Source: Methanosarcinaceae archaeon (GTDB lineage: Archaea > Halobacteriota > Methanosarcinia > Methanosarcinales > Methanosarcinaceae). Taken from it: a DNA stretch of 43,882 nucleotides. The stretch spans positions 1 through 43,882 of the forward strand of contig JAUWQD010000020.1 in assembly GCA_030611265.1 (NCBI GenBank). The letters run 5' to 3'. Below are positions 1 to 43,882 of this stretch, in pieces. Below the pieces are notes generated by a model. That model saw only the letters and a list, made by a program, of their open reading frames with translations. It searched no databases and was not told where the DNA came from. A program made the position numbers and the translations under genes. Each line of letters begins with the position of its first letter. Position 1 is the first letter of the stretch.

Positions 1-119
1 AGATAGAAATTATCGTTAGATGATTTAGATAGAAATTATCGTTAGATGATTTAGATAGAAATTATCGTTAGATGATTTAGATAGAAATTATCGTTAGATG
101 ATTTAGATAGAAATTATCG
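1..119. repeat. 26-bp direct tandem repeat, 4.6 copies
   Basis: Four identical 26-bp units begin at 1, 27, 53 and 79, followed by a 15-bp partial unit at 105-119. Each unit begins AGATAGAAATTATCG. There are no spacers, so this is a minisatellite and not a CRISPR array. The window starts inside it, so the true copy number is unknown. The unit length is not a multiple of three, so it does not encode a repeat protein in one frame. Confidence 0.95.
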
Positions 120-159
120 ATCTTTATTTAATGAGTTATACAAGTCGGACTAAATTGAT

Positions 160-182
160 GCAATGATGCTACGCATCATCGC
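160..182. other. Stem-loop upstream of purL
   Basis: ATGATGC (163-169) and GCATCAT (173-179) form a perfect 7-bp stem around a TAC loop. A mismatch and two more pairs extend it. It lies about 85 bp before purL. Apart from this hairpin and the tandem repeat, nothing recognisable is seen in 120-265. It could be a terminator for an upstream gene outside the window or a 5'-leader structure. Confidence 0.5.
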
Positions 183-265
183 AACAAAGAAATGTTTATT
201 TAACTACAGATGCTTTTAGTGTTATCAATACCAATCATATTTTTTAATCAATGCGAGGCGCATTA

Positions 266-2413
266 ATGTTACCCGAAGATGACCTAAATATCATAACAAA
301 GGAAATGGGGAGAGAACCGAATCTGGTTGAACAGGGCTGTTTTTTGAATCTATGGAGTGAGCACTGCTCATATCGTTCAAGTGCGCCGCTGCTCCGAACA
401 TTCACATCAACAGGCGACCGCGTGATCATAGGTCCCGGCGATGATGCAGCCATTATCAGTATTGGCGACGGCTGGGTGCTTGCCATCGGCATGGAAAGCC
501 ACAACCATCCCTCTTATGTTGACCCCAAAAACGGCGCAGCCACCGGAGTTGGCGGAATTGTGCGCGACATCATTTCAATGGGCGCGCGCCCAATTGCGCT
601 AATGGACCCGTTGTATTTTGGACCCCTTGATAGCCCCAAGAACCTCTACCTATTCGAGCACATCATTGAAGGTATTGCAGGATATGGGAACTGCATTGGC
701 GTACCTGTGTTAGGCGGCGAGGCGTATTTTGATGAATCGTATAGTGGAAACCCACTTGTTAATGTGGTTTGCATAGGACTGGCGCGCGAGGAAGATATTG
801 TGACAGCCTGCGCACAGAAGGCTGGCAACAAGGTCATACTCATGGGTTCTACAACAGGCCGTGACGGGTTGGGTGGCGCATCATTTGCATCGCGTGACCT
901 ATCAGAAAGTGCAGAAGCGGAAGACCGCCCAAGTATTCAGGTTGGTGACCCGTTCACAGAGAAACTGGTTATCGAAGCCACGCTTGAGACTATCAAAAAA
1001 GGCTATGTCAAGGCATGCAGGGACCTTGGTGCAGCAGGGCTTGCAGGTGCAAGTTCTGAGATGGCATCGAAAGGAAACCTGGGAATCCATATCATTGCCG
1101 ATAATGTGATACTTCGTGAAACCAACATGACACCATACGAGATCCTGATCGCTGAATCACAGGAGCGTATGGTGCTGGAAGTCGAACCCGATGATGTTGA
1201 TGCTGTATTTGAGATCGCTAAAAAGTATGACCTTAATGCAAGTTTGATAGGGGAATTGACAGAGAGAAAGTATTACACGGTTGAGTTTGAAGGCGAGATC
1301 GTTGCAGACATGCCTATTATGTTCTTAAATGAGGGTGCGCCAACATTCGAGCGTCCGTCTGAAGAACCGAAACCACGTGATGTCGGTGAAAAACCTTCAC
1401 TTCCTGCGGACTTGAAACAAGCAGTGCTGGATGTTCTTTCATCGCACAACGTTGCGTCAAAGGATTGGATATACAGGCAGTACGACCATGAGGTTCAGGT
1501 TCGGACTGTTGTAAAACCCGGTGAAGATGCAGGAGTGCTTCGAATAACAGATACGACCGGACTTGCGCTATCATGTGGCTGCAACCCGCGCCACACTTTG
1601 CTTGACCCATACAAGGGAGCAAAAGGTACGATCTATGAGAATGCCATGAACCTTGCAGTAAAAGGTGCGCGAGGAGTGGCGATCGTGGACTGTCTTAATT
1701 TTGGAAATCCTGAAAGACCGGACATCTACTGGCAGTTCAAACACGGGATACTCGGACTTGGTGACGGTGCGCGCGAACTGGAGATTCCAATAGTGGGTGG
1801 CAATGTTTCACTTTATAATGAAAGCGGGGAATTCAATACCGCGATCCTGCCAACTCCATCCATAGGTATGGTCGGAGTCGTGGATGATGTGACTATCGCC
1901 CCATCTACAACTTTTGTTAACGAAGGAGATGCGGTCATCTTTGTAGGCGATATCCGCGATGAACTCGGTGGTTCGGAATACTACAATATCATGGACATAG
2001 GGACAACCGGACATGTACCGACAGTTCCTGGTAATGCCGGTATGATCGTGGACAAGGTCATCGATGTTGTGCGGAGCGGAAAAGTGACTGCTGCACATGA
2101 TGTATCACTTGGTGGATTGGCTGTTGCACTGTGCGAGATGTGTGATACAAAAGGCACACAGGTCAATCTGAGTGCGATTGGCGGTGTGCTTCGTGCAGAT
2201 GATGTGCTGTTCTCTGAATCACATGCGTGCGCGATACTTACAACTTCAGAACCGGATGCTGTTCTGGAGATGTTAACAAATGTGCCTGCAACTGTTATCG
2301 GTACGGTTGGTGGCGACGATCTTAAAATATCTGGCAGCGGGTTTAAGGTTTCTTTGTCGCGGGATGAGATATCATGGGCAAGGAGTAGTTTGACACGGCT
2401 CATGATGGAATGA
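266..2413 (+). CDS. purL: Phosphoribosylformylglycinamidine synthase subunit PurL
   Basis: Synthetase subunit of FGAM synthase, fourth step of de novo purine synthesis. In archaea and Gram-positive bacteria it acts with PurQ and PurS; neither partner is in this window. The 715-aa length is typical of the small PurL form. Visible family motifs include [10 protein letters not shown] near residue 30, GPGDDAAI near 57, the nucleotide/Mg region MESHNHPS and GVGGIVRDI near 76-100, and a second AIR-synthase-like half with [11 protein letters not shown] chose the ATG at 266, not the in-frame ATG at 251, because GAGG at 255-258 sits 7 nt before it and archaeal PurL usually begins MLPE-D. The gene stands alone and is convergent with the TPR gene. 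Identification is secure. Confidence 0.97.
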
Positions 2414-2466
2414 AGATGGTGGTGGAGTGGGGTTTTGTCAACAGCGGTCGGATTAATTTACAGTTA

Positions 2467-3858
2467 TTAATCCGAATGTTTTATTAAAGCGAGATTATTC
2501 TCACAAAGTTTTATGATTCGTGGGTCTTTTATTTTTATACCAATCGCCAGCGCCTGCTCATAATATTCAATCGCTTTTTCGACCTGCTCCAGATGGCTGT
2601 AAGCTGAGCCGAGGTTTCCGAGAATATTTCCTTCTCCGCGCCTATCTCCTATTTCTCTTGAAATAACCAGCGCCTGTTCGTAATATTTAATCGCTTTTTC
2701 GACCTGCCCCAGAGCGCTGTAAGCTGAGCCGAGGTTTCCGAGCCAAGTTCCTTCTCCGCGCCAATCCCTAATTTCTTTTGCAATAATCAGCGCCTGTTCG
2801 TAATATTCAACCGCTTTTTCGACCTGCCCCAGATGGCTGTAAGCTGAGCCAAGGTTTCCGAGACGATTTCCTTCTCCGCGCCTATCTCTTATTTCTCTTG
2901 AAATATCAAGCGCCCGTTCATAATATTCAATCGCTTTTTCAACCTGCCCCAGATGGCTGTAGGCTGAGCCGAGGTTTCCGAGCCAAGTTCCTGCTCCGCG
3001 CCTATCTCCTCTTTGTCTTGAACTATCAAACGCACGTTCATAATATTCAATAGATTTTTCCACTTGCCCCAGAGCGCTGTAGGCGTTACCCAATCGACTA
3101 AGTGAATTGGCAATTCCAATTTTCGTTCCTGCTTTTTCTGAATAAACAAGGGATTGTTCAAAATATTTCAAAGCCTCAGTAGCATAACCTCTAAGAAATT
3201 TGATTGTTCCCAGATTGTAATTCCAATCAGCAAACTTGTATGTATCGTCGATTCCTTTTTCCTGATATTCCCTCAATAACCTCAAATAATTTACTTCTCG
3301 ATCCTCGAGCTGGTTCTTATTCAAAGATACAAGATCCGTATCTCCAAATTCAAGAGTTGGCGTCACCTGCTCCATGTGTTCCATATCGAACTCAAAGACG
3401 GTTGTACGCCATGAAAAGAAATCCTGTGCCTCTTTGAGTATCATTGAAAGAGAAGCACTGTTGATCCAGATTATTATTGGATGCTTGATATTCAGGAAAT
3501 TCTCGCGCATCATGTTTAAAAGAACAAGTGCTTCTGTTTTTCCATCGCTGGTCTTCTTTTCGATTGCCTCATTGAGACCTGATACAAAAAATGCGATTTT
3601 TTTCTCCTTGATCTTTGAACTATAAATATCTGAATTCACAGCATTATTTAAAAGTTGCAGAAGGTTTGTCGATTTTTCATCCATTTCGATATCATAGATA
3701 AAGATCTCATTGTTCACCCGATTTTCAATTTCTGCATGAAGCGCATCACACAAAATTGGCTCATTGCAGCGCACAAAGGCAATAGTCAGGTCATCGGATA
3801 TGGAAAGAAGAGTAATCATCTCATCCAGTTTGGAAAGATGTTCGGGTGTAAACTCCAT
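2467..3858 (-). CDS. TPR protein with an N-terminal degenerate NTPase-like domain
   Basis: 463 aa, cytoplasmic, no signal or membrane segment. Residues about 1-165 form an alpha/beta domain with hydrophobic strands such as KKIAFFVSGL and HPIIIWINSAS but no Walker A motif. It looks like an inactive P-loop or partner domain. After a short linker come six tetratricopeptide repeats of about 40 residues with the core LGNLGSAYSHLGQVEKAIEY. The last four are nearly identical at the DNA level with a 120-bp period. The ATG at 3858 is preferred because AGGT lies about 7 nt upstream; an in-frame TTG at 3864 is the alternative. It follows the ATPase gene by 33 bp on the same strand, so the two are probably one operon. 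The TPRs suggest a protein-binding or sensor role, which is inference. Confidence 0.85.
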   Translation of the reverse strand: MEFTPEHLSKLDEMITLLSISDDLTIAFVRCNEPILCDALHAEIENRVNNEIFIYDIEMDEKSTNLLQLLNNAVNSDIYSSKIKEKKIAFFVSGLNEAIEKKTSDGKTEALVLLNMMRENFLNIKHPIIIWINSASLSMILKEAQDFFSWRTTVFEFDMEHMEQVTPTLEFGDTDLVSLNKNQLEDREVNYLRLLREYQEKGIDDTYKFADWNYNLGTIKFLRGYATEALKYFEQSLVYSEKAGTKIGIANSLSRLGNAYSALGQVEKSIEYYERAFDSSRQRGDRRGAGTWLGNLGSAYSHLGQVEKAIEYYERALDISREIRDRRGEGNRLGNLGSAYSHLGQVEKAVEYYEQALIIAKEIRDWRGEGTWLGNLGSAYSALGQVEKAIKYYEQALVISREIGDRRGEGNILGNLGSAYSHLEQVEKAIEYYEQALAIGIKIKDPRIIKLCENNLALIKHSD

Positions 3859-3891
3859 ACTCAATACCTACTTTGAAATTTTTAAGCACAT

Positions 3892-5139
3892 TTATTTTGG
3901 AAGAATTCCCTTTTCATCGAGGATCGAACGGACAATCGGATTTAGGTCGCACCAGCTATCAGCATTTTTGTATTCAAGTACACTCAAATTATGAAGTAGG
4001 CCAACAAGTTTTTCATCACGCTTTATGTCCTTTGTTTTGCACACATCTTCCAGTACTTCATAATCGGCATCGCTCAACTGTGCTTTGTAGATATTCTTAA
4101 GCCCGTTTACGACTTCCATCGCAATGTCCTTACTGATTGACGTTTTTCCCCTTGCAAGTGCCTTTATAGCCGAATCTCTGATTATCCTGATATATTCCCT
4201 CACAACTCCACCACTCATATAAATAATATATTTCAGTGTGTCATCTTCAAATAGATTAGTAGGAGCTCTTTTTGAAACGATCTCTTCCATAAAGCCTATG
4301 CCGTTTTGATATTCGGTCCCATCTTTTTCATGGATCTTTATATTCGGATGGATAATAACATCACTGAAATTGATTCTTATCTGCATGAATTTTTCAGAAC
4401 TCTTGAGTGAAATGGGAAACGTATAGATTATCTTACAAAGAGGTTGGGTCAACTGCGTTGCGTGATCATAAAAGAGATCCAGTGCCTTAGTAGAATCGAT
4501 CTTTTCCAGATTGTCAATAATAACAAGAACCTGTTTATCGTTCTTTTCAATTTCTGCAATTGTATCATTAATTATGCTAATAAGTTCGGAAACACGTGGT
4601 TCCATTACATTTCGAATCTCGGTGCGGGTAGCAGTTTCACTTTTCATTCTGCCCAAAAGGTTGATGAAATACAACGGTAAATTAACACCTACCCCAACAC
4701 CCACACTATCGTTTTGTGTTATTGTTTTTATGATGGAATTGCTCCATCGTTCCGCTCTCTCGTTGAGACTGGTTCCCAATTCGATACTATCTTCTTGCGC
4801 CTTTTCAAGCATTTTAGCAAGAATTGAAAATACAACATCAACGTATGTGATGTCATTGAGATCAAGAAGATCAAGAACATTATAATCTACAACAAAAAAC
4901 CTGTCATCAAGGTTTGAGATGAGTCGGTTGAGAGTGCTCGTTTTCCCTGAACCACGGTGCCCTGTGAAAAGAAGTTTTATAGGCTCCCTTGTATCTAATC
5001 CCAATTCAAGCCGGATTTTCAGTTCTTTTATATTGATCTCATTCTGTTCAATTTCAACATAATATTTTATCAAATCGTCATTTATCAAGGCTGTATCGGG
5101 GTTGAATAAATGATAAATGTCGTTTAGATCTCCGGCCAT
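3892..5139 (-). CDS. AAA/STAND-like P-loop ATPase, first gene of the ATPase-TPR pair
   Basis: 415 aa. Walker A is GHRGSGKTS near residue 60 and Walker B is VLVIIDNLEKI near 205, so it should bind and hydrolyse ATP. A glycine-rich hydrophobic patch (VGVGVGVNLPLYFINLL, about 147-163) may touch the membrane. The C-terminal third looks helical with a winged-helix appearance (around DADYEVLEDVCKTKDIKRDE). No clear effector domain such as a nuclease or TIR is visible. The start ATG follows GAGGAAG by 9-10 nt. The downstream gene encodes a TPR protein with an inactive NTPase-like domain, so the two may form a split STAND-type machine. A role in signalling or biological conflict is inference from architecture only. 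Confidence 0.85.
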   Translation of the reverse strand: MAGDLNDIYHLFNPDTALINDDLIKYYVEIEQNEINIKELKIRLELGLDTREPIKLLFTGHRGSGKTSTLNRLISNLDDRFFVVDYNVLDLLDLNDITYVDVVFSILAKMLEKAQEDSIELGTSLNERAERWSNSIIKTITQNDSVGVGVGVNLPLYFINLLGRMKSETATRTEIRNVMEPRVSELISIINDTIAEIEKNDKQVLVIIDNLEKIDSTKALDLFYDHATQLTQPLCKIIYTFPISLKSSEKFMQIRINFSDVIIHPNIKIHEKDGTEYQNGIGFMEEIVSKRAPTNLFEDDTLKYIIYMSGGVVREYIRIIRDSAIKALARGKTSISKDIAMEVVNGLKNIYKAQLSDADYEVLEDVCKTKDIKRDEKLVGLLHNLSVLEYKNADSWCDLNPIVRSILDEKGILPK

Positions 5140-5172
5140 TAGTTACACTTCCTCTTTAAGAATACTATAAAA

Positions 5173-5184
5173 CATATTTAAAAG
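5173..5184 (-). promoter_or_regulatory. Candidate TATA box for the ATPase-TPR operon
   Basis: Read on the minus strand, CTTTTAAATATG lies 34-45 bp upstream of the ATPase ATG. That suits an archaeal TATA element giving a short 5' leader long enough to hold the SD. The remaining upstream gap (5185-5404) shows only AT-rich sequence and the 3' flank of the TRAM gene. Confidence 0.4.
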
Positions 5185-5404
5185 TATCTTGACGTTGTAA
5201 GATTTACTTTTATCTACAAATATCATTTGCTTTTATTCGATTTTTCCGAGCGTCAAAATCGTCTAAATTATAGATATCTACGATTAGTTAACCAAAAAGA
5301 GTGTAGTAGAACAAAAATCAAATAAAACAGAATCAAAAGAAAATATTGGGGAGGGATAATAGAGATTAAACCCAACCCAAAAATAAGAAAGAGAATAATT
5401 AATA

Positions 5405-5611
5405 TTATTCTACGATCTCACCGAATGCGAACTTGCGCATTACTTTTGTTACCTTGATGTTTACTTCGTCGCCGACTTTTGCGTTTGGTACAAAGATCAC
5501 AAAGCCTTTTACTCTTGCAATTCCGTCTCCTTCTCTTGCAAGGTCTTCAATCGTTACATCGTATGCTTCGCCCTCTTCTACTGGCGCACTTCTATCCATG
5601 TTGTTAAACAA
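5405..5611 (-). CDS. Single-domain TRAM protein
   Basis: 68 aa, essentially one TRAM domain, a small beta-barrel RNA-binding fold. The sequence EGDGIARVKGFVIFVPNAKVGDEV is the TRAM signature found in stand-alone archaeal proteins and in RumA/MiaB tRNA-modifying enzymes. Stand-alone TRAM proteins of cold-adapted methanogens have been described as RNA chaperones, so a similar role is likely. The TTG at 5611 is the best start: GGACGTGA, a near-perfect SD, lies 6 nt upstream. The in-frame ATG at 5599 would be too far away. On the minus strand the region after the stop is T-rich, which suits archaeal termination. Confidence 0.9.
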   Translation of the reverse strand: MFNNMDRSAPVEEGEAYDVTIEDLAREGDGIARVKGFVIFVPNAKVGDEVNIKVTKVMRKFAFGEIVE

Positions 5612-5799
5612 AATATTTCACGTCCTTTAATTTTTTGATTGCCATCAATCATGGAAAAATCAAACTGCAAAAATAGTAAATCCCATTTAATGCTGTATAT
5701 CTTTAAACCAAAATGACTTTAATCTGTAATTTACTCTAAAGTGGTTTGAAGTATATATAGATTTGCTTGAATTTTGACTACGGAGGTGATTATTCAACA

Positions 5800-5853
5800 A
5801 TGTACTTCCCGCATATCAGCAATATTTTTTTGTCAGTTCCACTGAATGATTAA
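5800..5853 (+). CDS. Possible 17-aa mini-ORF behind a perfect Shine-Dalgarno
   Basis: GGAGGTGAT at 5782-5790 is an almost complete anti-16S match, 9 nt before an ATG that opens 17 codons (begins MYFPHISN). A TATA-like AGTATATATAG lies at about 5749-5759. I do not recognise the peptide. It could be a microprotein, a leader peptide, or the relic of a lost gene; the signals are better than chance but the product is tiny. In the rest of 5854-6008 I see no convincing gene. Confidence 0.35.
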   Translation: MYFPHISNIFLSVPLND

Positions 5854-6008
5854 ACGGTAGTTAATCGATAGAGTCTAAAAACTAAGCCTCTTCGCTGTTT
5901 TGAATAGGTAAGGTTTCCGTTATGGTAAATTCATGCCTGTTAATCCCACAAATAATAATCCGACGGAGCAAAACCCTGTGACCAATCCTTTAATTTGATT
6001 GGCAGTGG

Positions 6009-6044
6009 AGCGGAACGCTTCAGCTCAGCGCGTAGCGTACTAAT
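6009..6044. repeat. 36-bp dispersed repeat, copy A
   Basis: 36 bp here are identical to 41150-41185. The block begins AGCGGAACGCTTCAGCTCAG and contains ACGCT and AGCGT arms that can pair. The flanking CAGTGGAGCG is also shared, but copy B has 29 extra bases between the two parts. It is intergenic in both places, so it is probably a small dispersed element or structured RNA segment. Confidence 0.85.
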
Positions 6045-6219
6045 TAACGAATAAATCAGTATCAGTTAAGGCAACCGGTGAAAATACGAAATTAACAATC
6101 TAATGCAAGATCAGAAATTACCCACCAAAACAGCGATGAGCCATAAATGTATTCGTTATTGTTTAATGCACAACCTTACACAAGCAACACAGGGTTGACC
6201 ATACTTCTATTTTCTGTTT

Positions 6220-6290
6220 ACCTCTGTGGTTTAGTGGTATGACATTGGCTTCCCAAGCCAATAACTCGGGTTCGAATCCCGGCAGCCGCA
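6220..6290 (+). tRNA. tRNA-Gly(CCC), acceptor stem disrupted
   Basis: The cloverleaf from position 5 onward is sound: D arm with GGTAT, anticodon stem TTGGC/GCCAA around loop TTCCCAA (anticodon CCC at 6252-6254), T arm CGGG/CCCG with TTCGAAT loop, then CAGCCGC and discriminator A. The 5' strand at 6220-6226 is ACCTCTG where GCGGCTG is expected, so only four of seven acceptor pairs form (mismatches at 1-72, 3-70 and 4-69). CCA is not encoded. No missing 5' piece is seen just upstream. It may be a pseudogene, a remnant at an integration site, or a tRNA completed or edited after transcription. Confidence 0.75.
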
Positions 6291-6408
6291 TTTTGTAATT
6301 GGGTAATAGGTGTTCTGGAAAGTAAATACTCAAAATTTCAATAAGTTTCATTTATCAGCTAAATAACAATGGCTTTTAAATTGTTTATCTTTTCGGCACA
6401 ACGAATAA

Positions 6409-6428
6409 TCAAATTATAAATAATTTGA
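6409..6428. promoter_or_regulatory. AT-rich palindrome in the tRNA / 532-aa gene interval
   Basis: TCAAATTAT and its inverse ATAATTTGA flank an AA spacer, a perfect 9-bp inverted repeat. It lies about 170 bp before the next gene and could be an operator or only AT-rich palindromic sequence. The remainder of 6291-6596 shows no other gene. Confidence 0.35.
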
Positions 6429-6596
6429 ATTAAACAGTTTATCACATGAAAAACGTTTCAGTCGTTCTAGCTTCTTACAATGGTCATTGTTGTGAATAGT
6501 TAATATGTAATGCTTTTAACTGTTTTTACAATCGGCCGGGGGAAGGGTAGAGATTACACGACAGTTGTTGGTTTTTATAAATGGAGGCAAAATAAT

Positions 6597-8195
6597 ATGT
6601 TTGATTTTATAGGTGATGTGGTACCGGACTGCGTTGAGGATGCGCTTTCCGATGTTGGCAAGGTATGGTCAAATTGGTTGAATGATGCTACAAGTTTCGA
6701 CGTGGTCGAAGATATAGAAAAAGCTGCAGAGCAGGCAGGTATTGCTCTTGCAACAATTGGTGCAACCGTTGAAGTTTTGGGGAAACAATTAACATCCCTT
6801 ATAAAGGAATCTGAAGAATTGATCACAATCAAAAGATTGACTCCAAGGGATGAATCCGATCTGTGGGAAGGGGAGAGGGAAAGGCTTGATGCACTTCGGG
6901 AAAAGAAAACATATTTTGAGAATAAACTCGCTTCTTTTGACGTGTCTGATTCCGGAAATTTCACATTTGACCTTTGGGATTATGTCACAAACCCAAAAGA
7001 TGCTTCTCAAATATTCAAACTTATCAGCAAATTGGCATCAGTAAATAAGGCGATCAATGAGATATTGTACCAGGAACCCGGTATTGCTACAAATGCCATC
7101 TATAACGTCAATGAGGTATTGGAACGTTTAAACACCATTGAACAGCCAAAAATAGAAGATATTTTGGATTCGCTGGATGACAACCTTGAAGCTACCGAAG
7201 TCACAGTCAAAGAGATCAATAAACTGTTTGTAACCAAAAAAAGAGTTCCATTACTTGAAACAGAACTTTCAAAACAAACCCGAGATCAGTTAGAAATGCT
7301 TGAGCTGGATACTAAGTATTATCAGGGACTGATCGGCAGAAAGGATGTGATATCCAGCCAGTTGATAGGTGTTATGGAAAAAATGCCTGTCAAAGAGTAT
7401 GAGATAAATGACAAATTTATCAAGGTTGCAGGGGTGGACAGTGCTGTTTTGGGTCATGCAGGTGTCAATATAGGAAAAGACTCCGGTGTTGTGATTGACA
7501 AAGATAAACTTGAAACTAAGGTTGATGTTGCAGTAGACAAGTCTAAAAAGTTGATAAATAAACATGAATCCAGCAGTAATGTAATGAAAAAATCCCTGCG
7601 TAGCGATGTTAAGGTAGTTAAGGAAGAATACAGGGCAAATATTTCAAAACCCACGGATGAAATTGAGAAAACCAATATTGTGGATTCAAACAAATTTAAT
7701 TTTGCAATTTTGGGCACTCCAATACGTTCGAGTGCTTCAATGCAACCACATGGTGCAATGATCTCTGCTGTATTCAATACAAAGTTCGATGGATACCAGA
7801 GGAACTACGCCAATTTCAGGGCACAGACTGCATTCTACCACAGGGAACTGTTCAAGATCGACCGTAAGTTCGACCTGCTAAAATACAGATGGGAAGAAGA
7901 GCCTGGCGTCATACCACAAACACTGGATGAATTGAAAGGGGTTCTTGAACAATTCAGAAATGAAGAACAGCCAAGGATCGATACGGTTCTTGACACATTG
8001 AATGAAAATCTTGAAGAAACGAAATCAGTCATATCCAAGATCGACGACACTCTTGGTTTTGTGCCGGATGTTGTATCCTCCTTTAACAAGTATTCCAAGT
8101 TGATCAAGATCGGACTTGCGATATTTGTCGGAGTTGTTTTCCTTGACTTCGTAGTTGCATTCTTTGTATTGTTAAGGATGGCACTGGGACTCTGA
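6597..8195 (+). CDS. Unrecognised coiled-coil protein with C-terminal membrane anchor and internal duplication
   Basis: 532 aa. I do not recognise a family. The body is charged and helical with coiled-coil character. A strongly hydrophobic C-terminal segment (LAIFVGVVFLDFVVAFFVLL) suggests a tail anchor. Two regions about 355 residues apart share one pattern: EPG, then VLE, then EQP-I, then LD-L--NLE-T. The N-terminal copy has EQPKIEDILDSLDDNLEATE and the C-terminal copy EQPRIDTVLDTLNENLEETK, so the protein contains a duplicated helical module. The ATG at 6597 has GGAGG 9 nt upstream; in-frame codons back to 6510 lack an SD. It is a single gene closed by a strong terminator at 8225-8254. A structural, tether-like or fusion-type role is conceivable but unproven. 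Confidence 0.85.
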   Translation: MFDFIGDVVPDCVEDALSDVGKVWSNWLNDATSFDVVEDIEKAAEQAGIALATIGATVEVLGKQLTSLIKESEELITIKRLTPRDESDLWEGERERLDALREKKTYFENKLASFDVSDSGNFTFDLWDYVTNPKDASQIFKLISKLASVNKAINEILYQEPGIATNAIYNVNEVLERLNTIEQPKIEDILDSLDDNLEATEVTVKEINKLFVTKKRVPLLETELSKQTRDQLEMLELDTKYYQGLIGRKDVISSQLIGVMEKMPVKEYEINDKFIKVAGVDSAVLGHAGVNIGKDSGVVIDKDKLETKVDVAVDKSKKLINKHESSSNVMKKSLRSDVKVVKEEYRANISKPTDEIEKTNIVDSNKFNFAILGTPIRSSASMQPHGAMISAVFNTKFDGYQRNYANFRAQTAFYHRELFKIDRKFDLLKYRWEEEPGVIPQTLDELKGVLEQFRNEEQPRIDTVLDTLNENLEETKSVISKIDDTLGFVPDVVSSFNKYSKLIKIGLAIFVGVVFLDFVVAFFVLLRMALGL

Positions 8196-8224
8196 ACCCA
8201 AATTTAGGTATCATTTTTTGGTCA

Positions 8225-8254
8225 ACCTGCCTGTTTTTGTGATTGCAGGCAGGT
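8225..8254. terminator. Hairpin terminator between convergent genes
   Basis: ACCTGCCTG (8225-8233) pairs perfectly with CAGGCAGGT (8246-8254) across a 12-nt T-rich loop. It sits between the stops of two convergent genes (8195 and 8273) and could serve both. Confidence 0.7.
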
Positions 8255-8272
8255 CAGCCATTATTTTTATAT

Positions 8273-9070
8273 TCATGCCACATTCACAGTAAGTTCATAC
8301 TTCAATTCATTACCAGTCACATTTTCCCATGGACGTTTATATATCCCGTTGACCTGTTGTGTTCCGGTTTCAACAGCCTGGATCTCCCACACGTGAACAT
8401 TGCCTGCACCGACCAGACCCCCGTCCTGCGGTGGAATATATTCATCACTTAACACTACAAGCCCATCACTTACTTCTATTGACCACTCAAATCCTGTTGT
8501 CGGGTTCTCATCAAGTCTGACTGTAAAATTATCGCCTTTTTTTACCTCCATGTACTCAGTTTCCACACTATATTCAGTATCTGGAATTGAGTTATCCATG
8601 GTTAGTTCAAAAGAACCGCTCACGCTGTTGACAACCACACTGTATGTTCCTGCTTTGAGCCCATATACATCAAGTGGTATTGACTTTTCGTATGGCACTA
8701 TTGCTTGTGTACACATCATATCAGCAGGTCTGATCGTCTCAACCGTGACGGTAAAAGTGTTGCCATCCCTGACTTTTGTTATGTCACCAATTTCCGTGCA
8801 ACCATCAGGCAGGTAACCTTTTGCAATTACATGTATTTGAACCGGAAATGATTCAAGTGTCAAGATTTCGATATTCTCAACAACAGCAGTCCCGTAAATA
8901 TATTCGCCGTAGTCAGGTAGAGGTTGGTTCACTTCAGGCGGCATAGGTGTCTGATCTTCAATACTATCAACAGTATCATCAGCATCAACATCGTTTCCTG
9001 TACATCCACTAAACGCAACCAGTGATATGACCATGGTTAAGATCATCACTAATTTTAGTAATTTCGTCAT
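8273..9070 (-). CDS. Lipoprotein with chagasin-like (I42) protease-inhibitor domain
   Basis: 265 aa. The N-terminus is a lipoprotein signal: KLLK, a hydrophobic stretch and the lipobox VAFSGC, then an acidic linker. The middle (about 45-160) is beta-rich and unassigned. The C-terminal about 100 residues carry the three chagasin/I42 loops: NPTTGFEW, a glycine loop GGLVGAG, and KRPWE. I42 proteins inhibit papain-type cysteine proteases, so this may protect the cell surface against secreted proteases; the target is unknown. The ATG at 9070 is chosen because GGAGGG lies about 6 nt upstream; an in-frame codon at 9103 lacks support. It is divergent from the metF-like gene across a palindrome-containing gap. 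Confidence 0.88.
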   Translation of the reverse strand: MTKLLKLVMILTMVISLVAFSGCTGNDVDADDTVDSIEDQTPMPPEVNQPLPDYGEYIYGTAVVENIEILTLESFPVQIHVIAKGYLPDGCTEIGDITKVRDGNTFTVTVETIRPADMMCTQAIVPYEKSIPLDVYGLKAGTYSVVVNSVSGSFELTMDNSIPDTEYSVETEYMEVKKGDNFTVRLDENPTTGFEWSIEVSDGLVVLSDEYIPPQDGGLVGAGNVHVWEIQAVETGTQQVNGIYKRPWENVTGNELKYELTVNVA

Positions 9071-9133
9071 CTTATCCCTCCGTTCATTGTCTTCTATTAT
9101 CATAGAGAATTACAATTTTATTTAGTTCTTGCC

Positions 9134-9159
9134 TAAACTTCAATTTGAGTTGAAGTTTA
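9134..9159. promoter_or_regulatory. 26-bp inverted repeat in a divergent promoter region
   Basis: TAAACTTCAA (9134-9143) and TTGAAGTTTA (9150-9159) are perfect 10-bp arms around a 6-bp spacer. The site is between the divergent lipoprotein and metF-like genes and upstream of both presumed TATA boxes. That is the position expected for a regulator-binding site, though a transcription-termination role cannot be excluded. Confidence 0.5.
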
Positions 9160-9213
9160 ATTCAAGTGGAAATTGGAACATGGGATCTCAAATCGAGCGT
9201 CATCCTTTCGATG

Positions 9214-9222
9214 TATTTAAAA
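9214..9222 (+). promoter_or_regulatory. TATA box of the metF-like gene (leaderless)
   Basis: TATTTAAAA is centred 26 bp before the ATG at 9244. No SD precedes that ATG. This is the usual spacing for transcription starting at or next to the start codon. Confidence 0.55.
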
Positions 9223-9243
9223 CCAAAACCTGCTATATTACCT

Positions 9244-10125
9244 ATGATGCAATCAACTTTTGGCGAGAAACTCAACTCAAATAAATTCATCATAACAGCA
9301 GAGATCACACCTCCAAAAGGTGTTGATATATCTGCTGCAATCGCGGATGCACAGATACTCAAAGGATTGGTGGATGCAATCAACATTACGGACAACCAGC
9401 GCGCAGTCATGCGAATGAGTCCGATGGCACTTGGAAAACTCCTGATCGATGAGGGGCATGAGGTCACCATGCAGATGACTTGTCGGGATCGAAACCGTCT
9501 GGCGATCCAGTCTGATATACTGGGAGCAGCAGCACTTGGTATTCAGAATATCTGTTTGATGTCAGGTGACTATACCACAAACGGAGACCATCCGGGTGCA
9601 AAACCCGTCTATGATCTTGATTCCGTTCAACTTCTATCAATGGCACAGAAAATGAAGAATGGATTTGATTTTTCAGGAAATGAACTTGAAGGCGCACCTG
9701 AATTGGTTGTAGGAGCCGTGTCCAATACTGATTCATCTCAGCCCATGCAGATGATAAAACTTGAAAAGAAGGTAAAGATTGGTGCGCAGTTCATACAGAC
9801 GCAGGCTGTGTATGATATCGGGCAGTTCGAGGAGTTTATGGATTCTGTAGGTCATCTTGCTGTGCCTGTTCTTGCAGGGCTCATTCCATTGAAATCTGCA
9901 AATGCAGCCAGGTTCATGAATAAGAACATTTCCGGGGTGAAGGTTGGTGATGAACTCATTGCCCGAATGGAACATGCAGACGACCCTGTGCACGAAGGAC
10001 TCATGATATGTGCAGAAACTATAGGGATGCTCAAAAAAATATGCCGTGGTGTTCATCTTATGCCGATTGGACAACACTTAAATACACCAAAACTGCTTGA
10101 GATGGCGGGACTTTCTGTCAAATGA
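9244..10125 (+). CDS. metF: Methylenetetrahydrofolate reductase-family protein (MetF-like)
   Basis: 293 aa, the usual size of MetF (beta/alpha barrel, FAD-binding). Recognisable segments are ITAEITPPKG near the N-terminus, VDAINITDN, VTMQMTCRDRNRLAIQSDILGA, the LMSGDY strand, and AQFIQTQAVYD, all conserved in the MTHFR barrel. MTHFR reduces methylene-tetrahydrofolate to the methyl form; in an F420-containing archaeon a related pterin is possible. The neighbours give no pathway. Codons upstream of 9244 (to 9166) are in frame, but the TATA spacing favours 9244. A hairpin terminator follows at 10137. The exact pterin and electron donor cannot be read from the sequence. Confidence 0.9.
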   Translation: MMQSTFGEKLNSNKFIITAEITPPKGVDISAAIADAQILKGLVDAINITDNQRAVMRMSPMALGKLLIDEGHEVTMQMTCRDRNRLAIQSDILGAAALGIQNICLMSGDYTTNGDHPGAKPVYDLDSVQLLSMAQKMKNGFDFSGNELEGAPELVVGAVSNTDSSQPMQMIKLEKKVKIGAQFIQTQAVYDIGQFEEFMDSVGHLAVPVLAGLIPLKSANAARFMNKNISGVKVGDELIARMEHADDPVHEGLMICAETIGMLKKICRGVHLMPIGQHLNTPKLLEMAGLSVK

Positions 10126-10136
10126 TGATTATGGCG

Positions 10137-10154
10137 AATCCTCTAACGAGGATT
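10137..10154 (+). terminator. Terminator hairpin after the metF-like gene
   Basis: AATCCTC and GAGGATT form a perfect 7-bp stem around TAAC, 12 bp after the stop, followed by T-rich sequence. Confidence 0.6.
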
Positions 10155-10258
10155 TCTATTATCTAACATATTCACCAACTTGCATGAGATATACAAAAGG
10201 CATTTGTTCGTATATACCCCTTATTGCAAGAGCAACAAAAAAAGAAAGGTGGATACGC

Positions 10259-10274
10259 CCAACCAGATGGTTGG
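10259..10274. terminator. Bidirectional terminator hairpin
   Basis: CCAACCA and TGGTTGG form a 7-bp inverted repeat. T-rich tracts follow on the plus strand (after 10279) and on the minus strand (A-rich bases 10236-10248 as read on plus). It lies downstream of the stop of the minus-strand DUF1699 gene. Confidence 0.55.
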
Positions 10275-10301
10275 ACATATTTGTTTTTTTGAAAATTAGA
10301 T

Positions 10302-10700
10302 TTATGTCTGTTTCATGATGAATTCAATGAAATCAGGACCAAGCCTGGTCTCTCGTGCCATTTTATCGGCGATATCTTCTTCTGAAAGTCCTTCTGATCT
10401 GAAATCTTTTATGCGGTCAAAAACACTCTTTGAAACTTCTGAATATTCATTGATGTCCTTTCTGTGACCCCATACATCGCCTTCTAACAGGTCGATGCCC
10501 TGCATTGAGAGGTACATCTTAGCAGAGCCTGAGATGGTTCTCTTGTATGAACTTGGAATATGAAGTGCTTTTACATTTGGACATTTAATTACCAGTGAAA
10601 AAATGTCCTTGTTGGATGGTCTGAATGCAAGGTGCACGATTTCCTCATCATTGCTTAGCGTCTCGATCTCTTCTTTTGAACTTACTACTCTTATTTTCAC
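10302..10700 (-). CDS. DUF1699 family protein
   Basis: 132 aa, soluble. The pattern MKIRVVSSKEEIETLSNDEE, CPNVKALHIPSSYKRTIS and MQGIDLLEGDVWGHRKDINEY matches the conserved archaeal DUF1699 family known from Methanosarcina relatives. The first half looks like an alpha/beta or leucine-rich-like segment; the C-terminal half (SEVSKSVFDRIKDF onward) is helical and could include a helix-turn-helix. Function is unknown. The start is GTG, with GAGGTG 6 nt upstream, a good SD. It is transcribed away from the membrane-protein gene at 11069. Confidence 0.85.
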   Translation of the reverse strand: MKIRVVSSKEEIETLSNDEEIVHLAFRPSNKDIFSLVIKCPNVKALHIPSSYKRTISGSAKMYLSMQGIDLLEGDVWGHRKDINEYSEVSKSVFDRIKDFRSEGLSEEDIADKMARETRLGPDFIEFIMKQT

Positions 10701-11036
10701 TTATAACACCTCTATATCTGCATATATCATTTAAAAATAATGTTATATTACACAACCAATTTTACAAATTTGGTAGATTGTTGTATATACACGATACTAT
10801 ATAAATATTATTATGGCTGGTGAAAAAGTACATTCATTCTCAATTTTGATATCGCAAATACACCTGCACCCATGTACACCACATGTACACTATTCACCAA
10901 TGCTACAGATGCCGAGATATCACTTTGCCCCAAACAATGTCATATTTATGTGCTAATCACAGAATTAATTAAAGTACATAAAATATATTGCAGATATATA
11001 AAAATCGACATTTCACGTACCAATAAAAATACGAAC
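10701..11036. other. Divergent intergenic region, no secure gene
   Basis: This AT-rich gap contains a TATA-like ACTATATAAATATT at 10796-10809 and a 47-codon plus-strand frame (10813-10956). The TATA box is too close to that ATG to serve it, and there is no SD, so I do not call a gene. Transcription from the TATA box could make a non-coding RNA starting near 10830. Confidence 0.4.
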
Positions 11037-11048
11037 TTTTATATAAAA
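11037..11048 (+). promoter_or_regulatory. TATA box for the 272-aa membrane protein
   Basis: TTTTATATAAAA is centred about 26 bp before the GTG at 11069, and no SD is present. It therefore supports both the promoter and the GTG start as a leaderless mRNA. Confidence 0.55.
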
Positions 11049-11068
11049 TTGAATGCAATAACATCAAT

Positions 11069-11887
11069 GTGTCCATAGAGTTCCATAATAAATTAATTAA
11101 AAATCGAAAACTAAGAATAATCTATCTGATGTCTGCACTAATACTTACATACTTTGCAAGCTGGCTTCCTGATTTTATAAACGTATTGGGGCTGGAGGGG
11201 GCAAGAATCAGTTCGGTTGCAGCATTCGGACCTCTAAATGGCATGCTCCTTGGACCATATTGGGGTGCAGCAGTTTCATTCTTAGGCATAATGGCACATG
11301 TTTTCCACAGTGGATTTACAGATGTCGATACTTTTTCAATGCTCACACCGGTATTTGTGATGACCTCATCCATCGTTGCAGGTTTGATCGTTGTAAAGAA
11401 AGAAAAAATTGCACTTGCGATATATTCTTCTTTGATACTTTTATGGTATGTATTTGATACCGGACGAGAAGCGTATTATTACCCATGGTTCCACATTGTA
11501 GTGCTGGCGATATTTGTTGCATTTCACAGAAAATACAACAACAAATCTCAGAATGTGGGGGCACATACCCTGATATTATTGTTCCTGACCTCTCTTGTAG
11601 CAATACTTTCTGACCATATGGCAGGAAGTATTTCAGCTTTGGTCATATTTGACCTGCCTGCAGAAATATTTGGATCCGTTGTTTTTATCTATCCTGTTGA
11701 GCGCACTATACTTGCAGTTGCCGCTGCGTTGATCATGTTTATGCTGGCCGCAGCGCTTCAAAATATATTGGTGGAATCAAATGAAATTGATGATGCCATC
11801 GAAAACGTGAAAATGAACATGATGTTAGATTATGCAAAAAACGACGTGAAACCCGTACTTGAAAAGGAACACAAAATAAATAAATAA
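11069..11887 (+). CDS. Multi-pass membrane protein, ECF S-component-like
   Basis: 272 aa with about six hydrophobic segments: LIYLMSALILTYFASWL near 15-35, then GPLNGMLLGPYWGAAVSFLGIMAHVF, and further segments around residues 95-150, 165-185 and 205-230. A charged C-terminal tail follows. The conserved-looking AAFGPLNGMLLGPYWGAAVSFLG resembles the glycine-rich helix of vitamin-uptake S-components of ECF transporters, where the membrane protein binds the substrate. No ECF ATPase or T-component gene is nearby, so the assignment is tentative. The GTG start is placed by the TATA box at 11037. The reading frame ends in a run of AAAT repeats, 38 bp from the convergent MinD-type gene. Confidence 0.7.
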   Translation: MSIEFHNKLIKNRKLRIIYLMSALILTYFASWLPDFINVLGLEGARISSVAAFGPLNGMLLGPYWGAAVSFLGIMAHVFHSGFTDVDTFSMLTPVFVMTSSIVAGLIVVKKEKIALAIYSSLILLWYVFDTGREAYYYPWFHIVVLAIFVAFHRKYNNKSQNVGAHTLILLFLTSLVAILSDHMAGSISALVIFDLPAEIFGSVVFIYPVERTILAVAAALIMFMLAAALQNILVESNEIDDAIENVKMNMMLDYAKNDVKPVLEKEHKINK

Positions 11888-11925
11888 ATAAATAAAATTG
11901 TAAATGCATCTCACAAAATGCCGAT

Positions 11926-12678
11926 TTAGTCACCTTGTTCCAATATCTTGTCCGCGATCTTGGACATTGATTTTGAAAAAATATGTTCCGGTTCTTTAAG
12001 AGTAAATATTCCCAGGTCAGTTTTTAGCTGAACATCGCACATGCATGGAATTGATGCAAGAACGGGTAAGTCAAATAAGGTATTGGACAGTGAATGTAAG
12101 AAATGTGTTTCATGGCACATGTTCTCAATGATCCCACATTTTTTGCCCAACAATTTATACACGCCATTGACAACCTGCCCTGTTCCAACCAGACATGGTT
12201 TATTCGGTTTAATAACTACAAGCACATAGTCTGCAGCTGCCACTGCATTTATTGATGAAAAGTCAACACCCGGACCAGTATCAAGTATGATAACGTCCAT
12301 GCCGGCAGATGTTAGATGTCTTTTTGCATCCATTATTACCTGTAAAGCTTTTGCTTGCCATTTCCGATCCTTGCTGGATATATCTCGAATTGCAATTATA
12401 TCAGGATCTGAAAGACCTACGTATAACTTGCCACTCACCCCAATTTCATCGGAGACGTCATGTATCACATCCATTACAGTGCATTTGCCAAAAAGAACAT
12501 CATTTACCCATTGTTTTGATTGAGGACTGAATACAGAAGAAAGATAAGGTGCTTTTGAATCCAGATCCAGAAGGCATACATTCTTACCTGATGCAGCATA
12601 GACTCCTGCTAGATTTAGCGCAATGCTTGTTTTACCAGTTCCGCCTTTACAGGAATGTACTGCTATTGTTATACTCAT
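11926..12678 (-). CDS. ParA/MinD-family ATPase
   Basis: 250 aa. It starts with a strand and the deviant Walker A motif SCKGGTGKTS (residues 9-18). The switch region is DLDSKAPYLS near 40, and Walker B-like VIILDTGPGVDFS lies near 125. These are the marks of ParA/MinD/SIMIBI ATPases that dimerise on ATP and position cargo or sort complexes. There is no C-terminal amphipathic MinD helix that I can identify. Start ATG has GAGG about 4 nt upstream and a 14-bp palindrome just before that. It follows the winged-helix gene by 95 bp on the same strand; the Roadblock gene is divergent from that pair. This grouping suggests a regulated small-GTPase-like or positioning system, which is inference. Confidence 0.88.
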   Translation of the reverse strand: MSITIAVHSCKGGTGKTSIALNLAGVYAASGKNVCLLDLDSKAPYLSSVFSPQSKQWVNDVLFGKCTVMDVIHDVSDEIGVSGKLYVGLSDPDIIAIRDISSKDRKWQAKALQVIMDAKRHLTSAGMDVIILDTGPGVDFSSINAVAAADYVLVVIKPNKPCLVGTGQVVNGVYKLLGKKCGIIENMCHETHFLHSLSNTLFDLPVLASIPCMCDVQLKTDLGIFTLKEPEHIFSKSMSKIADKILEQGD

Positions 12679-12690
12679 TAAACCTCAATA

Positions 12691-12704
12691 TTTGTTGCAA
12701 CAAA
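12691..12704. promoter_or_regulatory. Perfect 14-bp palindrome before the MinD-type gene
   Basis: TTTGTTGCAACAAA is fully self-complementary and ends 13 bp upstream of the ATG. A TATA-like TATATAC element on the minus strand lies at about 12731-12742, so the palindrome falls at or just after the expected transcription start, a good repressor site. The neighbouring winged-helix protein is an obvious candidate ligand. Confidence 0.5.
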
Positions 12705-12773
12705 ACATACAATGATAAGATTAAACAATATTGTATATATAATCACTCAACAAATGAATTTGAATTAGATTGT

Positions 12774-13127
12774 TTATTTGTTAATCTCCAATCTTTCGTT
12801 TATACGGAAATAAACTTTTCTGCCTTCCCTGAATTTTTCAACATGCCCCATCCTTACCAATTGATTCAGATAGTTGCTTTCCACCGCACGCTCTTTACTG
12901 GTTACATTTGACACCTCATCGGCAGTAGCCTTCTCGAGTTCGAAAAGAGTGGATGCACTCATACGTAGATGATCTGGGAGTGACAATAGTGTCATAACAT
13001 CAAGCGATTCTAATATGTCGCTATCAATAATATTACTTGGCGTTCTCTCTTGCAAAAGGCAATCTAATTTATCGTCGATCTGTTGCAGTTTCTCATACAA
13101 TTTTTCAAAGGTCATAGATTCAGACAT
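12774..13127 (-). CDS. Winged-helix (ArsR-like) transcriptional regulator
   Basis: 117 aa. The N-terminal 35 residues form a short coiled coil (MTFEKLYEKLQQIDDKLDCLL). The rest is a winged helix: SLPDHLRMSASTLFEL, the recognition region ATADEVSNVTSKERAVESNYLNQLVRMG and the wing VEKFREGRKVYFRI. This resembles archaeal MarR/ArsR-type regulators. The ATG at 13127 has GAGG 5 nt upstream; in-frame codons continue to 13205 without signals. It is divergent from the Roadblock gene and upstream of the MinD-type ATPase, with palindromes at both promoters. It probably controls this small cluster. Confidence 0.8.
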   Translation of the reverse strand: MSESMTFEKLYEKLQQIDDKLDCLLQERTPSNIIDSDILESLDVMTLLSLPDHLRMSASTLFELEKATADEVSNVTSKERAVESNYLNQLVRMGHVEKFREGRKVYFRINERLEINK

Positions 13128-13256
13128 CATTGCCTCAATAAGTAATGTCAATTGCAAACTGTGCAGCACATATCCTGTATTACACATATACGATTGACTT
13201 TGCATAAAAGCATTTCACTTTAAAATTTATGATGTGATAGTCCAATCCAAAAGGGC

Positions 13257-13301
13257 TATATAACATCTATATGTCTATGCGTAATGCACTGATACAGTGC
13301 A
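13257..13301 (+). promoter_or_regulatory. Roadblock-gene promoter with palindromic operator at the start site
   Basis: TATATAA at 13257-13263 is a TATA box. About 28 bp on lies TGCACTG (13285-13291), a 3-bp spacer, then CAGTGCA (13295-13301), a perfect inverted repeat. The palindrome thus covers the predicted transcription start of the Roadblock gene, leaving a leader of about 65 nt. Binding there would block initiation. Confidence 0.55.
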
Positions 13302-13353
13302 GGGGATGAGTCGTGTCTATCTAATTGACACAAATAATGGGTTATGGTAAAAA

Positions 13354-13719
13354 ATGAATAATGACATATTAAAAAATGCACTTGCTGAGTTAAAATTGTC
13401 TACAAATGTGGAATCATCCGCAATAATATCAAACGATGGAATACTTGTCACATCTGACATGGATTCTAAGTTGCATCCTGAAAGTTTTGCAGCTATGACT
13501 TCAGTTATCCACAACACTGCACTGATTACCATGAAATCTATAGGCAACCGTTCAATCGATCGGTTGATAATTGAAAATTCAGACGGTTCAAAGATGGTTA
13601 CTATTTGCGCAGGTTCAAAGGCTATGGTTACCACATTACTAAATCCTGGTAACAACACAGATTCAAGTCTGGCAGAAATTAAAAAGACAGCTGCGACTGT
13701 GGAATCATATTTTGGATGA
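13354..13719 (+). CDS. Roadblock/LC7 domain protein
   Basis: 121 aa, one Roadblock/LC7 domain from end to end. The pattern is an N-terminal helix (ILKNALAELKLSTNVESSAI), the strand pair AIISNDGILVTSDM, the helix PESFAAMTSVIHNTALITMK and the strands RLIIENSDGSKMVTICAGSKAMVTTL. In bacteria and archaea such proteins (MglB-like) act as dimeric partners of small Ras-like GTPases; none is seen here, but a MinD-type ATPase is close by. No SD precedes the ATG, and the promoter with its palindrome gives a leader of about 65 nt. Confidence 0.85.
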   Translation: MNNDILKNALAELKLSTNVESSAIISNDGILVTSDMDSKLHPESFAAMTSVIHNTALITMKSIGNRSIDRLIIENSDGSKMVTICAGSKAMVTTLLNPGNNTDSSLAEIKKTAATVESYFG

Positions 13720-13756
13720 CGTTTGTTTCACATCCAATTGACAAAATGAACTTGAA

Positions 13757-13776
13757 GTGCAAGATGAAACTTGCAC
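13757..13776. terminator. Hairpin between the convergent Roadblock and elp3 genes
   Basis: GTGCAAG and CTTGCAC form a 7-bp stem around ATGAAA. It ends one base before the elp3 stop codon (13777) and 38 bp after the Roadblock stop. Confidence 0.6.
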
Positions 13777-15423
13777 CTATATCTTTTTTGACATATACAC
13801 ACCATCGCGCGCATAACCAAGTTTACGATAGTATTCCCTTACCCCGATCCCACTAATGATGGACAGTTTCTGATACCCATTTTCGCGCGCGAGTTCTTCT
13901 GCATATGCAAGAAGTTCTGCACCATACCCACGATGCTGCCAATCCATTCCTTTTGCCCCCACTCCAACCGGCACCATCGACCCATAGATATGCAATTCTC
14001 TTACAAGCGCGGCACCCTCAAGTTCACTCCTGTGCGGCGCGCCGGGGAACCGCAAACGCAGGAACCCGATCAGGATATCCTGTCCCACATCCTCAAATGA
14101 GATGAAATGCTCAACTCCGCCGCATGAATTATAGGATTCAACCGTAAGTTCGATATTATCTACATTCGGTTCAGTTCCTTTTAATATACTATGCCCGACC
14201 TCACGACATCGGATACAACGGCATCGACTTCCTCTTTCATGCAATCTTTCTTCTGCAAGCTGGCGGATGTTACTTTTTGTTACACCGCAAAATATCTGTT
14301 GCGCTGGAATATCACGCTGGATACGCTGCAACCGCACCCATTTCGGCAATATTGATTTTATATCTGCAATCAGGTCAACAGTCTCGTCGTAATCATGTGC
14401 CTTATACTCGCCGCGCTCCCACATATCGTAGAGGCGCGTCCCCTCAGTAACAAGTGTAGGATATATCTTCAAATAATCCGGCATGAATCGCGGATCCGTA
14501 AATAGTTTCTTAAAACCTCTCAGATCCCGCGCGGCATCCACCCCGGGCAGTTGCGGCATCATGTGGAACCCCACCTTCAAACCGCTGTCACGAAGAATAC
14601 CGTTCGCCTCCGTGGTGTCAGCCACAGTGTGCCCCCGCTCGATTCGGGATAACACAAAATCATATACACTCTGCACGCCGATCTCAACCTTTGTAACACC
14701 AAGAGCCAGCATCCTGTCAACGTGTTCCTTTCTTGCCCAGTCAGGTCGTGTTTCAAAGGTTATACCGATATTCCTGATCCTGGCGGTTTCATTGGCTTTC
14801 TGCACATCCTCGACAGTCACATACGGATATTTCGTGCCGATGTTGTTGACATTGTTTCGCCAATCCGTATCATAAAAGTCATTCATCGCTTCGATACATC
14901 GTTTTGTGAACCATTCCTGATAATCTATCGAGCGCGCCGAAAATGTGCCCCCCATTACAATAAGTTCAGCCTTATCGATCTCATGTCCAATTGTTTTCAA
15001 CTGCGTAAGACGTGATGTCACCTGCCTGTACGGGTCGTACTCATTCTGCATCGCGCGCATGGTTGCAGGTTCACGACCCATGTAGCTCTGAGGCGATGCA
15101 AACGATGAATCCGGTCCGCCCGGGCACGGCACACAGATACCATGCGGACAAGGAGCAGGAGAGGTCATTGCAGCGATAACCGCAACACCGGAAATTGTAC
15201 GTACAGGTTTTCGGCGAAGGAACTCCTTTGCCCGCCCCTGTTCTTCAGCATTTCCTGCCGTGATGAGATCGGTATTCTTCGGTATAGTAGAAAGTCGATA
15301 GCGTCCGCTTACCTTCTTTTTCTGTTTATTCAATTGCAGTTCATCCGTAATTGTGCCATCAAGCACCATGTCAAGAAGTTCCCTGCAAGCGGATTTGAAA
15401 TCGTCTGTGTTCGCTGTTGTCAT
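13777..15423 (-). CDS. elp3: Elp3-type tRNA uridine(34) acetyltransferase / radical SAM enzyme
   Basis: 548 aa, normal for archaeal Elp3. It makes the carboxymethyl side chain of wobble uridines (cm5U family) from acetyl-CoA. The iron-sulfur motif CPHGICVPC gives cysteines near residues 92, 97 and 100; the following PGGPDSSF and MGREPATMRAMQNEYDPY are characteristic. The radical-SAM barrel continues to about 330. A cysteine-rich segment (GSRCRCIRCREVG) precedes the C-terminal GNAT domain, with GYGAELLAYAEELARENGY as the acetyl-CoA loop. It is last in the secF-secD-rfcS-elp3 run, 46 bp after rfcS. No SD is visible before the ATG. Identification is secure. Confidence 0.96.
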   Translation of the reverse strand: MTTANTDDFKSACRELLDMVLDGTITDELQLNKQKKKVSGRYRLSTIPKNTDLITAGNAEEQGRAKEFLRRKPVRTISGVAVIAAMTSPAPCPHGICVPCPGGPDSSFASPQSYMGREPATMRAMQNEYDPYRQVTSRLTQLKTIGHEIDKAELIVMGGTFSARSIDYQEWFTKRCIEAMNDFYDTDWRNNVNNIGTKYPYVTVEDVQKANETARIRNIGITFETRPDWARKEHVDRMLALGVTKVEIGVQSVYDFVLSRIERGHTVADTTEANGILRDSGLKVGFHMMPQLPGVDAARDLRGFKKLFTDPRFMPDYLKIYPTLVTEGTRLYDMWERGEYKAHDYDETVDLIADIKSILPKWVRLQRIQRDIPAQQIFCGVTKSNIRQLAEERLHERGSRCRCIRCREVGHSILKGTEPNVDNIELTVESYNSCGGVEHFISFEDVGQDILIGFLRLRFPGAPHRSELEGAALVRELHIYGSMVPVGVGAKGMDWQHRGYGAELLAYAEELARENGYQKLSIISGIGVREYYRKLGYARDGVYMSKKI

Positions 15424-15469
15424 TTATGGTACACACCATATACAAGTATAAAGTATGAAAGTTACAAAC

Positions 15470-16510
15470 TCAAAAATTCGCAACCATCGCTTCAAGCTGT
15501 ATCCTGTCATTGGAAGCATCCAACATGCGAAGATCTGCCTCTGCGATCTTGTTGACATATTTTGCAATATCAGCATCCGTTTCATTGGATGCTACCACAA
15601 TGCCATGCAACTGCTCCAGTATCTCAGAACCTGATAAACCGTCCTCTATCAACAATTTATCGATGACCTTTCTGGCTGCCATGATATCACCTGCAAGAGC
15701 GGATTCAAACAACCGGGTTATGTCCTCAGGTGTTTCACCAAGGGCAGTCTCATAGATAAGTTGCTGCGATATCTCAGTATCCCCTGATTGTAATGACATT
15801 GATGCGATCTGCATTGTTAGAAGTGCTTTAGCCAAATTGCCTTTTGAATGATATGCGATTGCATCCAATCCATCATCTGAGATTGTAAGTCCCTCTTTGG
15901 CTGCAATGGATCTCACATATTCGATGAGTTTGGCATCAGAAACATACGTGAAAAACAACTGCAACCCCCTTGAACGAAGAGGTGGTATCAATCTCGACGG
16001 CTGCGTGGTGGATAGAATGAACCTGCATGTGGCAGTATATTTTTCCATGATGCGCCGCAGTGCGTGCTGGGCATCTGAATTCAGGGACTCGGCACTGTCA
16101 ATAAATATCACCTTGTAATCCGCATCGATCGAACCCATGCCTGCATATTCGTTGATTATCTCTTTGAAAATGGAAATTACGCTTTTGCGAATCTTCTTTG
16201 GGTCGTCTGTCCCTATGATGCGGATGAAACGCTTATCACGAACGAGATACCGTTTGCCCTGATCGAAAAAATCAGAGGCATTGAAATACGTGAAATTGCG
16301 CTCATACCCTTCACCAAAGAGTTCATTCGCCAGTGCAAAAGCAACAGATGCTTTTCCTGAATTCACAGGTCCATGGAATACAAGATGCGGAAGGTTGTTT
16401 GACTGGACAAGTTGGCGGATGGTAGTGACTGACTGTTCATTTCCTATCACATCATCAAGGGTCTGTAGACGGTATTTTACAGTCCACACGTCTTTTTTTG
16501 CCTTCACCAA
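15470..16510 (-). CDS. Replication factor C small-subunit paralogue with degenerate ATPase motifs
   Basis: 346 aa, clamp-loader family (AAA+). It keeps the N-terminal W--KYR--TLDDVIGNE box, the LNSDAQHALRRIMEKYTATCRFILS region and a C-terminal collar domain. The catalytic motifs are altered. Walker A reads GPVNSGKAS, where GPPGTGKTT is usual, so the Thr/Ser after Lys is Ala. Walker B reads IDSAES in place of LDEAD. Sensor I is STTQPSR, and the SRC arginine-finger motif is SRG. Methanosarcina has an RFC with two different small subunits, so this may be the weakly active partner. Starts TTG 16510 and GTG 16507 are both possible; GGCGGTG lies just upstream. It lies 47 bp after secD. Confidence 0.85.
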   Translation of the reverse strand: MVKAKKDVWTVKYRLQTLDDVIGNEQSVTTIRQLVQSNNLPHLVFHGPVNSGKASVAFALANELFGEGYERNFTYFNASDFFDQGKRYLVRDKRFIRIIGTDDPKKIRKSVISIFKEIINEYAGMGSIDADYKVIFIDSAESLNSDAQHALRRIMEKYTATCRFILSTTQPSRLIPPLRSRGLQLFFTYVSDAKLIEYVRSIAAKEGLTISDDGLDAIAYHSKGNLAKALLTMQIASMSLQSGDTEISQQLIYETALGETPEDITRLFESALAGDIMAARKVIDKLLIEDGLSGSEILEQLHGIVVASNETDADIAKYVNKIAEADLRMLDASNDRIQLEAMVANF

Positions 16511-16557
16511 TGCACCGCCTGTGTCTTATATTGTACTGTACCTGATTATTGTTTCAA

Positions 16558-18261
16558 TCAATCTGCTTTTTGCAATACTTCCTTTATCACGATACCATAA
16601 ACAGGTCTTGCGATCAGTACACCTATCATCACACCAACGATCGCGGTGATCGCGAACCCTTTGAGGGCACCGAATCCCATCACAACAAGAGGTGACATTG
16701 CGATCGTGGTTGTTGCTGCAGCAGCAAAGATTATTGCAAACGCCTTTGATATCCTTGCAAGATACACCTTTGTTGGAGGAAGTTTTCCTTCATGTAGTAC
16801 CTCATCCGTGATAATCACAAGGTGATCAATGCCGGTACCTATTACTGCAATTATACCTGCAATACTTGCAAGGTCAAGTTGCCAACCAACTGCACCCGCA
16901 AATCCAAGGATCATGAATATCTCGCTGATGGAAGTGGCCACCATCGGCACTAGTATCTCCTTCTGATGATACCTGCGGAACACAACAAAAGCGACTGCAA
17001 GCAGTGACAAAAATCCTGCTAAGACCGACTGGGTCTTGAACTGCTTACCAAGTGCTGCATCAACGTGCCCTGAACCCACAAGTTCCACATTGACAGGCAG
17101 CGCACCTGCACGAAGATGGATCTGCAATTGTTCAGCCTGTATTTTACTTTCCTCGTCCCCGCCTGTCGAGGACTCCCATGCGTATATCGGGAACTGTTTT
17201 ACCCTTTCTGCTGCACTTGGGCTCAGAGGAGCACTATAGACCTCATTATCGTCAAGATACATGTTCAGCCAGTGTGCGTCCGGATTATCGGCTGCACCTG
17301 TTTCAATTGCAATCCTCTGGAGTGCAAGTGCGCCCGTTTCAGTCAACCTGAATGGTGTGTGCCACTGACCTTCATGGAATCCGGGAACTCCCACACTTTC
17401 AATATTATCTCCATATAGAACATGTACGCTGTCATTACCCGTTGTTTGAATACGTATCTCGAATTTACCTGGTTTTTCCGCGATATCCTTTGCAGTCGCA
17501 AGATCAATACCTGCAAAGTCTATGAGAATATAATCCTCGCCAACTGTGCGAACCGGTATATCCTTCAGTCCGAGTGAATTCAATTTGTCACTCAGGATAT
17601 CTTTAGTCATATCCCGCGTCTCTGTTGTAACTCCTTCACGGTATTTCAGAGTCCCATCCGTGTTCTTTACGATCGAACCGCCAACAGTTGCCATAAGGTC
17701 TTGCAATTCCTGCTCAGATACGGCAGTCCTGATCTCATATTGGATCCCGTCCGTATAAGCGATAGGCACTACTTCGGTGTTCAATGAATTCGACAAGAAT
17801 GCAACGATGAGTGACTCTTTGGTGGAGTACAACGTAACTTCTGTCAGGTCATCCTTGCGATTGATCGTTGCCCGACCAAGCCCGAGCAGGTCGATCTGTG
17901 ATTGAGTAAAGTAATCGTCTGTTGTGAACATAACATAGGTCTGTCCATTGCTACTTCCATCAGACGGAATGTTGACATCCGTGATCTCTATCGATGTCCC
18001 TATCGTGGATTCCACCATTTGTTTTACGATCGCCCCGGGGTCTGCATCAACCTGTGCAATAGCACCCTGAAGTTTGATCTGGAGCCATGAACCGCCTTCG
18101 AGGTCAAGACCGTAGTTGAGATTTGTGGTAAAACCTTCATCGGCAACATACCATGGGTGGATCGCGACCAGTGATGCGAGAAGTGCGATTATGAATATTC
18201 GGACACGTATGTCTTTGAAAATACTTTGATCCTCTTTATCTTTTACTTCATCTCCCCTCAT
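16558..18261 (-). CDS. secD: Protein-export membrane protein SecD
   Basis: 567 aa. SecD and SecF form an RND-family accessory of the Sec translocon that helps late steps of protein export. An N-terminal membrane helix (FIIALLASLVAIHPWYV) is followed by the D1 motif GLDLEGGSWLQI, a large extracytoplasmic domain to about residue 390, and five C-terminal helices including AGIIAVIGTGIDHLVIITDEV. Archaeal SecD is of this size. The ATG overlaps the secF stop by 4 bp (ATGA), and GGAGGCGAAG supplies an SD, so the two are translationally coupled. The order secF then secD is the archaeal arrangement. Confidence 0.96.
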   Translation of the reverse strand: MRGDEVKDKEDQSIFKDIRVRIFIIALLASLVAIHPWYVADEGFTTNLNYGLDLEGGSWLQIKLQGAIAQVDADPGAIVKQMVESTIGTSIEITDVNIPSDGSSNGQTYVMFTTDDYFTQSQIDLLGLGRATINRKDDLTEVTLYSTKESLIVAFLSNSLNTEVVPIAYTDGIQYEIRTAVSEQELQDLMATVGGSIVKNTDGTLKYREGVTTETRDMTKDILSDKLNSLGLKDIPVRTVGEDYILIDFAGIDLATAKDIAEKPGKFEIRIQTTGNDSVHVLYGDNIESVGVPGFHEGQWHTPFRLTETGALALQRIAIETGAADNPDAHWLNMYLDDNEVYSAPLSPSAAERVKQFPIYAWESSTGGDEESKIQAEQLQIHLRAGALPVNVELVGSGHVDAALGKQFKTQSVLAGFLSLLAVAFVVFRRYHQKEILVPMVATSISEIFMILGFAGAVGWQLDLASIAGIIAVIGTGIDHLVIITDEVLHEGKLPPTKVYLARISKAFAIIFAAAATTTIAMSPLVVMGFGALKGFAITAIVGVMIGVLIARPVYGIVIKEVLQKAD

Positions 18262-19160
18262 GTTCTTCGCCTCCTTGGTGTTGACCTGTCAACATGCCAA
18301 CGAAGGATTGCCGTATTGAGCAGCCACGTGTTCATAATATCTGCTGCCAGTCCAAAAATCAGAACAATTGAGATATCTGAAAGCATGGGTATCTGGGGGA
18401 GTGATGAAGAAACTAGATATGAATATGTCGATACAAGATACATCACAACAAGTGCCGCGAGTGTGGTCGTTGTCATTGTGATACCTGTGTGCATTGCCTG
18501 GGATATCTTTTCCTCGACCGTGCCGCGTCGTTTGAGTATGCGTGTTGTGAGCAGGATGTCACTGTCTACCGAATAACCGATAAGCATCAGGAGTGCGGCA
18601 ACCGTTCCAAGCGAGAGTTCGATCCCTGCAAGGTTCATGAATGCGGCTGCGATCGTCATGTCAGAGAAGGCTGAAAGCACGACCGCAATTGAAGGTACAG
18701 CAGTCCTGAATATCAGGAAAACGACTGCCGCCATTCCAATAAATGATAGCACTACGGCTTTCACTGCCTGTAGTTGGAGCGCACTGCCGTATACTGCACC
18801 GATCTGTTTAATCTCTACATCGGAATAACTGGCTGTGATATCATCCTCAAGTGCTCGCTGCACTTTGTTATCCATTGGACCAAACTGCATGACTACTCTC
18901 TCGCCTGCTGATCTGGCATCGATAATTGGATAATCGGAATATTTGGTTTCAATGGAAAGCGCGGATTCACTTGTTGTGACCGCGATCATGGTACCGCCTT
19001 CGAATTCCATTCCAAGTTTGACTGGCGCGCCTGTGCTTGCAAACATCAGTGCCAGTGCCAATATCGATAACATAAAGACCACAATTGGAATTGTTACCAA
19101 TTGACGGTTGTTGTGTTCTTTTACAAATAAATCCAATGATTCCGTTAGACTGAATGACAT
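18258..19160 (-). CDS. secF: Protein-export membrane protein SecF
   Basis: 300 aa. Helix 1 (IPIVVFMLSILALALMF) leads to the D1-like motif GMEFEGGTMI, a short external domain to about 125, and then five helices containing VLSAFSDMTIAAAFMNLAGIELSLGTVAALLMLIGYSVDSDILL, the conserved SecF core. It works with SecD. GGAG lies 10 nt before the ATG. It is the first gene of the minus-strand run and is divergent from the dCMP deaminase gene. Confidence 0.96.
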   Translation of the reverse strand: MSFSLTESLDLFVKEHNNRQLVTIPIVVFMLSILALALMFASTGAPVKLGMEFEGGTMIAVTTSESALSIETKYSDYPIIDARSAGERVVMQFGPMDNKVQRALEDDITASYSDVEIKQIGAVYGSALQLQAVKAVVLSFIGMAAVVFLIFRTAVPSIAVVLSAFSDMTIAAAFMNLAGIELSLGTVAALLMLIGYSVDSDILLTTRILKRRGTVEEKISQAMHTGITMTTTTLAALVVMYLVSTYSYLVSSSLPQIPMLSDISIVLIFGLAADIMNTWLLNTAILRWHVDRSTPRRRRT

Positions 19161-19258
19161 ATTTTCTATGCTCCAAATTGAACTTGTGGGTCATATTATC
19201 TGACCCTTTGTGAATTAAATTAAATGACCTCTATGTACCGTTATGCACATACAATACA

Positions 19259-19268
19259 CATATATATA
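19259..19268 (+). promoter_or_regulatory. TATA box of the dCMP deaminase gene
   Basis: CATATATATA is centred 28 bp before the ATG at 19292. No SD is present, so the mRNA is probably leaderless. Confidence 0.55.
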
Positions 19269-19291
19269 CCACTTACTGTTTATTGAATTTA

Positions 19292-19780
19292 ATGACTGAC
19301 ATACCGACAGACAGACCATCCATAGACGATTATTTCCTTGAGATCGCATCAGTTGTTGCAAAACGTGCCACATGCCTGCGAAATCTAGTAGGGGCTGTGC
19401 TTGTTCGAGACAAGCGTATCCTGTCCACAGGATACAACGGTGCTCCAAGAAATCTTGAACATTGTCTCGATATCGGTTGCATACGTGAACAGGAAAACAT
19501 CGCATCCGGCACCCGTCATGAGAAATGCAGAGCCGTGCATGCGGAACAGAACGCGATCATACAGGCTGCACTTCACGGAGTGGGTACGGAAGGTGCAACA
19601 ATTTACTGTACACACCAACCCTGCATCTTGTGTGCTAAGATGATAATAAACGCACATATCGAGAGAGTGGTATATACCACATCATACCCCGATGAAGATT
19701 CTATCAAGTTCTTCAAAGAGGCGGGTGTTGAAGTGGTCAATATTCCCAAAAAGGTGCAACCACAGAAAATACAAGTGTAG
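19292..19780 (+). CDS. dCMP deaminase-family protein
   Basis: 162 aa. This zinc enzyme family turns dCMP into dUMP for dTMP synthesis. The zinc site is visible as VHAEQNAI near residue 85 and PCILCAK near 115; an upstream cysteine-rich loop ([10 protein letters not shown]) matches the extra metal site seen in phage and archaeal dCMP deaminases and ComEB. The ATG at 19292 is preferred over the in-frame TTG at 19283 because of the TATA spacing. It is a single gene. Confidence 0.92.
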
Positions 19781-19832
19781 GCATAACCGGCACCACGTAT
19801 TGCATACATATTTTTGAAGCCGAGCCATCAAC

Positions 19833-19845
19833 CCGCCGCAGGCGG
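19833..19845. repeat. Short GC palindrome (CCGCC family), copy 1
   Basis: CCGCC, GCA, GGCGG. It lies in the gap between the convergent dCMP deaminase and cofE genes. The opposite strand reads CCGCC-TGC-GGCGG, the same as the other family members. Confidence 0.6.
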
Positions 19846-20004
19846 CATATTCCAATCATTATCAATAATTTACAAATTTTTATCGTTGATGAGTTCTCAT
19901 TTTTTTGAATCTTTTGCACTACTTGAAAATGTTATTTTAATGTGATTGGTATCAAATATTAGGTCCTTAACTATATTTGTGAAACTTATTGGTCATGGAA
20001 CGTG

Positions 20005-20017
20005 CCGCCTACGGCGG
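20005..20017. repeat. Short GC palindrome (CCGCC family), copy 2
   Basis: CCGCC, TAC, GGCGG, 28 bp downstream of the cofE stop in otherwise AT-rich sequence. It may end transcription or be a REP-like unit. Confidence 0.6.
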
Positions 20018-20044
20018 TCATGACATTTTTTGTTTTAGATTGGA

Positions 20045-20803
20045 TCACAAACTACGCAATCCTTTTCTGATTACATCCATGTCATCAGGACGATACGTTT
20101 CCTTTATCGTAACATCAGAATCCACATACATCTCAAGCCCCCTGAGTATCACAACCGGATTGCCGCCGTCTCCTTCTCCCATCAACAGATTTGCAGTGCC
20201 TGCTATCTCATCGGCAACTCCTTCTTCGGTTATCTCAAGTACCTTGCCAAAAAGATCCTTTTCCCCGCACCAGTTCTTTATCGGTGCGATATTGGACAGG
20301 CCAACAGCCACGCCTGTTTGCCCGATCTTAAAGGAGCGACCGTTCGTATCCGTAATTATCACGCTGACACGTTTTGAAGTGAGTTTGCGTATCCCGTGTG
20401 CGATCATTTTTGCACTTGCATCAGGGTCTGTGGGTAACTCCAGAAGTACACCGTCTTCAACATTTGAGTCGTCGATGCCTGCTTTTATGCACACGTGCCC
20501 GTTGAGTGTCTCGACAAGCAGTATCGGCGACTCGACCAGACATTCCCGACTTCTGTCAAGGACCGCCTGAATGAAACGCGGGTCTTCACCATTCTTGCGC
20601 GCGATATCCAATGCGCGCTGCGAGGGTATAATATCATCAAGCGTGAAAGTCCGACCTTCTGATTTGGACACGATCGTTGATGCGATCACAACGATGTCGT
20701 TATCCTGTATTTCCGTGTTATCGCAGATCATTGCTGCAAGCTCGTCCCCTTTTTTGATCAAGGGGATGTTGTCAACGGTGAATGCTTCGAGTTTCAGTTG
20801 CAA
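20045..20803 (-). CDS. cofE: Coenzyme F420-0:L-glutamate ligase
   Basis: 252 aa, the normal length for CofE. It adds gamma-linked glutamates to F420-0 using GTP, the last step of coenzyme F420 synthesis in methanogens and relatives. Family segments seen are IQDNDIVVIASTIVSKSEGR, NGEDPRFIQAVLDRSREC, KAGIDDSNVEDGVLLELP, the metal/GTP loop SVIITDTNGRSFKIGQTGVAVG and TANLLMGEGDGGNPVVILRG. The start is TTG, with GAGG 7 nt upstream. The gene stands alone, convergent with the dCMP deaminase gene across palindromes. It marks this as an F420-making organism. Confidence 0.96.
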   Translation of the reverse strand: MQLKLEAFTVDNIPLIKKGDELAAMICDNTEIQDNDIVVIASTIVSKSEGRTFTLDDIIPSQRALDIARKNGEDPRFIQAVLDRSRECLVESPILLVETLNGHVCIKAGIDDSNVEDGVLLELPTDPDASAKMIAHGIRKLTSKRVSVIITDTNGRSFKIGQTGVAVGLSNIAPIKNWCGEKDLFGKVLEITEEGVADEIAGTANLLMGEGDGGNPVVILRGLEMYVDSDVTIKETYRPDDMDVIRKGLRSL

Positions 20804-21000
20804 TTGTATTCCTCGATGCGTGAAATAGCGTTGGGGATAAATAAGATTATCTATATACTACATTTCGCGGCGATGATGATAGTTACCCCGACTGAGCAAA
20901 AGATGACGATAGCATTTTTCCTGATGCCGCACTAACTGCCCATTAATGCACAGTATGCCAAAATTTACAAAAAAAGAATTGATCGAAATGATAGATGACT

Positions 21001-21144
21001 CTATCCTTCGACCCACGGGCGATCTTCTTCGACCGCCATTTTCATTGGTTTCTTGCAGCAATGAAGTGTGCCAGTGCCCTCATTTTCAACAAAAACTTCG
21101 GTACCGCACATCCCACATACATACGTTTTTCCTAGTTCGTTCAT
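21001..21144 (-). CDS. 47-aa desulforedoxin-like small metalloprotein
   Basis: 47 aa. Four cysteines in CGMCG and HCCKKPM reproduce the iron site of desulforedoxin and the N-terminal domain of desulfoferrodoxin (C-x2-C, then C-C), with the typical KPM after the second pair. It probably binds Fe or Zn in a Cys4 site and could act in electron transfer to a superoxide or peroxide reductase, or as a small zinc ribbon. The ATG is 4 nt after the hsp20 stop, so it is almost certainly co-transcribed with the heat-shock gene. A plus-strand frame overlapping it is not credible. The region 20804-21000 holds no other convincing gene. Confidence 0.75.
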   Translation of the reverse strand: MNELGKTYVCGMCGTEVFVENEGTGTLHCCKKPMKMAVEEDRPWVEG

Positions 21145-21148
21145 GTGA

Positions 21149-21610
21149 TCACTCGATCATTATCTTATGACCTTCTTCAATTGCTGTTTTGGGAAGCGTT
21201 AGCGTCAAGACACCATCATCAAGTTTTGCCTTTGCGCCTTCTTGCGTGACGAATGAAGGAAGTGTAATGGCACGATGGAAACTTTTATACATGCGCTCAT
21301 GCCGCACATAACCTTCCTCTTCGACATCGGATTCCTTGCCACATTTTGCGTTTATCTCAAGGACATCATCCCTGACGCTGATATCGATATCCTTCTTGTC
21401 AACGCCCGGCACATCAGTTGTGACAATTATCTTGTCATCTTCTTCCTTTACGTCCATAAGAGGCGCCATTGCCTTTTCACCTAACCACTCCTCTCTGGGT
21501 GCGAAATGTTCAAACAACTGGTTCAAGCGCTCCTGTGTTCGGCTGATCTCTTCAAGTGGTTCCCATCGCGAAATAGCGGATGGTCTCCAGCGTGTTAATC
21601 CAAATCTCAT
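21149..21610 (-). CDS. hsp20: Hsp20 / alpha-crystallin small heat-shock protein
   Basis: 153 aa. The alpha-crystallin domain runs from about residue 48 to the end: VKEEDDKIIVTTDVPGVDKK, RDDVLEINAKCG, the conserved hydrophobic strand YKSFHRAITLPSFV and GVLTLTLPK. It holds unfolded proteins under stress. AGGAG lies about 8 nt before the ATG, and TATA-like elements are upstream. A desulforedoxin-like gene follows 4 nt after the stop. Part of this gene is duplicated as a remnant at 21764. Confidence 0.95.
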   Translation of the reverse strand: MRFGLTRWRPSAISRWEPLEEISRTQERLNQLFEHFAPREEWLGEKAMAPLMDVKEEDDKIIVTTDVPGVDKKDIDISVRDDVLEINAKCGKESDVEEEGYVRHERMYKSFHRAITLPSFVTQEGAKAKLDDGVLTLTLPKTAIEEGHKIMIE

Positions 21611-21763
21611 TTACAACCACTCCTGATTATTTAACAAGAATATATTTGTGGAGGATGTATATATGAGTAATGGGAGAGTTTGACCCCATCAATTCAAGTC
21701 AATAAGCATTTGCACAAGATCCGGCGCATACACAGTACCAAGCGACCCCTATTTTGCACCTCA

Positions 21764-21838
21764 TCAAATGCCAATCTCGACATCCTTCTTGTCAACACCG
21801 GGCACATCAGTTGTAATGGTAGTATCGTCATTTGTTCT
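21764..21838 (-). pseudogene. Remnant of an hsp20 gene
   Basis: The last 23 codons of a minus-strand open frame read DDTTITTDVPGVDKKDVEIG, close to DDKIIVTTDVPGVDKKDIDI of the intact hsp20 gene 300 bp away, and the DNA is nearly the same around CATCCTTCTTGTCAAC. The frame then stops, so the crystallin domain is cut. Upstream codons are unrelated hydrophobic sequence antisense to the next small gene. It is a duplicated or foreign fragment at the edge of the accessory island. Confidence 0.7.
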
Positions 21839-21884
21839 GACATACGAATAGCTTGGCAGATTCAAGTACAGCCCTGCAAATTCG

Positions 21885-22109
21885 TTGATCATATTATCAG
21901 CAATGGTCATGATGGGAGCACTGGCTGCCATAATTTTATCAGTTGATATAAGACTTCGGAAGATCGACAAAATAATTGATACAAAGGAACGCTCGCTGCG
22001 GATCAACATCCAGAGCGTTGAGGATAATACAGCCAAAAGAATGAATGCAGTCATCAACAGATTGGATGATTTAATTAATATTAAATCAGAGTTGATTAAA
22101 GAATATTAG
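21885..22109 (+). CDS. Small membrane-anchored coiled-coil protein (unrecognised)
   Basis: Up to 74 aa. A hydrophobic helix (ILSAMVMMGALAAIILSVDI) is followed by a charged helix (RKIDKIIDTKERSLRI, then NRLDDLINIKSELIKEY) that looks like a coiled coil. TTG at 21885 and ATG at 21903 are possible starts; neither has a clear SD. It is the first of several AT-rich plus-strand frames in the island. Function unknown. The amino-acid pattern favours a real gene over chance, but not strongly. Confidence 0.45.
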   Translation: MIILSAMVMMGALAAIILSVDIRLRKIDKIIDTKERSLRINIQSVEDNTAKRMNAVINRLDDLINIKSELIKEY

Positions 22110-22148
22110 TCTTTATCAAAGTTTGTCCATGGTCATGGTTCAAAGCAT

Positions 22149-22391
22149 ATGCATTCTTTTGAATCTTCACCTAATTTTAAATATGAAGAAAAAATGTTGA
22201 ATATTTGGGGTTCTCACTACCGTAACACCTGTAGATTATCAACAATCCTCATACTTATAAGCAATCACGATAACTGGTATGAATCATCTCAAACTGAAAG
22301 AGATATAATTAGTAATGTTCTTCGAGATAATGACAAGACAGGTATTGCTAAAGTCTTAGACGACTCTAAATTTTTTGACAAACATTTATGA
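22149..22391 (+). CDS. Hypothetical 80-aa protein
   Basis: 80 aa, polar, rich in Ser, Asn, Asp and Lys; ends DKTGIAKVLDDSKFFDKHL. It follows the small membrane ORF by 39 bp on the same strand. I do not recognise it and there is no clear SD. It may be a genuine accessory gene or a decayed one. Confidence 0.4.
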   Translation: MHSFESSPNFKYEEKMLNIWGSHYRNTCRLSTILILISNHDNWYESSQTERDIISNVLRDNDKTGIAKVLDDSKFFDKHL

Positions 22392-22470
22392 TTTTACGAT
22401 TCAAACTTGACTTTATACCACCACCAAACAACAATTCGATTTAATCGTAATACATAAGTATCATAAAAAA

Positions 22471-22557
22471 ATGTATACACTTGCTCAAGATGTAGTCGAT
22501 AAAATGGATTATTCGACAAAAATCAATGTTTTATTGCAACATCTAATTTTTAATTAA
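22471..22557 (+). CDS. Possible 28-aa ORF before the 348-aa gene
   Basis: 28 codons (begins MYTLAQDVVDKMDYSTK) ending 24 bp before the next start codon. The composition is protein-like and would form one helix, but no SD is visible. It could be a leader peptide or a truncated gene. Confidence 0.3.
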   Translation: MYTLAQDVVDKMDYSTKINVLLQHLIFN

Positions 22558-22581
22558 ATATTATGACATAAAGGAAATCAT

Positions 22582-23628
22582 ATGGTGAAATCTAGAGATA
22601 AAAGGAATATCTCTTTTTCCATAACTGGAGAAGAGAGAATACCTGCAAACGAAATGGTAGGAGCCATACAACACATTCAAACTATCATATACCACATCGG
22701 GGATTACCTTAATGGAACTCCTAATCGTCCAAATGGAATTTTTCCGCAAGTGGTTAAAGATCAATGTACATTATTCATAACAAATCTTGAGATTGGAAGT
22801 GTTGTTGCAGAAATGCAAATAGGGGATGCTCAAACAGGTTTACCCGGTCTGGATGGGACTTATGGCGAGAGGGCCATATCTCTTGCTAATGACTTGATAG
22901 AAGTGATCTCACGTGATGATGCATCATTAAAAAGTCTACATGAGAAAATAGAAAATCCTCATCGGGTCAATAAAATTTTGAAGGAACTTGATGCAATATG
23001 GCCAAGTGCACAATCAAAACATGCGCTGAATTTTGGTTTTGGAGGAAAACCTCAAAAACGATTGAATCCTGACCGAAAAAGTGTGATACAATCTCTTTTA
23101 CATGCTCCACTTGAAGAATATGAAAAAGAAGTTTTTGGACGTGTTATTGAGATAAGGGTTGATGAGAAAAGAAAAATTCTGATCGATACACCAGAAGGAC
23201 TAATCGAGTGTCATTATACTTCGGATATTGAAGATACAGTTAGAGAAGTAATTGGAGAGCTTGTCACGATACGCGGAATGATGAGGCCTCTAAATACGAA
23301 ATTCATATTAAGTATTGATAATGAAGTTTCCATAGATAACGTGTCACAATATCATCTCAATACCATGAAGAAAGATGGTATTGACATAGAATTGATAGAA
23401 GAAGTTCTTATTGACGTTGATTTTGAAGATGACTATTACATAGCATCAAATGATGATCTTGGACTTCTATCGGCTAAGCCAAAGATGAAGCAGGTAATTG
23501 ATGAAATTCAGGAAGAACTTGCTGTTTTATGGCAGGAATATGTGGCTGTAGAGGAATCTGAATTAACATCTAGTGGGAAAGATCTTAGGGATAAACTTAT
23601 TTCGATTGCAGGCACACAAAATGGCTAA
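22582..23628 (+). CDS. Unrecognised 348-aa protein paired with a HicA-like gene
   Basis: 348 aa, soluble, no obvious catalytic motif. The N-terminal part (RNISFSITGEERIPANEMVG, then QTIIYHIGDYLNG, then KDQCTLFITNLEIGSVVAEM) alternates strands and helices. A central strand-rich segment (EVFGRVIEIRVDEKRKILID, then GELVTIRGMM) looks like a small barrel. The C-terminal 60 residues are acidic. SD AAAGGA lies 7-8 nt before the ATG. The stop overlaps the start of the HicA-like gene by 8 bp, so the two are translationally coupled. The arrangement resembles toxin-antitoxin or conflict modules, but this protein is much larger than a HicB antitoxin. Function not known. Confidence 0.8.
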   Translation: MVKSRDKRNISFSITGEERIPANEMVGAIQHIQTIIYHIGDYLNGTPNRPNGIFPQVVKDQCTLFITNLEIGSVVAEMQIGDAQTGLPGLDGTYGERAISLANDLIEVISRDDASLKSLHEKIENPHRVNKILKELDAIWPSAQSKHALNFGFGGKPQKRLNPDRKSVIQSLLHAPLEEYEKEVFGRVIEIRVDEKRKILIDTPEGLIECHYTSDIEDTVREVIGELVTIRGMMRPLNTKFILSIDNEVSIDNVSQYHLNTMKKDGIDIELIEEVLIDVDFEDDYYIASNDDLGLLSAKPKMKQVIDEIQEELAVLWQEYVAVEESELTSSGKDLRDKLISIAGTQNG

Positions 23629-23899
23629 GCACAAGACGAAAGAAATCGAGGCCTCGTTATCGAAAAAAGGATTTCAGGTAATTAATACCCACCATAAACG
23701 ATACATATATTATGTGAATGGGGAAAAAACCGACATCACGACATTCATAAGTCATGGGAAAAAAGAATATGGTGACATATTGTTAAGCAAAATGAGAAAC
23801 CAACTCAAGTTATCCCGTGAGCAATTCGATGAGATGGTAACGTGCCATCTTACAAAAGAAAAATTGCATGAAATTTATTCTGATAGCGGTTTAATTTGA
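23621..23899 (+). CDS. HicA-like small protein
   Basis: 92 aa. The order KEIEASLSKKGFQVI, then HHKRYIYYVNGEKTDITTFISHG, then KKEYGDILLSKMRNQLKLS matches the helix-strand-strand-strand-helix layout of the HicA/YcfA dsRBD-like fold, with a histidine pair where HicA carries its catalytic His. A C-terminal extension (REQFDEMVTCHLTKEKLHEI) is longer than in typical HicA. HicA proteins are ribosome-independent mRNA interferases. It overlaps the 348-aa gene by 8 bp. The toxin role is inferred from fold pattern and context; substrate and partner are unknown. Confidence 0.65.
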   Translation: MAKHKTKEIEASLSKKGFQVINTHHKRYIYYVNGEKTDITTFISHGKKEYGDILLSKMRNQLKLSREQFDEMVTCHLTKEKLHEIYSDSGLI

Positions 23900-23916
23900 A
23901 TTTTACTTATCCGATT

Positions 23917-24519
23917 TCAATTTCCGATACCTTCGAACAACATATCGATCTTTTCAGATATACTATTGGAAAAGGATATCTCGCCATCAGATTTCAACCA
24001 AACGATCAGGGAATACAAATGTATCCCGGTTATAATATCGGCTACCATCTTTACATCGATACTGCTTTTTACATCCTTATTCCCCACACCCTCTTTAAGT
24101 GAGGCGCACACAAGCTTGTTAAGGCGATAGAGACTGTTTTTACATTCATCCGGTCCCAAACAGGAATGCTGCATGCACTTTGTGTGTTCAAGGATAAGCA
24201 ATTTTGTGAGTTCTTTATCTTTTTCGCAACTATCAGCCAGACAGATCAGTATGTTCTTTATCTTTTCCTTTGTAGGAATATTTTTCATTGTTTCATTTTC
24301 AATAAGATCGTAGACCAATTCCTCTTTTTTCTCTCCGAAATACAATAGGAGCGCCTCTTTGGTCGAGAAATAATTGAAAAATGTACCTTTAGCTATCCCT
24401 GCTTCCTTTGTGATCTCATCAACAGTTGTATTTTCGAACCCCTTTTCCTTAAACAACCTTCCAGATACCTCGAAGATTTTGTTTTTGGTCTCAATTTTCT
24501 TTTTCTCACGCAGGGACAT
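23917..24519 (-). CDS. TetR-family transcriptional regulator
   Basis: 200 aa. The N-terminal helix-turn-helix is clear: IFEVSGRLFKEKGFENTTVD, then EITKEAGIAKGTFFNYFSTKEALL. The ligand-binding half is helical and unusual for a cysteine cluster CMQHSCLGPDEC near 115-126, which could bind metal or sense redox. It is divergent from the RND exporter gene, and the 480-bp gap contains three palindromes. It most likely represses the exporter operon and itself until a ligand binds, the classic TetR arrangement. Confidence 0.93.
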   Translation of the reverse strand: MSLREKKKIETKNKIFEVSGRLFKEKGFENTTVDEITKEAGIAKGTFFNYFSTKEALLLYFGEKKEELVYDLIENETMKNIPTKEKIKNILICLADSCEKDKELTKLLILEHTKCMQHSCLGPDECKNSLYRLNKLVCASLKEGVGNKDVKSSIDVKMVADIITGIHLYSLIVWLKSDGEISFSNSISEKIDMLFEGIGN

Positions 24520-24574
24520 GCAATCATCTTCTTAACATTAGTAACCAAATCATTATTAGTGACTGGTGGTCAAA

Positions 24575-24590
24575 TATGACTAGAGTCATA
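24575..24590. promoter_or_regulatory. Palindrome 1 in the tetR/RND promoter region
   Basis: TATGACT, AG, AGTCATA: perfect 7-bp arms, about 56 bp upstream of the tetR start. It shares TGAC/GTCA half-sites with palindromes 2 and 3. Confidence 0.55.
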
Positions 24591-24721
24591 GTTTGGCTCC
24601 AGCCATATTTAATGGTATTGGTGCTATCGGCTTTGTGTATAAAGTCGGCCAATAATCAGACTTCATACACAAGGCCGTCGTTTGCAAAAACTATTTAGAC
24701 AATCTTAACTTGGTCACTAAC

Positions 24722-24746
24722 TGACTGACTGACTGTCAGTCAGTCA
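24722..24746. promoter_or_regulatory. Palindrome 2 in the tetR/RND promoter region
   Basis: Arm TGACTGACTGA (24722-24732) and its inverse (24736-24746) flank a 3-bp spacer. The arms are built from repeated TGAC units. 25 bp is a plausible size for a TetR dimer-of-dimers site. Confidence 0.6.
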
Positions 24747-24882
24747 ATGAAGGTCAAAACATATTTGTGTAATTTAAGTTGAAGCACAAAATATTTAGTC
24801 AATCGGAAGTATGGCTATTCGGAAATACTGGGCATTATCATCATTTACACCTCCGACATCCTTAAGTATAACATATTGTATT

Positions 24883-24898
24883 TGTGACTAGGGTCACA
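24883..24898. promoter_or_regulatory. Palindrome 3 in the tetR/RND promoter region
   Basis: TGTGAC, TAGG, GTCACA. A weaker TGAC-N4-GTCA lies directly after it (24901-24912). It is just upstream of a TATA-like TTAAATAAAA at 24926, so binding there would hinder the exporter promoter. Confidence 0.55.
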
Positions 24899-24949
24899 TT
24901 TGACCGCAGTCATTATCAGGCAGGCTTAAATAAAATCATCAATTTACCA

Positions 24950-24991
24950 ATGTTAGAAAGTACTGTGAATCGTTTTGTAATGTTAACATAG
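24950..24991 (+). CDS. Possible 13-aa leader peptide before the RND gene
   Basis: The frame MLESTVNRFVMLT opens at an ATG about 20 bp after the TATA-like element at 24926-24935, so it would lie at the extreme 5' end of the transcript. Its stop overlaps the GGGG that could act as SD for the exporter gene. It may be a leader peptide that tunes the downstream start, or chance. Confidence 0.3.
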   Translation: MLESTVNRFVMLT

Positions 24992-25002
24992 GGGACATAA
25001 AT

Positions 25003-27384
25003 ATTAAAAATATCTTCGAGAAATTAGGGATTTTCATAGAACATAACACGTTGCCCATTATCCTGATAGCAATACTGCTCATTGTAGTTGCAGGGCAGGG
25101 TGCACAGCAGATAACTATGGAATCGGGAACTGAGACGTTTGTCGAGAAAACTTCAAAACTGTATCAGGATTTCGATCACCTATATCTCAGGATATTTTTC
25201 ACTCAATCCATCGTTGTACTGATAGAAGGTGAAGATGTCAAAAGTGCAGAAGTTCTGCAGGCAGTTGAAAGACTGGAGCAGCAATCAAAGAACACACGGA
25301 ACGTTGTTGGCACTTCAAGTGCGGTATCTGCCATAAAGAATTTCAATTATCAAATGACAGGCAGATATGAAATGCCTGGCAGCAGGGAAGAGATCGATGC
25401 GATCGTATCAAGCCACACATCTGATTTTGAAGTGATCCTGCCGGATGACACGCATACAATTGTCTATATCGAAATGCCGGGCGATGCAACCGACGTACAG
25501 ATGAAAGAAATCCTGCGTGAAACCGAAATTGCAGCCTCAATCTCAAATTTCCCTCCAGATTATAATGTTATTGTCACAGGCGATCCTGCATTCATGATCG
25601 CAATGGACAATGAAATGAAGACCAGCATGGCACCACTGCTTTTGATATCAATTATTCTAATGTTCATAGTACTTTATTTTGTATTCAGACACGTAAGGTG
25701 GAAACTTCTGCCACTCCCTATCGTACTACTCGGGATCGTGTACACATTTGGTGCAATGGGATATCTAAAAATACCGCTCAGTATGGTATCCATGTCCGCA
25801 TTCCCGATCCTCATCGGACTTGGGATCGATTATGCGATACAGTTTCACAGCCGGATCGAAGAAGAACTCGAACGTGAACCTGATGAAGCGAAAGCCGTAA
25901 TACAGACGATAAAACACACCGGTCCTGCCGTACTTACCGCAATGATCATCACGGGTCTTGGATTTTTCTCGCTTTTCACATCCACAGTCCCCATGATACA
26001 GGATTTTGCAAAACTGCTTCTCATAGGAATAATAATGTGTTTCCTCGCATCTCTTTTTGTTGGTGTGGCTCTGATATATGGTCTTGACACGTTTAGCAGG
26101 AAAAATTTGCTTGCCGGATTCAAATCCAAAAATATCACTTCATCCAGAGCTTCTGAAATTGCAACACCCGCCGCCAAAAATACAAACGATCAACCTGATA
26201 AACTTGAACGTTTGCTCGAAAACACATCCAAATTGACAATCAAACACCCTTATCTAATAATTGGTATTGCAGCGATTCTGTGTATTTCAGGATTGTATGT
26301 GGATTCGTTTGTGCCGATCCAGACAGACGTGAAAACATTCGTACCCCAGGACATGCCGGCGCTGATCGACCTTGCACATCTTGGTGATATAATAGGTGGA
26401 ACAGATGCCCTCAACCTTATCATAAAAACCGATGATGCCACTGATCCGAATCTTCTTAGATGGATGGATGAATTCAGCGCTCATGAAATTGAAGGAAGAA
26501 GTAACGTATATGGTGCATCCAGTATTGCCCCCATAATAAAATCAATGAATGGCGGCACAATTCCTGATAACAGTGAAGATATCGCAAGATTGTATGACCA
26601 GATCCCGGAAATGCGGAAAAAACGATTTATACACGGCAATAATATGCTTTTGTTGAATCTGGAAATTGGAAATGCCGTTGCTGATATTGGCCTTACAGGC
26701 GTTGCGGAACTGGTTGACGTTGTAAGGGAAGATATTGCATGGATGCCCCCGCCACCTGGAGTATTTGTGACGGTTACAGGCAATTCGGTTGTGTTTACGA
26801 CAGTTATCAGTTCACTCACATCAGGCAGAGTTGCAATGACATTTCTTGGGCTTGCACTGGTGTTTGGAGGACTGCTTGTAATATATCGAGATTGGGTCAA
26901 AGCCTCCACCCCTGTTATTACAATGTTCATGGTAATAGGATGGGCAGGCGGGGTCATGTATTATTCCGGACTGGAATACACGCCTATGACGGCTACACTC
27001 GGTGCCCTTATACTTGGAGTGGGATCTGAATATGCAATACTTATGATGGAACGCTATTATGAAGAGAAGGATAAAGGATTGGCTCCGGCCGATGCCATGC
27101 GTGAAGCAAGTGCAAAGATCGGGAAAGCAATCATTCCATCGGGTCTTACAACCATGTTTGGTTTTTCTGCACTTATCGCATCACCATTCTCCATGACCAG
27201 TAATTTTGGTATGGTGACCGTAATGGATGTAGCGCTGGCACTTTTTGCAACGTTCATCGTGTTCCCGCCTGTGATGGTGCTACTTGACACATGGCGAGAT
27301 AATATGAAAATGAAAGGTAAAAGTAAAAACATTTCAAACCGACATGCTAAAACAGGTGAACATATGCTTAACATCGGAGATTGA
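25003..27384 (+). CDS. RND-superfamily (MMPL/HAE3-type) exporter
   Basis: About 793 aa if begun at 25003, 777 if at the TTG at 25051. Two halves each carry one helix, an external loop of about 170 residues and five helices. Diagnostic core helices are PILIGLGIDYAIQFHSRIEEE in the first half and LGALILGVGSEYAILMMERYYEE in the second. Such HAE3-type proteins move hydrophobic compounds by proton motive force. Coding sequence (KNIFEKLGIFIEHNT) clearly extends upstream of 25051, but no ATG, GTG or TTG is in frame; an ATT at 25003 has GGGGAC about 6-7 nt before it. The TetR gene is divergent and two COG1361-like genes follow, the first after 7 bp, so this is a regulated export operon. Confidence 0.9.
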   Translation: MKNIFEKLGIFIEHNTLPIILIAILLIVVAGQGAQQITMESGTETFVEKTSKLYQDFDHLYLRIFFTQSIVVLIEGEDVKSAEVLQAVERLEQQSKNTRNVVGTSSAVSAIKNFNYQMTGRYEMPGSREEIDAIVSSHTSDFEVILPDDTHTIVYIEMPGDATDVQMKEILRETEIAASISNFPPDYNVIVTGDPAFMIAMDNEMKTSMAPLLLISIILMFIVLYFVFRHVRWKLLPLPIVLLGIVYTFGAMGYLKIPLSMVSMSAFPILIGLGIDYAIQFHSRIEEELEREPDEAKAVIQTIKHTGPAVLTAMIITGLGFFSLFTSTVPMIQDFAKLLLIGIIMCFLASLFVGVALIYGLDTFSRKNLLAGFKSKNITSSRASEIATPAAKNTNDQPDKLERLLENTSKLTIKHPYLIIGIAAILCISGLYVDSFVPIQTDVKTFVPQDMPALIDLAHLGDIIGGTDALNLIIKTDDATDPNLLRWMDEFSAHEIEGRSNVYGASSIAPIIKSMNGGTIPDNSEDIARLYDQIPEMRKKRFIHGNNMLLLNLEIGNAVADIGLTGVAELVDVVREDIAWMPPPPGVFVTVTGNSVVFTTVISSLTSGRVAMTFLGLALVFGGLLVIYRDWVKASTPVITMFMVIGWAGGVMYYSGLEYTPMTATLGALILGVGSEYAILMMERYYEEKDKGLAPADAMREASAKIGKAIIPSGLTTMFGFSALIASPFSMTSNFGMVTVMDVALALFATFIVFPPVMVLLDTWRDNMKMKGKSKNISNRHAKTGEHMLNIGD

Positions 27385-27390
27385 TATCCA

Positions 27391-28551
27391 ATGAGTTGTA
27401 GTTATAGTTGTAATACTAATGCTAACAATAATGGTGATGGTAATAGCAATGTCCATAAAGTTCGAAGGTCGTTAAATCTAATTGGCTTGTTCGCTCTCAT
27501 CTCTATCTTTATGGTTATGATGCCAATGGCATCAGCCGAAGATTCATCCGAAAAACTAAAAGAGTTCTTGCCGCCAAATTATGCATTCTCGATAAACTAT
27601 TACAACAGTTATGGTGAACCCGACCTTTACGCATCCTTGCTTGGAGACTATGAATTTGAACGTGGGGAAACTGCGCAGATCCGCATAACTCTTGCAAACA
27701 AAGGAGTGCTATACGGATTCAAATCCGATACAAGTGTTGGCACGGATACGGCAAAACATGCACTCTCATTGCAGGAACTGCAATATGAGACTCTGCGCAC
27801 AACAGCCGTTGGTCTTAAAGCGGAATTGATCTCTACCAGTCCATACATTGAAGTTGATCCGTCTGCATCGATACATTCCATGAAAAAACTTGTACCCGGA
27901 CAGTTGCCGGACAATCCGCTGGTGTATGCCATCACAATTTCAGATCATGCTCCTGCAGGCGTATATTATCTTCAGTTTCCAGTCTCATACGAATACCAAA
28001 GTCAGGTGCGTATGACCACAAACGAGGTGTATCGACTTGGAGTTACAGGTCTTGACCATACTACAAATTACAAGAGCGCAAATAAGACTTTGACCATTCC
28101 AATATTTGTCAAAGGGGCAACTGAATTTGAGATTACGGATGTTTCTGGACATCTCACGGCAGGTTCATCCGGTGTAGTAAATATCACATACAAAAACATC
28201 GGGGAAATTCCTGCCATCGATTCAGTTGTTCGCGTGGTTGTTATGAAACCACTTGTGGTAGAGCAAAGTGTACTCCGACTTGGTACTATTGAACCTGGAG
28301 AGAGTAAGACGGTGTCTTTTAAGGTAACTGCGGATCGGAATTCGCTTGTGAAGGATTATGGGGTTGACAGCGAGATCAAGTATATTGATGAAAACGGCAA
28401 CACCGCGTTTTCAGAGAACTTGAAAATTACCGTCCCGCTTGAACCTGCTCCAGACAAATTGGGTGCAGGAACATGGGCACTTGTCGGTATTGTTATGTTG
28501 GGAATTTTTATAGTTATTAAGTTTATATTGAATATAGAGATGTACAAATGA
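27391..28551 (+). CDS. Secreted COG1361-like protein, membrane-anchored (paralogue 1)
   Basis: 386 aa. A Ser/Asn-rich start is followed by a signal helix (SLNLIGLFALISIFMVMMPMASA). The body is beta-rich with CARDB/COG1361-type repeats: DYEFERGETAQIRITLANKG, then VSGHLTAGSSGVVNITYKNIGE, then GTIEPGESKTVSFKVTADRN. A C-terminal helix (WALVGIVMLGIFIVIKFIL) anchors it outside the cell. Start is 7 bp after the RND stop, with GGAG upstream, so it is co-transcribed. Such proteins commonly sit beside MMPL exporters in Methanosarcinales and may be surface adaptors; that role is inference. Confidence 0.88.
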   Translation: MSCSYSCNTNANNNGDGNSNVHKVRRSLNLIGLFALISIFMVMMPMASAEDSSEKLKEFLPPNYAFSINYYNSYGEPDLYASLLGDYEFERGETAQIRITLANKGVLYGFKSDTSVGTDTAKHALSLQELQYETLRTTAVGLKAELISTSPYIEVDPSASIHSMKKLVPGQLPDNPLVYAITISDHAPAGVYYLQFPVSYEYQSQVRMTTNEVYRLGVTGLDHTTNYKSANKTLTIPIFVKGATEFEITDVSGHLTAGSSGVVNITYKNIGEIPAIDSVVRVVVMKPLVVEQSVLRLGTIEPGESKTVSFKVTADRNSLVKDYGVDSEIKYIDENGNTAFSENLKITVPLEPAPDKLGAGTWALVGIVMLGIFIVIKFILNIEMYK

Positions 28552-28576
28552 AATTTATACAATAAGAGGGATTGGC

Positions 28577-29662
28577 ATGAAAACAAAGAGAAATACAAGT
28601 TTGAAAATAATACTGCCGCTGATTGCAGCATTGCTTATACTTTTTGCAATGCCTGCACAGGCTCAGTCCACATTTCCTGAATACTTTGACTTCGGGGAGA
28701 ACTATTATACGGTCTATGGTGGTCCGAACCTGACTGCGACCGTACTTGGTGATACTGAATTCTCACGAGGCGATACGGTTATTGTTACCATAAACCTGAT
28801 GAACAAGGGATTGATCACAGGTTTCAAAGTGGAGAAGGATCTTTCCATCCCTGCAAGTGAGCTTGATAGAACTCTCCAGTCAACAGAGTTTTCCTATGAG
28901 ACACAAAAAACAACCGCGATCGGGATTGTAGGATTTTTGACATCACTCGATCCTGCCGTGAAAGTGAAATCCGGTCAACAGGAGGCAGGTTCACTGCCGG
29001 CCGGCCAGCAGACAGAAGAACCTATCCAATACACGATCGAGATATCGAATAATGCACAAGCCGGCACGTATCCGCTTTTGTTGACACTCATGTATGGATT
29101 CCAGGAAAATATCCAGATCAATGGTGATAATAAGACTGATCTTGGTATTACAAACCTTGAGGTCGGCATGTGGTATGATGTGGGAAGTCAGAATATAACG
29201 ATTCCAATATCGGTCAAGGGAGATGCAAGGTTTGAAGTAACGGATGTGAGCGGAGAACTTGTGGCTGATGAGGAAGGTCTGCTTTCTGTTACATATAAGA
29301 ATGTTGGAGATCTGCCAATTAAGGATGCGACAGTGAGGATCAGCGCATCAGACCCGTTCAGCACGACCGATGATCAGGCATTCATTGGCTCGATCGCCCC
29401 TGGTGAGAGTGCTGTTGCACTGTTCAACCTGAAAGTGGATGAGACAGCAACAACAAAGATGTATGCCATTAACAGCGAGATCAAGTACGAAGATGTTGAT
29501 GGTCATGACCAGATATCGGATGTCATAAAGATACAGGTTGAGACTTTGCCTGCAATTCCCACATCAGAAAAACTCGGAAATTTGAAGATAATTGTGGCTG
29601 GGCTTTTGGTTGTAGTTGTTGCAGCCATTGGGTTGCGGGTTTACAAGAATCGTAAGCAGTGA
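28577..29662 (+). CDS. Secreted COG1361-like protein, membrane-anchored (paralogue 2)
   Basis: 361 aa, same architecture as the preceding protein and clearly its paralogue. Shared blocks include NYY-YG-P-L-A--LGD-EF-RG near residue 45, TTA-GL near 115, FE-TDVSG-L near 220, the YKN-G--P-- block, and INSEIKYED near 305. Signal peptide ILPLIAALLILFAMPAQAQ; C-terminal helix LKIIVAGLLVVVVAAIGLRV with a basic tail. GAGGG lies 7-8 nt before the ATG. A tandem duplication behind the exporter suggests a heteromeric outer-surface component. Confidence 0.88.
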   Translation: MKTKRNTSLKIILPLIAALLILFAMPAQAQSTFPEYFDFGENYYTVYGGPNLTATVLGDTEFSRGDTVIVTINLMNKGLITGFKVEKDLSIPASELDRTLQSTEFSYETQKTTAIGIVGFLTSLDPAVKVKSGQQEAGSLPAGQQTEEPIQYTIEISNNAQAGTYPLLLTLMYGFQENIQINGDNKTDLGITNLEVGMWYDVGSQNITIPISVKGDARFEVTDVSGELVADEEGLLSVTYKNVGDLPIKDATVRISASDPFSTTDDQAFIGSIAPGESAVALFNLKVDETATTKMYAINSEIKYEDVDGHDQISDVIKIQVETLPAIPTSEKLGNLKIIVAGLLVVVVAAIGLRVYKNRKQ

Positions 29663-29773
29663 AGTAGGTTAATTTGAAATGCCGGATGTCCCTCTTTCCG
29701 GCGTTTTTCAATCTTATTAAACATCAAGAAACCGACAGTTATTTTATCCGGTCTGCTTTTAGAATTGGTTATT

Positions 29774-30517
29774 ATGGATACTTTAAACTTTGATGGAGCA
29801 TGTGACAAAAATCCGGGCGGTCGTATGGGTTTTGGTTGGGTGTTCGTTCTAAATGGTCGGTCAATCACTGGGAACGCAGAACAAAAACCCAAATCAGGTA
29901 ACACTAATAACGTCGCCGAATATACCGCACTGAAAAAAGGTCTGGAACATTACGTTCAACAGGATGGAAAAGGTCCCCTGTTCATCAAAGGGGACAGTAA
30001 ACTTGTCATCAATCAAATGGCAGGCAACTGGAAGATCTCCAATACGGTACTACGGGGACTTGCCACACAGATAGGCGAATTCATTGATGGACATAATCTC
30101 AAAGTCAAATACGAATGGGTGCCAAGGGAGAAGAACAGCGTTGCGGATACTCTTGCAGCACCCAAAACATCTTCAAAGCCGTTGCCTGCGAACCGATATG
30201 TTGCGGATGTCCGCCAGGCACCAATAACGAAGAAGTTGCAGGAACAGATCATCAGAATAAATCGTGATCCATCGCCCGGATTCAAGACCATGATGGGATT
30301 GAAGGTTGGCGGTCTCGATATATTTTCCAAAAAAACATTGTCAGAACTTGTGACCGAGGCGGGGGAGGAAGTATCTGCGATTGCAAAAAAACAATTTGTG
30401 GACAATAAAACCGCGCAAGCATCTGTATTAAGGTGGATGTTAAGAGGTTTGGCTGTCGATCATGCTGTTCACAAGGTGAAAGTGGACTTGAAGATCAATT
30501 CCAACGCCAATTCATGA
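29774..30517 (+). CDS. RNase HI-family protein with C-terminal extension
   Basis: 247 aa. The N-terminal about 130 residues are an RNase H domain with all four acidic residues: D7 in FDGACD, E49 in NNVAEYTAL, D74 in IKGDSKLV and D125 in NSVADTLA, the archaeal/plant-like type with the NNVAEY motif. It should cut RNA in RNA-DNA hybrids. The remaining 115 residues (RYVADVRQAPITKKLQEQII onward) are basic and helical and I do not recognise them. ATG 29774 is chosen over an in-frame TTG at 29765 because a TATA-like TTATTTTATCC lies about 27-36 bp upstream. It is a single gene. Confidence 0.88.
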   Translation: MDTLNFDGACDKNPGGRMGFGWVFVLNGRSITGNAEQKPKSGNTNNVAEYTALKKGLEHYVQQDGKGPLFIKGDSKLVINQMAGNWKISNTVLRGLATQIGEFIDGHNLKVKYEWVPREKNSVADTLAAPKTSSKPLPANRYVADVRQAPITKKLQEQIIRINRDPSPGFKTMMGLKVGGLDIFSKKTLSELVTEAGEEVSAIAKKQFVDNKTAQASVLRWMLRGLAVDHAVHKVKVDLKINSNANS

Positions 30518-30780
30518 TGCAGAGGGGGGCTATAGTTAGAAATTGGACTCTGGAATACCCCCAATTTTAATATTTGACATCATTCCAGCAACCATTTCCA
30601 CAAAGGCTTATACTCTATTTTTTGCCCTCTCGATCTTTCCTTGTATATAGGGACAGATTTCGTCGAATCTTTCTTTATATATGAATACAGATTTGTACCT
30701 ATTGATTGTTTTTGACCAGTGGTGGGGGCGAAAAGCGCCGCCTGCGGCGTGTTGCGGTGTTGTTTTTAACTTGAACTCCC
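30518..30780. other. Intergenic region with imperfect direct repeat
   Basis: Between the convergent RNase HI and ModE-like genes. Two related segments, 30630-30660 and 30663-30694, share TCGA-TCTTTC-TT-TATAT and ACAGATTT with a few changes. No gene is credible here. A GC palindrome lies near the ModE end. Confidence 0.5.
30736..30749. repeat. Short GC palindrome (CCGCC family), copy 3
   Basis: CGCCGCC, then TGCGGCG, downstream of the ModE-like stop on the minus strand. It belongs with the copies at 19833, 20005, 34390 and 34476. Confidence 0.55.
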
Positions 30781-31314
30781 CTACTTCTTACCGATCATCA
30801 CTTCCGTAGACTTGACGATCGCAAACACCTCATCCCCCTCCTTGATCCCCAACTTATCCACAGCCTCACTTGTAATAACCGATGTCACAACAGTCGGCTC
30901 GATCAAAACCCTCACTTTGGAAATGACACCTCCTTCCTCGACCCCAACAACCTTGCCACGCATCTGGTTTCGTGCTGTTATCTTCAACCCCACACCTTCC
31001 CAGAATGTCTCATCGTCAACGGTTTCATGGATAATGTTCTTCTGGGATTCATACTCAGCAAGCAATTCCCTCCCATAATCAGTCAGGAACGTCCCCTGAT
31101 CCTTACCACCGCGAACAGTCGTAACAACATCCCCCCCGGCACCTTCCTGCATACTCTTTAGCATCTTCCATGCATGTTTGTATGAGATGTTAAGTTTCTT
31201 GCTTGCTTTGTTCAATGACCTTTCTTCATCTATGGCTTCCAGAAGTGCTGCCTTGCCTTCCCCTATCAATTGTTTGCCATCCTCTGTCAGCCACAATTTT
31301 GTTTTAGTTTTCAT
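30781..31314 (-). CDS. ModE-like molybdate/tungstate-responsive regulator
   Basis: 177 aa. Residues 1-105 form the ModE-type winged helix (LLEAIDEERSLNKASKKLNI, then SYKHAWKMLKSMQEGAGGDV). Residues about 110-175 are a single Mop domain with ITARNQMRGKVVGVEEGGVI and VTSVITSEAVDKLGIKEGDE, which binds molybdate or tungstate. Bacterial ModE usually has two Mop domains, and one is common in archaea. ATG at 31314 is favoured by AGGA 8 nt upstream; 31320 is possible. It follows wtpC by 37 bp on the same strand, so it probably senses the transported oxyanion and controls this operon. Confidence 0.9.
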   Translation of the reverse strand: MKTKTKLWLTEDGKQLIGEGKAALLEAIDEERSLNKASKKLNISYKHAWKMLKSMQEGAGGDVVTTVRGGKDQGTFLTDYGRELLAEYESQKNIIHETVDDETFWEGVGLKITARNQMRGKVVGVEEGGVISKVRVLIEPTVVTSVITSEAVDKLGIKEGDEVFAIVKSTEVMIGKK

Positions 31315-31351
31315 ATTCATAATCCTATAATAAATCCATCACAACTTAATA

Positions 31352-32407
31352 TCAAACCACATGAACCGCAGAAGCCTTGAACGAAACGACCACAGGTTCT
31401 CCGCACATAAGACCCAACTCATCTGCCGACTGGTTGGTCACAAAAGCGTTCAACAAAAAACTGCCATCCATATCCACCTTTGCTCTCACAAGAGCACCCA
31501 TCCGCTCAACTTCAAGCAAACTACCTTCAAATGAATTCCTTGCACTGCTGTTGACTCCAGTTTTACTCAAAGTCACATTTTCAGGGCGCAGACAAGCATA
31601 AACCGTATCCCCTATCGCGCATTCCGACACGGCTTCAAGCACCTTACCTCCGATATCGAGCACACAAACCCCATTGCTGCTTTCAATGACTTCTCCCTTC
31701 AACACATTTTCAACACCAACAAAGTGTGCAACCTCATCATTGACAGGTTTGTCAAACACCTCATCGGGTGTACCAACCTGCACGATCCTGCCATCCATCA
31801 TGACCGCAATACGGTCTGCAAGTATTCTTGCTTCTGTCTGATCATGAGTCACATGAATGACCGTGAGATTTGAATCACTGTGAATGCTTTTCAAGATCTT
31901 TCGAGTCGCATCCTGCGTTCCAGGGTCAAGTGCACTCAGGGGTTCATCCAAAAGCAGAACATCCGGATCGATAACAAGCACTCTTGCAAGCGCAACTCTC
32001 TGCTGCTCACCGCCGGAAAGCGTATTCGGATGTCTGTGCAGCAGGTGACCAATGTTGAGATATCCTGCGATCTCTTCCACTGCCTTTTTGCTGCGATTTT
32101 TAATTCCCCTCATCTGCATCCCGAATTCAATGTTCTTTTTTGCATTCATGTGCGGAAAGAGCGAGTAGTCCTGATACACAAAACCGATATTGCGCTTTTC
32201 AGGTGGAAGTCCGATGACATTTTTGCCGCCGATCGAGATCTCGCCGCCGTCCGGCTGGTAAAATCCTGCAACGAGTTCTAACAGAAGCGTTTTTCCGGCA
32301 CCGGTTGGACCAAGTATCACAAAATACTCCCCATCCCGTATCTTCAGATCGATCCCTGCGAGCCGAAACTCCTTCCAGTTCCGATGCAGTCCCTTAATCT
32401 CTATCAT
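31352..32407 (-). CDS. wtpC: Tungstate/molybdate ABC transporter ATP-binding protein
   Basis: 351 aa. Walker A GPTGAGKT near 33, Q loop FVYQDYSLFPH near 75, signature LSGGEQQRVALARVL near 128, Walker B DVLLLDEPLSALD near 150 and switch HVTHDQTEA. A C-terminal TOBE/Mop-like part (NVLKGEVIESSNGVCVLDIG, later LLEVERMGALVRAKVDMDG) could bind the oxyanion and regulate transport. GGAGGGTGT precedes the ATG. It overlaps wtpB by 14 bp. The WtpA-type binding protein upstream places this in the tungstate/molybdate group. Confidence 0.92.
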   Translation of the reverse strand: MIEIKGLHRNWKEFRLAGIDLKIRDGEYFVILGPTGAGKTLLLELVAGFYQPDGGEISIGGKNVIGLPPEKRNIGFVYQDYSLFPHMNAKKNIEFGMQMRGIKNRSKKAVEEIAGYLNIGHLLHRHPNTLSGGEQQRVALARVLVIDPDVLLLDEPLSALDPGTQDATRKILKSIHSDSNLTVIHVTHDQTEARILADRIAVMMDGRIVQVGTPDEVFDKPVNDEVAHFVGVENVLKGEVIESSNGVCVLDIGGKVLEAVSECAIGDTVYACLRPENVTLSKTGVNSSARNSFEGSLLEVERMGALVRAKVDMDGSFLLNAFVTNQSADELGLMCGEPVVVSFKASAVHVV

Positions 32408-33224
32408 ACACCCTCCATCCTGCGGATAATATCCTCACAGCGATGAATATCGTAAGAGTGACAAGTATCAGTAAAACAGCGATCGGGCGTGATGCGGAAA
32501 GACCCTGTGACAAGTATCTGTCATATATCAGGGTCGGTCCGATCATTGGATAATATGCGATCATCACGACAGCGCCAAATTCACTGATAGCCCGCGCCCA
32601 GCACATGATCGATCCAATCAGGAGATGGCGGGAGGCAAGCGGAAGTGTTACAAATACGAATGCTTTCCAAAGCGGTGCTCCAAGGGAGCGCGCGGCGTTC
32701 TCAAGTTTAGGGTCAACACTTTTGAACCCCTCACGCGCCGAGTTGGTCAGGTAAGGTGCAGATACGAATAACATGGCAACAACTATTCCGGGCATTGCGT
32801 CCCTGAACTGGATGTAGGGCTGCAACGGAGCACCGAGCAAACCATTTGCACCGAATACGGTAAGCAGCGCAATACCTGCTACCGTATGCGGAATTACCAC
32901 AGGCACGTCAAGCATGCTCTCAACAAATCGTTTCCCTGTAAAATTCTTTCTTGCAAGAATGTATGCCGTAGGCACGCCCAGTAACAAGGAGATCATTGTT
33001 GCAAGAAATCCTGCATACAATGAGAGGAATATGGATTTTAAAACAGGTTTACTCGATGCTGCATCCACAAGACCTGCAAAGTCGGTCAACACCTGACCGA
33101 TTATCATATTGGCAATAACCACAAAAACAAAAAGCAACAAAACCAGCGACAAAAAGTAAAACAGCAACATCAAGGGGTCAGCCCTTTTGATGATCGCTGG
33201 TTTTTGCTTTATTAAGATCCCCAT
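32394..33224 (-). CDS. wtpB: Tungstate/molybdate ABC transporter permease
   Basis: 276 aa, about six membrane helices. The coupling-loop signature for binding ATPases is ENAARSLGAPLWKAFVFVTLPLA near residues 180-202, and the core TLIYDRYLSQG follows. It forms the homodimeric channel of the transporter. SD GGAG precedes the ATG by about 6 nt. It lies 14 bp after wtpA and overlaps wtpC, so expression is coupled. Confidence 0.93.
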   Translation of the reverse strand: MGILIKQKPAIIKRADPLMLLFYFLSLVLLLFVFVVIANMIIGQVLTDFAGLVDAASSKPVLKSIFLSLYAGFLATMISLLLGVPTAYILARKNFTGKRFVESMLDVPVVIPHTVAGIALLTVFGANGLLGAPLQPYIQFRDAMPGIVVAMLFVSAPYLTNSAREGFKSVDPKLENAARSLGAPLWKAFVFVTLPLASRHLLIGSIMCWARAISEFGAVVMIAYYPMIGPTLIYDRYLSQGLSASRPIAVLLILVTLTIFIAVRILSAGWRVYDRD

Positions 33225-33238
33225 ATTACTCCATATTG

Positions 33239-34411
<1,173 letters not shown>

Positions 34412-34475
34412 TCAGCACCAACTAACAGAATACAAAATACAAATGTAAAAATGTTCTTATTTATGGCGAGATGCG

Positions 34476-34488
34476 CCGCCTACGGCGG
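34476..34488. repeat. Short GC palindrome (CCGCC family), copy 5
   Basis: CCGCC, TAC, GGCGG, ending one base from the stop codon of the NatA-like gene (34490). The position directly after a stop suggests a transcription or mRNA-end role. Confidence 0.65.
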
Positions 34489-34489
34489 T

Positions 34490-35407
34490 TCATTCCCCGG
34501 AATACACCCTGACACCAGACTCAAACCCCATCAATTCCAAAAAGATATCCTCCAGCGTGGGCTCAATTGTCCGCATCTCGATAATATCCCCGCCTTTGGA
34601 TACCACCCATTTTGTGGCAACATTCACAACATCAATGTCATCGGTCGAGATAACATAATGTCCATCCGCTTCCTCAATGTCAGCACCGGTAAAATCACTC
34701 ACATCATCAACCATAAATTCAACAAGATATGACGTGTGCCCGAACTCCTTCCGTATCTCATCCATCGTACCAAGAGTTGTTATTTTCCCGTCTTTCATGA
34801 TCAGGATACGGTCGCACATCGATTCCACCTGATAGAGATTATGAGCGCTAAACAGGATAGTTTTACCCGTCTCCTTTAGCGAGGCGATGTAATCAATAAT
34901 ATATTTCGAGGTCATTGGGTCAAGCCCTGATGCAGGTTCGTCATATATCAGCACATCGGGATTATTGATAAGCGAGCGTGCGATCGCAACCTTTCTGCGC
35001 ATACCTTTGGACAGGTCACCTATCTTTTTCCCTTCGGAATTGAGGGCGAGGTCAAACAGCAGACCATTGATCCGCCTTATTGCACTCTTTTTATCGACAC
35101 CATACAGTTCTGCAAAGAACAGAAGGTAATCATCAACCAGCATGCTCTCATAAAGCGGAGATTCTTCCGGCAGGAATCCGAGGAATGATTTTATCTTAAC
35201 AGGTTCTTTTTCGAGGTCAAGTCCATTGATCGTAATCGTTCCCGCACTAGGCCGTATGAGACCGCTTATCATCTTGAGAGTTGTGGTCTTTCCGGCACCA
35301 TTCGGACCGACAATACCGAATATCTCACCCTTGTTAACAGAAAAATCCAGACCGTCAACAGCCGTGAATTTTTCGTACTCTTTTCGTAATCCGACTACTT
35401 CGATCAT
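34490..35407 (-). CDS. ABC-2 type transporter ATP-binding protein (NatA-like)
   Basis: 305 aa. Walker A GPNGAGKTT near 35, Q loop LGFLPEESPLYESM, signature LSKGMRRKVAIARSL near 136, Walker B VLIYDEPASGLDP near 155 and switch FSAHNLYQVE. The C-terminal part (from about 215) is the extra domain of NatA/CcmA-type ATPases. It would power the two permeases at 36424 and 38225, which are encoded on the other strand beyond the MscS gene. The start ATG is at 35407. The gap 35408-35536 holds no gene. Confidence 0.92.
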   Translation of the reverse strand: MIEVVGLRKEYEKFTAVDGLDFSVNKGEIFGIVGPNGAGKTTTLKMISGLIRPSAGTITINGLDLEKEPVKIKSFLGFLPEESPLYESMLVDDYLLFFAELYGVDKKSAIRRINGLLFDLALNSEGKKIGDLSKGMRRKVAIARSLINNPDVLIYDEPASGLDPMTSKYIIDYIASLKETGKTILFSAHNLYQVESMCDRILIMKDGKITTLGTMDEIRKEFGHTSYLVEFMVDDVSDFTGADIEEADGHYVISTDDIDVVNVATKWVVSKGGDIIEMRTIEPTLEDIFLELMGFESGVRVYSGE

Positions 35408-35536
35408 GATAATAAACCTAAACCTAACATTAAAATGAGCATTATGATTTATAACACTGATGAATAGTTAAAAAATAATGAAAAAATAAAATAATTGGAC
35501 GATCCCCTCACAATCGCCCAAAACACAAATACAGCA

Positions 35537-36352
35537 TCACTCATTCTTCATATGAACATCCACCTGCGGATATGGGATTTCCACGCCTTCCTTCTTGAAA
35601 GCCTCAAAAATGCCATTGGTGATCTCGCCTTTGACAGTCCAGTAATCCTCAGTCTTGGCCCATGGCCTGAGCTGGAAGTTTACTGACGAATCTGCAAGTT
35701 CCGTAGTCACGATGCCGGGTGCAGGATCGCTTAACACTAACGGATTGTTCTTCATAAGGTCAAGTGCCACCTGGATCGGCTTGCTCAGGTCGGAATCATA
35801 ACTTACACCAACATTGACATCAACCCTTCTTGTAGGCATTCGTGTAGCATTGACAATAGGACTTCCCCATACCAGTTTATTTGGAATGGTGATGTATTTG
35901 TTGTCAGGGGTAAGCAGTTCGGTTGCCAGAATACCAACCGCAGTAACAGTACCACTTGAACCATTGACCTTCACGTATTCATCTTTGTCAATTGGTCGAA
36001 GACTGGCAATCCAAACCCCTGCAGCCATATTCGAAAGGGAATCCTGCATCCCGAATCCAAGCACCAGTCCCAGAACCGCTGACAGGCTGATCATCATCGA
36101 ACCTACAGCAAATCCAAGTGCTCCTATGAATGCAAGAATTACTACAACATACAATAAAGCAGTCAGGAACCTTGATAAGAACTCAACAATAAGTTCCGGA
36201 AGTTTTGTCTTATTCAGTCCATTCCTGAACATGGAAACTACTATCTTCACTAATATGAATCCTGCAACCAGGACGATCAGTGCAAACAACACTTTAGACA
36301 CAGCCATACTTGTATATGGTATGGTCTGCGACAATATGCTCAAATCAAGCAC
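35537..36352 (-). CDS. Small-conductance mechanosensitive channel (MscS family)
   Basis: 271 aa. Three N-terminal helices, the last being the pore helix LVLGFGMQDSLSNMAAGVWIA, then the beta domain with DEYVKVNGSSGTVTAVGILATELLTPDNKYITIPN and the C-terminal alpha/beta domain. This is the minimal MscS form that releases solutes on hypo-osmotic shock. The start is GTG, with GGAGG about 8 nt upstream. It shares an intergenic region with the divergent ABC permease. Confidence 0.94.
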   Translation of the reverse strand: MLDLSILSQTIPYTSMAVSKVLFALIVLVAGFILVKIVVSMFRNGLNKTKLPELIVEFLSRFLTALLYVVVILAFIGALGFAVGSMMISLSAVLGLVLGFGMQDSLSNMAAGVWIASLRPIDKDEYVKVNGSSGTVTAVGILATELLTPDNKYITIPNKLVWGSPIVNATRMPTRRVDVNVGVSYDSDLSKPIQVALDLMKNNPLVLSDPAPGIVTTELADSSVNFQLRPWAKTEDYWTVKGEITNGIFEAFKKEGVEIPYPQVDVHMKNE

Positions 36353-36423
36353 TTAACAACCTCCTATTTCAAATTCAAAATTTACAATTAAGAATTAATA
36401 AGATTGACATCATAATAAATATT

Positions 36424-38232
36424 ATGGCTGGCTGGGTTACGATAGCAAAGTGGGAGTTCTTCCGCTCAAAATTGAAATTCGACGCACGTTCATTGATATT
36501 GTTATCCGCATCCCTGCTATTTTTGATTGCCGCATCATATTTTGCGGCGCAGACCGGCATGAACATGAATAACGACATGTATCGTGTGGCACTGACCAAT
36601 CCTGCTCTTGAACCTGTACTTGGTATTGACCAGAGGTTCAATGTCATGACCGTTGACGTGAATACGGCAAGTAACATGTATGTAGACGATGCCGACCTTG
36701 TGATCATCGACCCGAATGTATTCAGGGCGGATACACAAAAATCTGCGTCCGCTTCCGAAGCATTGAAAAGTACACTGAAAAATTATCGTGAAGGCGTTCT
36801 CACTTCCTATAACGACATCAACAACTCCCATCCGGTATGGATAACAGTACACTACCTCGAACGCCCTGAGGCTTTTCAGGTATTGAGCGGTGAGCGCCGG
36901 ACGGCTGCAGAGGAAGAAACTGTAACTACTCAGTTGAGCCAGGAAGAGGTCGAAGCCGCTGCAACCGGAAGACCGGCAGGAGAAGTTGGAGCCGAAGCCA
37001 CACCATCACCACCGCAAACAGCGGAAGAATTCCAGGCTATACAGAGACATAACCTGTTCGAAAAACAGACAATTGCAACCCCGTCCCATTTTGCACCACC
37101 GATCCCGTTCACAGCGATACTGTACTCATTCATGTTCATTTTCCCGATATATTTCGTATCCCAATTCTACTCATCCAGTATCATGGATGAACGTACAAAC
37201 AAAAAGTGTGAACTCGTACTTGTCGCACCACTTCGCGGTGCGGATATCGTGATCGGCAAAACCGTACCCTACATCCTTGCCACAATGGTGATCATAGCCA
37301 TTGTCACCACCTATATCAAGGGACTGCCCACTGACATCGTGACGATCAAAAGCAGTTTGTTGATACTTGCAACTATGTTCCCGATCGTGTTACTGTTTTT
37401 CGCATTCTCATTCATCTCCGCGATCCTGTCACGGAGTTTCAAGGAACTCACCTTTGCGATGGTCTTTTTGTCAGTTGTAGTATCAGGATATTTGTTCTTC
37501 CCTGCCATGTTCGCAAACGTACATGCAATAAGTACCATCTCACCAATGACACTTATTGTACTGCTCATTGAAGGCGAAACAATCAACATGAGTGAATATA
37601 TTTTCTCAACCCTGCCATTTTACTTTGTAGGACTTTCAGTCTACGTTTTTGGCACTTACATCTTCAGGGAAGAGGATCTGTTTACCCAAAAACCAATAAC
37701 GCAAAAACTTCTGGATTGCGTTGAGATTTTCATGTCAAAACCTTATGGTTCGGTATTCCTGCTGAGTATTATCTTCATTCCCTTCGTTTACATGGCTCAG
37801 TTGATGCTGATAGTCATGCTTTTTAACCTGCCTTTGCCCTACTCCGTCATTGTGATGATCGTGCTTGCCGCACTGATCGAAGAACTTGTAAAATCGATTG
37901 GCATATACACCCTGTTCAAGAGAAAAATGGTCTCACCCACCCTGAAAAATGCCGCCACACTTGCCATACTGGCAGGTGCGGGGTTTTTTGCAGGCGAGAA
38001 GTTACTGGTTATCATAACACTGGCTCCGATCGCCACATCGGTTTTCGGTTCTGTCATGACTATGGGTACATTGTTACTCATACCGCTTATGGTGCACATC
38101 ACAGGCGTGATGGTCGTATCACTTGGAATGTACGCCATCAGTCCCAGATGGTACCTGCCTTTTGTTTTGTTTGCAAGTATCCTGCATGGGTTATACAATT
38201 TATTCATCCTGAGGGGGATTCTGTTTGGCTAA
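36424..38232 (+). CDS. ABC-2 permease fused to a PrsW/CPBP-like membrane protease domain
   Basis: 602 aa. Residues about 1-400 are an ABC-2 permease: helix LILLSASLLFLIAASYF, an extracellular loop to about 210 with a low-complexity Glu/Ala/Pro stretch, then five helices with YSSSIMDERTNKKCELVLVAPLRGADIVIGK, the usual ABC-2 block. Residues about 440-602 add helices carrying intramembrane glutamic-protease motifs: EELVK at 486-490, FFAGE at 521-525, H558 and HGLYN at 588-592. That matches the PrsW/CPBP pattern (EExxK, FxxxE, H, HxxxN). Such proteases cut regulators or prenylated peptides. The ATG at 36424 begins the permease; upstream codons look non-coding. The stop overlaps the next gene by 8 bp. 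Confidence 0.88.
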   Translation: MAGWVTIAKWEFFRSKLKFDARSLILLSASLLFLIAASYFAAQTGMNMNNDMYRVALTNPALEPVLGIDQRFNVMTVDVNTASNMYVDDADLVIIDPNVFRADTQKSASASEALKSTLKNYREGVLTSYNDINNSHPVWITVHYLERPEAFQVLSGERRTAAEEETVTTQLSQEEVEAAATGRPAGEVGAEATPSPPQTAEEFQAIQRHNLFEKQTIATPSHFAPPIPFTAILYSFMFIFPIYFVSQFYSSSIMDERTNKKCELVLVAPLRGADIVIGKTVPYILATMVIIAIVTTYIKGLPTDIVTIKSSLLILATMFPIVLLFFAFSFISAILSRSFKELTFAMVFLSVVVSGYLFFPAMFANVHAISTISPMTLIVLLIEGETINMSEYIFSTLPFYFVGLSVYVFGTYIFREEDLFTQKPITQKLLDCVEIFMSKPYGSVFLLSIIFIPFVYMAQLMLIVMLFNLPLPYSVIVMIVLAALIEELVKSIGIYTLFKRKMVSPTLKNAATLAILAGAGFFAGEKLLVIITLAPIATSVFGSVMTMGTLLLIPLMVHITGVMVVSLGMYAISPRWYLPFVLFASILHGLYNLFILRGILFG

Positions 38233-39325
38233 ACAAAAATCCAATATGACGCTGTCACCCCGCATTGTGATGCTTATTGCAAAAAAGGAATACCGCGAGG
38301 TCATGCATGAGAGAACATTCATTCTTTCGGTGTTGATCCAGTTATTCATTGCATCGTTCTCCACATTCCTCGTTATCGGGTTAACATCATTCTACGACCC
38401 GACAGCCCTTGGTGAACTTGATATGGGAAGTACGAAGATCGCTGTTGTTGGCAGTGATGAGAGTGAATTGTACCTGTTGCTGCAAAATAGTGATCTTGCC
38501 CCGATCTTGTATGGCGGGTTCTCTGATGCATATACTGCATTCTATGATCGCAAGGTCGATGCTATCCTGATAATCCCTGATGAACCACCTGACGGATACG
38601 AAACTTTGGATATTGATATCTATCTACCCAGATCTGACCTTAAGGCAACACTTGTTTCTTTGCAACTGAAAGAACCACTTGAGAAGTTTGAGCAGAGCGT
38701 GCGTGACATCAGGACAAAACGACTTTCGGGATATACCCCCCTGAATCTCAATATTGTCGAAAGACCGACAAAGACTTCGTCAACGTATTTTGAGTTCTTG
38801 TATGTCGCACTACTTCCACTGCTGGTGTTCACCCCTGCTTTCATATCAGGCGGTCTTGTTGTCGATTTTATTACAGAGGAGTTTGAGCGCAAAACTCTTG
38901 ACCTTTTGCTGGTCTCGCCTATATCGTTGCTTGATGTGGTTAGCGGAAAAGTGCTGCTCGCCACAATTATCGCACCTGTTCAGGCGTTCACATGGATACT
39001 GCTGTTGATGATGAACGGGATTATGATACACAATGTTATTACGATACTGTTCCTTGTTCTGGTCACTGCAATGATACTTGTCACTTTCAGCGGCATTATA
39101 TCGGTCATGTTCAAAGAACGCGGAATGGCACAGTTATTCTATTCACTGGTATTGATCTTCCTGTTCATGATCTCATATCTTTTCACAAATTCCCCAATGA
39201 ATCTTGTTACTCGCCTCTCCATCCAGAGCATCGGAGGTTTGGAAACTGTGATATGGCTTGGAGGGTACTCACTTTTGGCTGTGGTTCTGTATGGAGGGTT
39301 GCTCAGGGTTGTGGAAGGTGAGTGA
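38225..39325 (+). CDS. ABC-2 type permease (NatB-like)
   Basis: 366 aa. One N-terminal helix (FILSVLIQLFIASFSTFLVI), an external domain to about 190 and five helices with FITEEFERKTLDLLLVSPISLLDVVSGKVL, the ABC-2 signature region. It should pair with the fused permease and the NatA-like ATPase as an exporter. The start is TTG, with GAGGGGG 6-8 nt upstream inside the previous gene. The last 51 codons and 60 bp of 3' flank are repeated at 40806-41022 with about 90% identity, so the 3' end of this gene is a recombination or integration point. Confidence 0.92.
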   Translation: MAKQKSNMTLSPRIVMLIAKKEYREVMHERTFILSVLIQLFIASFSTFLVIGLTSFYDPTALGELDMGSTKIAVVGSDESELYLLLQNSDLAPILYGGFSDAYTAFYDRKVDAILIIPDEPPDGYETLDIDIYLPRSDLKATLVSLQLKEPLEKFEQSVRDIRTKRLSGYTPLNLNIVERPTKTSSTYFEFLYVALLPLLVFTPAFISGGLVVDFITEEFERKTLDLLLVSPISLLDVVSGKVLLATIIAPVQAFTWILLLMMNGIMIHNVITILFLVLVTAMILVTFSGIISVMFKERGMAQLFYSLVLIFLFMISYLFTNSPMNLVTRLSIQSIGGLETVIWLGGYSLLAVVLYGGLLRVVEGE

Positions 39326-39385
39326 AATAGTTGGAAGGATAATTATTGTTATAAATCGTGCATGATAGGAAATTGTGTTGCTTTT
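39169..39385 (+). repeat. 217-bp direct repeat, copy 1 (3' end of permease gene)
   Basis: 217 bp aligned without gaps to 40806-41022, with 22 differences by hand count. 18 fall in the coding part and 4 just after the stop; the last 45 bp (39341-39385) are identical. The repeat covers the last 51 codons, the stop and 60 bp of flank. Confidence 0.92.
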
Positions 39386-39449
39386 GATTGATTCTATGTT
39401 AAGTCCTGAATTATCCCTCACTAGTATCATTTATTGAGGTTTCTTGTAG

Positions 39450-39571
39450 TATACAATTTATAGAATTGTATAGTGCGAGTAAATCTAAGCGTCAGCGAAG
39501 ATTTTCTCGTAGTATATAATTTATAGAATTATATAGTTTGAGTTAAATCGACCGAAGGGAGATTTTTCTCA
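39450..39571. repeat. Duplicated hairpin unit with compensatory changes
   Basis: Two 63-bp units. Each has an AT-rich hairpin: TATACAATT/AATTGTATA around TATAG at 39450-39472, and TATATAATT/AATTATATA around the same TATAG loop at 39513-39535. One C-G pair in the first is T-A in the second. Each is followed by a second hairpin: CGAG-T-AAATCT with AGATTT-T-CTCG (39476-39509) and a looser TGAG/AAATC with GATTT/CTCA (39539-39571), the last overlapping the BRO stop codon. Paired changes in both arms indicate selection for structure. Confidence 0.8.
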
Positions 39572-40414
39572 ATCAAACTGAATTTGTTTCTTCCTTATTT
39601 GCGCCTCGGGCAATTCATTATAATTGGTTTTTGTTGATACTTTTGTTCCTGATTTTTCTTCGAGCTCTTTTCTGGCGTTTCCTGCAATGGTTCCGCCTTC
39701 ATTAGCAGCTTTTTTATTTTCAGGATATCCTTTTGCATCTTTCTTTTTTGCAATTTCTGTCGTTGATGCTTCGCCCAGCATAGTGAAAATCAGTTCGAGG
39801 TCGGTCATGTGATCGCGCAGGTTGTCTTTTGGTTTATCAAGCGCTTTAAAATTTTTATATTCAGAGGGAGTCATGCCGAATGTCGCTTTACTAATTTCAG
39901 CTGTCAATATAGCATACTCCAAATGTTCTTTCACGCCTCTTTTCTTCCATTCTTCAGTTAGTTCATCACGAACAGCGATACCTCTTGCTCTCTTTTCAAT
40001 CCATTCGTCTGAATAGCCCTTTTGTTTGTAGATCTCACGCATACGCTTTGTTGCGAGTTCCGGATTTTCGATCTCTTCAAGCCGCTCATAACCGACCTTT
40101 GCAAGCCAGCGTTTGAAAGGTTCCGCCTTGGGAGATGGGACAGATTGAATTATTCGCAAAAGACCTTCGGTATTGGCAACATCAGTATTATAAAATTTGC
40201 CATCAGCCGACTGTATTTTCAGTTGACTACAAATTGTAGTCAACTCGCAGTCATTCTTTTTAAGTCTGGTTTTAAGTACACTCCAATATTTTCTCGGGTT
40301 TGGACTGTCCGACAAAATCTCAATTACATCCACAATAGAAAAATACCATTTCTGGTTGTTTTCGTCCCATGCCCTACGGACTTTTTTATCCTGAAATAAA
40401 ATTAATTCATTCAT
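39569..40414 (-). CDS. BRO-N / DinD-like (prophage antirepressor family) protein
   Basis: 281 aa. The N-terminal about 110 residues are a BRO-N domain: KKVRRAWDENNQKWYFSIVD, then VIEILSDSPNPRKYWSVLK, then DVANTEGLLRIIQSVPSPKA. The rest (VGYERLEEIENPELATKRMR, and DELTEEWKKRG) is the helical partner domain seen in the longer archaeal/bacterial Bro-N proteins annotated DinD-like. These occur in viruses, prophages and mobile islands and bind DNA. GAGGT lies about 7 nt before the ATG, inside a 34-aa ORF whose TGA overlaps that ATG. The gene sits between two 217-bp direct repeats of the neighbouring permease gene, so it was probably brought in by a mobile element. Confidence 0.88.
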   Translation of the reverse strand: MNELILFQDKKVRRAWDENNQKWYFSIVDVIEILSDSPNPRKYWSVLKTRLKKNDCELTTICSQLKIQSADGKFYNTDVANTEGLLRIIQSVPSPKAEPFKRWLAKVGYERLEEIENPELATKRMREIYKQKGYSDEWIEKRARGIAVRDELTEEWKKRGVKEHLEYAILTAEISKATFGMTPSEYKNFKALDKPKDNLRDHMTDLELIFTMLGEASTTEIAKKKDAKGYPENKKAANEGGTIAGNARKELEEKSGTKVSTKTNYNELPEAQIRKKQIQFD

Positions 40415-40515
40415 ACGGAGACCTCTATAAGTTTTCCTTCAAATCCTTTTGCAGGATTGATTTTTATTGGTTTCGGCGGAAAGGTTGTCGAGTTTGCAGA
40501 TGAGCCGTTTTTCAT
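40411..40515 (-). CDS. Small 34-aa ORF coupled to the BRO-N gene
   Basis: 34 codons (begins MKNGSSANSTTFPPKPIKIN and ends LIEVSV). Its TGA overlaps the BRO ATG by four bases (ATGA), the usual sign of translational coupling. It carries the BRO SD inside its last codons. No SD is seen for itself. Proline-rich and unrecognised; it could be a small partner protein. Confidence 0.4.
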   Translation of the reverse strand: MKNGSSANSTTFPPKPIKINPAKGFEGKLIEVSV

Positions 40516-40776
40516 TTAATTTTTCTTAAACATAATTGTTTTTTTTGTATATATATCAAAGCCAAGCGGTGTGAAAGTGTTTGTCAACCTATAAAAAAAT
40601 CCACTGCATGTAATATTTGCTTGAAGGGCGGACGGCGCTTTCCAACATCCAGTTATTCCAAAAAGATCAAGGGGACTAAACGTCATCCACTCTAAACATA
40701 CCGTGTTGGTGAGTACAAGGTAATTCTGGACATACTTGACAATCGTCTTTTGATCATAGTTGTGGAAACGGAGCAT
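40516..40776 (-). CDS. Open frame of 86 codons, unrecognised
   Basis: The frame reads MLRFHNYDQKTIVKYVQNYL and later KAPSALQANITCSGFFY. It stays open upstream for about eleven more codons (PLIFPVYLAS) before a stop. No SD and no family match. It may be a decayed gene carried by the inserted segment, or chance. Confidence 0.25.
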   Translation of the reverse strand: MLRFHNYDQKTIVKYVQNYLVLTNTVCLEWMTFSPLDLFGITGCWKAPSALQANITCSGFFYRLTNTFTPLGFDIYTKKTIMFKKN

Positions 40777-40805
40777 CGAAGCAAGATATACCGGAAATAT
40801 TAATG

Positions 40806-41022
40806 GATCTCATATCTATTCACAAATTCCCCAATGAACCTTGTTACACGTCTCTCTATTCAGAGCATCGGGGGTCTGGAAACAGTGATATGGCTTGGGG
40901 GGTATTCGCTTTTAGCTGTGGTTTTGTATGGCGGGTTGCTTAAGGTTGTGGAAGGGGAGTGAGATAGTTGAAAGAAAAATTATTGTTATAAATCGTGCAT
41001 GATAGGAAATTGTGTTGCTTTT
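40806..41022 (+). repeat. 217-bp direct repeat, copy 2
   Basis: Partner of 39169-39385, same length with no gaps. The final 45 bp (40978-41022) are identical between copies. Beyond 41022 the two sequences are unrelated, which sets one edge of the inserted or duplicated segment. Confidence 0.92.
40807..40962 (+). pseudogene. 3' remnant of an ABC-2 permease gene
   Basis: 51 in-frame codons plus stop, encoding ISYLFTNSPMNLVTRLSI and ending GGLLKVVEGE. Against the intact gene, 17 of 18 nucleotide changes are silent and one gives Arg to Lys. There is no start or SD. This copy diverged while still under protein-level selection, and only later lost its 5' part. Confidence 0.88.
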
Positions 41023-41091
41023 AATGTATTTTTGATATTTCGTGTGAGTGAGTAATTTCTCAGTCAATAGTTCCTGTGATATTATATCCAT
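41023..41091 (-). pseudogene. Possible 5' end of a truncated gene
   Basis: ATG at 41091 has GAGG 7 nt upstream and opens codons with a protein-like pattern (MDIISQELLTEKLLTHTKY). The frame then runs antisense into the permease remnant at 41022, where it is no longer plausible. It may be a gene whose remainder was removed at the insertion edge. Confidence 0.25.
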
Positions 41092-41126
41092 GCTCAATCC
41101 TCTTATTTCGTCAGCAGTGGAGCGAA

Positions 41127-41146
41127 GGACACCCTCGCTGGTGTCC
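41127..41146. terminator. Hairpin within dispersed-repeat copy B region
   Basis: GGACACC and GGTGTCC form a 7-bp stem around CTCGCT. It lies inside the 29 bp present here but absent from the related sequence at 6003-6044. Confidence 0.5.
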
Positions 41147-41149
41147 GAG

Positions 41150-41185
41150 AGCGGAACGCTTCAGCTCAGCGCGTAGCGTACTAAT
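41150..41185. repeat. 36-bp dispersed repeat, copy B
   Basis: Identical over 36 bp to 6009-6044. The preceding shared CAGTGGAGCG lies at 41115-41124, separated here by the hairpin-forming insertion. Confidence 0.85.
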
Positions 41186-41205
41186 GAACAGATAAGTAGA
41201 ATCAA

Positions 41206-41255
41206 TTCGATATTTACGAGGGAGTCCCCCTCCCTCGTAAGTTAATCTAATCGAA
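41206..41255. terminator. Long stem-loop downstream of the dehydrogenase gene
   Basis: TTACGAGGGAG (41214-41224) and CTCCCTCGTAA (41230-41240) form a perfect 11-bp stem around TCCCC. TTCGAT and ATCGAA form an outer stem. It lies about 55 bp past the stop of the minus-strand dehydrogenase gene and probably terminates its transcript. Confidence 0.65.
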
Positions 41256-41272
41256 AGGTATAATAGTACGTT

Positions 41273-41294
41273 AATCCAAGCGGTAGCGCGGATT
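41273..41294. repeat. Third member of the AAGCG-loop hairpin family
   Basis: AATCC/GGATT stem around loop AAGCGGTAGCGC. The hairpin at 39481-39504 has AAATCT/AGATTT around AAGCGTCAGCGA. Loop pattern AAGCG-nn-AGCG is kept and the stem changes in a paired way. It lies just after the dehydrogenase stop (41310). Confidence 0.65.
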
Positions 41295-41309
41295 TTCTTG
41301 TTTTTTATT

Positions 41310-42338
41310 TTAAGCCAATATTTCACTTGTGTACTTTGCGACCGCATCTGTCATCTCGCTGAGTTTTGCACTGCCACCAAGGTCATAGGTGATGTACTTT
41401 CCTTCTGCGATAACACGCTCGGTTGCTTTGAAGATCGCATCAGCCTTTTCGCTTTCACCGAGATAATCAAGCATCCATGCACCTGCAAGAACTGTTGCTA
41501 CAGGATTTACCTTATCCTGTCCGGTGTACTTTGGAGCAGAACCGTGTGCGGGTTCGAACATTGCGTAGTTGTCTCCGATATTTGCGGAGTAGATCAGTCC
41601 GATACTGCCAACCAGTGCTGAACATTCTTCGCTTATGACATCCATGAACAGGTTTGTCGATAAGAGTATCTTGTTGTTGAATATCTGTGGATTCTTGATC
41701 AACTGCTGTGCGATATTGTCAATATGATATTCCCATGTATCAATGTCAGGATATTCTGCACTGACTTTATTGACTTCTTCCAAGAATGTGCCGCATGTCA
41801 GTTTTAGAATATTGCTCTTGTGGATCGGCACAACTGTGTCGTAGTTTCGTTTTTTTGCTTCTTCAAATGAATAACGTGCGATGTCATTGCTGGATGTGCG
41901 TGTGATCTTCCTGATGGCGATATATACATCGTCCGTAAGTTTTACTTCCTCGCCGATGTAGAGGCCTTCAGTACCTTCACGTACGCAAACGAAATCAACT
42001 TCACCAAGTGGTGGGTTTGTGTTTGGGAATGTTTTTATAGGACGCACATTTGCATAGAGATTGTATTTCTGCCTGATGGATACAGCGACGCTTCTTGGGG
42101 TGCCGACTCCACCGGGGGTGGTTGTTGGACCCTTGAAACAGGCATCTGAACTGTCAATGATATCCCATGTCTCGTCAGGAATAAGTGAATTTCCGCCGTG
42201 CTCTTCCCACCAGCCTGCACCTGCTTCACACATTATGAATTCAACATCTGTGTTGGCGGCTTCTGTTACCTTTATCATTGCATCAACAAGTTCCGGGCCA
42301 ACGCCGTCACCTTTTATTACTGCTGCTGTTTTACTCAT
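41310..42338 (-). CDS. Isocitrate/isopropylmalate dehydrogenase-family enzyme, probably isocitrate dehydrogenase
   Basis: 342 aa, the usual size. Beta-decarboxylating dehydrogenase motifs are KGDGVGPE near the N-terminus, the substrate loop PRSVAVSIRQKYNLYANVRPIKTF near 80-104, VREGTEGLYIGEE, the catalytic lysine region VVPIHKSNILKLT and GSIGLIYSANIGD with the coenzyme loop EPAHGSAPKYTGQDKVNP. Members act on isocitrate, isopropylmalate or (homo)isocitrate; in methanogens the last serves coenzyme B synthesis (AksF). The RPIKTF form resembles NAD-type isocitrate dehydrogenase, but the SVAVSIR loop is not decisive. A Methanosarcina-like partial oxidative TCA route to glutamate would suit it. It stands alone. 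Confidence 0.85.
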   Translation of the reverse strand: MSKTAAVIKGDGVGPELVDAMIKVTEAANTDVEFIMCEAGAGWWEEHGGNSLIPDETWDIIDSSDACFKGPTTTPGGVGTPRSVAVSIRQKYNLYANVRPIKTFPNTNPPLGEVDFVCVREGTEGLYIGEEVKLTDDVYIAIRKITRTSSNDIARYSFEEAKKRNYDTVVPIHKSNILKLTCGTFLEEVNKVSAEYPDIDTWEYHIDNIAQQLIKNPQIFNNKILLSTNLFMDVISEECSALVGSIGLIYSANIGDNYAMFEPAHGSAPKYTGQDKVNPVATVLAGAWMLDYLGESEKADAIFKATERVIAEGKYITYDLGGSAKLSEMTDAVAKYTSEILA

Positions 42339-42454
42339 ATTATCATCACCAAGTGCACTTTAATAGTTGTTTTAGTATTAAATATTCTCCTGTGATTGCA
42401 GCACATTTTATTATATTTTCAAATGTAAACGTGGACAGGAATCGGTAATCATGC

Positions 42455-42466
42455 TATTTTAAATTA
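42455..42466 (+). promoter_or_regulatory. TATA box of the TatD-like gene
   Basis: TATTTTAAATTA is centred 28 bp before the GTG at 42488, which supports that start as leaderless. Confidence 0.45.
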
Positions 42467-42487
42467 GATGGAGTAAGAATTAGTCTT

Positions 42488-43339
42488 GTGAATAATATGT
42501 CTCCCGCAATTCCAATTACCGATAATCACATGCATATCGACCCAAGAAGTCGTGGCTTGCTTGCCGTAAAGGATTTTAAGAATGCAGGTGGGACACATAT
42601 TATACTTGTATCGAAACCAACATGGACGATCGGAGTCACGGTTTCAAAACCGGATGACTATATTGCCGTGTTCGATGAGACTGTGGAAATTGCACGCCAG
42701 ATCAATGAGATGGGGGTTGGTGCATTTCCTGTTCTTGGCGTACATCCGGCAGAGATCACGAAACTTACCGAATACATGGAACTCGCCGCAGCGGTCGAGT
42801 TGATGAAAAGCGGACTGGAACTTGCAACACAGTATGTCAAAGACGGTGCGGCGGTTGGCATCAAGACAGGACGTCCGCATTATCCGGTGTCGGATGAGAT
42901 GTGGGCAGCGTCAAATGAGATCATGGAATATGGTTTCACTCTTGCCTCAGATATTGATTGTGCTGTTCAGTTACACACGGAAGATGTGGGCGAGCCCGAA
43001 CTTGTGGATATCACAGAACGCGCAAAGCGTTCCGGCATTAAACTACACAGGGTTGTGAAGCACTTCGCGCCCCCGATGGTGAATGTGTGCGAACGGCTTG
43101 GTATTTTCCCGGGTGTAATCGCTGGAAAGGGTGCGATCGAGACTGCACTTGAGGAAGGCAGTCGGTTTATGATGGAGACGGATTACATCGATGATCCCGA
43201 GAGGCCGGGCGCAGTGTTGGGACCAAAGACTATCCCGCGGCGCACGTTGAAGTTAGTTGAGGTGCATGGGGAAGAGGTTTTCTGGAAGGTGCATAAGGAG
43301 AATCCTGAAAAAGTGTATGATATTGAGATTGAGGTATGA
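42488..43339 (+). CDS. TatD-like metal-dependent hydrolase
   Basis: 283 aa, amidohydrolase-fold TIM barrel. Metal ligands visible are the HxH of TDNHMHID near the N-terminus, GVHPAEITKL, the HTED after AVQLH, VVKHFAP, and the ETDYIDDP that ends the barrel. Archaeal TatD-related proteins of this type are putative metal-dependent (phospho)hydrolases or DNases; the substrate here is unknown. GTG 42488 is favoured by the TATA position, ATG 42497 is possible. Its TGA overlaps the start of a 46-aa ORF. Confidence 0.9.
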   Translation: MNNMSPAIPITDNHMHIDPRSRGLLAVKDFKNAGGTHIILVSKPTWTIGVTVSKPDDYIAVFDETVEIARQINEMGVGAFPVLGVHPAEITKLTEYMELAAAVELMKSGLELATQYVKDGAAVGIKTGRPHYPVSDEMWAASNEIMEYGFTLASDIDCAVQLHTEDVGEPELVDITERAKRSGIKLHRVVKHFAPPMVNVCERLGIFPGVIAGKGAIETALEEGSRFMMETDYIDDPERPGAVLGPKTIPRRTLKLVEVHGEEVFWKVHKENPEKVYDIEIEV

Positions 43340-43476
43340 TGGTATTGAAGGATATTGATGATGACATATTGGTGCATCCGCGAAAAAAAAGAACTATGGA
43401 TGATATAATTGGATTGGTAAAAGTGGAAGGAACTGCTGTTGAATCCAAGAAAGCCACACAGAATGGACTTTGGTGA
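43336..43476 (+). CDS. 46-aa protein coupled to the TatD-like gene
   Basis: 46 codons. ATG overlaps the TatD stop as ATGA; a second ATG follows at once. Basic and acidic residues mix (DDDILVHPRKKRTMDDIIGL, later VKVEGTAVESKKATQ). I do not recognise it, but the overlap and composition suggest a real small protein, possibly an antitoxin- or regulator-like partner. Confidence 0.55.
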   Translation: MMVLKDIDDDILVHPRKKRTMDDIIGLVKVEGTAVESKKATQNGLW

Positions 43477-43576
43477 TATTCGCATATTTCTATATTATCA
43501 TAACCCATCTTCGTCACTATGAAACTAAACCACTATCAGTAAACCACACCGATTTTCAAATCTGTTCTATACCTTC

Positions 43577-43729
43577 TTAACCCCGATCGATTTCAAGTAA
43601 TTGCTCATTCCCTACAATGCAGCGCGAGTCATTATAGTCTGATTCCATACCTTTTGGTTTAAGCGTGCCAGTCCAGTTACGCTTATTCGCAGTCACGATT
43701 CTTACGATGGTTCGCATTACACTCTTCAT
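43577..43729 (-). CDS. Possible 50-aa ORF near the insertion sequence
   Basis: 50 codons (begins MKSVMRTIVRIVTANKRNWT), basic, no clear SD. It is not recognised and may be a passenger or chance frame. The rest of 43477-43817 has no other gene; a short palindrome ACATTATAATGT occurs near 43759. Confidence 0.3.
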   Translation of the reverse strand: MKSVMRTIVRIVTANKRNWTGTLKPKGMESDYNDSRCIVGNEQLLEIDRG

Positions 43730-43817
43730 AGTTTTCTTATCCTAGTGTCACGTCAACATTATAATGTCGCAAAATATATTAGATATAAGCTTCATAATCA
43801 ATCTATGAGGATTGAAT

Positions 43818-43882
43818 ATGAAGAAATACATCGTGACACTAACCAAAGACGAGCGTAAAACTCTTACTGCACTCACTTCCAA
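43818..43882 (+). mobile_element. IS630-family transposase, 5' end only
   Basis: The first 21 codons, MKKYIVTLTKDERKTLTALT and on, match the usual start of IS630-family transposases (helix-turn-helix part). GAGG lies 8 nt before the ATG. The window ends inside the gene, so the DDE domain and the far end of the element are not seen. The left end of the element should lie within about 43480-43810. Confidence 0.75.

Follow-up and report, generated by a model that had tools for sequence, protein, structure and literature searches.

Diverged copies of a permease gene end around a BRO-N gene in an ANME-3 archaeon: a possible recombination scar shared with other gene-end arrays of the genus

The window, that is the whole stretch of DNA analysed here (43,882 nucleotides), corresponds to contig C17 in the 2.86-Mb genome (G000) of an ANME-3 archaeon (Ca. 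Methanovorans). The comparison set comprised this genome and six other genomes of the genus; one relative, G001, has its permease on a contig (G001:C65, DQIO01000178) that belongs to HMMV2, which is also ANME-3. The host gene at the locus is an intact ABC-2 permease of 366 amino acids on the forward strand (38225..39325; PF12698, E 6.4e-22), with 91-95% amino acid identity to its counterparts in G001, G002 and G005. It is preceded on the same strand by an open reading frame for its partner, an ABC-2-like membrane protein (36310..38232) that matches PF12698 weakly, under the curated cut-off. Direct-repeat comparison and BLAST showed that the 3' end of the permease gene with 63 bp beyond its stop codon (copy 1, 39169..39388, forward strand) is present a second time at 40806..41025, again on the forward strand, as a 5'-truncated gene end of 52 open codons followed by 63 bp (copy 2). 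The copies are separated by about 1.42 kb, in which, as the earlier note on this DNA had described, a BRO-N gene is located.

The BRO-N protein (281 amino acids, 39569..40414, reverse strand; PF02498, E 5.5e-13) belongs to the PADLOC candidate defence family PDC-S13 (E 2.9e-126), and its C-terminal half is weakly DinD-like (NF008573, E 1.4e-4, far under the cut-off). Two palindromic repeat units that are dispersed in the genus lie at the 3' side of the gene (39440..39570), and its upstream region (40472..40661) is common to other BRO-N loci in G000, G002, G003 and G005. The BRO-N DNA (39572-40465) is 90% identical to a locus of G056 (L058 5867-6763), from another family of the order, and this level of DNA identity suggests a recent transfer of BRO-N between families. 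The last ~150 bp of the insert hold a feature that the earlier note had missed, the 3' half of a relE/parE toxin gene (40655..40805, forward strand) ending in YRKY and a stop codon. This stop codon directly adjoins copy 2, and the resulting relE/permease joint, TAATGGATCTC (40803..40810, forward strand), contains a possible 4-bp microhomology, ATGA. On the other side copy 2 runs into a dispersed non-coding repeat of ~280 bp (41019..41300), whose left end is the right edge of the copy (about 41017-41030). This dispersed repeat is found on several contigs of the genus and part of it recurs at 6008-6067 of the window. Repeats of other kinds, a 26-bp tandem repeat at the contig start and four repeats spaced 120 bp apart, are also present (1-130 and 2531-3130).

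The two permease ends align by BLAST over 220 bp at 90% identity with ~22 differences, in agreement with the earlier count, and a direct-repeat search gave bounds of 39169-39393 and 40806-41030 (225 nt, 89%). A repeat of this length and identity far exceeds chance. The 157 coding nucleotides that run from GATCTC up to the stop codon differ at 18 positions; 17 of these changes are synonymous and one is Arg/Lys, as had been reported. The final 45 bp of the repeat are the same in both copies, an observation that also holds, and the earlier note had taken them for a recombination core. However, the edges at five loci share no core, and the similarity of the copies ends where it does because the dispersed ~280-bp repeat starts there, so that a 45-bp core is unnecessary. 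Copy 2 differs from its own host copy at 18 of 157 positions, as compared to 15 and 21 of 157 for permeases of other species. The earlier conclusion, that selection acted while the copies diverged and that no recent insertion made them identical, is thus borne out by the 17:1 excess of silent changes and the interspecies-level distance, and it follows that a foreign or exchanged tail is needed.

The insert is not private to the genome of the window. The relE/permease joint is present in three relatives, G001, G003 and G004, and all the permease copies linked to relE start at one identical base; therefore the joint arose once and was then spread or inherited. In G001 and G004 the joint is preceded by an intact RelBE-like pair (toxin PF05016, E 4.4e-10; antitoxin DUF7557). 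The array of these two genomes runs from a permease end through STAND, relBE, a second permease end (B), BRO-N and a relE remnant to a terminal permease end, so that the order of BRO-N, relE remnant and permease end is the same as in the window. Its STAND protein has 985 amino acids and is Avs2-like in PADLOC, and in G001 the terminal permease end is followed by a surface protein. G003 has relBE and then a decayed permease end. A single permease end is found in G005, with unrelated sequence behind it, and in G002, where a BroN fragment follows; both are without the right flank of the window. G001:C48 carries a longer permease fragment with an internal deletion. None of the relatives has the window's permease-IMDH site in its exact single-copy form, and therefore the event in the window cannot be polarised and the order of events there is one that we infer. 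It should be noted here that G001:C63 and G004:C20 are short contigs from two MAGs with 99.95% identity, and since both MAGs are probably from one mud volcano mis-binning is possible. The ends of G004:C20 (L052 1-6044) overlap exactly over 99 bp; the contig may be a circle of 5945 bp, a tandem repeat, or an assembly that stopped at a repeat. A search for the permease tail in viral contigs found none.

Permease ends at the outer border and within the arrays have changed in different ways. A fragment without its 5' part would be expected to decay. Copy 2, compared with the terminal copy of G001, shows 11 silent changes and one replacement, for which P is about 7e-6 if the tails were neutral (expected replacement fraction 0.72). 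In the internal copy B, by comparison with the same terminal copy, 10 of 14 changes are replacements and the frame carries a stop, as expected from neutral decay. The terminal tails are clean, and therefore they were until recently part of a working gene or have been replaced from one. They could have been refreshed by homologous exchange in which other cells supplied the permease gene. The host permease was examined for a mosaic break by which the native tail could be recognised, and it showed none.

Similar scars exist at other genes. About 1.15 Mb of the genus was searched, as a set of stretches rather than a census, for direct repeats that pair the end of a real gene with a copy lacking the 5' part, and the matches were read by eye. 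Gene-end duplications were found at six further genes, namely trmG10, mptE, an Fe-S gene, a PAPS-reductase gene, a GSDH gene and ligD, with toxin-antitoxin, BroN, surface-protein or unknown genes as cargo. The cargo of the gene-end arrays is largely toxin-antitoxin or candidate defence genes. No gene-end duplication was confirmed in 400 kb of control sequence from two other Methanosarcinaceae genomes. In G000 a 96-bp duplication (98% identity) of an Fe-S (CCG) gene end surrounds an ORF of 140 amino acids, and in G005 the end of a PAPS-reductase-like gene of 652 amino acids is duplicated over 347 bp (86%) around a gene whose sequence places it with the MNT-type nucleotidyltransferases. The 3' end of mptE in G005 (L086 5360-10097; G005:C44:51359-56096) is duplicated over 373 bp (86%) around secreted-protein genes; on either side of this cargo, and in permuted order, stand a permease tail of 24 nt and a fragment from the middle of the permease, and AGGG lies at the joint between a permease fragment and mptE. 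Permease-end DNA has here moved to another locus. Larger arrays occur at the other two genes. Three copies of a GSDH-like gene 3' end (G000:C79:1-8000, L060) have BRO-N, DUF1016/YhcG and DUF4143/DUF234 ATPase genes between or beside them, assigned in PADLOC to PDC-S02, S01 and S27. About eight copies or fragments of LigD_N (G003:C23, L059 / L163) are separated by about one module each, comprising relBE, BRO-N, HicAB and MNT-HEPN. Several candidates were discarded, which were antisense ORFs over a dispersed repeat (G016 L168), signal-kinase paralogs (L105), promoter-like 5' repeats (L107/L196) and automatic matches inside long repetitive proteins; G016 L169 and G000 L110 were excluded from the counts. 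Duplications of the same kind at 5' ends were not confirmed in this sample, which is too small to claim a direction.

At trmG10 the order of events can be read from the relatives. In G005 (L120 9699-11869; G005:C11:89699-91869) the 3' end of the gene is duplicated over 353 bp at 100% identity around VapBC and an ORF of 83 amino acids. G001 has the same VapBC cargo, and G002 has the outer parts of the cargo, both without a second trmG10 end; therefore the duplication is a later and separate event with one microhomology joint. The point at which G005 departs from the G001/G002 sequence is AAAGAT, a hexamer that both parents contain; from there the G005 sequence continues in the last 353 bp of trmG10 and, 36 bp further on, reaches truA. 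Among the relatives, none was seen to have an allele in which trmG10 lies next to truA. Within the cargo of G001 and G005, ~55-bp repeats of the 3' end of the upstream ORF enclose VapBC, and at this position G002 has one ~55-bp copy with both flanks, a state that an empty site and a loop-out would explain equally well.

We lean, with some reserve, towards the explanation that these structures result from recombination between cargo-bearing and other alleles, joined by homology on one side and by microhomology on the other in the manner of homology-facilitated illegitimate recombination (HFIR), and followed by refreshment of the tail through homologous exchange. Small defence or toxin-antitoxin modules, relBE and later BroN, would settle directly behind the stop codon of the permease. 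Incoming DNA of another lineage would then be joined on one side by homology and on the other by a microhomology of a few bases. HFIR, or an equivalent template switch, would thereby fuse a headless permease tail behind relE, and the full gene would be kept. The outermost tail may be kept clean through repeated replacement from permease genes of other cells, tails trapped within the array would decay, and repeated events could build arrays in which gene ends stand between the defence modules. Microhomology of 4-6 bp occurs at the three joints that can be checked, AAAGAT at trmG10, AGGG at mptE and possibly ATGA between relE and the permease; the last joint may rest on ATGA if the old sequence downstream of relE resembled L026, a presumed parent from another family of the order. 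GATC at the starts of the permease and trmG10 joints was considered as a restriction-type cut, and the idea was dropped, the other loci being without it. HFIR alone does not explain the near-precision at the stop codon (+1 at trmG10, +2 at the Fe-S gene, within a few bases at several permease junctions), and selection for an intact gene may account for it. Such exchange would presuppose DNA uptake by ANME-3, a group of which no pure-culture isolate is known.

It has been proposed in the earlier note that an element carrying its own version of the 3' end of the target gene entered the locus. The part of this proposal that stands is the foreign or exchanged tail, but the evidence does not favour a site-specific element built on a 45-bp core. 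As the note had stated, no integrase is visible, and this is true of the window and of every array; searches with PF00589 and PF00239 gave no match in G001, G004 and G005, although MAGs can miss genes. In G000, PF00589 matches four times (C32, C66) and PF00239 once (C32), in no case on the contig of the window. Three tyrosine-recombinase matches and one serine-recombinase match are clustered at G000:C32:27707-41216. The direct repeats at a gene 3' end, the divergent tail that preserves the gene and the 45 identical bp past the stop codon are what the remnant of an integrative element with its own integrase would leave. Elements carrying the 3' end of their target gene are known from e14 and phage 21 in icd, where a divergent gene 3' end likewise stands at one border and the intact gene at the other; these have an integrase and a fixed core, neither of which was found at the permease locus. 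Moreover, similarity among the permease copies ends no more than a few bases from the stop codon, the edges differ between loci, the right edge in the window is set by a dispersed repeat, and cargo and duplication are separable at trmG10. An integrase is not required for the structure, and we regard such a remnant as improbable. Much the same low probability is given to an integrase-free cassette system, in which circles of defence or toxin-antitoxin cargo and one gene end recombine homologously with the gene ends of ANME-3, so that 3' ends act as exchangeable sites and the host gene receives a new functional tail with every entry, an arrangement like that of integrons but with neither integrase nor attC. 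Such a system would account for the ligD array with about one toxin-antitoxin or BroN module between successive copies, for the exact end overlap of G004:C20 and for the permuted permease parts around the mptE cargo. However, an assembler also leaves a 99-bp overlap at a repeat, fragment lengths and edges differ, mobility genes are absent, and the decayed internal copies argue against frequent cycling. The arrays do not classify as integrons, since their repeats are gene ends and the search of G001, G004 and G005 gave no tyrosine recombinase.

Insertion with long target duplication has somewhat more in its favour, most of all for VapBC, and is still unlikely. It predicts the architecture that was found, a module between long direct repeats of its target, and the ~55-bp repeats around VapBC in G001 and G005 facing a single copy in G002 fit it. 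On the other hand the G002 site could equally have arisen by loop-out, the copies in the window with their 17:1 silent changes were not born by insertion, and the 353-bp duplication at trmG10 arose after the cargo. The alternative offered by the earlier note, a tandem duplication of the permease (or of the gene end with its neighbour) followed by deletion, is possible in principle for any single locus, and the internally deleted fragment of G001:C48 would suit it. Two full permease genes were found in none of the seven genomes of the genus, the truncated copies behind relE share one joint, and copy 2 has the divergence seen between species, all of which make it very improbable.

Recombination between alleles, if this account is correct, has left in an uncultured methane-oxidising archaeon a readable record of small defence and toxin-antitoxin islands growing behind housekeeping genes without transposases or integrases. 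Clean and decayed gene tails may make strain-to-strain gene exchange visible from sequence alone, and the spread of toxin-antitoxin modules without mobility genes becomes testable with population long reads. In the literature searched, mostly without subscription journals, no description of such arrays in archaea was found.

Comparable structures have been described in bacteria. Restriction-modification genes insert with long target duplication, as far as the work of Nobusato et al. (2000) is represented in PMC3874152 and PMC3031569. To the extent of those accounts, the likeness lies in a selfish or defence module that is able to amplify and is placed between long target repeats of variable length, in the order of 100 bp; the arrays of ANME-3 differ in that they have no restriction-modification genes, the copies in the window are diverged alleles and the trmG10 duplication is later than the cargo. 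In H. pylori ELS37 a duplication at R.PabI has been ascribed to a gene-conversion-like event with incoming DNA (PMC4615327), and there one junction is homologous and the other non-homologous, with duplication on both sides of the insert, as would be the case in the explanation favoured here. That case is a single event beside an ICE, whereas in the ANME-3 genus the process is recurrent at many genes and builds arrays. HFIR has been proposed for the orphan-immunity arrays of the V. cholerae T6SS, Rhs orphan 3' regions and displaced gene 3' ends (PMC5361080), and a mechanism of this type has been given for illegitimate exchange generally (PMC2884548). As in the V. cholerae arrays, successive acquisitions would displace an older gene 3' end together with its module downstream, one side would be homologous and the other illegitimate, and the result looks integron-like without an integrase (PMC5361080). 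Unlike in V. cholerae, the duplicated ends come from unrelated housekeeping genes, which lie outside the cargo and are kept intact, the cargo is mostly toxin-antitoxin, BroN and STAND genes, and the host is an archaeon.
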